Source: Tetrahymena thermophila SB210 (lineage: Eukaryota; Ciliophora; Oligohymenophorea; Hymenostomatida; Tetrahymenidae). From it: a DNA stretch of 64,000 bases. The position numbers were made by a program, and so were the translations under genes. Positions 1 to 64,000 of the stretch are shown here, in pieces; the first letter of the stretch is position 1; each line of letters begins with the position of its first letter. The stretch is from positions 62,001-126,000 of the forward strand of contig NW_002475963.1 in assembly GCF_000189635.1 (NCBI RefSeq), read 5' to 3'. A model generated the notes under the pieces. That model did not search any database, was not told the DNA's origin, and was given only the letters and a program-made list of their open reading frames with translations.

Positions 1-482
1 GAAATATAAAATAATAATTAAACCTAACAAATTTTATTTTTCTTTTACAAATTAATAAATTTAATTATTTCTAAATAAAAATTTGATTTGATAATAGATA
101 CCACCATAGTATCTTTACATTAATCTATAAAAAAAGATACCAAATTTATGTATTTATAAATAAAATCCTCAAAAATATATTTTTAAAAAAATGCCAGTAA
201 AATATTCACGAAGTATAAAAATTTGGGAGTAAATTGAATCTCATCTGCTACTAACTATTTTTGTAAGAACTGGACTATTGGCTTTTGCTTTAGCTACTAG
301 CAATACTAAGGAATTAAATAAATCAATTAACTGGTTGAGATATTTAGAGATACTGATTTTCTTATTATTTAATCAGAAATTTATGGATTAATATTTTTTT
401 TTAGAAAGTTTATTATTAATAAAAAGTAAAAAATAAACAAAAAACTTCTTTCATTTTTGTAGCAAATTTAAGAATTTTGAAA
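1..482. other. AT-rich 5' flank
   Basis: No gene supported. A TGA-free frame from an ATG at 191 runs into the next gene, but it has spacer-like composition. A better first exon for that gene, with consensus splice sites, begins at 483, so this stretch is read as promoter and 5' UTR. Confidence 0.5.
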
Positions 483-3400
483 ATGTTTTCTAAACCTTAA
501 AAAGTAAAAAAGATACTACCAGATTTATAAGTAAACACAAATAACTTTTGCCCTTTCTTTTGATAATTTAATCACCATTTTAATAATAATATTAATAGAA
601 AACAATTAATTTTTTTAATATCCCACACAACCTTAGAAAGAGGAGCTAAATGGAATAGCTGCTATAAGTTATAAAATAGGTTCCTTTTTTCTAAAAATAT
701 ATTGAAAATGGCTGGGAAAGTGTGTGCTAAGAATGCTTAGAAGAGATGACTTATGAGTTAATAGAAGCTGATTAGGAGATATTTGCTTAAGGTACTATAT
801 TATTTATGCATGTAGGTTTTTAAGATGTTAAATTATTTAGGTACTATCGGTGAAACTTTTTACGTTATACTTGAGGGGTAAGTGGGTGTTTATGTAAACA
901 TAGTAGGCAATTTAGAAGAAAATAAAATAGTTCGTAATGATTCATAACCAGTTTTAGAAGTAGAATAAAAAGTAATATATATTATTTATTTTTATCAAAG
1001 AAACATATAATAAATAATACATAGACTATTTGTTAATTATAAATAACTTTTTACAAAGGAAAATAATGAAAATTAAGAGGGAGGAGAATAATAATAAAAC
1101 TAGGAGCCTCCTAAGCTCTAAAAATTAGTTAAGGTACTAGAAAGTGGTGACAGTTTTGGTGAGCTATCACTTATATATAACCGTCCGAGACTGGCTACAA
1201 TTAGAACTTTAGAAAAAACTCACTTGGCTGTGTTAAAAAAGAAAGAATTTAGGACCATTTTGAGGGAAAAAGAAGAAGCCTAACTAGTTAAAGAAATGTA
1301 ATACTTCACCACTCTACCCTTTTTTGAAGGATAAAATTTCAATCTTGTTAGAGACATTTATCTCAATACTTTTAAACTGAAATGTATTAATAAAGAAATA
1401 ATATTTAACGAAGGAGATGTAAGTGACTCCGTTTTTATCATTAAATCAGGAGAGTTTGTTGTAATATTATTATTGATTGATTTATTTATTTTTGCTATCC
1501 TTAATAATTAGTAAAAAGAGCTTTAATTTATTAAGATAGATCTAATACCATAATTTTAAATAATATCAAAATATAATTAATTTAGCATAAATCAGTCCAT
1601 TAAATTAAGTTTTTGTATCGAATTCATTCATTCACTCATTGTCTATATAAGAAAGGTTATCCAATCAAAAAAATTCAAAAAATAATAGAAAAAATAGAAC
1701 TATATTTAATCATTTATTCAATCTACTGAATTCAAATTTGTATAATAACTCATGTTTTCCTCATTTTCTTATTTTTACAGCTGAAGAAAGCTATTCATTA
1801 CATTAATAAATCCATTTTAATAGATTTATTTAGAATAAATGAATGAATGAAATGATATTATTTTCCCTTTAATTTTGATAATTTATTTTTAATTTTTAAT
1901 TTTTTAACTGTTTAATTAATGAATTATCGTTTTTTTAAAATATTTTTTAAATTAATTTAAGTTATTCAAATAATTTTGTCATGAAGAAAGCGACCAGCAT
2001 AAATTAAATAAAGATATTATTGCACCAGAAATGAATTTGTACTATAGAAATGCTAACAAGCAAGATAAGAAGTTTAAAAAGATGACAGTAATATAATTTT
2101 ATTATGAAGTATAAAATTAAATAATATATTTTAATTTAATTTAGCTGACTGTTTTAGGATAAAATGAGTTGTTTGGAGAAGAAAATTTGCTTATGAGCGA
2201 AAATAGAACTTTTGGAGTTTAGTGTAAGACAGTGACAGGAGAGTTGCTTATGATCAAAAAAGATTAATTTTTAAATAAAGTTATGAGTGATACAAATACA
2301 AGAAAATATATTTAAGAAAGATGTTAAAAAAAATTACAAAACTTACAAAATAGAATTTAAAATATTGAAGGATAATTGCATGCCTACTCAAGCTATTTGG
2401 TGGGTGATGATAGAAAAATTAAACTGAGAAGAAATATGGAATCTATGACTAATTTAGATAATTATTATATCTAAAAATCAAGAGAAAATAGTTTGGATGT
2501 AGATGAACCTTCTTAAACATAATTCATATCATAAAAAAAGGAATAAAATACAAGTAATAATGGAATCAAAAAACAGCTCATGAAATCAAATACAAGAGTA
2601 TTCTCTTAGGCTAATTTGCCAGATGTTTCCTTAACTTAGATTCCATAATTTTAGATTTCACACAAATCAAGCGAAGCTAACTTAGCTCTTACATAATAAA
2701 ACTTAAACAGCTCGTTAAAGTAAATAGATAATCATTTCTTAAATTAATAGAATTAAATAGATGAAAATGTAGTTTTTGAAAGCTGTGTTTAGCTTATGAA
2801 ATAAGATTCTAACTGCTCCCCTTTAAAACATGAGAAGCTTAATATATTGAAAAAAATTGCACAGGATATCGAAACAAAAAATTTAAATTAAAAGAATATG
2901 GCTTACTACAACAATTCATAGACTTAGCAGTCTTCATCATAGCCTTAATCAATGCTTCCTTCTAGTAGATCTATGCAAAATATAGATTACCATTATGATC
3001 CATAAATTGATCCTTTAAGGGAATAGCTTCATGCTAAAATGAATATCCTCCATTAGCAATAGAAGCAAATGAAAATTTTCAAACTTGAAGAAACCGTCTA
3101 TAATGGACAGATCTCTCATGAAGAACTTAGTGAAAAACTTAAAATTCAGCGCCTTCCTTAAAAGAAATACATAGACTATTTAAAAGAATCCAATTAAAAC
3201 GTAGTAGAGAGCCAAAGTTCTCACATAAAAAATGTTATGTAAAAAATTTAAAAACGCAAAGAAGAAGAATAACAAGATTAATTTAAACTAGAAAACACTT
3301 AAATATAAGTGCTGAATAAAATACATTCTGCTTAATAGCTCCCAAATGGATAGACTAATTAACAAAAAGAAGTTATTAAGTAAATGATTCAATAAGCTGA

Positions 3401-4559
3401 AAAAATATGGCCATCATTTAGCTCCACAAATCTCTCATCTAACTAAATTAGTAGGCTTGATAGTGCATAATTGGATTCTCCTTTAAAGCTTGAAGGCAAC
3501 TAGCTTTCCAGTATTAATAAAAAGAAATCTAGTATGAGGCCACTCTCATCCCATGTGACTCTTTAAAACAGTATATAGTCTTCTCCTGTTAAATAAACAA
3601 GTGAGAAAAAAAAAATAATTGGTAGTATGAACAACATACAATTTAATTTAGATTAAGTCGAGACTAAATAGCCTATTATTAACATTAGACCATTAACTGG
3701 TAGAGTTAATTTTGCCAAAAGCTTAACACATTTTAAAGATTCTGATAATGAATCTTTCGAAAATTATTCAGATCCTACTAGTCCTTCGTGCATAGGATCT
3801 TAAAGAGGATAAATAAACATAAACAATCTAGATAATGAGTAAAATAAGTAAAGCAAGTAACCTGAAGAGTATATTTCACCACTTAAACAATAAAGGGTTT
3901 AGTCAGCCAAATCATAATACTCTCAAGCCTAATCAAAGCATTCTACAAATACAATTTAAAAGCATCCTTCTCAAAATTAATTCTTTGGTTTTGATTTATT
4001 TTCTAAAAGGCCATCTGACTTTGAAATAGCAAACACTTTTGTGCCTCTTGTCCCTTTATGCACTTAGCAAAAAATGTTTTCGTTATAATAAGCTTTTAAT
4101 TAATAGCTAACTCAACACAGACCTGTAAGCTAACAACTTTTAGCACCTGAGCACTTAGCTTTCAAGCCTAAAATGCAGATGAGATCAAAAACTGCTAAAA
4201 AACCCTAATAAGTAAACTCTAATAGCTCATCAAAGACTGAATTAAATTTAAAGCATGATAAATCTTCAAATAATAATAATGCTCCATAAAAGAATCAAAA
4301 CATACCCTTATTCAGACCATTCTCTTCAAAAGAAAGAAGTACCTTGTAAGGAGTTAGTTAATTCTTTAAGAATGGAAAATCTGGATACAATTTAAAACTT
4401 AAACTTAAAAAAAATGAAATAAATTAGGCCTTAAATAATAATAAATAGTAACTAGATAAAATATTACCTTATAATAAACAAAATCTAGAAGGAACGAAAG
4501 TTAAAAATGAGATCTTATATATCAATTCTAATTTAGTAAATAAATAATTCTTAAAATGA
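483..4559 (+). CDS. Cyclic nucleotide-binding domain protein
   Basis: Predicted 1,104-residue protein with two tandem cyclic-nucleotide-binding folds in the N-terminal third. Fold 1 (about residues 45-200) shows VPFFQKY at its entry, then GETFYVILEGQVGVYV and the phosphate-binding-cassette-like stretch SGDSFGELSLIYNRPRLAT. Fold 2 shows FNEGDVSDSVFIIKSGEF and GQNELFGEENLL followed by a hydrophobic strand. In fold 1 the FGEL...RLAT arrangement matches the cassette of PKA/PKG regulatory domains; in fold 2 the Arg is less clear (SENRTFGV). The remaining 750 or so residues are Gln/Asn/Ser/Lys-rich and low in complexity, with no kinase or channel domain. Exons join in frame over introns 531-598, 792-840, 972-1058, 1461-1961 and 2088-2144, giving 1,105 codons ending in TGA. 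The start at 483 (MFSKPQKVKK) was chosen because its exon joins in phase. Role inferred: cAMP/cGMP sensor or scaffold. Confidence 0.85.
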
Positions 4560-5673
4560 AAATATAAATTAATTTTTAATTGTACTTTTATTAATACTCT
4601 TACAATATCAATAATTTACCATCCATCAATACTTTCAAAATTATTTTTCTCAATTTATTTAATAAATTGTAACACTCCAATTGTAGAATAAATATATAAA
4701 TAAATGTTCTTTTGATTTTCATGGAGTTTCTCTACATATCCAAAAATATTTTCTTATTTTTTGTTAATAATTTTAATAAAAAAATATTAAGGTCAAACTT
4801 ATTTTTAATTATCGTATTTTAATACAAATCGAAACCTCAAATTTTATATTTTATTAAAAATTTTTTTTCCTAAGGTCCTAAGGTGAACACTCATTTATTT
4901 TATTTCATGCTTGTCATAAATTAAAAAAAAATGTTTAATTTTTTGTATCAAAAAAAAGATAAAATTAAAATGTAATCGATTAAAAAATATATTGTTTTCT
5001 ACAATAATCTATTCCTTTTTTTATTTGGAGTTTACAAATGTTTTTTCAAAAATAATAAAAAGATAAGCTTAAAAATGCAAGACATAATATATCTCAAAGG
5101 TTTATTAATTTTCAAATATAAAGAAAAAATTAAAATATACTTGATTTAAAATTTTATTCTATTTCAATAACTATTCCTTTTCTATTTGTAGAACTTAATA
5201 AGGTTTCTAAAAGTATTTTCTTTTTTTAATAAATACGAGTTATAAATAACAAATATTAAAAATTCAAGAAAGAGAAAATTTAAATTAAATATATTTGACA
5301 AGGAAATTTTACTCAGTTTAAATGATTAGCTTAAAATTTTAGCTAAATAAACAAAAAATATTTAATTTTAAAAAAATTTCTTTATATATCATTAATAAAA
5401 TACAAAATAAATAATTTATTTTATATAGATTATTGAATACATAAAATAATATTAAGAATATTTGAGTTAAAAAGTAACTTAATTCTTTTAAGAGAAAGAT
5501 TTTTGTTGGTAATATGTTAAATTCAAAATTATTTATAACATTAAATTTTGATAAAATTCATATTTAAAAATTTATATATATTTTTTAAATTCTCTCGAAA
5601 TTAATATTTCTTATCAAAAAGATAAATTATTTAACATTTTTTGGAAATATCTAATTAAAATCACTTGTTTAAA
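4560..5673. other. Intergenic spacer
   Basis: About 1.1 kb of very AT-rich DNA between two genes on the same strand. No RNA gene, repeat or coding exon recognised. Confidence 0.6.
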
Positions 5674-8600
5674 ATGTCAGATTCAAGTAGTAATAATAAT
5701 AATTAGGACACTCAATCAGTGGAGTTTATAGATAAAATAGGTGATCACAATATTAATTCATTTGCAAGCCCTGATGTTCTCATAAAAAATAACGATCTGG
5801 AGGACAATTATTAGAACAGTATGGTTTATTTATTTTGAGATTTATGTTTTTTAAAAGAAAATTAAATAATAGATGCTATTGAAGAGTTTTCATAAGGCAA
5901 TAATATTGATTCTAGAAACGAATCAGTAAACAAAGTAGATATATAATCTCCTTAGCAAGATTCTTCTTCAGAACCTCATAAAATTTATAGACAATAGAGC
6001 TAAGATAGCTAAATGATGGTTGAGAATATTTAATAGGGTGATGTAAAATCTAATGAATAACATGAAGATGAAGATGAAAACAATGATTAAAAAAATACAC
6101 AAATCGTTTAAAATAATGAAAATTTAGGTGAATTACAGTAAGAAGTAGTTTCTTGTAAAGAAAATGATTAGTAGTGTGAAAAAGACAATATAAGTTAGAT
6201 TAAAGATGATTAATAATTGCAATCATAAAATGAAGAAGATAATACTTAGCAATAATAGATTTTAAGTATCGAATAAGAATAAAATTAAAATTAGGATTAG
6301 CAATTAGGAGAAAATTAACATGAAAATGATAGCATTTAGGAAAAGCAAGTCAAAGAAGAAATTCTAAGCCAGGCTTAATCTCAAAATTAGGATTCATCTT
6401 AAGATGCTGATTTGGATAAACAAAATTCCAATTAAATTATCAATCAAGAAAAAATAGAAGAAGAGAAACCAAGTTAACAAACACTTCTCTCCCAACAGGA
6501 AAATGCTGGTATTTAAAACAATGTTTAATAGCAATAATAAAGTTAATAGCTAAACAATAACTAGTAAGACTAAACATAAAATGAATAAAAACAAACTTAA
6601 GCAAATTAAATAAATGAAAGTAGTATAGATGCTGATACTTATTCTGCTTAAAGATAATATGAATATATGATGGAAATGTAAAAAAGATAAGCAGAGTTTT
6701 AGAGATAAATGGAGGAGTTAAATCAGAAATATTAAATTAATTTTCGCAAAATTATTGATGTGAAACAAGAAAGCTTATTAGGAAATTACATTACAGGATT
6801 ACTAGCTATAAAGATGAAATACAAGAATATTGACTCAAGAGATCAGTACGGAATGACTTTATTACATAATGCTGTTCTCGGTAATGAAAAGGAATTGGTT
6901 TTATTCCTTTTAAACAACGGAGCTGATGTAAATTTATAGGATGGTTGTAAAAGAACTGCATTAATGATGGCAGCACATGGAGGAAAATCTTAGAATAATT
7001 AAAATGAAGAACCAAATATTAAAAAAAAATTTGATGAAGATAGTGAAGAAATTAGGAAAGTGCTTAAATTGCATAGTTTCAATAAAATTTTTAAGATTTT
7101 GATAGATAAAGGAGCTTGTTTTGCAACCAAAGATGCTTTCTAATTTTCAGCCATGCTATACAGTGTTTAAAATTAAAATTTGCATATTTTATTTTACTTA
7201 ATTTATCTTGGTGCTAATTTACGTGATGCAGATATGAATGGTTCTTCCGTTGTTCATTGGAATGCTTATAAGGGAAATAGATTCTTAATGGAAGTTTTCC
7301 ACTCTCTTAATTTAGATATGTTTACTGCTGATAACCAAGGTTTCACTCCTCTGCAACGTTCTATTATGGGTATTTCTTACGAAACTGTTGATTATCTTGC
7401 TAGATTAGGTAATCCTGAATAACTTCCTGATCCCGATGAATTAGAAAGTGATGGAATTTCCTATAAAATCCCCAGTATTTCTATTCGCCACAATCTCAAT
7501 ATGATAAAAACTGAAAAACAGAAGTGGTACAATAAACTTTTTGCATGGTGGAGTTTATAGTGCTCGAAAGGAGAAGAATTAGGTATACATCCTGCTACTT
7601 ATTTTTTCCTTTTTACTGCTGGTATTTTGTTTTATTCAGCATTCAGATCTATTTATAATCAAAAAAATTATGCTCTATCATAAGATGCACAGATAAGCTC
7701 ATTATCATTTTTTTATAACATTATTTTCTTCATTTTCAACTTCATATATTTGGCATTTTCAATACGCTTTTGCAACACTATGGTTAGTTACAAAAATCGT
7801 AACAAAGGAGTTTATGTCGTAGATGATAGTGCAATAGATCGTAAAAACTAGCTAATTTTAGAAGAATAAAGAAATATTCCTCCTTATATGAGTAGAATCT
7901 TAAGCGATAAATAATAATTTGAAAGAATTTATTAGAGAATGAATTTTAAACATATAGATCGTATTCTTTAAGACTCACCATAATTCAGAGCCACAGTTAA
8001 TTAAGAAGAAGAACTGAATAGAACTACTATAACTGACCATGCTGATGAAGAAGCTTCAGTTGGACTAACTCAAAAATCTGCATATAACCACCTCACTTTT
8101 ATTCATCAAATTGCAATTCTTTTTGAAAACAACTACTTTACAAGCCTTGGTGAAGTAGACTTCAAAAGACTTTGCGGTAGTTGCTTAAAATACAAACCAG
8201 AAAAAACTAAGCATTGCTATATATGTAAAGTATGCGTTCCTTATTATCAATTCCACTCGATTCTTTTTAATACATGCATCTGTGCTGAAAACCATCTTTT
8301 ATACTTATTACACATCTTTTCTTTGTGGGTTTCTCTATTTATGTTTGTAGTAGTATAGAATACAAACTTTGGTCCTATGCTTTAGTCGTGGTTAATTTTT
8401 AAATACGTTGAAATACCATATCACATTTGGTCAAAACTAGGTATTTTCCATAGTCTAATTTACTTAGGTGTTTTGTTTGCCCTATTTTATATCTCTATTT
8501 ATTGCTCTATTGAATTATTTGGAATCTTTGAAAATAAAACAAGAGATGAAATTCTAAATCCTTTTGAGTATTCCTATAATTATGAAGTTATTGCTGATAA

Positions 8601-8718
8601 AAATAGAAATTTGGTAAAAGTATAAAAGGGAAGAACAACAGGAAGAATAGAATATTTAAAAGTAACTCTAAAGGCCTTCTATTATCGTACATTTGTTCAT
8701 CTTAGATCTAAAAGATGA
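5674..8718 (+). CDS. Ankyrin-repeat DHHC-type membrane protein, degenerate
   Basis: 1,001-residue protein built like ankyrin-bearing S-acyltransferases (Akr1/HIP14 type). Residues 1-360 are acidic and Gln/Asn-rich. About 365-580 carry ankyrin repeats (DQYGMTLLHNAVLGNEKELV, then LLNNGADVN). Two membrane helices follow near 627 and 665, then the Cys-rich domain near 820, and two more helices at about 865-940. The Cys-rich domain keeps its zinc ligands (CGSC, KTKHC, CKVCV and a final NTCI). The catalytic Asp-His-His-Cys position aligns with Gln-Phe-His-Ser (8248-8259), so the acyl-accepting Cys is absent. One intron, 5819-5857, restores the frame. In this family the Cys forms the acyl-enzyme, so the protein is inferred to be a non-enzymatic relative, perhaps a scaffold or substrate receptor in Golgi or plasma membrane. 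Confidence 0.85.
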
Positions 8719-9650
8719 AACTGATTTATAAATAGTATAGCGAATTAAATAATATGATATCAATAAAAGCTTGTTTTTTCTATTTTTTATGTTTAAAAGT
8801 CTTTAAAAATAAATTATATATTTTTATTAAATTTGCAAACTTTTTAATAATTGTTTAGACAAAGAAACAATATAAATAATCAGTATTGAGTACCTAAATG
8901 AATATATGATCAAAATTTAATAAATATAAATTTGACTTAAAAGCTTTAAAATATTTCAGTACATGTTAATTAAATTAGATTATTAATACAAATAGTATGT
9001 ATGATATTAGTAAATTAAAAATGAAATTTGTAAGTTTTTAATATTCTTAGTAGGTATTGAAGATAAATACTTTTTACAGTAATCATAGGTGGAATTAGAT
9101 CAGAAATAATATTTTCATAAAGTTAAAATTTTTAGACTCTAACTTACCCCTAATATAAATTAATGGCTTTAAATAATTTTAACTTATATATCAATTTGGT
9201 AGCAAAATCAATTTATAGTATTCTATTAGTTTATGTTTTTCACCTTAAATTTAATAGATGAGACATATTTTTAAAGAGCTATTAGATAAATAAATAAATA
9301 AATATAAATTATATAAATTAACATTTCTTTCTTTTATTTTTGTGTTTAAAATATTTTTTAACAAAAATTATAACTTTATGAATTTCGTAAGTTTTTTAAT
9401 AAATATTTCGACAAAACAAATAAAATAAAACCAGTAGTGTGTGAGTAACTGACTGAATGAATGTATGTATGTATGATCATATAAATTTGACTTGTAAATT
9501 ATATAAATAATTGAATAAATATTAATTAAATTAGTATTATGAATATAAATAGTATAAATTGATAAATTTAAATATTTTAGCTTACGTGTCAATCAATCAA
9601 TCAAACAAACTAGCAAGCAAGCAAACTAAATCAATCAATCAATAAATTAA
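8719..9650. other. Convergent intergenic region with short repeats
   Basis: AT-rich spacer between convergent genes. Contains imperfect tetranucleotide runs: GAATGAATGTATGTATGTATG-like at about 9455-9476 and (TCAA)/(CAAA)/(GCAA)-type runs at about 9590-9650, the latter ending at the kinase stop codon. No RNA gene seen. Confidence 0.6.
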
Positions 9651-11487
9651 TCATTCACTATCAGTAAAAATTTTTTATTTAAACTTTTCCTAATCATAGC
9701 TAGCCTTCTGAAGCCAATCATAATAGGAAGAAAAAGAGAAGTTTTCAAAATTAGAATTTATTTCTTTACTTTTATCTAAGAAAGTAAGTATGAGAATCAA
9801 GCCCTAATGCAACTCCATTTTTTCTTAAGACATATAATTAGGATACTTTCTAAAATACTCCTTTATAATTTTCTTTAAGATTCTTTCGCAGTAATCTCCA
9901 TTGAACTATTGTTATTGGGAGTATTAATAAAGAGCTTGATAATACATTTTATGACTGAAAGACTAATATACATTTTAAGAATTTAAGTGAAATTTATCAT
10001 AATTTGATTACAATTCACTTATTAGCTATTTATATAAATCCTTCCATTTGTAATGTTCTTTAATTATCATTTACTTTGTTTCTTTCATCCTATTTGATTT
10101 TTTATATTTAAGATATGAGTTTTCTAAAATATTTAAGCATTTTGGGATAGTTGTACAAGATTCATCCAATAGATCTAATAAGTAATTAAATGTAATATCA
10201 ACATAGAACACAAAGTGTAGTATTATGTAATCGCTCTCTTGATTAGTTTCTATTCTTGTAAAATTTTAAACAAATTAGTTTAATACTAACAAAGTAAATT
10301 TAGTAGAGTTAAAGATGAATTGAAAATATTTATCAATTAACTCTTGATATCGAATTTCCTATTAAATAAATAAATAAAAATAAATACTTTAATTTTATTG
10401 GTAAAATATAAGCAAGTCATTTTATAATTTATTTAATGTTACTTTACCTATATCGTTATTGATGAGTTAGTAAATATTTTTTCATAAGCTATGTTTTTAT
10501 CCTAAATATATTCTTTTACTTTATTATCCAAGAGCCTTTGGATTTAGTTTAAATTACTTGTAATTAAAATTCTATTATTGAGAAAAGTGTTTCTCATGAA
10601 AGCTGGGTGATTTAATACTTCATCTATTGTCAGTCTTTAATTTTATTGATAAACAATCATTCTTTATATTAAATCTTTGATTGGTTAATCTACAATTTCT
10701 ACAGTCCCATTTACATTTCTATTAGGAAATGCAATAGCTAAAGGTCCTTAAGTTTTTAAACACTCATGAAATTCATTTAATTGATTATAAGTTGTAGGAC
10801 TTTATGGCGTGTTTGAGTATAGGCAAAAATATAAAATGCATCCTAAACTGTAAATATCGAATATGTAATTTCCTAATTTGTCACTTGATTTAGCCTCAGG
10901 TGGAGCATATTTTGGAGTACCTACAACATTCATTTTTCAATACATATTTAATGATAATTTATTTTTTTTTAAGTATATTTACCTGCTACAGAGAATTAAA
11001 TCATATCATATGGATTAATATATTTTAAAGTCATCCCAAAATCTGTTATTTTAGGATTCCCTTCATGGATCATTATGTTTTCAGGTTTTAAATCTCTATG
11101 AATAATATTATTTTCATACAAGGACTCTTTATATCCTTTCACTATTTTATAAAATAGATCTAAAATTTGATATTGAGTAAGTTATTTATTAGCTTGCTTA
11201 GAGCTATCTTCTATATATTTTTGCAAATTTCCACCTTCACATTTTTCCATGATGAAATACATATTTTACTCATCTTATACACAATCATACAATTCTACAA
11301 CATATTAACCTTTTATTTACTTCCAAATTTCTTTTTCATTAGGCCTTACATATTAAAGATTAACTTATTTTATTGCGATATTCTAGAAGACATTTTATTT
11401 ATCTTTTGCTTCAAATACTTTTCCATATTAGCCACCTCCTATTTATTTTTGTTTAATGTATCTTTAATTGATGTAATTAATCTACAT
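9651..11487 (-). CDS. Ser/Thr protein kinase
   Basis: 561-residue protein with an N-terminal kinase domain (about residues 8-265). It has a glycine loop GGGQYGKVFEA, the VAIK-type lysine in NIAIKQV, catalytic loop [10 protein letters not shown], the metal-binding DFG, and [11 protein letters not shown] in place of the usual APE motif (the Pro-Glu is kept). [10 protein letters not shown] is the helix F segment. All catalytic residues are present, so it should be active. The C-terminal 300 residues are an AT-rich-coded, Lys/Gln/Tyr-rich extension with no domain I recognise. Two introns, 10359-10447 and 10921-10982, join in phase. The start is the first ATG before the glycine loop (MQINYINQRYIKQKQ). 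The family may be NEK- or CAMK-like; I cannot place it more closely. Confidence 0.9.
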
Positions 11488-11737
11488 TTCTGACTATTTT
11501 TAATTTAATTTTAATTAAGTATCTCACTTTTACTATTAATTAATTATACAAAAAAACTCTTTACGAATAGACAAATCCTCAAATTAAATCATAAAAGCAA
11601 TAATCATAAATCAAATCAAATACAACATACATGAAATTTATTTAATTACATTCAAATATAATGAAAAATAGTTCTAGAACTTAAAAAAAACTATCTCGAA
11701 TTAAAAACTAATCAAAATTATGTATTGATTTATTTAC

Positions 11738-13988
11738 TCATAGGAGTTAAAGCTCAAAAGATAATCTTAATGGATATTCCATGCCATTTGGAAAAGTTAT
11801 TTTAAAATATTAGAATGCATCTGTTTGATTAGTAGGAGCTTTCAACTCTAGCTTAATTTCATCTATTTCATCATATTTTAAAGGATTTATTCTCTACTAA
11901 ACGTGTTTAAATGATCCGTTACCTTTAATTACTGTGCCTTCTGGGAACTGAATTTAGCTTGAATTTTTTATCATAAAAGTTACTGTAAACTACTATCCCT
12001 TAGCTACTCTGATAGTTTGGTTTTAAGAGAGATTTATAATTTTTATTTAACTTGTTAAATTTTCACTACTATTTTGATTCGAACTATTTGAACTAAAATT
12101 TGTTTAATTTATTTAGTTATTCAACTAAAATAGAGCACTATTTCTATTTTAAAATAAATCAATCAATATTAAATTAGACGTTATTTAAATAATATTTTCC
12201 ATTTTTAAATGAGCAAAACAAATAATATTTTATTACATTTATGTTTTTAAAATGTTTCATAAATTCTCATGAAAAGAAATTAAACTTTTGAAAAGCATTT
12301 TAAAGTTTTTTAATTAAAATTAATATTATTGAAATAAAGCTTTTTACATATTAGACTAAGGTATGTTACTCTGATTATACGTTTGGCTAGTTACTTAATT
12401 AGTGAACATTTCGTTGAAGAAGTGTTCTTTTGTGTAAGGCAGTGGAATATTAAGGTTTTAGCTTTGCTAAAGGGGATTGAAAAATTAATTTTACATTTGT
12501 TGCTATTAGGGCTATTATTAAAACTAATAAAATTAAGACTGTTGTTATCTCTAAGCTGATGGCATAGTTTATGCAAGAGAAGAGATATTTGATTTTTACA
12601 AATTTTAGAAATTAAATACACCAGATTAAACATTACTATTAGATGTGAGGAGAGGAGTTTTTATTGCAGATTGTGTAGCTGATGAAATATTACCAAAAGG
12701 ACCTGTTGTATTTCTTACAATTTACGAAAAAGGGAAACTAACATTGTTTGGGGCTGCAAAATTTTCTTATGAAGCTAAGTTGTTTCCCAAGTTATTCATC
12801 ATTTAATTGTTAAAAAGTCTTTGGGATTTATTTAATTTATTGCTTGTAACATTAGTAACATTTTTATACTTCATGAAAGGATGGTTATGGTCTCCACGCT
12901 TTTCACGTTAGCAGTTTTCACAATGGTCTGTATTTTTGCAGACCAAGCAGTGAAATCTAACATTTTCAATTTGCTCTCTGCAAATATTGCACTTATAATT
13001 GGATAAAACCTAAAATTATCATCAAAATAAATATAAATTATTATTACTTACTTAGATATATTTTGATAGAATTAAAACTTTTCATGTAAAAACTTTCTAA
13101 GTATTAATTTACTATGCTTTGACTAAGGTCATTTTTTTTTTATTGCTTAGGTTAGGGACTGGTGCTTCTTCTACTTGCTGCGTTTTACTGCTAAAGATAA
13201 GCAATGTGCTATTTTATTTTAATGTCATCTTCAATGTTATCTGGCTAAAGCTTGGGAAAGGTATTTAATATTTATCTCATGATTTCATAGTTTATGATGT
13301 TTTCTAAAAAATCCTAGTTTTTTATTTCTTAAAAAATTTCAGGAATTTCAGCTACTTCGTTAGACTAAGTGAGCTTTTCATTGCTTTTAGTAGTTAAAAT
13401 ATTAAGATTAGAGATACTTGCCTTTTTTATATTTCCATTAAAGTTGTTAGAATCATACTCTGAGCTTCTTTGTTTAGAATGTAACTAAGAAAGAACTATA
13501 CTAGGATTAACCATTGACAATTCGCTTGTTTCAATAATAGCTTCTGATGCATCGTATTTTTAATTTAAATTGGTTTACTGATTTTAAGTTTTTATGTTTT
13601 CATCTGGCTAAAATTCAAAACTTTCATTTACTTTTTAATAGTCTTCGAAGCAAGAATCTAAAATCTCTTTATTAGGGTTACTCACTTGAAGCTTTTAGTT
13701 ATCTAAGTAGACATGAATTGTTCCTGAATCTTAAATATGAGCTTTATGAATATAAGACTCGTAATCTTGCTGTTAATTTATATTTTCTTTACTATCTTTC
13801 TTTCCTTCTGATGAAGATTAAAGAGATATGATATACTCAGTGATATCAATATTAAGTAATTGATTCACTTAACTTTTAAAATTTTTAAAGCTTGAGTCCA
13901 AAGCATAGTTTTCAAGGCTGTTAACTACTTTATTATTTACTAAAAAATGAATTTATTTGAATTTTATATATTTTTCAAAATGCTGCAT
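11738..13988 (-). CDS. NBR1-like ZZ and FW-domain protein
   Basis: 647-residue protein assembled from three exons with introns 12144-12347 and 13010-13112; all phases agree. Residues 1-60 could be a degenerate PB1 fold, but this is weak. At about 297-340 there is a ZZ zinc finger: CNIC, then FHCLVCKNTDHCENC, then a paired-His end (GDHNHPF). A Gln/Asn/Ser-rich linker follows. The last 110 residues resemble the Ig-like FW domain of NBR1 (FPEGTVIKGNGSFKHV, KLELKAPTNQ, YFKITFPNGMEYPLRLSF). In animals, plants and fungi NBR1 is a selective-autophagy receptor with PB1-ZZ-FW order. ZZ followed by FW in one chain supports that assignment, although each domain is diverged. An alternative reading is two separate genes, with the FW part starting at an ATG at 12202, but exon phases favour one. 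Confidence 0.6.
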
Positions 13989-14547
13989 GTTTATTTATCA
14001 AGAAATCAATCAAACAAATAATCTATATTTAATTCTAACTTTGATTAAAAGATTTAATTTATTTTTAATTGTATAATTTTTTATTTTAGTAGTATCACTC
14101 ACTCACTATACAAGTCAAGTTTAGTTGATTATATCAAAAATTAATTAATAAATTAAATAAATAATTATTTATGCTGTAATTGTAATAAGTCTTCTTTATA
14201 ATCTTTGCTTTTTAAAGTATTAAAAATAGTCACAAATATTAATTGATCAGAAATCTATTTCAAATTTAAAAATATTCTTGCACTTTGAATAAGCAATTAA
14301 TTATATTATTACAAAAAATTTAACTATCTCAATTAAAATTATAATAATCTAAACAATTTATTTTATTAAGTAATACTTAATTGATATTTTTTAATTTTAA
14401 AAAAAAGTTCATTTAAATAAAAAAATATATCAATAAATATAAAAAAATTGGAGTTAGATTATTTGCAGGTTAAGCTTTTTAAAATATTTTTTAATTGTTT
14501 TTCCTTAAAGCTAAATACGAATTCAGTAAAAAATCAAATTTTTCACA

Positions 14548-14555
14548 GAATAAAC
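14548..14555. repeat. Left 8-bp target duplication
   Basis: GAATAAAC immediately before the G10 end of the mini-element; it is repeated exactly after the C10 end. Confidence 0.7.
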
Positions 14556-14668
14556 GGGGGGGGGGTAGATAGAAGGGATTGAGCTTTTTAATCCCTCTTA
14601 AATATTCAATTTGTCAAAAATGGAAGTTATAAGGGATCATGCCAATCCCCTCTATCTACCCCCCCCCC
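14556..14668. mobile_element. MITE-like element with G10/C10 termini
   Basis: A 113-bp element with terminal inverted repeats of about 26 bp. The left end reads G10 then TAGATAGAAGGGATTG; the right end is its inverse with one mismatch, ending in C10. It is flanked on both sides by the direct repeat GAATAAAC (14548-14555 and 14669-14676), as expected for an 8-bp target duplication. Inside, the word AGGGATT or its inverse recurs about four times (near 14573, 14590, 14632 and 14644), giving a nested hairpin and the look of subterminal transposase-binding sites. There is no coding capacity. Eight-base duplications are typical of hAT- and P-type DNA transposons; family assignment is inference. The G and C runs are extreme for an 80% AT genome. 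Confidence 0.75.
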
Positions 14669-14676
14669 GAATAAAC
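14669..14676. repeat. Right 8-bp target duplication
   Basis: GAATAAAC immediately after the C10 end, an exact direct copy of the left flank. Confidence 0.7.
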
Positions 14677-14917
14677 TATGTTTTAGTCTTTTAAATTATA
14701 TATTTTAATATTTAAATGAAAGTTAGAGTTTTTTACATTTTTTCAAATAAAAAAATTTTAGTTTTTTGTTAGGATTTTCTACTTTTTATTTTATTATTAT
14801 ATATGTTTTTAAAAAAATATTTTAGATAATATAATAAAAAATATTTTTGGTAGTCTTCTGTGATTAAGTTTATTTGTATTTTTGATTGCTATTTAATTTA
14901 ATAGTAATTTGATTTTG

Positions 14918-17900
14918 ATGAAGAAAAGTTAAGATAAGAAAATCTTTTATAATTTTCAGAAATTTAAAGCCATAAATTATAAGATTTGCAAATTATCAAA
15001 AATAAATAGATGATATTGATTATTTATCAATTATACTCATAATTTGCTTGATTTTAAAATATTATAAATAAAAAACAAAAGACAAGATTTTAATTGAAAT
15101 ATTTTAAAAGTAATATAGTAATGCACTAATAAAATACTAGCGTTAATATAAAATCATACTCAAAAAATTTAGATAATAATAAATAAAAATAAATTTGGTT
15201 TTTTAGCAAGAATGAATAATTTTAAGAAAACCATTTTTTTAATTCAGATTTAGTAAAAAAATTGCTAGATTATGAGTGGTCAAATAATGTCTTAAATTTA
15301 CACAATATCAAGAGATCCCTTCTTCTTATTTACAAAGAATTCGAATATGAATACTATAAAATGGAGGATTATGAAAGAGTTAAGCAAGAAACAAATCAAA
15401 TTTCTAATGAAGCAATTAAAGTATTGATAAAAATTTTGAAAAATAAAGGAATTAGAATGCTTGCTTATGATTCTACTGTGCCAGAAATATACAATTAAAT
15501 TGCATAGATTTCAGAAATGTTTTTATGCATCTTATATCAAGCTAAGATCTTAGAATGCTATAAGTTATGCATCTTTTAATCAAGCAATTCAACATAAATA
15601 GATTAATTAATGCAAAATGAAATTGAATAAAGTTTTTTACAGTAGCAATTTATTAAAATATTTCAAGAAAATGGAATAGTTCCAACTCACATAACATTTT
15701 ATTGCATTGAAAAAATTAAATTAGAAAATGCAGTTTAATATTTTTTATATTTTGATGTGGTTGAATAGTAAATTGCCAATTTGTTTCTTTAAAAATCTTT
15801 AAGTTTTGGTAGAAGATTATTTGATTGTTATCATAAATAATAAGAAACTATAATTCAAAAGATCATAAATTTTGCTATTTTCGATTAATAGGTTTTTTTC
15901 AGTTTAGCACAAAGATAATCTCCTGAAGGACAAAATGAATAAATTGTATACAAGATAGCAGGAATATGGCCTGATAACATAGATGAAGTGATGTCTGCAA
16001 AGATAAATGAGCTTTGTAAGTATTGATAAATAAATAAATTAAATATTTTCATTTTGAATTTGAGTTATTTTCTAAGTTTATTTGTTTGTTTACAAAATAA
16101 AACTGATAAAATTATTTTTAATAAAAAGTTTTAGACTATGGGAATTAATCAAGTGAAGATTTGAAAAATAATTTTTCAATCTAAATAAGTAAAGACACAA
16201 AAAATCTAAAAGAATAAGATTATATTGAAATCGATACAAAAGAATATAAATACTCTGTTAAGCTGTAGGTTTCATAAAATACTTAGTTTAGATACTATTC
16301 TTAAAACCTCTGCTAAAATTAGCTAGATTTTAGGTGTTTATAGCCATCTACAATACAAATTATTCTAGAATAATTATTCAATCCATCTTATTTTGAAGTC
16401 CCATCAAATTAAAGTGGGTCATTCATTAGCTCATAATAAAGTTATTTCAAAGAATTTTTGGATCAATTCTAATAAAGTTCAAATAGATAAAATCCCACAT
16501 AAGTTATTAATGAAAATAGAAGTTTTTTTCAAATCAATAATGATATTTTATAATGTGTGCTTTATATTGTGAAACTTTTTGGGTTATAGGATTTAGAAAG
16601 CATAAATATAAATAAAAAAAAGCAAAATAATGAAATAACTAAAGAGGAGCTAGATGAATACTATACAAATAAAAAGTATGAATTTATTGATTTTAATAAT
16701 TGTAGATTAAAGTATTGCTTGTCTATTTTCTATGAAACCTTTTCTGATTTACCAGTTATTACAGACTAAGAGCTATCAAATAAATTGTAATAGTAGTAAG
16801 AGATAGATAAGAAAAATTTTATAGAAAACTAATCTTTATAAAAAAGTAAAAAAAAAAAGTTTCATAAAGACAGAAGAATAAAGTAGATAGAATTAATAAA
16901 AAATGTATGTTTAAGTAGCTCCAAAGAATTGTACTTTTTACAAGAATACAATGAAATTGAGAATGTACTGAAATAAAATTAAAAATATTAAAATTTGTAA
17001 TAAGATGAGTTTAAGCTCATTTAAAATATTTTTATTCACATCTTTAGCATTTAAAAATGTAAAAATCTAATTTGGTGTAAAAAGATAACACTTCAGGGTT
17101 TTAATGGATAGAAACCTGATCAGGGTTAAGTATCTGAAAGAACCATGTAGTTTTTTTTATCTTAAACAAATGATGTTTAATACTAAAACTTAGATCACTA
17201 AATATAAATTTTTAAATATAAATTTAATGCTGAAAACGATAGCTGTTATATCTACTTTGATATTAAATCAAAACAATTAGTGAAGCACATTAATTCAATG
17301 ATCCAAAAAAATTAAATTCAAACCAATATATCTTTATTAGGAATAAAAACAATAATTCCAATAAGATATCTCAAATAGTAAAAAAATGAAATTATTAACC
17401 AAATAAAACCAGAAGATTAAACAAGATTTAGCATAACTTACTATACTAATCCTGTATTTTACTACGTTAAAGATAAAAAAAAGTAAGTTTATTGCTAAAT
17501 TATTGGTGAGAGGTAATTAATTTATTAATTTTATTATGATATTTTTATGATAGAGTTTTTATATATTTATAAATAAACAAATAAAATAATAGGCATGGAA
17601 ATAAGCTTTTAAACTAAAAAAGTGAGATAAAAAATGATTAATGCATAACATTCATGGAGGAGCATTCTCACTTATAAGGAGATACAAGCTACCTACGAGA
17701 TTTAATCGAACATCTAAATAGAAAGCATTATGATCAAGGGAGAAGCTAAAGTAAAAATCCTTAATTTGCGAGAAGCATTCTTTATTCCCCAGAATAAAAT
17801 AATCATATCAGTGAATTTTAATTACTTCATACATAAGAAATCTAAGGTTAAATAAAGCTTTTAAAGTACTATATTAAACCAATCATTAAAGATCTCACTT

Positions 17901-18244
17901 CATCCTATAAATTTTACGAGTTCAATAGCCAAGACATATATGATCCTGATTGGTGGCTAACTGGGTGGCCACTTTTATATAGAAGTGTTTTTGATATGGG
18001 AGATGATTAAGGGTATTTTATTTTTAGCGATGATCCCAATTATATCTTATAGCAAAGGCAAAAAGAGAAAAAGAGCAATGAAGAAATAGAAAATCCATTT
18101 TATTTTTATGTTTGCTCCATAGATCCTAGGTTTGATAACTTTTAGCTAATTGAATCGAATCACTATGCTAAGATCCCAAGTTATTACTGTAGAATAAGAT
18201 GTATCATATTTTCATAAAGATAAAATAGTTGTTCAATATTTTGA
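14918..18244 (+). CDS. Hypothetical ciliate protein, ~935 aa
   Basis: Large protein with no family I recognise. The body is secure: long open exons 15248-16015, 16135-17512 and 17593-18244 join in phase (introns 16016-16134 and 17513-17592) and end at TGA. The extreme 5' end is less certain. A 10-nt first exon at 14918-14927 joined to 15248 gives MKKNLVKKLLDYEWS and keeps phase, but another start is possible. The sequence is rich in Ile, Gln, Asn, Lys and Tyr. A Trp-rich segment near the C-terminus (DPDWWLTGWPLLYRSV) suggests a folded domain. No signal peptide, transmembrane run or catalytic motif is seen. Confidence 0.65.
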
Positions 18245-20382
18245 TTACTTTTATAAATCCTATTTGACTAAAATGAGGAATATGTTTTATTTATTTGTTT
18301 ATATTTCAAATTCATTTCTTAAATATTAAAATTTTTATTTAATATCTTTAAAAATTAATTAATTTTTTCAATAAAAAATATATTTTTAATGTTAATCATA
18401 TAAATATAATAATAAATTCTTTAAAATCATTTATGCTACTTTATTCAATTATTTTATGGATAACACAAAAATTAATTAGACCTTAACATATTTCAATCTA
18501 AAATAATTAATATTCAGACGGCAATTATATAAAGAAAAGTTTTCAATTTAAATTTTTAAAATTTTCAAAATTATTTAATTTATTTTTGGAAAATGCATTT
18601 AATAATTTAAAAAAAATTAAATTAAACTGTTCATCGAATTAATAAAGAGTATTTTTTAATTTAGTAGTTTTTTGAATAACAGATTAGTATATGAGAAATT
18701 TAATTTTTGAATAAAGATTTTGTTTATTTCCATTAATTATCAATTTAAATTTGCGGGAAAATAAAATTAAATTTAAGGGTTGTAATTAAATTAAATGAAA
18801 TTGAATATTTATTTATCTCATTAGGGTCTTATTAAATATTGTAGCGATAAAAATTAAAACATTCCAATAATTAATTAAATACAAATTAAATTTAGTTGTT
18901 AAATTCTTGTTTTTAGAATTGACTTGCATACTTTCTATTTATGTTTAGAGTAATTCAATTATTATTAAATTAATTTACTTTTTGTAAATAGACTTTTATA
19001 GAATAAAGAATTTTTTTAATATAATTTAGTTCAGAAAACAATTTTAATGAATATTTTCGAATTTAATTCTCATAATTTTTTATTCTTTCAAGAATTTACT
19101 AAATTCTAAGACTAAAAATGTGTATTTATGAATTTTTACCTTTAATTAATCTTATTTGGTATTATTGCTAATATAAATTCAAATTTTATTTCATAATATT
19201 TACTATATGCAAATAGCTGCAAATAAATAGGCCAGTGATTGCCAATGTTATATCTATAAATAAAGATAACCTATTTCTACTTTAATAAATTTATTCATCC
19301 TAAGAGAATATCAAAAAGACCGATTAAAGAAGGAGAGAAAAAATATTATTCATAAGTGGGGGAAACGCAGAGGAAAAAAAAATAAATAAGAATGGTATCA
19401 GAGAAAAATCAAAAATAAAAATTAAATTTCTTAATGAATTTCTTTTAATCAAAAATGAAGAGACAAAGTAAAATAAAAGAAAATTAATTAGAGCAAAATA
19501 CAGAGAGATGATTTTTTTTTTTAATGGGCAAAAATTAAATTCTGCAAGGGATAAACGTTTATTATCAGCTATTATTTGTTAATTTTTAATATAATTAGAA
19601 GAATATTAATAATTTTTCTTTGTATATCGAAATCTTGGGGTATGAAATAGAGCTGTTTTTAAATTATTCAAAAAAATATTCCTTTGATATTTTTATATTA
19701 AAGATTAATTATGCGCTTATTAGATATATTGATTGATTCACACTACTAAGTTAAGAGTTAGAAATTAAACTTAATCATATAAACTCCTTAAGATATACAG
19801 ACTCAAAAATGCATTGCACTAACACAAAGAATCTCTTCGAACTAAATTTGAAAGAGCGAAATGGAAATCTAAGGTTGAAAGCTACTAACTAGCAGAAGGT
19901 CAAACTATTCAATGAATAGAAGCGCGTGTTTGCCTATGTATTATTTATATATATTTTTTTAATTTTATCTATATTACAAATTGAAGATGATGTGATTTTT
20001 CTTTGACAATTAATATTTTTTGCTTAATGAATTGTATTTTGCGCAAAAATCTGTGATTTATTTCTTATTAGCGAAAAGGATAGCTCAAAATGAATGCAGA
20101 TTTAGGAGAAAGCGAAATATTTAAATAAGGGAAAATAATTGCTTAATTAAGAAGAAATAGCTAAGAAAATAATAATAATTATTATTATTATTATTAAGTA
20201 GCAAGAGGAAAACATTCATACATACATATATATACACACACATATATATATAAATAAATAAATAATTGAATTTTTTAATCTTGTAAACACGCAAAAAAAA
20301 AGTAATAAAAAAATACAAATACAAAACAATATATAAAGTAAAACAAAATTTAGAAGAAGAATAAACAACTCTAAACAACTAT
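18245..20382. other. Intergenic region / MYB 5' region
   Basis: Two kilobases of AT-rich DNA. The 3' half (from about 19320) turns purine-rich and somewhat less AT-rich, compatible with promoter and 5' UTR of the MYB gene. It includes a small open frame at 19809-20006 and dinucleotide/tetranucleotide repeats at about 20215-20265. Confidence 0.5.
19809..20006 (+). CDS. Candidate small ORF upstream of MYB
   Basis: Open frame of 65 residues from ATG to TGA (MHCTNTKNLFELNLKERNGN at the start) with a hydrophobic C-terminal segment (VLFIYIFLILSIL). Its first 110 bases are clearly richer in G+C than the surrounding spacer, which is unusual for non-transcribed DNA here. It could be a small membrane peptide gene, an upstream ORF or exon in the MYB leader, or chance. 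No homology recognised. Confidence 0.3.
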
Positions 20383-23300
20383 ATGCATATGATCAAGAGT
20401 GAAACCTAGCCTGAAGGTAACTCAATTGAAACCAAAATCGAAGAAGGCTAACAAAATAGCATTCAAATAGTTCAAGAGTAGTAAGCTTAGCAACTTGTTG
20501 CTTCTGCCCTCGACATTTCTAATAGATAAGGTGGTATGAGACCTCAAGACCAGAATTTTTCAGTAGAAAAGAGTAAATAAATTCACCATCAGTTTAATAA
20601 CAACTATAATGATTTAATTAATCAAAAGGTGAAGGGAAATAAGTAGTAAATAAAAAGGAAGAAGCAATTAATGAAAAATAAAATAAAGAATAAGATGCCT
20701 AACAATAAATTAGCAGTATCATGCATAATTAATCCTAATAGTAGTAGCAAGCAGAAGAGGATGAATTCATGAAACTCAAACAGCTATTAGAAGTTATTAA
20801 GAGTAAGTATAATGTGCAATCAGATGATGTAATTAAATATGCTTTAAACAACACATCTCAATTAATTTAGATGCCAGAAGGATTAAAGGCTGCTTCTTCA
20901 GATAACAACAGCAACCAGCCTGGCAAAGATTTGGCTTCAACAGTAATCAATCATCTCTTCTCTAACTCTTCTATAAATTAAAATCAAATTAAAAATTCTT
21001 AAATAAATGCTCCTATCATCTCTTCCACATCAAATTCTTAGTTATTACTTCCAACACCTCTTAATTCCTTAAACATCTCCGCCAATATTCATGTAAATTA
21101 TTAACATAAGATCTTTTAAAACACTCTTCAAATTAATAAACGGTCTTTAATCGAGTTAGTTTTATTATTTATTCAGCTCAGATCCTAATATTGCTTCTAT
21201 TTAACGCATATTATTTTTTATTTCTTTTCTTCTTTTCTCATTTCTTTGGACAGCAAGATAGATAGATTAATAGATACATTTCTCTTGATTTAATTTTCTA
21301 TTAATTTTTTGCTTCCTTTTTGCTTTAAAATTATCAAACTTCTTTCCATATTTGATTACTCAACAAAAGTCTTGAAAGACTTTAGCAGAAAATTTTTTCA
21401 GTTCTACATCCAATTTTTTACTTTATTATAAATTTTGCATCAATTAATAATTGCTTCCTATTCGATGAACTCTTAGACATTTTTAATAAATTTTATTGCA
21501 CCTTTGCACATAAGTAAATACAGTCTTGACTGAATAAAACTAACAAACCGTTTCATCTTAAAATTTTATTTTAGGCTTAATCTAATTTAATTTCTTAATT
21601 CATTTATTACTAGGCTGCATTTTAGTCTAAAATTGAAGAGAATGAATCTTCTGCTTGTGCTTATTCTGTTGAACCTCCTCTTAGAAAGAAATAAAATTCT
21701 AAGAGCTCTTAGAAAAATGTTAAAAAGGCAAGCATGATATCTAATGAAAATGATGGTAGTGAAAATGATATGGACGAAGAAAATTCTAATGAAACAAACC
21801 AAGATAACATGCACTCTTAACACTAAACATTATCAGGCGAATAAAGCTTCAAAAAGACTAAGAAATCCAAAGAATAAAAAATTTAAAGGAAGTAGTCGTT
21901 GAAGGTCAAAAAGCTAAATTCAATCAAACAAGAAAGCTAAATAGAAGAAGAGAATCAATAAGAAAGTCTAGTAAATAATGAAGAAAAATAAACCATGAAT
22001 GAAGAAAATAATGAAGACTATATTGATGATGACGAAGATGATGACATGCTTGATGAAGAAGACGATGATATGATGGATGAATATGAATCTAATGAATCTA
22101 GAAAACTTGAAAGCAACACTAATAACCCAAATGGTGAAAAGATTGTTCGTCCTAAATACAAAAATTCAAATTCCCCTTCAAATACAACCAAAAGGTGGTG
22201 GACAAAAGAAGAGGATGAACTCTTAAAAAACCTTGTAAAAGATCATGGTGCTAAAAATTGGAAAAAAATTGCTGGCTATTTTAAGGAACGCAGCGATGTT
22301 TAATGTTTACACAGATGGTAAAAAGTTTTAAATCCATCTCTTGTTAAAGGGCCTTGGACCAAGGAAGAAGATGAAATAGTAACAAAATTAGTTCTTGAAT
22401 AAGGCCCCAAAAATTGGAGTTCTATTGCCAAGCATTTACCTGGTCGTATTGGAAAACAATGCAGAGAAAGGTATTTATTTATTTATCTTTGACATTTTGC
22501 AACAAAAACATAAAAAACAATTTACTCTCTTTTTGGATTTTATAAATGCGCGCTATTTTAATTAAACTTTTGCAAAAATTAAATAATAAAATTTAATAAT
22601 TAGATGGCACAATCACTTAAATCCATACATCAAGAAAGACAGATGGACTGAGGAAGAAGATCAAGCTATTATTGAAGCTCATAAAAGGTAAAGAAATTAA
22701 GCCTACTTTAATATATAATTAAAATAGAATTATTATTTGCTTCACAAAAAGTAGATTTCATTCAATAGATATTTTATTGAATAGTGTCTTATTTATTAGT
22801 ATCTTTAAAACTGAGTGAGTGTGCATGCTTATCCAAAATTTCTCACAAAAAAAAACAAAACACAGAAAACAAGATTTTAATTCGAAAAGGAACGTTAATA
22901 ATTTTCTTAAGAAATTTAGCATACATAATTTTGTGGGAAAATTAACTATATTCGTAAAATTTAACTTGGCACACAAAAATAAAATTAATTGACAAAACTA
23001 AACATATCTTTTATTTTTCCTCTTTATTTTCAATGATTCTTTCAATTCTATTTAAACATAACACTAACTCTAACTCTTTTATTTTTATGAGAGATAAATT
23101 TTAATTAACTTTTCTGACATTCATTCAAATGTATCCATTAAAAATTCATTGTTTGAATTCTTGAGTTAAGCAAGCACATAATACAAACAAACACAAATAA
23201 ATAAAAACACTCGAAAAATTAAAATATATTTTTCTAATAAAATTTGATTCTTTTGCTAATAAATTCTAAATAGTCTTTAATTTTCTAGTTCGATTAACAA

Positions 23301-24890
23301 AAAAAAATTAATTCAACTTTTAATATTTATACAAAATAAATCCATTAATTGATTAATTCAATTCTATTTTAAATCTAATTTAAATATTAACGCTTTGCTT
23401 TTAATACATAATTTTATATAAAAAAATAGATTAGGAAATAGATGGGCTCTTATTGCTAAGTATTTACCAGGCCGTACTGATAACGCAATCAAAAATCACT
23501 GGAATTCAACTATCAAGAGAAAATTAAAAATGTAAAAGCGTGAAGAAGATTTAGAACCTCCCAAAAAGAAAAATTTAAATATTAAGGAAATAGAAGAAGA
23601 ATTGTCAAATATGCCCTCAGTTAACTTATTAAAAAATGAAGCTTATATGAAATAGTTCCATCTTTAAAATGCATAATATAATGAGGGAATTAAATAGCTC
23701 AATTCAGAATCAAATATTAATCACTCTAAAATGGAAGATAGAGATGATGATGACGACGAAGAAGATAGCGATGAAGAAAATTTATCAAATGAATAGCTCT
23801 CTTAACCTAATTTGAATAACTCTAGAGCAAATAGCATCCAACTTCCTATGGTTTCTGTCAAGGAAGAAGAATAAGAAACAACTTATAAGAAAAGTGCTAT
23901 TCAATCATCTAAAGAAAAAGATACTATAAAGAAAGAAGTAAAATAACGTAAAAAAGAAAAGGGAGAATTTATCACACCTGATAAAAAATCTAATTTCATT
24001 AGCTAAGAAACAACTGCTCCTACTACTTAAGCTGACAATCGTAATATTAAAAAAATAAAAATATAGCTAAATATTAATTAAATCATATTTAAAATTATAT
24101 TAGATTTACGCTCAATAGAACAAAGAAATTAGTCATTTTTAAATAACGAAAATGATTTCGTCACACCTGTTAAACACTTAAACTTTTCAACTCCTAAAAA
24201 CACTTAAGCAAATAAAGAAAAGTCAAATTTAAAATCTGTATCTAATTAAAAAGGTATATTTAAAGTTATTTCCTTAAATTATTTTAATACTTATTTTCTA
24301 ACTCAATAAGAATCCTTCATACTGCATCCAAGCAAAAAAAGTCTCAATATAGTATTCCCTAATTTTACACTTAGTGACATATTAAAAATCGAAAACTCAG
24401 TCACTTTGATGAAGACACTACTCAGATAAGCAGAATTACCAGATCTTTCTACTTCTTATTAGTTTTTCGATTAATAATACAGCCAAGCATAGTCACCTTT
24501 AAGTTTTAGAGGAGCTAAAAATGACGAAAATAACAGCATGTATTTTGAAAAATCAGTTAACTAACTTTAAAGTTCAAGTAAAACAACATCACTCTTACAA
24601 AACAATAATAATGCCATAAATATCCCCACTCCTACTTTATCTAAACCTAGCTCAGGATTTAAACCTGTAGGATCTTCTATTACAAGTTTAAAAAGACCTC
24701 ACCCAGATAAATTTGATGGAATGTATGCCAATTAATTTTAATTATTAGAAGAAAAAGTTAATTTAATTTTATTTTTTAAAAAAGAAAAAAAGAGCTTTCC
24801 TTCACATCTCCATAAGAAAAATCAATAGTAATGAAAAGTATAAATTCTTTTGGGACACCTGAAATGAGAGAAGAGCTATCAACAGCTTGA
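20383..24890 (+). CDS. Three-repeat MYB transcription factor (3R-MYB)
   Basis: 999-residue DNA-binding protein. The three MYB repeats lie at about residues 425-580: R1 starts [16 protein letters not shown]2 starts [17 protein letters not shown]3 starts [18 protein letters not shown]. The regularly spaced Trp residues are present, and R3 ends with [19 protein letters not shown], the canonical recognition-helix region. Three-repeat MYBs are the c-Myb/plant G2-M type and control cell-cycle genes; a similar nuclear role is inferred. The N-terminal 420 residues are Gln/Asn-rich with an acidic Asp/Glu block just before R1; the C-terminal 420 are Ser/Asn/Lys-rich. Introns: 20573-20628, 21093-21574, 22471-22603, 22688-23429 (742 bp, interrupting R3), 24254-24310 and 24757-24794; all phases close to exactly 1,000 codons. 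Confidence 0.92.
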
Positions 24891-26518
24891 TATTCTTTAC
24901 TTACTCATTAAGAGGAGGTACTCAAGGCTTTTGGATAGTCTTAATAAAAGGATTAATGATTAGTCTTAATTGAATCTCTCCTTAATAATAAATAAATATC
25001 TTCCAAAGCAAGCTTTATAAAATCTAAAGAAATTAAAAAATTCAAACATAAAACAAATACCAAAATCATTAAATTATAAATAAATAAATAAAAAACTTAA
25101 TAAATAAATAAATTAATTGTATTAATATTATAAATTTAAGATAAAATTACAACAAAAACTAAACAACCAAAAATAGTAATTATCAAATTAATTTCCACCT
25201 AAAGCAATAAGTATGTACATGAGCAATATTAGTGCAAGCTAAGTACATATTTAGATCATCTGAATAAAAAGTATGTTTGACAATAAAGATTTATTTCTAG
25301 AATTTGGTTATCCTTCCAATCTACTAATTTATTTAATAAAATAACTTCATCTTCTAAAAATAGTTAAATCAAACAATCAAAATACTTTCACTTATATCAA
25401 AAATTAATCTGTTGAAAATAAATAAGATTATCTGCTAATAAAATTAGTGTTTCTCATAGACATAAAAATCTTTTAGATTTGAAAAACTATTCATGACTCA
25501 ACCAACCAACCAACCAATCAACCAACAAACCAATCAATCAAATATAAATAAATATAAATTCTCTTTTCAATAAATTTGATTTACAAGTAAAGCAGAAGGC
25601 TTAAATGTAACCAAATATAAATTGTTTCAATCTTAATAAATAATATGTTTTTTAAGTCATCTCTCTTATTAACTTATCATTATACTAATATATTCTCTAC
25701 CTACCTTCTTTATATCTATGTTATATTGTTTTATTATCTTAATAGTTATTATAAAAATATAACAATATCCTTTGATATTATCCAAAACTATTACATAAAA
25801 TAATAAATTTAATTATGGATTTTTGATTAAAATTGAAAGCTTTTTCCTTCAATTTAATAAAGTAATTGAAAGCAATAGCCAAAATAATTAATTGATTATA
25901 AAATATAGCATAAACAATTATTTATTTAGTAATTATTTAAATATCTTAAAAACTTAGAGACAGATATAAATTTGTATTTATTTAGATATCATTTGGCAAG
26001 ATTCTAAAAATTGCTATTCATTTTTATTTTTATTTTTACTTTTTTTTGAGATAAGATCTCTTAATAAGTATTGTTAAATTTAGGAAAACTAAAAAATGGT
26101 ATCAAATAAAATTTATCTATATTAATAGTAAAAAAGATTTTAGATAATTTTAACATCTTGAACAGATTTTATCAAGGTTAAATAATTTATTTACAGTTTA
26201 ACCATTGAAAACCATAAAATAATGTATGTAATTAGAAATTTACTTGAGTATCTGCTTTAGTGTATTTTAGAATGTTCAAATTATTTCCATTTGCAACTCT
26301 TTAATTGAAATAAATTTGGTAAATAATTGATCTGGTTTAATTCACTGTTTGTGTATTACTAAATGTAACAAAATACTAAATAGAATTATAGATACAAATT
26401 TTTTAACATGCAATATTCTATATAAAAATAGATAGATAGATCAGAAATTTAATTACTATTTAAATAAATAAAAATTACAAATCAATATTTTTCTTTTACC
26501 TTAAGATACATAAAATAA
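24891..26518. other. Intergenic region
   Basis: AT-rich spacer following the MYB stop; the first few hundred bases are probably 3' UTR. It has a CCAA/TCAA-type tetranucleotide tract at about 25498-25545. No gene recognised. Confidence 0.55.
25498..25545. repeat. Tetranucleotide (CCAA)n/(TCAA)n tract
   Basis: Imperfect run of CCAA units passing into CAAT units, about 48 bp. Simple repeat in intergenic DNA. Confidence 0.7.
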
Positions 26519-27067
26519 ATGTAGAACTATTCTAGAGACGGCGATATTGCTAGTTAAGAGAGAATTAATAACAACTATGTAACTCAAAAGCCTACAGAAG
26601 AAGCAGAATAGTTAAATATTAAAATAATTTACTATAATTACTTAGCTTTTACTGGTTGGGATATATTATTTGTCATTTTATTTGCTATATTTTTGTCAAA
26701 AAAGAGCTATTACAACCCTGATGGTGAAGGTGTTTGTGACACATTTTATTTCTGGGCTAGCATTCATTTTTATACAACTGCAGCTGATATTGCAGTTAAT
26801 GCTTGCATCTTGATATCTTACCACTATTCATAAAAGTGGCATAATTATTTTAAATTAGCGTCTTATGTTTACACCGTTCCTTATTTAGTATTTATGATTG
26901 GAACATATGCTACAATGAGATCATCTTGTGGGAGTTTATTTTATTTAGTAATTGCAGAAATAGTAAGCATTTTACTTTTTATAGTTTTATCAGCATTATT
27001 TTCAAAATATATGAAGGCCTAGGCAAATATTAACTCATAATAATAAAATTAATAATATGATATCTGA
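26519..27067 (+). CDS. Small four-helix membrane protein
   Basis: Single-exon, 182-residue protein with a hydrophilic N-terminus (MQNYSRDGDIASQERINN) and four hydrophobic segments: GWDILFVILFAIFL, a second around TAADIAVNACILIS, a third around YTVPYLVFMIGTYA, and LFYLVIAEIVSILLFIVLS. It ends in a short Gln-rich tail before TGA. A short loop carries GEGVCD and another RSSCGS. No family recognised; an integral membrane role is inferred from hydropathy only. It lies on the opposite strand from the U6 array that follows. Confidence 0.75.
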
Positions 27068-28278
27068 ACTGATAATAATAACTACATATTTGAATTAATT
27101 AATAACTAAGTAAATCAATCAAGCTTATTTTATTATTTTAGTAAAAAAATACAAATTTTAAACTACATTAAATCATAAAATAGATTTTCTTTTATATAAA
27201 TTTATAAAGATTAAATTTATCAAAGCACTCGTTATTTTTATAATATTATTTTTTGGTTTATTATTAATGAATTTATCTTATAAATACATATTTTTCAGTG
27301 GTATTTTTTAAAAAGAAACAAATAATTTTCTTAGATTTGAAAATTTTTTTATAAATTTAAGACTTAATTACTAAATTTAATATTTTTGAAAAGGATCCGT
27401 TTTTAAAATTTACAGGTTTTATATTTTAAACAAAGTTAAAGACTTAAAAAATATTTTTTATTTTTTGTTTAAATAGTAAAAATATATGTTGGGTAATTAT
27501 TAACAATTATTTTGAAATACCAATAAGCTCCTTCCTCAAAAAAATGTGAATTAAGTATTTTTTTTATTTTTTTGAAATAATTTGCAATAAAAGATCATTT
27601 TAAAATATTTTTGTAGAATCTATAATTTATAAATAAAATATGGTTTATCTTTTAATTTAAATGATAAAATATTAAATAAAATTAATATAATACTCAAATC
27701 AATATTTTTATGAATTAAGATTATAAAAATTATGTTAAAATTTTTTTGAATAAAAAAGATAAAAACAAAATCGAAATCTAATTATTAATTTGGAAAGCAA
27801 AAATTTTATTAACTATCCTTAAATTGAATGAATATTAATTTATTTGATAAAAGTTGAATGAAAAACTACAAAATAAATACACAATAAAATTTATTTTGTT
27901 CAAGAAATCTAACAAACAAGATTTTTAAATTATTTTATGAATCTAATAAGTAAATTTTAAAAAAAAAGAATCCAAAAAATAGGAAAATCATATTATTCTA
28001 AATATGCTTTCTTTCATTTAATTAGCATAATACTATAATTTATATTAATCTAATTTTATTTAATTGATAAGTTCACAATTTAATTTTTAAAAGAATGAAT
28101 CAATTTATTTTATTAAAAAATATTTAATTTACTTAAAGTTTATTATTAATTGTTAAATATGGATTATAATAAGTTTAATTTATTAAAATATTTTTAAATA
28201 CTGAAATAAAATTAAGTTTACATAGCATTTTATTTTATTTAAATTTTATTAGTTGTATATATTTAAAATTAAGAAAAA
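27068..28278. other. Intergenic region
   Basis: About 1.2 kb of extremely AT-rich DNA before the U6 array; nothing recognised. Confidence 0.6.
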
Positions 28279-28329
28279 AAAATGGGGAATCCTTCTCGCT
28301 TTGAGCGTGTCATCCTTCGCGCAGGGGCC

Positions 28330-28361
<32 letters not shown>

Positions 28362-28383
28362 ACGGATGACCCTTTCGGGTTCC
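28279..28383 (-). ncRNA. U6 snRNA, copy 1
   Basis: Read on the minus strand, the RNA begins GGAACCCGAAAGGGUCAUCC (5' stem-loop with GAAA loop). It contains the ACAGAGA box (GAUACAGAGAAGAUUAGCA), the invariant AGC, the catalytic internal stem-loop region around GGCCCCUGCGC, and a 3' stem ending in CCCC-A and a T-run serving as Pol III terminator. U6 pairs with U4, then U2 and the 5' splice site, and forms the active centre of the spliceosome. The promoter is upstream in the 28404-28445 interval. Confidence 0.97.
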
Positions 28384-28403
28384 AATCTATGTAAATTACT
28401 AAA

Positions 28404-28445
28404 GCTTATAAAGAAGTTTAATTATCTTATATTTTTTTTATGGGT
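28404..28445 (-). promoter_or_regulatory. U6 copy 1 Pol III promoter
   Basis: TATA-like box CTTTATAAGC at -21 to -30 and the conserved ACCCATAA element at -55 to -62 relative to the RNA 5' end. The same spacing occurs in all four copies, matching an external type 3 Pol III promoter (TATA plus proximal sequence element). Confidence 0.8.
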
Positions 28446-28649
28446 CTTAAAGATTATCATTTTAATTCTAACAAGTGTGTATCTATTTTATTTTTGTTAT
28501 TTTAGAAAAAAATTATCTGAAAACTTATTTATATTTTATTTTATATTCTTTATTAATAGTTAATGTTTAATTTAACTTTAAAATTATTTTAATCATTTTT
28601 ATTTAAATGTAATTTTCTTTTTTATTCTAATTATAAAAAATTAGAAAAA

Positions 28650-28700
28650 AAAATGGGGAATCCTTCTCGCTTTGAGCGTGTCATCCTTCGCGCAGGGGCC

Positions 28701-28732
<32 letters not shown>

Positions 28733-28754
28733 ACGGATGACCCTTTCGGGTTCC
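28650..28754 (-). ncRNA. U6 snRNA, copy 2
   Basis: Identical in the RNA region to copy 1, including the 5' stem-loop, ACAGAGA/AGC core and terminal T-run. It lies only 267 bp upstream (in transcription sense) of copy 1, so copy 1 has a very short private promoter region. Confidence 0.97.
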
Positions 28755-29828
28755 AATCTATGTAAATTACTAAAGCTTATAAAGAAATTAATTTATTACA
28801 AAACTTTTTTATGGGTTTTAAAATAAAAAGTTTATTATTTTTATTATGATTTAATGTCTAGAACATTTTTTTACTAATTATTATTCAACTTTATTTTTTA
28901 TTATCTAAATGCAAATAGTTTCTTTATAAACTTTATAAACAAGCAAAATACGAAGCAAAAGATATTGTAAAATATTATCTTTAAAAAGATTTTATATGTA
29001 AAAATATATTATTTTAAAAGTTTTAAATTAATAAAATATGAATTACTTCTTTTTTCAGTTTTGTTTTTTCTTAAGATAAAAATAATCTTCAGTTCATAGA
29101 ATAATTTAAAACCAAATAAACATTTATGAAGTTTTTTAAATTTAAAAAAAATGAGAGAAAAAGGAGTTGTTATTAAATTTTAATTTATTTAAAAGATATT
29201 AATTTATTTATTAAAGTATGTTTTTATCTTAAGAATATTTAAATCAGATCTAATCATTTTAAAATAAGGAATACTCAATCATTAACAAAATAAGTAAGTG
29301 TATAATTTAACACTAAATCATTTTTATTATAAACAAAATTTTTTAAAAATTATAAATACTTTATAAATTATTTAAAAAATGTCTCTTAAAGCTAAAATTA
29401 TTAGTACAGTATTAGTAACAAATTTCTATCTAAATTAAAATACCTAATTTAAAAAAATTTATAATAAATATCACAAAATTTTAAATATATTTTAGCTCTT
29501 TTTTTCAAATTAAAATTTAAACTTTTTTAACTTTAAAAGATGTTAGACTTTAATTTTATTTCATTAATTTGCTATTATAAGATTAAAATCATTTTTATGA
29601 ATTTAAAAGTATCAAAAATGAAATAAATAAATATTGTTTTATTTTCTATAAAATTAATTAATTTTGATGCTATAAAGTATTGAAAACAATAATTAAATAT
29701 ATGTATATCAATAAATCAATAAATAATTTATTAAATTAAAAGTAGAAAATATTTTAAAATATTTATTTATCTATTTAAAACTTAATATTTGTTTATTTTT
29801 ATTTTCTATGTAATTAAAATTTACAAAA
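28755..29828. other. U6 spacer 2-3
   Basis: AT-rich spacer. Beyond the copy 2 promoter it shares many diverged blocks with the spacer beyond copy 3 (for example around AATAATTTAAAACCAAATA and ATGAGAGAAA), which points to duplication of a unit of about 1.2 kb. Confidence 0.6.
28775..28816 (-). promoter_or_regulatory. U6 copy 2 Pol III promoter
   Basis: CTTTATAAGC at -21 to -30 and ACCCATAA at -55 to -62, the same geometry as the other copies. Confidence 0.8.
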
Positions 29829-29879
29829 AAAATGGGGAATCCTTCTCGCTTTGAGCGTGTCATCCTTCGCGCAGGGGCC

Positions 29880-29911
<32 letters not shown>

Positions 29912-29932
29912 ACAGATGCCCTTTCGGGCTCT
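29829..29932 (-). ncRNA. U6 snRNA, copy 3 (variant 5' stem-loop)
   Basis: The core from UUAAAAUUGGAACGAUACAG to the terminator equals the other copies, but the 5' end differs. The stem is AGAGCCCGAAAGGGCAUCUG, so the usual A-U closing pair next to the CC/GG stem is replaced by G-C, one base is lost, and the GAAA loop is kept. Pairing is preserved, so the copy may well be functional. TATA and the upstream element are intact. Confidence 0.93.
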
Positions 29933-31082
29933 AATCTATATAAATTTCTAAAGCTTATAAGGAAATTAATTAATTATAAAACTTTTTTATGGGTCAATAA
30001 AATATTATCATTTTTATTATGAATTGGCGTCTATCTTTAAATAATCATGTATTTATCTAATGATTATTTAACCTTAATTTTATTATTGATATATATTTGC
30101 TTTTTTGAATAGACAAAATATGAAACAAAAAAACATATTATCTTTAAAATGGTTTAAAATGCTAAAATATATTATTTGAAAAGTTAATTTTCAAATTTAT
30201 AAGATATCAATTCATTCTTTTTGGTGCATCTTTGCTCATTTTTTCCATAAAAATTAACCTCAACTTCTAAGAATAATTTAAAACCAAATATATATTTATA
30301 TTAAATAAAATGAGAGAAATAGAAGTTTTTTACATTTTTTATATAATAAAGATAATAATTTATATCATGTTTTATCTTGCATTTTTAAGAAAATTTAAAC
30401 AGATTTTATCTTTTAGAAACCCAACCTAAAATAAAAGGAATAAGTAAATAAATAGACACACATATTATTAATTTACTGTTGAATACAAAATTTGTTATAA
30501 CCATAAATACTTTAATAAATATTTAATTAATTTTTACCTCTTTTAAAATTCAAATCTTAATTTAAATAAATATTCTAACATTCTCATTTAATTTAAATAA
30601 AAATAAATATTTTAACACTTAAAAAATTGTTTTAATTTTTTGTGTTATTAAAGTTTTAAAGTTAGCTTTAAATTATTTTTGATGCAAATTAATTTGTCAT
30701 ATTTATTAGAAATTATAAAATTAAATTATTTTTTTAAATATAAAATTATCAAACATGAGACAAATAGTTTGTTTAATTTTCTATATTTTATTCAAAAATT
30801 TTATTTTTAAGTTTTGGAAAAGATAGAAATTAATTAATTATTTTACAAAATATTTAAAAATAAATTATAATAATTTAGTTTGCGTCTATCACTAAATAAA
30901 CAAATAAACATCAAATTTATTTAATTAATTTAGAAATAAATAGTTTGTTTTATATTAAAGTTAAAATTTTATTTATTAAAAGTTGAAAATTATTTGAAAA
31001 TAATTCTTTATTTAAAATTTAATATTTTTATTTAAAATAATGTAATACTTTTTTGTTTTCTATGTAATTAAAATTTACAAAA
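29933..31082. other. U6 spacer 3-4
   Basis: AT-rich spacer homologous in patches to spacer 2-3; no other gene seen. Confidence 0.6.
29953..29994 (-). promoter_or_regulatory. U6 copy 3 Pol III promoter
   Basis: CCTTATAAGC at -21 to -30 and ACCCATAA at -55 to -62; spacing is identical to the other copies despite the divergent RNA 5' end. Confidence 0.78.
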
Positions 31083-31133
31083 AAAATGGGGAATCCTTCT
31101 CGCTTTGAGCGTGTCATCCTTCGCGCAGGGGCC

Positions 31134-31165
<32 letters not shown>

Positions 31166-31187
31166 ACGGATGACCCTTTCGGGTTCC
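31083..31187 (-). ncRNA. U6 snRNA, copy 4
   Basis: RNA region identical to copies 1 and 2, ending in a T-run. It is the most upstream member of the array in transcription sense. Confidence 0.97.
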
Positions 31188-31871
31188 AACTATTAAAGTT
31201 TTTGAAATCTTATAAAGCTAATTTATTTTTAATAATTAATTTTATGGGTTTCCTTTTTAATTATAATTTTTGATAAGAAACCACTTATTAAGAAATTTAG
31301 AAAACTCATTGAAAAAAATTCAAACATCTAATTGCAAAAATATAATTTTTTTTAAAAAAATACAATTAATCTCTCATTTCTATTTTAAAGTTAAATAAAA
31401 TGATGTAAAAATCAATTTTTAAAATTCAAAAGACGAATGGTTGTTTGTTTGTTTGTTTGTTTGTTTGTTTTATTGATTGATTGATTTATTTATAAATTAG
31501 CTGAATGACTGAATTTTTAACTTACTATTTGAATTATTTCTTAGATAGAAAATAAATTACTTAGCTTGAAATAATATCCATACACATTAACTTAAATAGG
31601 TATTTTTCAAGTATTTGTTTGATTGAAAGACAAATACTAATTTTAAACCAGTATATATATTTATTTATTTACTTATCTATCTATGTTTTTAGATTTATTT
31701 TTATTAATAAGAATATATTTAAGATAATTAAATAAAAATCTTTAGTTTTATTTAATATTATTTAATATCTAATATACTTGGTTTAAATTGAAATCCTTCT
31801 AATATCTTTTCTAACAATAAAAAAAAATTTATAACTTTTACTTCTTAATAAAATACTTCTAGATTAAAAAA
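31188..31871. other. Spacer with TTGT microsatellite
   Basis: AT-rich spacer holding a (TTGT)n run of about 30 bp at 31441-31470 followed by ATTG units. The last part is the 5' region of the membrane-protein gene. Confidence 0.6.
31209..31249 (-). promoter_or_regulatory. U6 copy 4 Pol III promoter
   Basis: CTTTATAAG at -22 to -30 and ACCCATAA at -55 to -62. The sequence between RNA start and TATA differs from copies 1-3, yet both boxes keep position, which argues that they are the functional elements. Confidence 0.8.
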
Positions 31872-32380
31872 ATGCCTATTCCTATTGCACATATAGTTTT
31901 AGATATAGCTGCTAATGCTGGTCTTGGTTATTATCTTTTCACTGAACAAAAATAGTGCGGTTGTGGAGGTGATGATTGCCATGGATTGAAGAACTGGGCT
32001 TTCTTTGTATCAATAGTTCTCTTCGTTTATGCAGGTTTCCATACTATCATAATCCTAAACAACTGTTTTAATAATTGTTTGAGTAGAATTCCTATCATAT
32101 CAGATATTTTATACAAAGTTTCAGAAAATTGGACAGATATCTATGTTGTTTCTATGGTTGTTATATGGAGTTGGATTCTCTATCTGATTATCAAATATTC
32201 TAGCATTTTTGATTGCAATAAAGACTTAGTTATAGCAGTAATATTTTTAAAAATGAAATGTATTTATTTATATTTAATTTAATAAAACTAAAATAGTGCG
32301 AGGTATTTGTTGGATATTCTATCATAATTTGTTTACTTTATGGTTTCCAGAGAGACAAAATCACTTCTTTTTCTATTTGA
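31872..32380 (+). CDS. Small four-helix membrane protein, Cys-rich loop
   Basis: 149-residue protein in two exons; intron 32238-32296 is in phase 0 and adds the fourth helix. Hydrophobic segments: PIAHIVLDIAANAGLGYYLF, FFVSIVLFVYAGFHTIIIL, IYVVSMVVIWSWILYLII and VGYSIIICLLYGF. Between helices 1 and 2 is a short Cys-rich loop, KQCGCGGDDCHGLKN, that could bind metal or form disulfides. No family recognised. It resembles the 26519 gene in size and topology but not in obvious sequence. Confidence 0.75.
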
Positions 32381-33962
32381 ATAAATATTACATTATATAA
32401 AATTGTATGAATAAGTAAATTTTGTATTTAGGCATTTATTCAACTTTTATTATATTGAAGTAAACAGCTTTATTTATTTATTAACTCTTTCTAATCAGAT
32501 TTGAAATTGCTACTAAAACAAAAATAATTTCTGAAACAATAAAAATTTAAATAAAGTTAATAAAAAATATATTCTATCTGAATATCTTTTTTATGAATTT
32601 TCAACTTAAATCTTTTAAAGAATCGAAAAAAATTTATTAATTATTCTTTTTTATGTTATTTTACTGAAACATAAAAATAAAAATTTAAATAAATAAACAG
32701 TTGATAAACAAACAATAAATTCTAACTACATTGAATACCTTTTTCATCAATTTTTATTTTAAATATTAAAGAATCAAAATAAATTTTTAAATAATTAATA
32801 ACTTTTTTATTTTAAAATAAGTCTATTTCATAAAAAACAAACACAATAAGCATATTAAGTTTTTAATATTTCAATATTATTTTAAAAATAAGTATCAAAA
32901 TATTATTTCCTTTAATTTTTAAATAAAAAGCAAAATCATTAAACATAACTATTATTTACAATAAACTGCCATTTAAAATATATTCGTTTATTACTTTAAG
33001 AGTTTTTGAAAACACTTACTTATTTTTAAATTAATTACAGCTTTTAATTATTAGTGATTAAATTAAAATATTTCAAATAAAACTAAACGGATTTTAAAAA
33101 ATTAATATTTTAATTATTCAGTAAAGTAAATTAAAAATATTTAATTTTAAATGTTCAAAAATCAAAAAAACATCTTCAAAATCAGAAAATAAAGTTAAGA
33201 TACTTTTCTTTCTCATTTGAATTATCACTAACTAATCTCAATAATTATTTAAATTTTATTTAATAATAATTTAGTAGTATTTATCATAATTTATTTATTT
33301 TTCTATTGAGATTATGTTATTAGTTTGATTAATATCCTATAATATATTTCAAAATATATTAATTATTTTTTTAAAAGGAATACCTATAACTAAAAAATTA
33401 TATTTAGATATTTTTCTTTCTGATTTAAAATAAACTTTATGATTGTAGATTTGGAATTATCAGTTCAATTTTATTTATCTTAACTTTTATCTCTGATATA
33501 ATTTGTTATTTTAATCAACAATAGCATAAAAGAATGAAATTGGTTTAAACTGAATTAGAAAACTAAAATATAAAAAATTTAACTATAAAAGTTTTATTTT
33601 GATCTTTAAAACAGAATTTTAATTTTTTATTTTAATTTATTTTATCGAAACTTATTTTATAAATTTAAAGGTTAAATTAATTTAAGGAATTTATATTTAA
33701 AATTATTTAGACTTGCAAGAAGATAAATTTATTACCAATAATTTAATTTTATATTGCATACATATTTAATATGGCTATTAAAATAATGAAAAATATTAAA
33801 AGAAATTTAGACTAGGTTTATAATAAAATTATATTAATTACTTTAATAATATATTAGTTAATTATAAATAATAGTTAATATTCTCGTTTTTCTATTTTCA
33901 TAACAAAAGATAATTAATTTTGAATTATTGTTCTACAATAAAGTTGAAATATATATTTAATA
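32381..33962. other. Intergenic region
   Basis: AT-rich spacer of about 1.6 kb; no exon, RNA or repeat recognised. Confidence 0.55.
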
Positions 33963-36900
33963 ATGGCTAAACAATTTTAATGCTCTAGATAAAATACCTA
34001 TTATTTTTAAATAGATTGCGCTGGTTTGGATATAATTAGAAATAGCTTGTTCATTTTTATATATTTATTTAAATTTTTTGAAATTTTATGATAGCTTAGT
34101 TCATAAGTTAGTTAGTTAGTAAATAAAAAGAAGTAAACATTTTAAATAGTAAAATATGTCAGTTTTCAAATAGTTAAAATGAATTATGACTTAATTACAA
34201 CATAAAATATGAAATATCAAAATTATGAGTGTTTACTTTAAAATTATGTAATTTAACTAAAAATTATGAGATAATGTAAATATTTTACTACGGTTTAGAC
34301 TCATAACCTTACCTAAAGTAGCAGAGGATCAGATAGTTCTAAAATATTTTTGAATCGTTTATAGACATTTGCATTAACTTTTTAATACACTTGAATTTAA
34401 ATTTTTAAATCAAGCAAAAGAAGTTTTTATTTATTATTGCTCATTCTAAATAAAATAGATTTAAATTCTGAGATATCAAGTTAAGTTTGCAAGCTGAAAT
34501 TGAATATGTCAGTTAATTTACATCAATGCATTTATCTAAAATATTAGATACAAAAGTAGCAATTTAATGTATTTCATTTTCAGAAAGTAGTAAAGTGCAA
34601 GAAAAAACAGTTTTTTATTTGTTTCAATAAAATATAAGTTTAAATTTATTAATAAATTTGTAAGCTGAGAAAATGTTTCTTCTATATTTGAATTTTATTC
34701 TATCAGTTTATAGTTTTTTATAAGTATTTAATAGATTAATTTTATTCATGATAAACATTTTACTGAGTAATTGAAATCTATTTTAGACCAAAAAATATTT
34801 TATTTTATTCTCTATTATTGAGTTTCTCTAAATTCTTTTACATAGTGCAGTGGAAGCGAGTTAATATGTAATTTGAATGCATCATTATTTTATTAATGTC
34901 TCTAATTCTTGCAATTTAATCTAGTTTAGTTTTATGTCAGCTTGTAAAAGTAAATAGTTAAATATAAATCAGGTTTTACTTATGAACAAATTACTTAGAT
35001 TCTTCTTTTTAGATTCAACTCAATAAAAGAAAATATTACATCGTCTAAGTTATACATATTCACTGTATTTTTTGATTAAGAAAAGTGTAGATATAGATAT
35101 GTAAAAGTGGCAAAATTAAAATCCACTAAGGTATTAATATAAAGTAAGTGAACTTAATTAATTTATAATCAAATTACACTTTCTATTTTATTCAGACAGA
35201 CTAATAGATGCATGTATTCAATTATTCATCACGGTCTTCAAATATCTACTTTATCTGATAGATAGTCATTAAAAACACTCTATAAGAATTGCCAAAATTG
35301 AGGAACTTATATGTAAATAGAAAAATTCTTTTTTGACAATTTTATTAAGAACTAAAGTGAATTAATTTAGATTCTTCAATGTATATGAGTGACTATGGAT
35401 TATAATCTCTCAAGTCGGATGAGCATAATGAGTATATTATTAAATTTGTAAAAGTGCTGCAGATTTAAAAAGTACTTCAGCTTTATTATGAAATTAAGCC
35501 TTCAGTATAAATTATTGGTTGATACCAATTATTAATGCATACTGCGCACTATAATTAAATTGTTTGCTGAAATAATCTTGGTTTGTACTCTTCTATTTTA
35601 TTAAAATTTGTTTGTCTGGTTTTATAAAGCCTAATTTAATCTTTAAAAAACTATAAATTTTTCAGCATAATTGAATTATAATAACTAATTAATAAGCAAG
35701 CTGCGTATTATTTTTAGTACATTAATAAATAGAACAGTATTAGAGCTCTTTAATTTAGTTGATTTTTCTAGTTTAAAAGAATTAAATATTTGCAAATGCA
35801 TATTATTAATTTAATTTTTGGCACTTTAATTAAGTTAAGTTTTCTAAATACTTCATAATATATCAGAAAAAATTAAAAAGCTATAGGGTAAGTACACTAA
35901 ATACTACCTAGCATTTTTGTTTACAAGTTTTTTAATATTTATACTATTTTTATTTTAAATTATTACTAATTATAAATGCACTTCCTTTTTTTAGTAGAAC
36001 TACTCAATATTTCAAGGTGGTCGTTCATATATCAGCTTGAAATTACAATTTTATTCCCAAGGACAAACTATTTCATGCCGCAAATTCAGTTTCTGAAGAC
36101 AAGTAAAAAAGTTAGTATTCTAATAAATGTTGAATAAGTTGTAAATATTTAATAGAATTTAAATACGAACTCAACAAATTTCTTACAAAATTGAAAGGCG
36201 CACACAAAAAAAGACAAATAAAGTTTTTTTAGTTTTAAATTCTAACATAAGTAATAAATAAATAAATATATTCATGGTTTTATAGATGCAATCATCTTTT
36301 GTAGATAAATGCTAATTAAATCTTTTAATATTTTAATTTTTATAAGCGATATAGAATAAAAATGATGACAAATCTACGTAATTATAAGCATATGTTTATA
36401 ATTTAAATTATAAAAGGATGCTGATTGCGTAAAATCTATCTCAGATAGTAATAGAATGATTAATTATTAGACTTTAAAGAAAAAATAGTCACTTAAAATT
36501 GAATTATAAATATTGATTAAAAGTTAATATGAGCCTTTCAGTACAGGGCTGATAAGAGATACGCTGTTTTGGATGACGAAATACAATAACGTTATCATTC
36601 TTAAATACAAAAAATATAACTAAAAAAAAACACTTACCCTCTGCAATAAGTAAATTAAGTTAAAAATAGAAATAATCGATTGATCTGCTATTTTATTTCA
36701 CTGAGTAAAAAATAGCACTTAAATTTAACCATATTTTAGGATATTAAATGTGCATATTTTATACTTATTTATAAGTTGCATATGTTAGTTATAAATATTT
36801 GAATTGAATAATATAGATATGCCTTAATGTTATATTGGATATATTTGGTATTTGCAATTTTTTCACAATTGTTTTTTTTATTCATGGTTAATTTACCTCT

Positions 36901-37517
36901 TAAAATTTGTTTGATTCTTTTAATTTAAGGTTTTCATCAAAAATAAATGAAATACCCACTGAGGTAATTCGCAACTCTAAAATAAGTAAGCCACAAAATT
37001 AAAAACCTTATATTAATAGAAATTCCTTTTCTTTTCCAGTTTTTTTGAGTATCAACTTTACGGCCACTTCTACCTGTAAAAGATATTCTAGATATTTCCA
37101 AATCTTATAGTTTTTTAAAAGGGTAGCCAGTGGGATCAGTAAAAGCTATACTTTGAATTCAGCAACTTGATAGCATAAGAACTTAGTGAAGATTTAAAGT
37201 AAAAAAAAAAGGTCTTGATAATGCATCATAAAATAAATACGCATTAATATCTTAAATTAATACCCATAATAGTTAGTAAGAGAAGGAGAATATTTGAATA
37301 AAGTTACGTACTAAATCTTCAAAAGTAAATATATCCGAATTCGCATCAAGAAGTTGAGCCAAGACATACACTATTTTCAGAAGATAAAGCAATAATCTTA
37401 TATCAGTTGTACTAAAATATTTAAAAAATATTATCTATGTCCAAAAAAAAAATATTTATTTGGAATTATTCAAATTTAGCTTTAGATCTTAAGATTCATT
37501 ATTTTAATAAAAAATGA
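33963..37517 (+). CDS. Intron-rich hypothetical gene, LRR-like
   Basis: A gene visible only when small exons are joined. A chain of consecutive exons fits perfectly: an exon ending 34949, then 35013-35143, 35196-35312, 35371-35517, 35666-35887 and 35995 onward. Each is bounded by AG and GT, and three internal exons are multiples of three (117, 147, 222), all using phase-1 introns. The final exon 37040-37517 ends in TGA. Exons are distinctly richer in G+C than the gaps. The product has leucine-rich-repeat-like stretches (VDFSSLKELNICKC, VELLNISRWSFIYQLE) but no clean repeat period. The first exon may start at ATG 33963 (MAKQFQCSRQNTYYFQ), with further coding-like frames at about 34350-34780. 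Exons between 36160 and 36930 and the 5' end are unresolved. Function unknown. Confidence 0.5.
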
Positions 37518-38308
37518 ATACTTATTAGATTAAGTTTTATATTAATTAGGTTATTGTCGTTTAAAGGTGGTGATTAAGGGTTCAATAAAAAATGAGTATG
37601 CAAATTTTGATTTTGGTTTTTATTTATTTAGTTAGTTAGTATGGTGAAATATAGACAGAAGGACAGTCAGAAAGAAAGATTGATAGACAGAAAGACTGGG
37701 AATAAGGATTACTAAAAAATCAAATAACTAAAATAAATAAGGTTAGTAAAGACATAAGTAATTAAATATAGAATGGCTTCTTTGAATGAAAAATCATTTA
37801 AAAAATGAATAGAGGAGATTAACGTAAGAAATAATAAGTGAAATTAAATTAATAGAATAAATAAAGAAAAAAATTATTACGCTTGTAATCTGAAAGTGTT
37901 TCTTTGTTTCTTAATTTAGTTTTTCTTGCTATTCTAAAATTAGTCTCAAATGAATAAATTGACTATTTAATTATTTATTTATTTAATTAATTAATATTTG
38001 CATAGAAAAGAAATAACAAAATTAATTCTTGTAGTTTGCATGAAATTTCTGCTGGCTAATCAAATACATATATGAATATAATTGATTAATTTTATATTTG
38101 CGAATAAAGATTATTTGTATAATTAATTAATTAAAGTAACTTTCAAATTTTTTTAGAAGAAAAAAAAAAATCAAAAACTAAAATCATAAACAATCAAATT
38201 ATCCGTCTCAGATTCTATTACACTTAGAATTATAAATTAAACTAAATAATTAAATATCTACTTCAAAAATTCAAACAGACAAAATTAAATAAACAAATAT
38301 ACAAATAA
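37518..38308. other. Intergenic region with GACA/GAAAG repeats
   Basis: AT-rich spacer with imperfect purine repeats at about 37650-37700 (GACAGAAGGACAGTCAG and similar). No gene recognised; the 3' part is the laforin-like gene's 5' flank. Confidence 0.55.
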
Positions 38309-39595
38309 ATGAATAATAATAATTACAATAATATTCATAGATACGATTTTAATATTGTTGAATTTAAAGTCGTTTGCAAAGTCGAATGGGGTTAGACTGT
38401 TGGTGTCATGGGAAATATCGCTAGCCTTGGTAATTGGGAAGATCAAGGTATTTTTCCTCTTACATGGACTGAAAATCACGTCTGGAAAGGCGAAATGTTA
38501 ATTATGCCTGGCTGCGAATAAAATTTTGAATGCAAATTTGTTATTTTCCACAAAGATGACAAAAACAATACAAACACTTTGATCGAAATGGAAAAAGGTG
38601 CTAACCGTTAATATAATCTTAATAACCCTGCTTAATTCATCACTGAGTAATAACAAGAATCTTAACAATCTACTCAAGACAATAAATTCATTATCAGTGA
38701 AATTTTTAATATGCGTAAAGTCACATTCTCAGTCTATTCTACTCCTAATAGCATTATTCACATCTCAGGAAACATTCCTTAATTCAAGGTTCCCTAATAA
38801 TTGTGCTACGAACAACAAATTCCTAGTATGAATTGCGATTAGCAATTATCTCTCTACTACCAAGATTTTTATGTTGATATGAGAGAAGATATGATGAGAT
38901 ATTATTATATTAAAAATTTCGTCTAAGTTGAACGTGGTATTGGTAGATACATTATTTTCAATAATCACATTACCAAGCCATTTGCTATTCAATATTCCCT
39001 CGCTATTCCCGAAGTATTTAAGGAGGAACTTTCCTTTGATAATATTACTGAAAACCTCTCTATTGGTTCATTTATAAACAGTGCCAATGACATTTCTTCT
39101 CTCCACAAACTCGGAGTTACTGCTATTGTTAATTTATAGACAAAACGTGACATGGAAAGAAAGTACGTAAATGCATAAGAAATCAGAAAAATCTGCAAAT
39201 CTAAAGGTATCTTATTCATCAATACTCCTATCCGTGATAATGATCCTGTTGACTACGTTCAACGTGCTCCTGAAGTTTTGGACATCATTGAAGATCTCTA
39301 CAAAGCTAATCATCACATTTATATCCACTGCACTGCTGGTATTGGCAGAGCTCCTCAAACTGCTATTCTTCACTTAGTCTTGCATCGTAATTACAAAATA
39401 AATGAAGCTTCCGAATTAATTTTTTCAAAAAGACCTGTTTCTTCTCCTAACAAAGAAGCTATCATATCAGTTTTAAAAATGCTTTCAGAAAGCTCCAGCG
39501 AAAGCACTTCTGATAGAAGTATCGATGAGGAAGAGGAAGACTATAGATCAGAGGAATTCTGCTCATCTAATCAAATATCTGCTAAAATAATGTGA
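38309..39595 (+). CDS. Laforin-like glucan phosphatase
   Basis: 428-residue, single-exon protein with the laforin domain order. Residues 10-125 form a CBM20 starch/glycogen-binding module: VMGNIASLGNWEDQG, a Trp in HVWKGEM, FECKFVIFHKD, and the closing EKGANRQYNL. The C-terminal half (about 235-395) is a dual-specificity phosphatase: LGVTAIVNLQTKRDME, then the general-acid loop IRDNDPVDY, and the Cys-x5-Arg loop HCTAGIGRAP with Cys341. The loop resembles that of plant SEX4 (HCTAGMGRAP), but the binding module is N-terminal as in laforin (EPM2A). Known family role: removal of phosphate from glycogen or starch to keep it soluble. A role in glycogen turnover in the cytosol is inferred. The tail is Ser/Glu-rich. 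Start is the first ATG, in a context of AT-rich leader. Confidence 0.92.
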
Positions 39596-40416
39596 AAAAA
39601 TTAAATAACACAAGCCAAACCAATCTGCTAAACTGCCTTAGTCTAATAAATCTTTTGTTCAATTAATCTTATTTCAAACAATTATATACTAGAAAACGAA
39701 TCTATTTTGCTACTCTTATAATAATACTTAAATTAATAACTTTAGAATTATAAATACTACAATCTCATTCGAATCTCTCTAACATAAAATATGTAAACAA
39801 TCAAATAAATAAATAAACAAACAAACAAATAATTATACTGACTATAAATATATTAATAATTCATCTTAATCTTTTTAACAAATTCTCTAACTTATTCATA
39901 TATAGATTACTCACACACCTTGTAAATTTTTATAAAATAAATATTTAAGATTTTAAAAACACGTTTTTACAATTTGTATAAACAGAACTGTATGCATTTT
40001 ACTAATAATTTTTAATAAATCCAATTCATTGTTCACTTCTTACTCATCATTTCTAGTATTTATCATATCATTTATATTTAAGCTATTTTTTTAGTAAAAT
40101 TGCAGGAAAAATACCTCTTTTCTAACTTTTCTAAAATTTAAATAAAACTAAAAATAAAATTTTAATAAAAGATTAAATTTGTTCATAAATGATGTCAAAA
40201 TCAATCTATTTTAATCATGCATTCTCTCTTAAATATTAAATTTAATTTATCAAAATATTTGTTGATTCTGACAGAAGATACTCAAATTATTTAGAAAATT
40301 TAACTAGATATTTCATGTAAAAGTTGCTACCAAAGCAAGTGCAATCAGATTAAAAATGATAAAAAATAAGAAATGCTTAGCCAATTTAATTAACTATATT
40401 TGATTATTTGTTTTCT
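39596..40416. other. Intergenic region
   Basis: AT-rich DNA, mostly the 3' flank of the laforin-like gene. Short CAAA/AAAT tetranucleotide runs occur at about 39800-39830. No gene recognised. Confidence 0.55.
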
Positions 40417-40455
40417 ATGTTAAATTTATACTTTCTAAAATTTAATAGAACCAAC

Positions 40456-41254
40456 TATGAAGAAAAGCAATTTAACTAGCTCTTTTCTCAATATACCTCA
40501 AATTAATTTATGCAATGGTAAAAAAATTATTATCTTATTAAGCTTTACTAACTGATGACGTACGATTTGAAAACTGTTTTCAATAGCGGTACTTTTATTT
40601 GTAATTGTATGATATTTCAAAAATTAAATTAAGGTATGAAAAATACCCTAATGAGCTTGACACTCTATATTTTTTTAAAAAAAGGGTTCTTTTAAAGTCT
40701 TTGAAAGATAAATGTTACTCAAATTATTTGGTTGACGATTGAATGATTTTTTTAATTTCAGAAAAGGTCAAAATTATTAATTTTACAATAGCAAATTATA
40801 TAGAGTGGAACCTAAAATGTGTTGTAATAGCAAAAAAAATATATATTTAGCTAAATAACATGAAATGAATTAGAACTAAAATATCAAGGGAAGTATGCGA
40901 CGCTCCATTGAGAATATCCTTTAAGCATGGCTTTATTTAATACCAAACTTAATTATTTCCTTAAAAAAAATATTTTAGCATTAATAAAAAGTTATCTTGT
41001 AAAAGAAATATCTTTTAGAATTTCTCAACAAAAATTAGTAATAAAAAAGTAGCTTTAAAATAAAGCATATAGAAGTAAGAGTCCGTCCATAAACGCCTTT
41101 ATTTGTTTAAAAGAACTTTTACAAGCAAACTGCTCTCTCTTAATAAATTTTAAAAAACATTAGAAATTAATTGCGTATTTCATACTCAAATTACGTCTAT
41201 GAAACTTAAGAAATTTAAGTGACACATTTTATGATTATTTTTCTCCAATAATGA
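40456..41254 (+). CDS. Candidate hidden multi-exon gene
   Basis: The main support is a 164-codon frame at 40762-41254 that begins after a good acceptor (TTTAATTTCAG) and ends in TGA. It contains KGSMRRSIENILQAW and KSSFKIKHIEVRVRPQT-like stretches. A preceding frame reads YEKYPNELDTLYFFKKR and LKDKCYSNYLVDD. A possible first exon is MKKSNLTSSFLNIPQINLCN from ATG 40456. I could not close all splice phases, so the model is incomplete and could be a decayed gene. Composition is less AT-rich than flanking spacer. No family recognised. Confidence 0.35.
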
Positions 41255-42971
41255 AATACTTTGGTTAAAAAATTATTGAGTGAATCTAAAAATATCACTT
41301 TGATCACAATACCTGAAAATCAAATAAGTTTTAAGGTCAACTAATCTATTTTTGTGTCGAACGTAGGTAGAACAAGTAATGCTTATATAAAAATAGAAAC
41401 AAAGCTTAGAATCAGAATTTAATTTATTTGTGCAATCAAAATGGCATTTAATTTTTAATTGTGATGACATAAATGTCTATTCTTTTTATAATGCAAGAAA
41501 TAATACTTTTAATTCAGTAATAACTCATTTTATAGCAAATTGCTCTATTTTTGCTATTTTACTGCTCTAATTTTTAAATAAAAATCTAAAAGTTTAAGTA
41601 AATTACAAAATTCAGATACTGGATATATTCTTCAAATTAAAATTGTAACAATTATTTAGATAAATTTTTTGGCAATACATTTTATGATATTTTAATATTA
41701 TTTTTCCAGTAAAAGTCTAATATTTTTTTAGCAACATTAAAGATGATTTATTTATTAATAGTAATTAATTTATAGATTTATACATATTTTACTATAAATA
41801 GCAAAAGGAAAGTAATCAAATGTAAGAGCTCTAAATACTTCGAACCTTTTTCTAAATATACTTACCTCTTTTAATCCCTTAAAAAGAATAAAGTATCCAT
41901 GCAATACATTATATTTCATCTTATTTTTATCTCTTTTTAGAACTCCAATATAAAAAATAGAGTATAAAGCTAAAATTTAGATAATAAGATAAAATAATAC
42001 AATTTAACTTGTAGTAGAAATTAAATTAAAACTGCAACAAGTTTATTCAAAATTGTTGATTAAGAGAAACAGATGATACAACTAAAAATTACAATAAATT
42101 TTTTATGTTGAAGTATCTTTTTTAAATTCATTAACTTGATTCTAATTTTATCTATAATTAGAACTTCAAAATTAAACAATCAAAAGCATAATATTAAAAT
42201 CTAAATGAGAAAATAGAAATACACAACTTAACTTTTTAGTAGGAATAGATATTTTAATTAAGAAAGTCTATTTATTTTTATTAAATTTGTTCTAAATAAA
42301 AAATGGTATTACTTTTTTATTTATTTTGTTAAAATATTTAGCTAAAATATTTTTTTAAAATTGTATTTAACAGGACTAATTTTATCTTTTTTTAGATTTC
42401 AAAAATAGCTATAGCAAATAGCGAAAATATAAACACTAAAATATTGCTTTTAGATTAACTTATTAGTAGAAATAGTTGTTTTAATTTAATTGCAAGAATC
42501 TATAGATTTTCTATTGCATCTTCAGTAAATAATGAATATGACATTATTTTATTATTTTAATTCAAAATTTTAGCTAAATATTTTTACATAATTGTATTTA
42601 ACAGAAATTTAGTTATATATTTTTTAAAGCTTCAAAATAAAGCTAAAGCAAAAACTAAAATCTAAATAATTAAATGTAAAATTTCTTTGATGTTGAAATA
42701 TTGTTTTTGTAGGAATATAGATTTTACCAGTAAAAGAGGATGATATTATTAATTTTATTTTATAAATATATTAAGTTAAAATATTTATTTTGTAATCATT
42801 TATATAAATTTACAAGTAAGTAAATAGTAATTTATTTCTAGTTTTTTAACATTTTTGAATTATCTAATTATATTATATCATAACTATATTGAAAACAACA
42901 TATATAAAATTTCTAAATTAAAAAATCTCAAAACTCTTCAATTATATTGAACAAAGCCATTTTAAGTAATT
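41255..42971. other. Intergenic region with diverged repeats
   Basis: AT-rich DNA; the part from about 41930 to 42790 consists of diverged tandem units listed separately. On the minus strand at 41273-41470 there is a short coding-like frame that I could not connect to anything. Confidence 0.5.
41930..42790. repeat. Diverged ~235-bp tandem repeats
   Basis: Three to four degenerate copies of a unit of about 220-240 bp. Recurrent landmarks are a TTTTAGA-CTTCAAAA-type block near 41935, 42160, 42395 and 42630; a GTAGGAATAGAT-like block near 42012, 42238, 42468 and 42710; and GTATTTAACAG at about 42365 and 42595. Units are AT-rich and show no coding frame. Confidence 0.5.
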
Positions 42972-43364
42972 TCATATTAAAAGAAGTTAAGAAGCCAAAT
43001 CAGAAATACTATTGTCTACATTTGTTAATATTTTTTTATTTTTTGAAATTCTGTTTGCGATTTCCTTCATCTCTTATTCATTACCAGCACAAAACTCTTT
43101 AATAAATCTATAAAGTATTATTTCTAGTTCAACTTGAGTAATATCTAACTCTTTGAACCTACTACTTTCTGTCAATTCTCTCCAAATCGCTGTTTCTCTC
43201 AGTAAAGTATAATCTCCTGCTATTTTAATCTAATAATTTTAATTTTAATCGAACGTTCCTTTTGGTATTTCGTTTGGTACATAGCCCAGTAATGCACATC
43301 TTTCTTTAATTAGTTATTTTACATTTTATAGGATAATTTTTTCTAAAATTAGCTTTTTAGACAT
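42972..43364 (-). CDS. Small hypothetical protein, 130 aa
   Basis: Single exon, ATG to TGA: starts MSKKLILEKIILQNVKQLIK and includes the segment RCALLGYVPNEIPKGTFDQ. The rest is charged and probably helical (WRELTESSRFKELDITQVEL; EQEMKEIANRIS). No signal peptide or membrane helix. Not recognised. It is followed upstream on the same strand by another small gene at 43591-43879. Confidence 0.65.
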
Positions 43365-43590
43365 TAAATTGATTTTATTTAGTATGCAAGTAAAAACTTC
43401 AAATAATAAAATGTTATTTTTGGCCTGTTATTGCTTATACAAGCAAGCAGTTTATTCTATAAATCTACTATCTTTTAATTCAAAAAAATCTTTGTAAAGA
43501 ATATTCGATCGTATTTTTTAATTTTATATAAATACTCAGCTCTAAGTTTTTAAGCTGTTTTAACAAATTAATAATTACAATAATTAACTT

Positions 43591-43879
43591 TCATTTACTC
43601 TTAATTTTTTAATTGTTATTCAAAATATAATTTATTAAATTTCCACAAATTTTGATTTTTAATTCAGTGCTACAAATCGTTGTTAGATATGGACACTCAA
43701 AAAAGGGCAAATGTATAGAGTCTTCAGGAATTTGTTTAGCAGAACAATTAGTTGCATGTAAATTCAGATCAAAAAGTGTAAAAGCATTTAAATAGTTTAC
43801 CATTTGATGATCCTGAAAGAATACTTGATTAATTTTTGATTGACTGGTAGCCTACAAAAAGATTTCCTAAATTAGCCAT
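43591..43879 (-). CDS. Small hypothetical protein, 81 aa
   Basis: Two exons: MANLGNLF, a 43-bp intron at 43813-43855 (phase 0), then 74 codons to TGA. The second exon is distinctive: MVNYLNAFTLFDLNLHATNC, four Cys residues in 45 residues, and PFFECPYLTTICSTELKIKI. The regular hydrophobic pattern suggests a compact folded domain. Family not recognised. Its start codon lies only 15 bp from the proposed start of the divergent CDC50 gene, so one of the two starts may be wrong. Confidence 0.55.
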
Positions 43880-43894
43880 TATAAATTTTATATT

Positions 43895-44968
43895 ATGTAA
43901 AGAGTAGAAATTTAATACAAATTTAGAAATTAGCTTATAAAAAACAGCATTTCAGTTATTTAAAAAATAAATTCAAACTTTTCTCTTTAAAATATAACAG
44001 GTTTAGCATTTGGTGTATTTGGAAGCGTTGAACTTGCTTATACATTAATGATTAAAGAGAATTCTATCGCATACAAAAGTGTATGCAGTAATTAAGGCTA
44101 AGGTCTTGGTTAAGAATGTATTATTAAGAATTTTAACATACCTTAAACTATGAAAGGTCCAGTATACGTTTACTATTAAATGAATAATTTTTTCTAAGCT
44201 TCTTCTGAATTTTCAAAATCGAAAAGCGTTGATTAACTAAAAGGAAAAAATATTTCTGTTGCTTAAGCGATAAATGAATGTGGTAGTAATTATTATACAA
44301 ATAGCTAAATGGGGTAAACGACTTCAATTACAAAAAAAGCGCTAAATCCTAACGATGTGGCTATACCTTGTGGCCTCTATGCTTACACTTTTTTTAATGG
44401 TAAAGATATTCAATAAAATAGGAAAATAAATATATTTGTAATTCAATAGATACCTTTTAAATCGAAGGTGTAACAATAGATGATTCAAATATAGCTTGGT
44501 AGATAGATATAGATAATAACTATGTTATGGACCCTGAGCTCAAAGATAAAGCTTGGATAAATTTGACAGATTGTAAAAAATTTAGTAAAATAGTTAAAAA
44601 ATAAATTTTATATTCGATTAAATAGAGCATTTTATGGTTTGGATGAGACCTTCTCCAGCATCTACATTCAGAAAGTATTATGGCAAAATTCATGATGGGT
44701 TAAATGCTGGTACATACACATTAAAAATAATGAATAGTAAGCTAATAAAAAATATATCAATCAATCAACATATTAAAAATGTATTTAAAATTTAGACTAT
44801 AATTCAGATTAATACAAAAGTACTATCAATTTTGTAGTTACGACATTAAATGAATTTGGACAGTAAAACTACTTAGGAAGTATTGTTTTGATATGCCTAT
44901 CTTGCATATTTTTAGTGGCTGGTATAGTATGTGTATTCAAATATATCCATGCCAAAAAGAATTTATGA
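43895..44968 (+). CDS. CDC50/LEM3-family flippase subunit
   Basis: 303-residue protein in four exons (introns 44400-44449, 44573-44625, 44737-44795; all phase 1). Diagnostic family segments: GPVYVYYQMNNFFQ, IPCGLYAYTFFND, then IAWQID, WINLTDQHFMVWMRPS, STFRKYYGKIHDGLNAGTY, and the terminal helix LGSIVLICLSCIFLVAGIVC. CDC50 proteins pair with P4-ATPases and are needed for their ER exit and lipid flipping, which maintains membrane asymmetry. Extracellular Cys residues that form disulfides in the family are visible (VCSNQ, ECIIK, NECGSN, PCGL). The N-terminus is odd: the usual cytoplasmic Trp-Pro segment is missing, and the first helix region (GLAFGVFGSVELAYTLMI) is weakly hydrophobic. An undetected 5' exon is possible. 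Confidence 0.85.
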
Positions 44969-45389
44969 TCATTCTTAAGGGGATTGCTTTATAATTTGTA
45001 TTCATTCTATCAAGATTATGTTTAATTGTTAAATTATGAGCTTGGTAAGAAAAAATAAATAAATAAATACCCAGCAAATAAATATTTTTGAATTCAAAAT
45101 GGGAATTCGAAAATAAAAATATAAAATGAATATATAGAGAAAGGTTTTGTAGGAACTAACACTAATTAATATAATAAGGAGAGAATTTTATTTTATTATA
45201 AATAATTATAAACAGACTCTAGGTTAAATAAAATAACAGCTTAGCTTAGCTGAAAAGTATTTTAGATTATTTTTTTTTATTTTTTACGATTATATTTTGT
45301 TATGCTTTTTATTGCATTCATAATAATTTGTAATGACTTATAAATTATTTTTATAAAAATCAAAGCAAAATTTAACTCTGAATAAATAC
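44969..45389. other. Convergent intergenic region
   Basis: About 420 bp of AT-rich DNA between converging genes; 3' UTRs expected, nothing else seen. Confidence 0.55.
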
Positions 45390-48300
45390 TCAAATAGAAT
45401 TTTAAGATTCTTATCTTTCTTCTTTTATTATTTATTAACTTAATGACTAACCCTTTTACATGCATTCTCCATTACCATTAGTATTTGCAAATATTTTTTA
45501 TTGTAAATTCTTTTCTAGCTCTAACAATCTTAGAATTATTTAGTTTTGCTTTGATGAAGTTTCTATCACGATACTCTGTTTTTACTAAAACAAACTGCAA
45601 TCTGAATTCTTTAGCTAGCTTAAATGCTAATTATCAATAACTTTCAACTATTCTTCAAGTTTATTTATATTTTCAACCTTTAGTAAATTAAATATAAATT
45701 AATTTTTAAATTAACAATTTTAAAATATAAATAAATTATTTATTTATTACAAGCTTTTAGTTATTTAAAGACAAGTTAGTATTTTCTTATTATAATTGAT
45801 AGTTATTGGTTAGAGACTTTGACAGTTCATTTCTTGTCTCCTATAAATTTTTATTAGCTATGTCAAATTGATCTTTCCTTGCTTATAAGAGGGTATTCAA
45901 CTTGCTGGCTTCACTTTTTAAATTATCTTTTTCTTTTATAAGATAGTTCACTTGATTTTCTAACTAATCAATTTATGACTACTTTTAAGTCACTTCAATT
46001 TATTTTTCTAGAAGCTATTTATTAAAATCATCTATTTCTATTTTACATCTTTCCATTTATTCTGCACTCACACTAACTTTTATTTTCATTGTATTTATTT
46101 CTTAAGTTTTTTATTAAAGTAAGCTTTGTTTCTCAACAAGTTGTTCTTATAATTGCTTCACTTTGCTCTCACTGTTTTCTAATTTTACTATTAATTCATT
46201 AAGATTCTTTTAGAATTCTTCAATTTTTTCATTTTGAACTAAAATTAATTCTTGTTTTTCAATTTCAATTTCTTGCACATATTATTCAAATCTATTTTTA
46301 ATTAATTATTGTTTACATCAATTCCATAAAAATAATATTTCAAAAAAGATTTAAATTATGTATAACGAATTCTAAGAATAAATATATTGATGATTCGTTT
46401 GAAAAAAGTATTTAAATATCTGAATTCAATAATTTTTAATAAATGTGAGCTAAATAATTTAATAAAATTAAGTTAAACATTTTAAATTAAAAAAAATTTT
46501 GAATGAATAAATGGATAAAATATATTCTAAATATTTTCATATTGATTAAAAGTTGAATGAAATGATAAAATACCTTAGGATTGATTGTGAATACTCTTCT
46601 TTAATTAAATTGATTTCCTAAGGATTATGAAAATGATTTAATAAATTTTATGATTCACTTTTTGATATTTAATTTTCATTTAGCTAGCTAATTATTTCCT
46701 ACTTTTACTAAATTTCTTATTAGTAAGCTTAATTCTAGCTAATCAATTAGCTGATTACCTAATTTTCTTCTAATAGTATTTATTTTTCTGCATTCAATTT
46801 CTGATTAGATTCTTACAATTCTCTTAATTTCTCAGACATTTCTTATAATTAATTCCTGAGCTCAAACTCTTAAATACTGGCATAAAATTTATAAATATTA
46901 AATGCCTAAATTAAAAATAATAAATACCTTGCCTTTTCTTCATTAATGTTATTAGCTTAAATTGGATTTCTATGACTTAACTAGATTAATTGATCTTCTA
47001 ACTATATAATTTTTTACTGCTATTTATCAGCCTCTGTATTTCTTTCTGTTAATAACTCATTTATTCTGTTATTTTCTTCTAAAATGGTCTAAAATTTAGT
47101 TTCCATTTCCATTACTTACATATCAGACAGACCACTTTCAGACATCACTTATTGTATCTTTTCATTTTCATTTTTTAACTCTTTAATTCTCTAGAGTAAC
47201 GAAGTGTTTTCTCTACTTAAGTTTTCATGCTATTAAATTTTTTCTTTTACTAATTTCTATAACTTTTCGTTTTCTTACAATAGTAAATCTAGCTTTTACT
47301 CCCATGTACTAGCTAAATTTTAAATATTTTTTTGTTCCATCATTTATATTTCCAGTTTTTTTTCTAACTATGTGCACCTCTCTTTGTAATCTTAAAGAGT
47401 TAATGTATTTAGTTAAACGTTTAAAGCATTTTCAGTTGGTACATTTTCTCCTTGTGCTTTACTTTTTTGCTACAAAATAGAGTTTTACTTCAAAAGAAAA
47501 GTTTGCTTCTCATTTTCTAATATTAAGAGCTATCATTTTAAATTTTTGAATATAATTTTTAACAGCTTATTACAATAATTTGCTTTTAAAATAATAAATA
47601 ATTTACCTTTGCTTTTGATTCTAAATCCCTAATAATTCCTTAAAATTTTTTGTTTTCCAGAAGAAGGACTTATATGTTAGGAGGAATCTTTAAATCCTTA
47701 ATATTCTACTCTTCTTTTTCTTACTCTTTAAGCTGCATTTTTTCATTTTCATTAATTAATACTTTTATTTTTTTTATAAGCTCATCATTATGCTTTTAAG
47801 TGTTAAGCTGTATTGCTCTGCTTGTTTCTAATTCATCTTTTAATTTTTTTACTTGCTAATCCAAATCTTTAATCAAGCTTGTCTGCTAAAAAACTGACTC
47901 AGTCCCATTACTATTTAAACTATTTGCTAATCCCATATTCTATGATGATGTTAATGAATTTGTACCAAATCCTCCTGACAAAGTTTTACTGAATTACTAA
48001 TTTTAACTTGGTAAAGTAGCAGTAAATTAGTTGCTTGCTTAGGGTGTTGAAGGTGAATTCAAAATAGTATTCAGATATCCATTTGGTTAGTTTACACTAG
48101 CAGTTAATTGGCCATTTACTAAACTAACGTTTGAATTTGAAAGTGGGCTTGTGTATCCTTAAGCTATTTTTGTTGGCATGGGTGAACTAAATCTTTGATT
48201 AAGAGGAGAAGCAGCCATTCTTGGTTATATTTGAGTAGAAGATGGCGATTAGTACATAGATTTCCTATTAAAAGATGAAGGAGTGTTAACTAATTAACTA

Positions 48301-48407
48301 TTTAAATCACTAGGCAGTGTTTATACTCGCTAGCTGCTAGAAGGCAAAAACTATGTCTATCTCTGCTATTAAATTTAAAATTATTGCTAGTATCCTGATT
48401 AACGCAT
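45390..48407 (-). CDS. Long coiled-coil protein
   Basis: Large protein of roughly 800 residues. The N-terminal 170 residues are Gln/Ser/Pro/Asn-rich (MRQSGYQQQFQIQQQRQTQF, PSSSQRVQT, MAASPLNQRFSSPMPTK). The remainder is almost continuous heptad-type coiled coil rich in Glu, Lys, Leu, Gln and Asn (KKLKDELETSRAIQLNTQKH, LENKKFQGIIRDLESKAK), with a final segment NKLEEQLKVIDNQHLSQL. Several introns interrupt it, near 45.70, 46.3-46.6, 46.9 and 47.55 kb, where very AT-rich non-coding patches occur; exact borders were not all fixed. No motor or enzyme domain. A structural role (cytoskeleton, basal body or membrane tether) is inferred from architecture only. Confidence 0.75.
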
Positions 48408-49122
48408 CTATTTGCTTTTTCTACTATATTTTAATATTTTTTTTCTACAATAATACTTAAGAAAATTTTCAATTAATATCTAATCAAATAATTATAGCAA
48501 AACACTGATTTGTTTGTTAACTATCTCTCAAATTAAATTTACTACTACTAATGAACAAATAATATATAAATTTAATTCTTCTCCAAAAGACAGTACATAA
48601 AATTTATTTTTTCATAATTTTGAATATTGACAAATACTCATCAAAATAATTAATTTAGTTTTTTTTTTATTAAAATCAAATTATATCCATTAAATTTTTA
48701 TTTTTTTAATAAAATTATTAAATTTTATGCTTAATTGATGAAATGCTAAAATAATATATTTTACTGTTTTTAATAAACTCATGTTATTCAAACACACAAA
48801 CAGCAATATTTATGAGTCGTCCATGCTATTAAAATAATAATATTAAATAACTTTAATAAATTACTGATAATAATTCTAATAATTTTAAGTAATTTAATGA
48901 ATTTAGGTTTAGTCAATAAAATATTCCAGTGTATTAAAATACTTAAAGATTTTGTCTATTTCTTTTTAAGATTAATTATTCCACTAAAATTTAATTGATT
49001 AGCATATAATTTTCATTCATATTATGACTATGTAGAAAATTTAAATTTATTTTTTTTAGATTAAATATTGTTTACAAATTTAATTAATTAAGTATTTTAG
49101 AGATAATTAATTTTTAACTAAA
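48408..49122. other. Divergent intergenic region
   Basis: AT-rich promoter-type spacer between divergent genes; nothing specific recognised. Confidence 0.55.
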
Positions 49123-49986
49123 ATGAATCACGTTCACAGCTCTAGCTGCGGTTGCAAAGAATATGCAAATGTTGAAAATGCTTAAGATTTATATTCTGTT
49201 ATTGAGCTTGCAGGAGTATTTTATTTTTATCTCAGAATTACATTTTTATCAAATTTTTTTTAGTAGAATTTCTAATTTTTTAATTTAACTATAGATAAAT
49301 TGTTTAAATGAATCATAAAGCGGTAAAGGAAGAAGTGTTTTTAAAGAAGAAGATTAAAAATTAGAAAATGGTGATTTTGTTTAATCAGATGAACCTGATC
49401 CTGAAATGATATTTATCATTCCGTAAATTTAAAAAGATTTTTTCCACATTAAATTTGTTAAATTATCTAAATTTTAATCAGATTTACTTGCACAGTCAAT
49501 CTCAAATCAATTAATATTATTGCTAAAGACTAAGAGCATGCTCCAAACATACTTAAAGTTTATACAAACCAAGAAAATGTTGATTTTTCAATTTCTGAAA
49601 ACAAAGGATTAGAAGTAAACTAATTTCATTTTTATTAATTTACTTACTTATTTGCTTATAAAAAATTTAGGAATTTATGCTTGTTCCTAATTTAGATGGA
49701 ACTGTCTACTAATCAGTGAGATAGAGCAAATTTTAAAATATAACTAAACTAATTCTTTATATTGCTTCTTAAAATACCAATAAAGAAACAATAGCTATTT
49801 CATATATAGGACTCAAAGGAGAAAGCACTGGAGTATATTGATATATTATCTATTTTTATAATTTATTAAATTTTTATTACAAAGCTTAAACGTCAAATTG
49901 TCAATGCAGTCTACGAAATAAAACCTCTTGCAGAAGACAATCACCCTGCTAAATTATTAAATGCCTAAATGAAAGAAAATTGTTGA
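49123..49986 (+). CDS. PITH-domain protein (PITHD1-like)
   Basis: 205 residues in five exons (introns 49216-49294, 49423-49481, 49615-49670, 49833-49884; phases all consistent). It begins MNHVHSSSCGCKEYANVENA, like the His/Gly/Cys N-terminus of PITHD1. The PITH fold follows: INCLNESQSGKGRSVFKEED, FVQSDEPDPEMIFIIPFT, VNLKSINIIAKD, LEEFMLVPNLDGTVYQSVRQ, and YIGLKGE near the end. No thioredoxin domain precedes it, so it is the PITHD1 rather than the TXNL1 type. Human PITHD1 is 211 residues, a close match. PITH domains bind the 26S proteasome lid in TXNL1; the molecular role of stand-alone PITHD1 is less clear. Confidence 0.92.
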
Positions 49987-50690
49987 AAAGCAATTAATTT
50001 GTGTTTGTCTAAGCTAAGATCTTCAAATTATATTGTTAACAAAAATTTAAAAATAATTTAAGATGTATAAAAAATTGAATTATACAAATGATAATAATAT
50101 TTTATAGTTCAGACTTATTTTATTAAAGTGCAATTAGTAATAAAATCTATTTTAATCATTAATTAAAATATATTCTTACAGACTATATAACAAGTAATAT
50201 ACTTTAGTAAATATTTTTGATAAATATCTATTCCGATATTGTATTTAATTTTTATGTTGAATCGTTATGTATGTCTTCTAGTTCTTGTTCTTCTTAATTT
50301 GTTTTAATCTGTCTTACCTTAGTTAGTTCTTGATTTTAATTTTAATATGTTGCCACTCATCCTACTTTTGATCGTGTTAATTATGGTTTCTAAACAAGGC
50401 AAGATTCACATTAAATATATTAAAATGTAAAATCTTGTGTCCATAAGTAATCAATTATTTTAATGTAAAATTAATTGAAATATTAAAACTAAAAAATTTT
50501 AAAAATTGTTGATTTTATTAATTTTTAATTATAAGTTAGTTATTTAAAAAATCCTTTAAGGAATTCTAATAATATTTTTTCTTTAATATAAAACAAGAAT
50601 TACTCAAAAGTGTAATATAATAAATATAAAATAACTCTTTTAGTACTTAATAAATTTTATATAATAGGCATTATCAATAATTTTTAAGAT
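49987..50690. other. Convergent intergenic region
   Basis: AT-rich spacer of 700 bp; 3' UTRs expected, nothing specific seen. Confidence 0.55.
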
Positions 50691-53600
50691 TCACTTGAAT
50701 GGGGTACTTCTTACTTCGAATTGCTCTTCATCCAAGTTATCATCTTCATCACTTAGTACAGAGTCTTCAGTGAATTTGTGTGCCCTAAAATGAGGGGAGC
50801 TTTTAATTAGTTCTGAATACTTGTTAAAATTGATTCTTTTTTGAGAAATCTAATTGTTTATGTGATCGTTGATCTAAGCTTCTATATTTGTGCTTACACA
50901 CCCATAATTATCAAGAAACCTTGAAAATGTTGAGTCTTTATCTTAATTTACTATTAGCTCTTCCTTATTAGAGTTAGGGGATACTTCAACTGTATTATTA
51001 ATTTATGTTTAAATGACATACTATTCTTCTTTAGAAGGATAATTATTATTTGATAACTCTTAATGCTACTGTTCAAATTATTATTGACTAAAAGATGCTA
51101 CAGTATTTACATAGTTTTCAGATTCTTTTTAGGAGTTTTAAATAAAATTTACTTCTTGATCTATAATTTCATTCTATTTAATATGAGGACTTATAATAGA
51201 TATTTGTATAATATCATTTTAAAGAACCTGCTCGTTTTGTTAGTTATTCATAGGAGTGAGTGATTGCTCAAGTTAATTCATATTTGTACAAAAGCTGCTA
51301 AAATTTTCATTATTTTTATTCAATACTAGATCTGAAAGATTTTATGCAATTTCTAAATGAATTTATTCTTAATTGCTAAAAACTAATTGAGATTCTTCAG
51401 TTTTAAAATTCTATTGTTGAGAGTCTAAATTATTCTCGTTGTTTTAACATTCTTAAGGATTTAACTTTTATTGGTTTGCTTAATGCGTCTCTTATTGATT
51501 TTCTTATGAAAGTGTTGGCTATGACTAATTTTTTTAAAGATTATTACTTTTTTTTTAGCAGTTTTAAGACAACCTGTTATAATTTTCATGAATTTTTTAA
51601 ATTATTTCTGAGTATTTAAGAGGTCTTTTTGATGCGTTAGATCCTAAACCAGAGTCTGTATCTTCATCGCCAGAAATATCATGCAACTAATTTATGTCTA
51701 AGATAATGTCTTCTTTTTAATCATTCTATTCTTCTTAACTTTCTTGATGTTGTATAGTATAGTTAGCATCAGAAAAGGAATCTTTTGCTATATTTTATAA
51801 TTACCTATATATTTTATCATCTTATGACTGTTGAATATTAATAGAAAATCCAAGCTATATTTCGTTCTTATTCATTTAAGGATAATTTAAAGTTGTAGAT
51901 TATATAAACTGGATATTTTTATCTTCATTTGCTTCATTTTGATTATTATTAAACGAGGGCTTGTATTCGTTTAGTATAGCTTTTTTATCAAATTAATTTA
52001 AAGTATTTTAGTCATTCATAAGTTACTAATTAAATTGGTTAGTATTTTAGGAGTAATAGCTTGTTTAGTCGTTATTCTAAGAAAATGATTCTCTATTTAT
52101 ATAATTTTAAACAATACTTGTTTCTATTAAATCATCAGAAAGTTTTATATTTTAAGAAAAAGAACTTATCAAATTTTGTCTATTTAAGTGAGTTAAGTTT
52201 TAGTTTTCTTTTTAAATCTGTATTTATTAATCACTGTTTGAGATCAAATCAATCTGGTTTATAGATGTCTCTCTTTTATTTCCATCTTGATATAATTCCT
52301 GCTTCTATTCTTACTACGTCAATAAATTGCTTTGACACAAAGGCTAAAGAGTACAGAACTATCCATCTTTAGATAAAGCTTACTCTTCTTATTTATAGCT
52401 TTTTATTTTAAATAGATTATTTGAATTTTAAATACTTTAACTATTTGGGTTATTTATCATTTGATCATTTGTGCTTGCTAAACCTGCTGCAACAGATACA
52501 GAATAAGATAAATCAACTCCTTCACTTATGCTTTTATCTTTAGCTATCTAATCTGAGTATTAATCTCCATAACTATGTACCGCTTAATTCTAATTTTGTA
52601 TAATACCATGATCATTCAATTAAAACTCTCCTGTCTGATTATTAGAAGAATAACTTTAATTACTTGATTATTTGAATTATGCTTTATTGATCAAATTTTC
52701 ACTTAAATTTATCTCATCAATAAGTTAGTTGTTATTTTCAGCTCTTAATAATTTATTTTAAATTTAATCGTTTTATTATAATTTTAAGTATGTAATATCC
52801 TGCAACTCACATCTCTCTCTAATAATTTTATTTTATTCAAATTATTTTGTTTGATTTTGGTTTGAGCCCTTTGCTAAATTGTCTAAATTTTATTTTACTG
52901 CTAAAGAATTTACTTTTTTAGCATTTCTTGGTTCTTATGGTACAAGATGAGAAGAAACAAGATTTTATTCCATTTTGTATTATTCTATCATCCATTAATA
53001 ATTATTTTTTATATCTTCAAATTTACTTGTTCCTTATTTTTTAAAATCTTCTTATTTGACTTATTTAAGATCTTAATTTTCTTATTAATCATTGTCTATA
53101 TTTTAAATTTATTGAGTATTATTTTACTGATTTATTTGAGATTATATTTTTTTTTCATAGTCGCTTAGACATTTAATTTCATCTTATGCAAAGTCGTTTT
53201 TTTAATTTGCTATACTTATTTCATTGTTTTAATGTTAAATTTGTATGGGAGACTAAAATAAATTCTAAGGAACAATTCCAGATATTTTTGAAGATTATTG
53301 GCAAGGCGATAGTAATTCAATATCCTGTTTTGAATCTCTTCCAGGAGTCAAATTCATTTCATTTTGTTCTATACTCATAATCTATTCAATAATAGTTTTT
53401 TCACAGTCTTTCCATCTTTGAAATTATACAGAAGAGTAAGATGGAGCATTTTCCCTTGTTACATCAGGCTTGTATATTTACTCAAAATGGTTTTCTACTG
53501 AAGAATATGGATTTTAGATATATTGGTTTTCATACATGATTGGGTAGTTTTATATATTTTTTAAAGAATTATTCTTTTTTATTAGAGGTGAAGAAATTGA

Positions 53601-56553
53601 ATTAGAAATAATAGGTTTGAATTGAGATTTATTACCAGAATTTTGTAAAGAAAAATTATTACTAATCTGCTGAAAATTTTAATTTTGTTAAGAAAAGCTA
53701 GATTAAATATTTTCATGGTTTTAAAATTAGTTTTAATTGTTGTTACCAAAATCGCTAGATTAAGGTAATTATTAACTTTCTTCTTGAACGTAGCTATTAT
53801 CAATATTTTACTTTTTTAAAGGAGATGGATTATTAACTTATGCTGAAAAGAATTATTATTATTATGAGTTCTGCTTAATATTTAATGTTGGTTAATTTTA
53901 TAATATAGTTTGATTAGACTAAGATGTAAAAACCTTGCTTGAAGTCATACTATTTGTCTATGATAAATTTCTTTTTTGGGTTTGATACTAGCTTTAATGA
54001 GACTAGTATGAAAGCATATTCTAATTGTTAACAAAATTGAATTAGTTTATATTTTGATTATTGCTCGATCTTGGGGAAATTACTAAGTTGTAGCTATTAT
54101 TATTTGTACTTGCTGTTTAAGGAGTAGAAGTAGCTGAAGCATATGAAGAGTTACCAAACATAGTTGTTCTCTTTTCTTAAACTACTAATGCATCTTTAAG
54201 TCCTTGCTAAAACAAAGCTGAAGCTTACTTCTTTTCAGCTAATTAATAAGTCTTAGAAAGACATAAAATCTAATTTGGTAGCTCATTTATAGTGTAAGTA
54301 TTTTTGGAAAGGTTTTAGTGATAAATTTAAATGATGTTATTGAACGGTTACTCCTCCATAAATTCTACAATTTGAATGCGGTTCTTTTTTACATCAAGCT
54401 CTGTAGATTGTATTTCATGATAAATTCGTTAAAGCTGATGTTCCTTTTCAGCAAACAAGCTTAAAGTTTTTACTTGAGCGTTTCGCAATTTTTCAATAGA
54501 TTCATTTAATTCTTGCTAAATAAATTACATTAAGTTTTATGCATTTTATTATAATTTGAGTTCTTAATTCTCATAGAATTTAGTAACTTCTTTTTTTCTT
54601 TGCGCAAGCTGATTCAAGCACGCTGCTGCTCGAGTATTGCTTAGATTTAGTTCCTAAGAAAAATTTTCTAAAATTTAAATTTTCCTCTATCTTGATTATT
54701 CATAATTGCTTTAATCTGAAAATTAAGGTAAAAACTGACTTTAAGAATCTTCATCAACTATTTATTCCTATTGCATTATCATCTACCTATTATCATCTTC
54801 CTTCTATAAGCTATTGTTATGATTAACTAAATTTTATTTTTTTAAATTATAACTTTTTATATTACTTAAAAATATTACTTGGATTAACTTGACTAATTGT
54901 AGCTATATCAGAATCCTTTTAATTACTGTCGCTCTATTCTTCTTATCCTTCTGAATCTTAGATGTTTTTTGATTGCTAATTGTTTTCTGAATCATTAAAT
55001 ACTATAATTGCCCTATTAATATCTTGCTATTAGATATTAAATAAATCTTAGTCAGATGGACGTTAGCTTTCTCCTTCAAAAGTAAGCTTCGGACCTAAAT
55101 CTTGCCATTTTTAATCATCTTAGTTTTCTGAGTCATGAAAATTCCAAACTTACATTCTATTTTAATCTTACTTTGATTGTAATTAGATTTATTGATTTTA
55201 ACTAAAAAGATTTTAATTGCATCCATTTATTAATTAATGGTTAATTATGCTATCACTTAATATTCCATTATGATTCTAAATTTATTATTTAATTTGTACT
55301 TATTGATTTTTCTAACTCAGTTAATCAATTGCGATTTGATTAAGTTAAAGATTTCTCTAGCTATTATCTAAAGCATCATTTTAATAGCAATCAACACCCC
55401 CTAAAGTAGGTAAAAATATATTTTCCTTTTAATTTGAGCTATGCTTATTTGGCGACTCCTTCCTATCAAATTGAAAGTTTGGAGGAAACTCTAGTTATGA
55501 TATCTGCTTGTTGCTGTGCTATTTTTAATCTATCCTTGAGAAGTTTTCAAGTTATACATTTTTAAGTATGTGTGCAGATGAATCTTAGTCGTCATGAATT
55601 AATTATATTTCTTCTTATTAATTTTTCTACTAGTAATTAGATTGTTGGTTCTTTAATTATGATTGAGGTGTTTTTATATTAGGAATACAATCCATTTTCT
55701 ATCCTTGTTCCATCAACTTTATGGCACATTTAGAACAATAATATTTTGTATATTCTCCAGTATTATGAGTTATTTTGCTTTGGTATTTTGCGTTTTTCAT
55801 TTAGCATAGAGAACATTTAAAATTAATAAGTTCCTTCTATTAATTTTTCTGTTCATGAGAATGATTTTTAAGAGATTCATTGACAGTGTTCTTGTAGTTA
55901 AAAAATAATCTTTTTGGAGTATTTTAACTATTTTAATCATAATTATTGACAAGCAATCTTTAGGAAAGAGCTTTTTGAGTTGAGTCTTAATCATTTAAAT
56001 AAGGCTTTTTTTAACTAATTCTGATCTCTTGTTAAATATTTGAAAGATGATTATTAATGCTAACAAAACTGTTATCTTCAAGCATATTAGTTGTATTTAA
56101 AATCGTATTACTAACATTATTATTCTACTATTGATTCTAAGGATAATGAATTGTTTTACTTACATTTCTAATCTATTGTTATTGTAAATGAGGAAGGGGA
56201 GACAATGATGAATTGTTTCCAATTAAATTTTTCAAGGGTGTTAATGGCGTATAATTATATCTTGGAGTAGTTTAAGAGGGAGACTTATCTTTAATTTGTT
56301 GCTAGCCTTTTTGGATGCTTGATGTAGTTGAGTTTATTGTCTAATTACAAGATAAATTTGAATTTGGTTTAGTATTATTTTAAATATGAGATATTAACTA
56401 ATTTTAAGTTCCTAAAATATTTTATTTATTAGTCTTGGATATTTATATAAGATTGGATTTTTTATTTTTAGGATCTTTATCATTTCTTTGTTATATTTTT
56501 TGTATAATTTTAGAATACTATTGAGATATTTTCATAGTTTCAAAGCAATTCAT
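50691..56553 (-). CDS. Very large zinc-finger/coiled-coil protein
   Basis: With a single intron at 54827-54878 the frame from ATG 56553 to TGA 50691 is 1,937 codons. The first 200 residues are Asn/Gln/Ser-rich (MNCFETMKISQQYSKII). Around residues 235-290 two CxxC pairs (KCSLCQMKN and YYCSKCAIKL, about 22 residues apart) form a probable zinc-binding B-box-like or ribbon finger. After a long low-complexity linker, near residues 600-750, comes a TRIM-type coiled coil (NTRAAACLNQLAQRKKEV, LNESIEKLRNAQ, AEKEHQLQRIYHEIQ). The C-terminal 1,100 residues are Gln/Asn-rich with weak coiled-coil stretches and an acidic end (LSDEDDNLDEEQFEV). No RING is visible. A scaffold role is inferred; family membership beyond zinc plus coiled coil is uncertain. 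Confidence 0.75.
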
Positions 56554-59342
56554 TTTAAAAAAATTTTGCAATCAATTGTTTTTACTTCTAATTTCACTTG
56601 AATAATAAGATAGATATCTAATTTTTTATATAGTAAATTAACATTTGGATTGAATTAATGCATTTTTTTTGTAAATCAATATAATTTGTTAAGCATAAAA
56701 CCAATCCTTTAACAGTTCATTCATTAATTTCAAAATTTTGTTTTGTTTTTTCATTTCTTTTTAAATTTTTAAGAAATCGAAGTGAGTATTTTTTACATCT
56801 TTCATTAATCTATCTATATAGTACGAATAGCTCTTAAACTAATAAAGATAAATTTGATTTAAGAGTAGAATTTTTGCTTTAATTTAAATGCAAATTTAAT
56901 GAGTTTTAACTTAAATATTGTAATATTTTAAAATGTGTTTAAATCTGTTAAAAATAGATTCTATAATTCAATTTGTTTTGATCATAAATAAATTTTTGTT
57001 TGAATTGATTTCTATAGTATAAATTATATTCATTAAAATTAATAAAGTATTAATTTATTAATTATTTTCTATTTAGAAATTAGCCTAACTAAGGTCAAAC
57101 TGTCAATTTAATAGAAATAAATAATTATTTGAATTTAATTTTTTGTCTAAGCGCTGATTTAAATGTCTAATTTCTGATAAATTTGAAAGACTATAAAAAT
57201 AATAAATAATTTAAATGTAATATTATTTAAATAAATTAAAATGAATTTCGATTCAATTACTTATTATGTTTTATTTAAATTGTTTTTTATTTCATTTGAT
57301 AAAGATAATCAAGTAAGTAACAGTAATTTTTAAAATAACACCAATTATGTAAAAGATATATGATCATTTTTTCTGGTAGTATATCAAAAAAATTTTATTT
57401 ATTACCTTTTAAAAATATTTAATTTTATATAAAATACTATTTTATTTATATTTTGTTTAAGCAGTATTAAAAATATCTTGATATATATGATTTAATACCT
57501 AATTATAATATTTTATATTTCAGTTTATGTATAATCTTTTTTCAAACGACTCCCCATTTAATTTGTTTGCAATTTAAGTAAATTCAAAAAGAGATTCGTT
57601 AAAAATATCAGCCATCTAAAAAAATTTGAACAGATTTCATAAAAAGAATTAAATCAAATTGTAAGATAGTAAAATGGAACTAAATTTGATGGATTAAAAT
57701 AAAATATATTTAAAGGAGTAAAATATTTAATACCATCTCTGGATTATCACTTGAACTGAAAAAATTCTTAGATATTTAACAAATGCTTATTTTAGCCATT
57801 TTTAAAGTGATATGAATTGAGAGTACTTTTAAAAAAATTCAAATGTACAAAAGTATTTATATATTTTAACGATAAAAATGGAAATTAATTTAGCAGAAAT
57901 ATGTGATTTAAATTAAGGGAAGTGAGATAATTAATTTAAATCGCCCTTGTATTTATTTGAATATTTATTTAGACTTTACATTCAAATATTAATTAATATT
58001 CTGATTGATTTTTTATTTTATGGGGAATATCTAAGTATTTTGATATATTTCCAAAATTGCACCTAATTATTTTTGAATAATAAAGATTTTCTTAAATTAA
58101 AAGTATTCATTAATTTGAATAATAGTAAGTTACAATACCCATGAATAATTTATCAAAAAGAGTGCGTGAGTGTGATTGATGCTTAAAATAAAGAAAGCTT
58201 AATTCAAGTATTTAAATTATTTAACAATTATAGTATCTAAAAATTTATTGAGAAATTCAAAAAATTGCAAATATGAAAATTGTGCTTATAGTAAGAAATT
58301 CAAAAATTATGTGATTAATAAAAGAGTTGATTTTTATTTTTGAAAAATAAAGCAACAATTTTCAATATTTAGAAATATATTTTTTGAAGTTTGAATGCTG
58401 CTAGAAAAATATTAAGAATTCGTTATTTAATATTTGAATATTTGGTCAATTAGATAATATTCAAATTCAGGTCATTAACAGAAAACAATTTTTTTTCATA
58501 AAAAAATGCATTTAAATTTAGAAAATGTTTGTTGGAATTGTTATTGGTGGCAATTTGAACGATAATTAAAATTAAATGTAAAGGTGTTTACAAGCATATG
58601 TACATGTATTTAATAATTATCATTTGAATGAATATCTACTAACTTTATCTTTTTAAAGTCTTCTTTTAATTTGATTTTTTGATCAGCAAACAATCAATAA
58701 ATAAATAAATCAAACAATAAATAAATAAATACAAATAGTGTTTCAAACTATAATAACTAATGCATATATATATATGTATATATTTCAATTTGTTTATTTG
58801 GAAATAAAGCAAAAAATCGGTTGAAAAATGCTGTGTTTTTAATTAAATATTGTTAAAAAAGATTCAATTCAAAAAAAATAATGAAAAATAAATGAGAAAA
58901 TGCGATATAAATGAATAATTAAATTTAACAGTTGATTTTAATTGCTCATTCATATCCCGTTTGTTTGATTTTTTGTTTGTTTTATCTTTTGATTTGAGTA
59001 AAAATTTCAAATTTATATTTTTATGATAATGGGTATTTATTTGTTAAACAAAAAAAATTAAAAAAAGAATAAGAAAGCCTAATATCAATTATCAAATCAA
59101 ATAAAAAACAGTGAAAAAAAAAGTAATAATAATTAAACATACAAAATAATTACAATTAAAAAAACCCTTGCATAATACAAAGCAATCCTTTCAAAAGGAA
59201 ATAACCGTATTTAGCACTCCATCTTATCATCTAAAGCTTCCTTCTTTTACTCAATGAGTTTCTAATACAGAAAGACTAAATAAGTAATTTATATTTTCCA
59301 TTCACGTTGCCGTCCTTTTCTCGCTGCGCCAGTTGCTTTAAC
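56554..59342. other. Long divergent intergenic region
   Basis: About 2.8 kb of very AT-rich spacer between the divergent large gene and cyclin. A short AT dinucleotide run lies at about 58763-58785, and a striking GC-rich patch is at about 59300-59360 just at the cyclin 5' end. No RNA gene recognised. Confidence 0.5.
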
Positions 59343-61696
59343 ATGCGCAGGAGGGCAATAAATTAGTTCACAACTTACCACTTTTCTTTCTTTTAAATAT
59401 TAAATTAATTTTAATAAAAATAGCAACCATCATCATCTTTAGAAAGCTAAGGAAAGCACACTTATTTAGCTCATGGCAACAACAATTATTATAATAAAGA
59501 AAATATTTCCTACTAAACTTCCTAGCAATATAACTTATATCCCCTCAATAACTTCTATTAGCCACTTTAACAACATTAACCTTTGCAACAATAGCAAATA
59601 TTATAGCAATTACCAATCAGCAAAACTTCAAACAACAATTCTAACAATATATACCCTAACACTAGACGTTTCGGTCGTGACCTTTCTAATATTCAATAAG
59701 GCTAGGGAGCTAATATTTAACAGCATCAGTAAATTCTCAATAAAGTAATACATTAAAATATTTTGCTCTTATTTAGAGATTCATTCTTTCGTTGCCTTTC
59801 ATTTATAAAAATATTTCTTATTAATTTAATTTGAATATTTGATTTCAAGTCAATTCTACTTTATCTATCAATCTATCTATTTACTTATAAATATATATAT
59901 CTTTTCTTTATAAATACTTTGCTAATAAAAATTCTCCTTTAAAATTTTAGAAAAACAATAACAACAATAACGGATCCTTGACAAACTCAAGATGCACAAG
60001 CAGAGAATTGTCAGTTAATAATCGCAGATAAACTAGTTTTGTAACATAACAACAAGGAAATAATAAATTAAATAGTAGTGTTAATATGGTTTTAGAAAAA
60101 AGTGCTGGTACATCAAACAACAGTCGCTATAGAGGTGTTGTTCCTGCTGCTCGCCTAAATTAAGTTAACAATCCCAACAGTGGTCTTAAGATGGATGTTG
60201 AAAATTAAAGTAGCAACAATGTTTCTGTTTAAAATTTTTTTACTGAAAACAGCTTCTATTTCCCTATTCCTTCATCTACTCAAGCTAACTAATAAGTTTA
60301 AGGTTAATCTATACACACCACAATAAATACAAGCATAGGATAAAGTTTAATTAATTATAATTCTTAAACATCTGCCTCTCTATCTCAAGCTCCTTAAACA
60401 GACTATACAACTGAATACTTTAATTTTTTATAACAAATGGAGAATGGTCATTCCCAATAAAGTAATAACATACATGACCAACATAGCTAACAATAATAAA
60501 TTCAACACTAAGCTAATTCACAATAAAATTATTACAGCCAATAAAAATATACAAGTAGAAGAAACTATCCTGATAGCAGATCTTCTATGGAGCTTATCGA
60601 TTATAAATACATTAATAAGCCTGAGTATGTTCCTTAATATGCAAAAGAAATATTTGAATATTTAAGATCTAATGAGGTAATATTTTAAGTTCATTTTGTC
60701 TTTTATTGATTTTAGTGAACCTAAAGTATTTTTTAATCTTTATTGTAATAGCTTTTTATAATTCAATTACAATTAAAGATTAAAAACGACTGGGAAAACA
60801 ATCAATCAATGAATTTAAAGATTGTTTATTAATTTAGATAAATTATTTTTATTAAATCTAATTTTAATGTTTTGTATTAATAGGATAAACATATCTGCAA
60901 AACTTAATACTTTGAATAAGGTTGCTAGCCTGATTTAAATAGTAGAATGAGGACTATTCTAATTGACTGGCTTATAGATGTTCACCTAAAATTTGACTTA
61001 CTTCCTGAAACACTTTTCTTGACAGTAAACTTGATAGATAGGTATTTAGAGAAAGGACCAAAAGTTGATAAATCTAAATTTTAACTAGTTGGTATTGCTG
61101 CTCTCTTTATTGCTTGCAAATACGAAGAAATTTATCCACCTGAAGTAAAAGATTTCACTCATGTTTGTGATGACGCTTACACAAAACAAGAGCTCTTCGA
61201 ATATGAAGGTCTCATTCTTCAGGTACTTAACTTCAATATCACTACTCCTAGTGCTTTTAGATTTTTAGAGAGGTATGCTCGTATTGCTGAATTCGATTAA
61301 AAATAATTTTTGACTGCATTATACTTCCTAGAAATGGCTTTAGTTGATTACTAAGGAACTAAGTATACTCCTAGCCAACTTGCATGTGGATCTATTTTGA
61401 TTTCAAGCATAATTTACAACAAATAAGAAAGATGGAGCGAGGCTTTAATTCGTAACACTAAATACGAATAGCAATAACTTATTCCTGTTGTTGAAGAGTT
61501 ATGTGAGATTCATCGTAAGGCTGAACTTAGAGAAAAGTAAACTAAAGACAAAGATAAATAATTAAACGCAGTAAAAAGAAAATTTGCTCAACAGCGTTTT
61601 GAATCCGTCTATGCATATGTTGCTCTATTTTTCTAAAATACAAATAAAGCTGCCCAAACATATTAATAAAATAGTAACAATTTGATTAGCAACTGA
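59343..61696 (+). CDS. B-type mitotic cyclin
   Basis: 646-residue cyclin in three exons (introns 59745-59950 and 60677-60883, phase 0; all exons are multiples of three). The N-terminal 370 residues are Gln/Asn-rich and contain a KEN box (NKENIS, bases 59496-59504) and a degenerate destruction box RRFGRDLSN. The cyclin box begins after the second intron: [55 protein letters not shown], then TYKQEL-type segment [19 protein letters not shown] and a second fold ending [17 protein letters not shown]. It binds and activates a CDK to drive mitosis and is destroyed by the APC/C. The start at 59343 is the first in-frame ATG, but the frame is open further upstream, so an earlier exon is possible. Confidence 0.92.
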
Positions 61697-63000
61697 AATT
61701 AACCTTAAATTTCATGATTAAATTATCTCAACTGTAAATTCATATAAGAGTCAATTATAGTTTCAATTAATATTTAATTTAAAACCCTAATAATCTAATA
61801 ATAAACAAATAAACAGATTAAAAAATAAATATGTATCTATCATCAACGAGAGAAACCTGTTCAATATAAAAATTATAATAATTATCTTAATAAAATCAAT
61901 CAATCAATCTCTTTCTTATCTTAAATTAATTACTTTAGAATTATAGTTATCTTTATACCTAAATACTTACTTAACCAAAGTGTTAAAAAATTCAGAATTT
62001 TTCTGTATACACACATTAATTCATTCATTCATCCATAAATAAATTCATCCATCCATCCATCAATCAATCTATTAATAATTATTTTTCACCTTAATAATTG
62101 TTAGATAGTATTTAATAATTAATTACTATTTTATTAATCACCAACCAATTTTTTATTAATTTAAAGATGATTTGAAAGCAAATATTTAGCTATAAAAATG
62201 TTATTACAAGTGCCTTAAATTTCAAATAAATAAAAATATCAATATATATTGAAAATTTATTTGATTTATTGATTCGGTGCTGTAATTTCTAAATAAATTA
62301 ATTTATAAATAAATAAATTCCATATTTTAAATAATAAATAGCCTTTGAAAGAATATCATTTTAGTATATTTCAATAAATGCTAAATAAAAATTATCTTAA
62401 TATTTGCAAGAAAATATGTAAATAAAACATAATTAAATAAATACTATTTTAGGTATAAAAATTAATGCAAGAGTTTAATTAATTAATCTATTATAAAAAC
62501 TGTTAAAAATTGTTTATATTTTTACTAATTTGTCTATATTTTTAATCCTTTCGTTTCGAAATACATTTCTTTTTAAATAATTTTTTCAAAAGTTAGTTTT
62601 GTGTTAAAAAAATGGATGAAGAATATTCGATTAAGTTGAAAACTTATAATTTCAAAATTTGCAAATCTTTCTTTTCATATTTAAAAGTCAAATAATTTTA
62701 ATAGTTTGTAGCTAATTTTAAAAGATTGAGAATAATAGATGTAGTAGAAATTAACTTATAAATTAATTAATCAAATAGATATTTAGCTTATTTTAACTTT
62801 TTGTTTGGTCATAATTACCTTTAACGTTATTACAAAATCTATTTAATTATCTGAAAATAAATATTTTTTTAAAAATTGATCACCATAAATAATTAACTAA
62901 ATATATTGTTTACTTAAATAATTGTTGGTATCCAAAGAGTAATTATTTTTAAAAAATAATATATTAACATATAATCATATAAATAGCAGAATAGTGTATT
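61697..63000. other. Intergenic region with tetranucleotide repeats
   Basis: AT-rich spacer. ATTC/ATCC/ATCA-type tetranucleotide tract at about 62018-62072 and CAAT units near 61900. Nothing else recognised. Confidence 0.55.
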
Positions 63001-64000
63001 ATGAAAAATTTCTAGCCATCATAAACTAATTTGTTTAAAAGCTAATAAAGTTTAGGAAATCATGCTGCTCCTGGCTTTAAAACCTAAGGCACATTAGTGC
63101 AATCTATTTTTCAAAGCAATAATTTAATGAGTACGTAAATGAATTAAAAAACATAAACTTTAATAGCTAATTCTTTGGGAACCTAAAATGAAAACATATT
63201 GAGTTCATCCTACCAAAAAAGTTTATAAAAAACACAAACCCCTCCTAAAAGCAAAAGAACCCTTGCTAGAATGGATTCGCGCTAGGAAAATGACAGTTCG
63301 AACTACTAAGAGGTATTTGAATTATAAAATAATATGAATTCGCGCTTATACAGAAATTTGGCTAACTAAGCAGAAATAAAAAAATATACTGACAGAAATA
63401 AAATATATCAAATAACTGATGAAGAAATCATTTCAAAAAAAATAAATGATGAGCAAGGAATTATCAAAAAAGAGTTTATGATGAAGTAGCAAGAATATAA
63501 ATTTAAAAAAGATAAGTATGAAGATCCTGAATTTAAAGCTAGCGATTAACCCTTAGGGTACAAAGGGAACTCAAACAATTTTTAATGGATGAGATTGCAT
63601 CAATTAACTTAAAAGAAAGACCTATTCCCTACTGAGCCCTACATTTTTAAGGATGAATTAAACTCTAACCATCCAGAGTTAGATAATTTATTTTAATTGT
63701 ATAATGTAATAAGTAGGGCTTCGCACCTTGCAAAAAGACTATTTGAACATTAAAAAGTAAATAATTTAGGAATATACGGAGTATGGATTTTTAAAAATGG
63801 AAAGTGGAAGTGCATAATTTTAGGTAACCACAATTTGAAATAAAAAAACAAAACTTTATTTAGTAGAAATTATTTTATATTTTAGATGATTATGTATTAG
63901 TTAAGATTGATGAAAACACACCTTGTTTATATTACCCTTCTAAATCTGTCATAAAAGAAAACCTTTGGCTCCTCATCCTCGAGAAGGCTCTTGCAAAAGC
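63001..64000 (+). CDS. Calpain-like protein, N-terminal part
   Basis: Runs off the window end. One intron, 63824-63885, in phase 1. The first 150 residues are Ser/Gln/Asn-rich. From about residue 200 the sequence follows the calpain protease core: LFPTEPYIFKDEL, then AKRLFEHQKVNNLGIYGVWI, FKNGKWKCIILDDYVLVKID, NTPCLYYPSKSV and LWLLILEKALAK. These match the calpain regions around GIYxV, the GxWxxVxVDD strand and the WVxLLEKAYAK helix. The segment that normally carries QGxLGxCWFLAAL with the catalytic Cys is replaced by a shorter LDNLFQLYNVISRASHLA with no Cys, so the protein cannot be a classical Cys protease. The downstream His/Asn sites lie outside the window. Confidence 0.82.

Follow-up and report, generated by a model that had tools for sequence, protein, structure and literature searches.

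A 113-bp unit with facing G10 and C10 tips in Tetrahymena thermophila as the probable scar left in the macronucleus by excision of a germline DNA transposon

Why should a short unit with the ends of a transposon still be present in a somatic genome from which transposons are removed? This question is raised by a locus in a 64-kb window of the Tetrahymena thermophila SB210 assembly (the window being the whole stretch of 64,000 nucleotides analyzed), where a unit of 113 bp, at 14556-14668, is flanked flush outside both ends by 8-bp duplications. The order of tracts across the locus is GAATAAAC, G10, 93 bp, C10, and GAATAAAC, with AATAAAC directly 5′ of the G10 run. The 26-bp inverted ends differ at a single position (TAGATAGAAGGG versus TAGATAGAGGGG), the tips read G10 then TAGATAGA, and AGGGAT and ATCCCT words are present in both the left and right halves. 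An earlier note made from the letters alone had reported the G10/C10 ends, the 26-bp one-mismatch inverted repeat, and the perfect 8-bp duplication—all of which proved exact—as well as repeated subterminal words, which were confirmed in both halves. The features are as follows, named according to the reading argued for below.

14548-14555, no strand: left target-site duplication GAATAAAC, flush with the G run
14556-14565, plus strand: left-end G10 tip, a proposed boundary (flanking regulatory) tract of an internal eliminated sequence (IES), with its G side toward the IES
14556-14581, plus strand: left terminal inverted repeat, 26 bp, one mismatch to the right one
14566-14612, plus strand: putative retained left element end, 47 nt, common to loci C24 (run at 104107) and C211 (run at 228035) and then diverging
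14613-14614, no strand: inferred excision junction, 2 nt that could belong to either side, at which the germline would carry the IES; homology to other loci stops on both sides
14615-14658, minus strand: putative retained right element end, 44 nt, common to locus C17 (2019884-2019937) and then diverging
14643-14668, minus strand: right terminal inverted repeat
14659-14668, minus strand: right-end C10 tip (reading G10 on the minus strand), the proposed second boundary tract, at an inner spacing of 93 bp
14669-14676, no strand: right target-site duplication GAATAAAC

The unit was found to be the sole case in the window of a 26-bp inverted repeat with at most one mismatch within 300 bp, and no such case was observed across 20 Markov simulations. 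Runs of G or C did not exceed 6 in any of 50 simulations. Identity between random 8-mer pairs 40-300 bp apart occurred at a frequency of 2.2e-4 (435/2,000,000). No ORF of at least 400 aa overlaps the unit, the closest being that at 16107-18710 (+); a stop-to-stop frame of 366 aa in the ciliate code (13951-15051, +) crosses it, as do shorter frames, and these are at most possibly coding.

Searching the assembly (101 Mb, 445 contigs, with the ciliate code used for reading frames) with the whole unit showed that each of its ends recurs elsewhere. The left 57 bp, comprising the tract and 47 nt, was found at C24 and C211, each 96% identical (E 3e-19), and the right 54 bp was found at C17 with 91% identity. 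When up to three mismatches were allowed, pattern searches recovered the same loci for both halves, with the left-half pattern giving four additional places at three mismatches (two for the reversed control) and the right-half pattern giving no additional places assembly-wide. With up to two mismatches, the pattern of the terminal inverted repeat is at background (129 places versus 115 for the reversed control); solely the five exact places, two of which are the window unit itself, were used. A scan of viral contigs for the same repeat gave 0 matches. Thus, the further copies that the earlier note had proposed searching for do exist, as copies of the ends at other loci, and its provision that a lack of any other copy would favor a chance hairpin does not apply. 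The ends of the unit belong to a real dispersed element.

More detailed comparisons of these loci showed that the two halves of the unit are modular. Homology of the left end stops at nt 47 between the window and C24, at nt 47 between the window and C211, and at nt 48 between C24 and C211; that of the right end stops at nt 44 between the window and C17, with local alignments going no further. The other half of C24 does not align to the window, carries its own tract, CCACCCCC, and has an inner spacing of 91-94, and the other half of C17, which does not align to the window either, begins after AAAAAAGGAGGG at an inner spacing of 89. At C211, a weak TCCCTTCT is located about 91 nt from the start of the end sequence and is followed by a 100-N gap; the short stretch beside this gap has no second match anywhere in the genome and so points to no autonomous copy. 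No target duplication was found at C24, nor, on inspection by eye, at C17. Among the loci found, none shares sequence across the middle of the unit, each relative having one half only.

These observations bear on the possibility that the unit is a chance or functional hairpin—an RNA stem-loop, a terminator, or a source of small RNA—without any tie to transposition. The unit strand is indeed predicted to fold at -65.4 kcal/mol (z -7.9), far better than shuffled sequences, with 0/200 shuffles matching it. However, this fold is a consequence of the inverted repeat itself, and the flush 8-bp duplication, the solitary ends at C24, C211, and C17, and the modular halves would all be unexpected for such a hairpin, making this explanation exceedingly improbable.

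Target-site duplications were examined in a two-ended set, defined by a G run of at least 7, a C run of at least 6, and an inner distance of 60-170, and consisting of 13 distinct loci among those extracted. At 7/13 of these loci, the runs directly abut an exact 8-bp duplication, as compared with 0/156 when flanks of different loci were paired as a control; an earlier, looser set gave 7/19 rows, in which four loci appear twice, with 1/342 in its control. The seven positives include one low-complexity case (L114, AATTTTTT), one across an N gap (L039), and two intact copies of the family designated F2 below. The loci without a flush 8-bp duplication are C10, a chimera; L122, with TTAA; L109, with a gap and TTAAA; L094, with TTAA on one side; L068, with none; and L147, where an 8-bp match (AACCTATT), read by eye, is offset by 3 nt. 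The earlier note's claim that the unit stems from a transposon and its 8-bp target duplication is therefore supported, by the dispersed ends and by exact 8-bp duplications in other G-tipped families; its description of the unit as a well-preserved mini-transposon is probably wrong, the relatives diverging past 44-48 nt and the 93-bp spacing fitting an excision scar. The unit reads better as the rejoined ends of a larger germline element that lost its interior.

With respect to such scars, the closest known systems are the IESs. As described in the parts of the sources covered here, the M-IES has A5G5 tracts 45-50 bp outside each end, with the G side toward the IES (PMC4780704), and across the genome, LIA3-affected IESs have inverted repeats rich in G at a distance of about 51 bp from their ends, with most of their junctions varying little (PMC6547420); a 2017 review, in the part covered, regards the determination of IES borders as unsettled (PMC5666084). 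From the published tract distances, the expected scar of a G-rich IES consists of two joined stretches of about 45-50 bp each between a G tract and a C tract, and the unit shows 47 + 2 + 44. As in Lia3-affected IESs, such as the M element, the G tracts in the window face each other as inverted repeats with the G strand toward the deletion (inner distance 93 bp), and the putative junction lies 47 and 44 nt from them, where the G-rich class has approximately 45-51 bp. Like these IESs, the sister family F4 varies by a few bp at its putative junction. The unit differs, however, in that its tracts form the tips of an insertion flanked by an 8-bp target duplication, and the boundary signal would thus coincide with a transposon end. 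Furthermore, the tract of the M element is A5G5, whereas that of the unit is a pure G10 after AATAAAC; since the exact A5G5 is absent, the unit can be placed in the broader G-rich class only.

Retained termini have precedent, in that some curated transposable elements were reported to show a macronuclear retention bias for terminal regions, which was read as incomplete removal (Hamilton 2016, in the part covered; PMC5182062). The unit would be alike in the retention of transposon termini in the macronucleus, but the section of that paper on termini, as far as covered, mentions no G tract or fixed distance, whereas the retained sequence here stops 44-48 nt from the tract. The covered parts of PMC6547420 and of the Ltl1 paper (PMC6698652) speculate that boundary signals or regulators derive from transposons, whether from their ends or from other parts. 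No element whose tips are the tract appears in the parts covered of PMC5182062, PMC6698652, and PMC6547420; searches of the open literature—titles and abstract openings among the matches listed—yielded no description of G-tipped elements, and a search for four motif strings yielded no papers.

Based on these comparisons, the 113-bp unit is very probably the scar that excision of a germline DNA transposon left in the macronucleus, with the G tips of the element as the boundary signal. In the proposed mechanism, a transposon with inverted G10 tips would have inserted in the micronucleus, generating the 8-bp duplication GAATAAAC. In the developing new macronucleus, heterochromatin guided by small RNA would mark the interior of the transposon for removal by the IES machinery, the facing G tracts would serve as the G-rich (Lia3-class) boundary signal of the host, and Tpb2 would cut about 44-47 bp inside each tract, so that both element ends and the duplication would remain, joined at approximately 14612-14615. 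The element would thereby confine elimination to itself, whether this property is selected or incidental. The insertion and the scar geometry are supported by the sequence comparisons, whereas we infer the excised germline interior and the action of Lia3 and Tpb2 by analogy with the IESs described above; the transposase that moved the element is likewise presumed.

A census of long G runs was used to place this geometry in the context of the genome. The assembly contains 116 runs of G≥9 on both strands, and the census covers 102 distinct runs of these, the window locus included. A C-rich tract, defined as at least 5 C in 7 with only C and T, was found 75-110 bp from the G run on the inner side of 21/102 runs and on the outer side of 0/102 (Fisher test, p = 3e-7, with gaps and double counting left in). 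The inner-side histogram shows nothing from 0 to 80 bp, and of the C-rich tracts on the outer side, 7 fall at 20-60 bp and 3 lie more than 140 bp away, with none at 60-140 bp. Four loci enter the 21 partnered rows from both ends, and 3 rows are sized by 100-N gaps, leaving 18 measurements at 15 distinct loci. The measured inner spacing at these 15 loci is 82-97 bp, with the window at 93; read from one side, the window shows a weaker extra tract at 80. Long G runs are rare and structured in this genome, both of which would be explained if transposon tips serve as boundary tracts. For 81/102 runs, copies of F2 and F4 among them, the inner side shows no C-rich tract at 75-110 bp. The more general proposal, in which all long G runs would be such scars, was rejected, given these partnerless runs, the different layout of F1, and the two intact F2 copies. 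Outward pairs, with a C run followed by a G run about 42-47 bp apart (C5:156145-156206, C168:114673-114735, and C169:104391-104455), were also noted, and apparently form a second discrete spacing class beside the inward class; in addition, TTGGGG repeats occur near a contig end (L075).

Single-linkage clustering of the 120 nt adjoining each run on its inner side, in which weak similarity joins some members, placed 60/102 runs in 8 clusters, and the number of pairs at the same threshold was 184 on the inner side versus 15 on the outer side. The family F4 (TCACAGCCGGGTG...) has its left end at five loci, and 9/10 of the pairwise comparisons between them stop at 44-53 nt. The tenth comparison is between the two-ended copies C91 and C439, whose left 45 nt and right 40 nt are the same in both and which show TA versus CCAG at the predicted junction, the sole other difference being one G in a run; within F4, 47-nt matches at 100% identity occur. 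The duplications of these two copies differ, being AAATAAAA (TTTTATTT on the other strand) at C91 and AAACTAAA at C439.

The family F2 (TCACAGCAGGGACCC...), a 12-run cluster, includes two copies, C396:10238-10377 and C188:2725-2865, that align over their full length of about 132 nt (inner distance 132-133) and are flanked by the duplications GTATTAAT and AAATATAA, respectively. These are evidently intact short elements kept whole in the macronuclear assembly, and short retained MITEs thus evidently occur in the macronucleus. At the other F2 loci compared with C396 as reference, homology is lost at 43-52 nt in 5/5. At C10, an F5 end faces an F2 end at an inner distance of 88 without a duplication, as expected if one deletion spans two elements.

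In light of the two intact F2 copies, the main rival explanation is that the window unit is itself an intact 113-bp non-autonomous element (MITE), inserted as such and kept whole because it is short. The perfect 8-bp duplication and the terminal inverted repeats would suit a MITE, as would the precedent of the F2 pair with its common interior and 8-bp duplications, for which reason this rival is retained. However, several copies sharing the full interior, as expected of a MITE, were found for the F2 copies C396 and C188 only. The three relatives of the window unit break at 47 or 44 nt, its middle matches no other locus found, its 93-bp inner spacing falls within the 82-97-bp range of other facing tracts, and the two-ended F4 copies differ at the same point, bar one G in a run. 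An intact MITE is thus distinctly unlikely.

Another explanation to be weighed is that assembly artefacts or homopolymer slippage create the G-run pairs, with the end families representing unrelated low-complexity matches. Several of the G-run loci, namely L039, L092, L109, L115, and C211, do lie beside N gaps. Against this explanation, however, stand the 57-bp matches at 96% to C24 and C211, the 47-nt matches at 100% in F4, the inner versus outer asymmetry of the C-rich tracts, and the duplications with their 0/156 control, and such artefacts are considered highly improbable.

Accordingly, interpretation as an excision scar draws on the shared dispersed ends, the homology break at 44-48 nt, the 82-97-bp spacing of the tracts, the 8-bp duplications, and the junction differences between C91 and C439 in the sister family. 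The points against it are the 81/102 runs without a partner, the two intact F2 copies, the absence of the exact A5, and the weakness of the partner tract at C211. Such an origin would account for the survival of some transposon ends in a soma from which transposons are eliminated.

Merlin and other transposons, like hAT elements, make target duplications of about 8 bp. The earlier note had called an 8-bp duplication diagnostic of hAT/P-type insertion, which goes too far given that other superfamilies also produce ~8 bp. The window unit resembles hAT-type and other 8-bp-duplication transposons and their MITEs in its terminal inverted repeats, the 8-bp target duplication GAATAAAC, and subterminal repeats, but differs in its G10 homopolymer tips, its absent interior, and the lack of a transposase linked to the ends. 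A domain search of the assembly detected seven hAT dimerisation-domain fragments (C46:63539, C112:137994, C184:1042138, C131:115117, C445:12206, C8:22042, and C31:37450) and one IS1595/Merlin-like fragment. The unit is not assigned to the hAT superfamily. It is also unlike piggyBac elements, having the 8-bp GAATAAAC in place of a TTAA target duplication.

TTAA-flanked ends are, by contrast, found in F3/F7 (TACGAAAA...), clusters with 10 runs in all (including L029, L046, L074, L079, L080, L094, and L120), where TTAA precedes 6/10 of the runs, as compared with 11/102 overall directly before the run. The sequences suggest that F3/F7 is a G-tipped family similar to piggyBac, with its two ends meeting in L094. 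The largest cluster, F1, contains 26 runs (including L030, L048, L078, L086, and L098), some of them joined by weak similarity, and in several members about 20 more nt (AAACTCCAGGAGTACTATAT) are conserved before divergence. The C-rich tract of F1 sits inside what we take to be a Tc1-like end (AATACTGTAAATCCTCATTAATT..., read inward). In its opposite strand orientation, F1 resembles the C-rich boundary class described in the part covered of PMC6547420.

These families may point to a wider arrangement, in which several unrelated germline transposon families—with 8-bp-duplication, TTAA, and Tc1-like ends—have the G/C boundary tract of the host built into their own termini at a constant position, which would make them self-delimiting, and in which G-rich IES boundaries generally descend from such ends. 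We hold this generalization to be about equally likely to be true or false. If it is true, then wherever self-delimiting transposons land, the host would excise the interior only, sparing the neighboring DNA. In the present data, transposon tips and proposed boundary tracts are the same bases at several insertions recognizable by their target duplications, and this coincidence makes the idea of a transposon origin directly testable with a germline assembly and LIA3-deletion data.

Of seven comparisons of ORFs from the window and the assembly, read in genetic code 6, with PDB sequences, five produced no match and two no near-identical chain. Elsewhere in the window, the ORF at 37790-39592 (+) was found to combine a CBM_20 (starch-binding) domain with a dual-specificity phosphatase domain, its best PDB matches being plant glucan phosphatases, followed by laforin.
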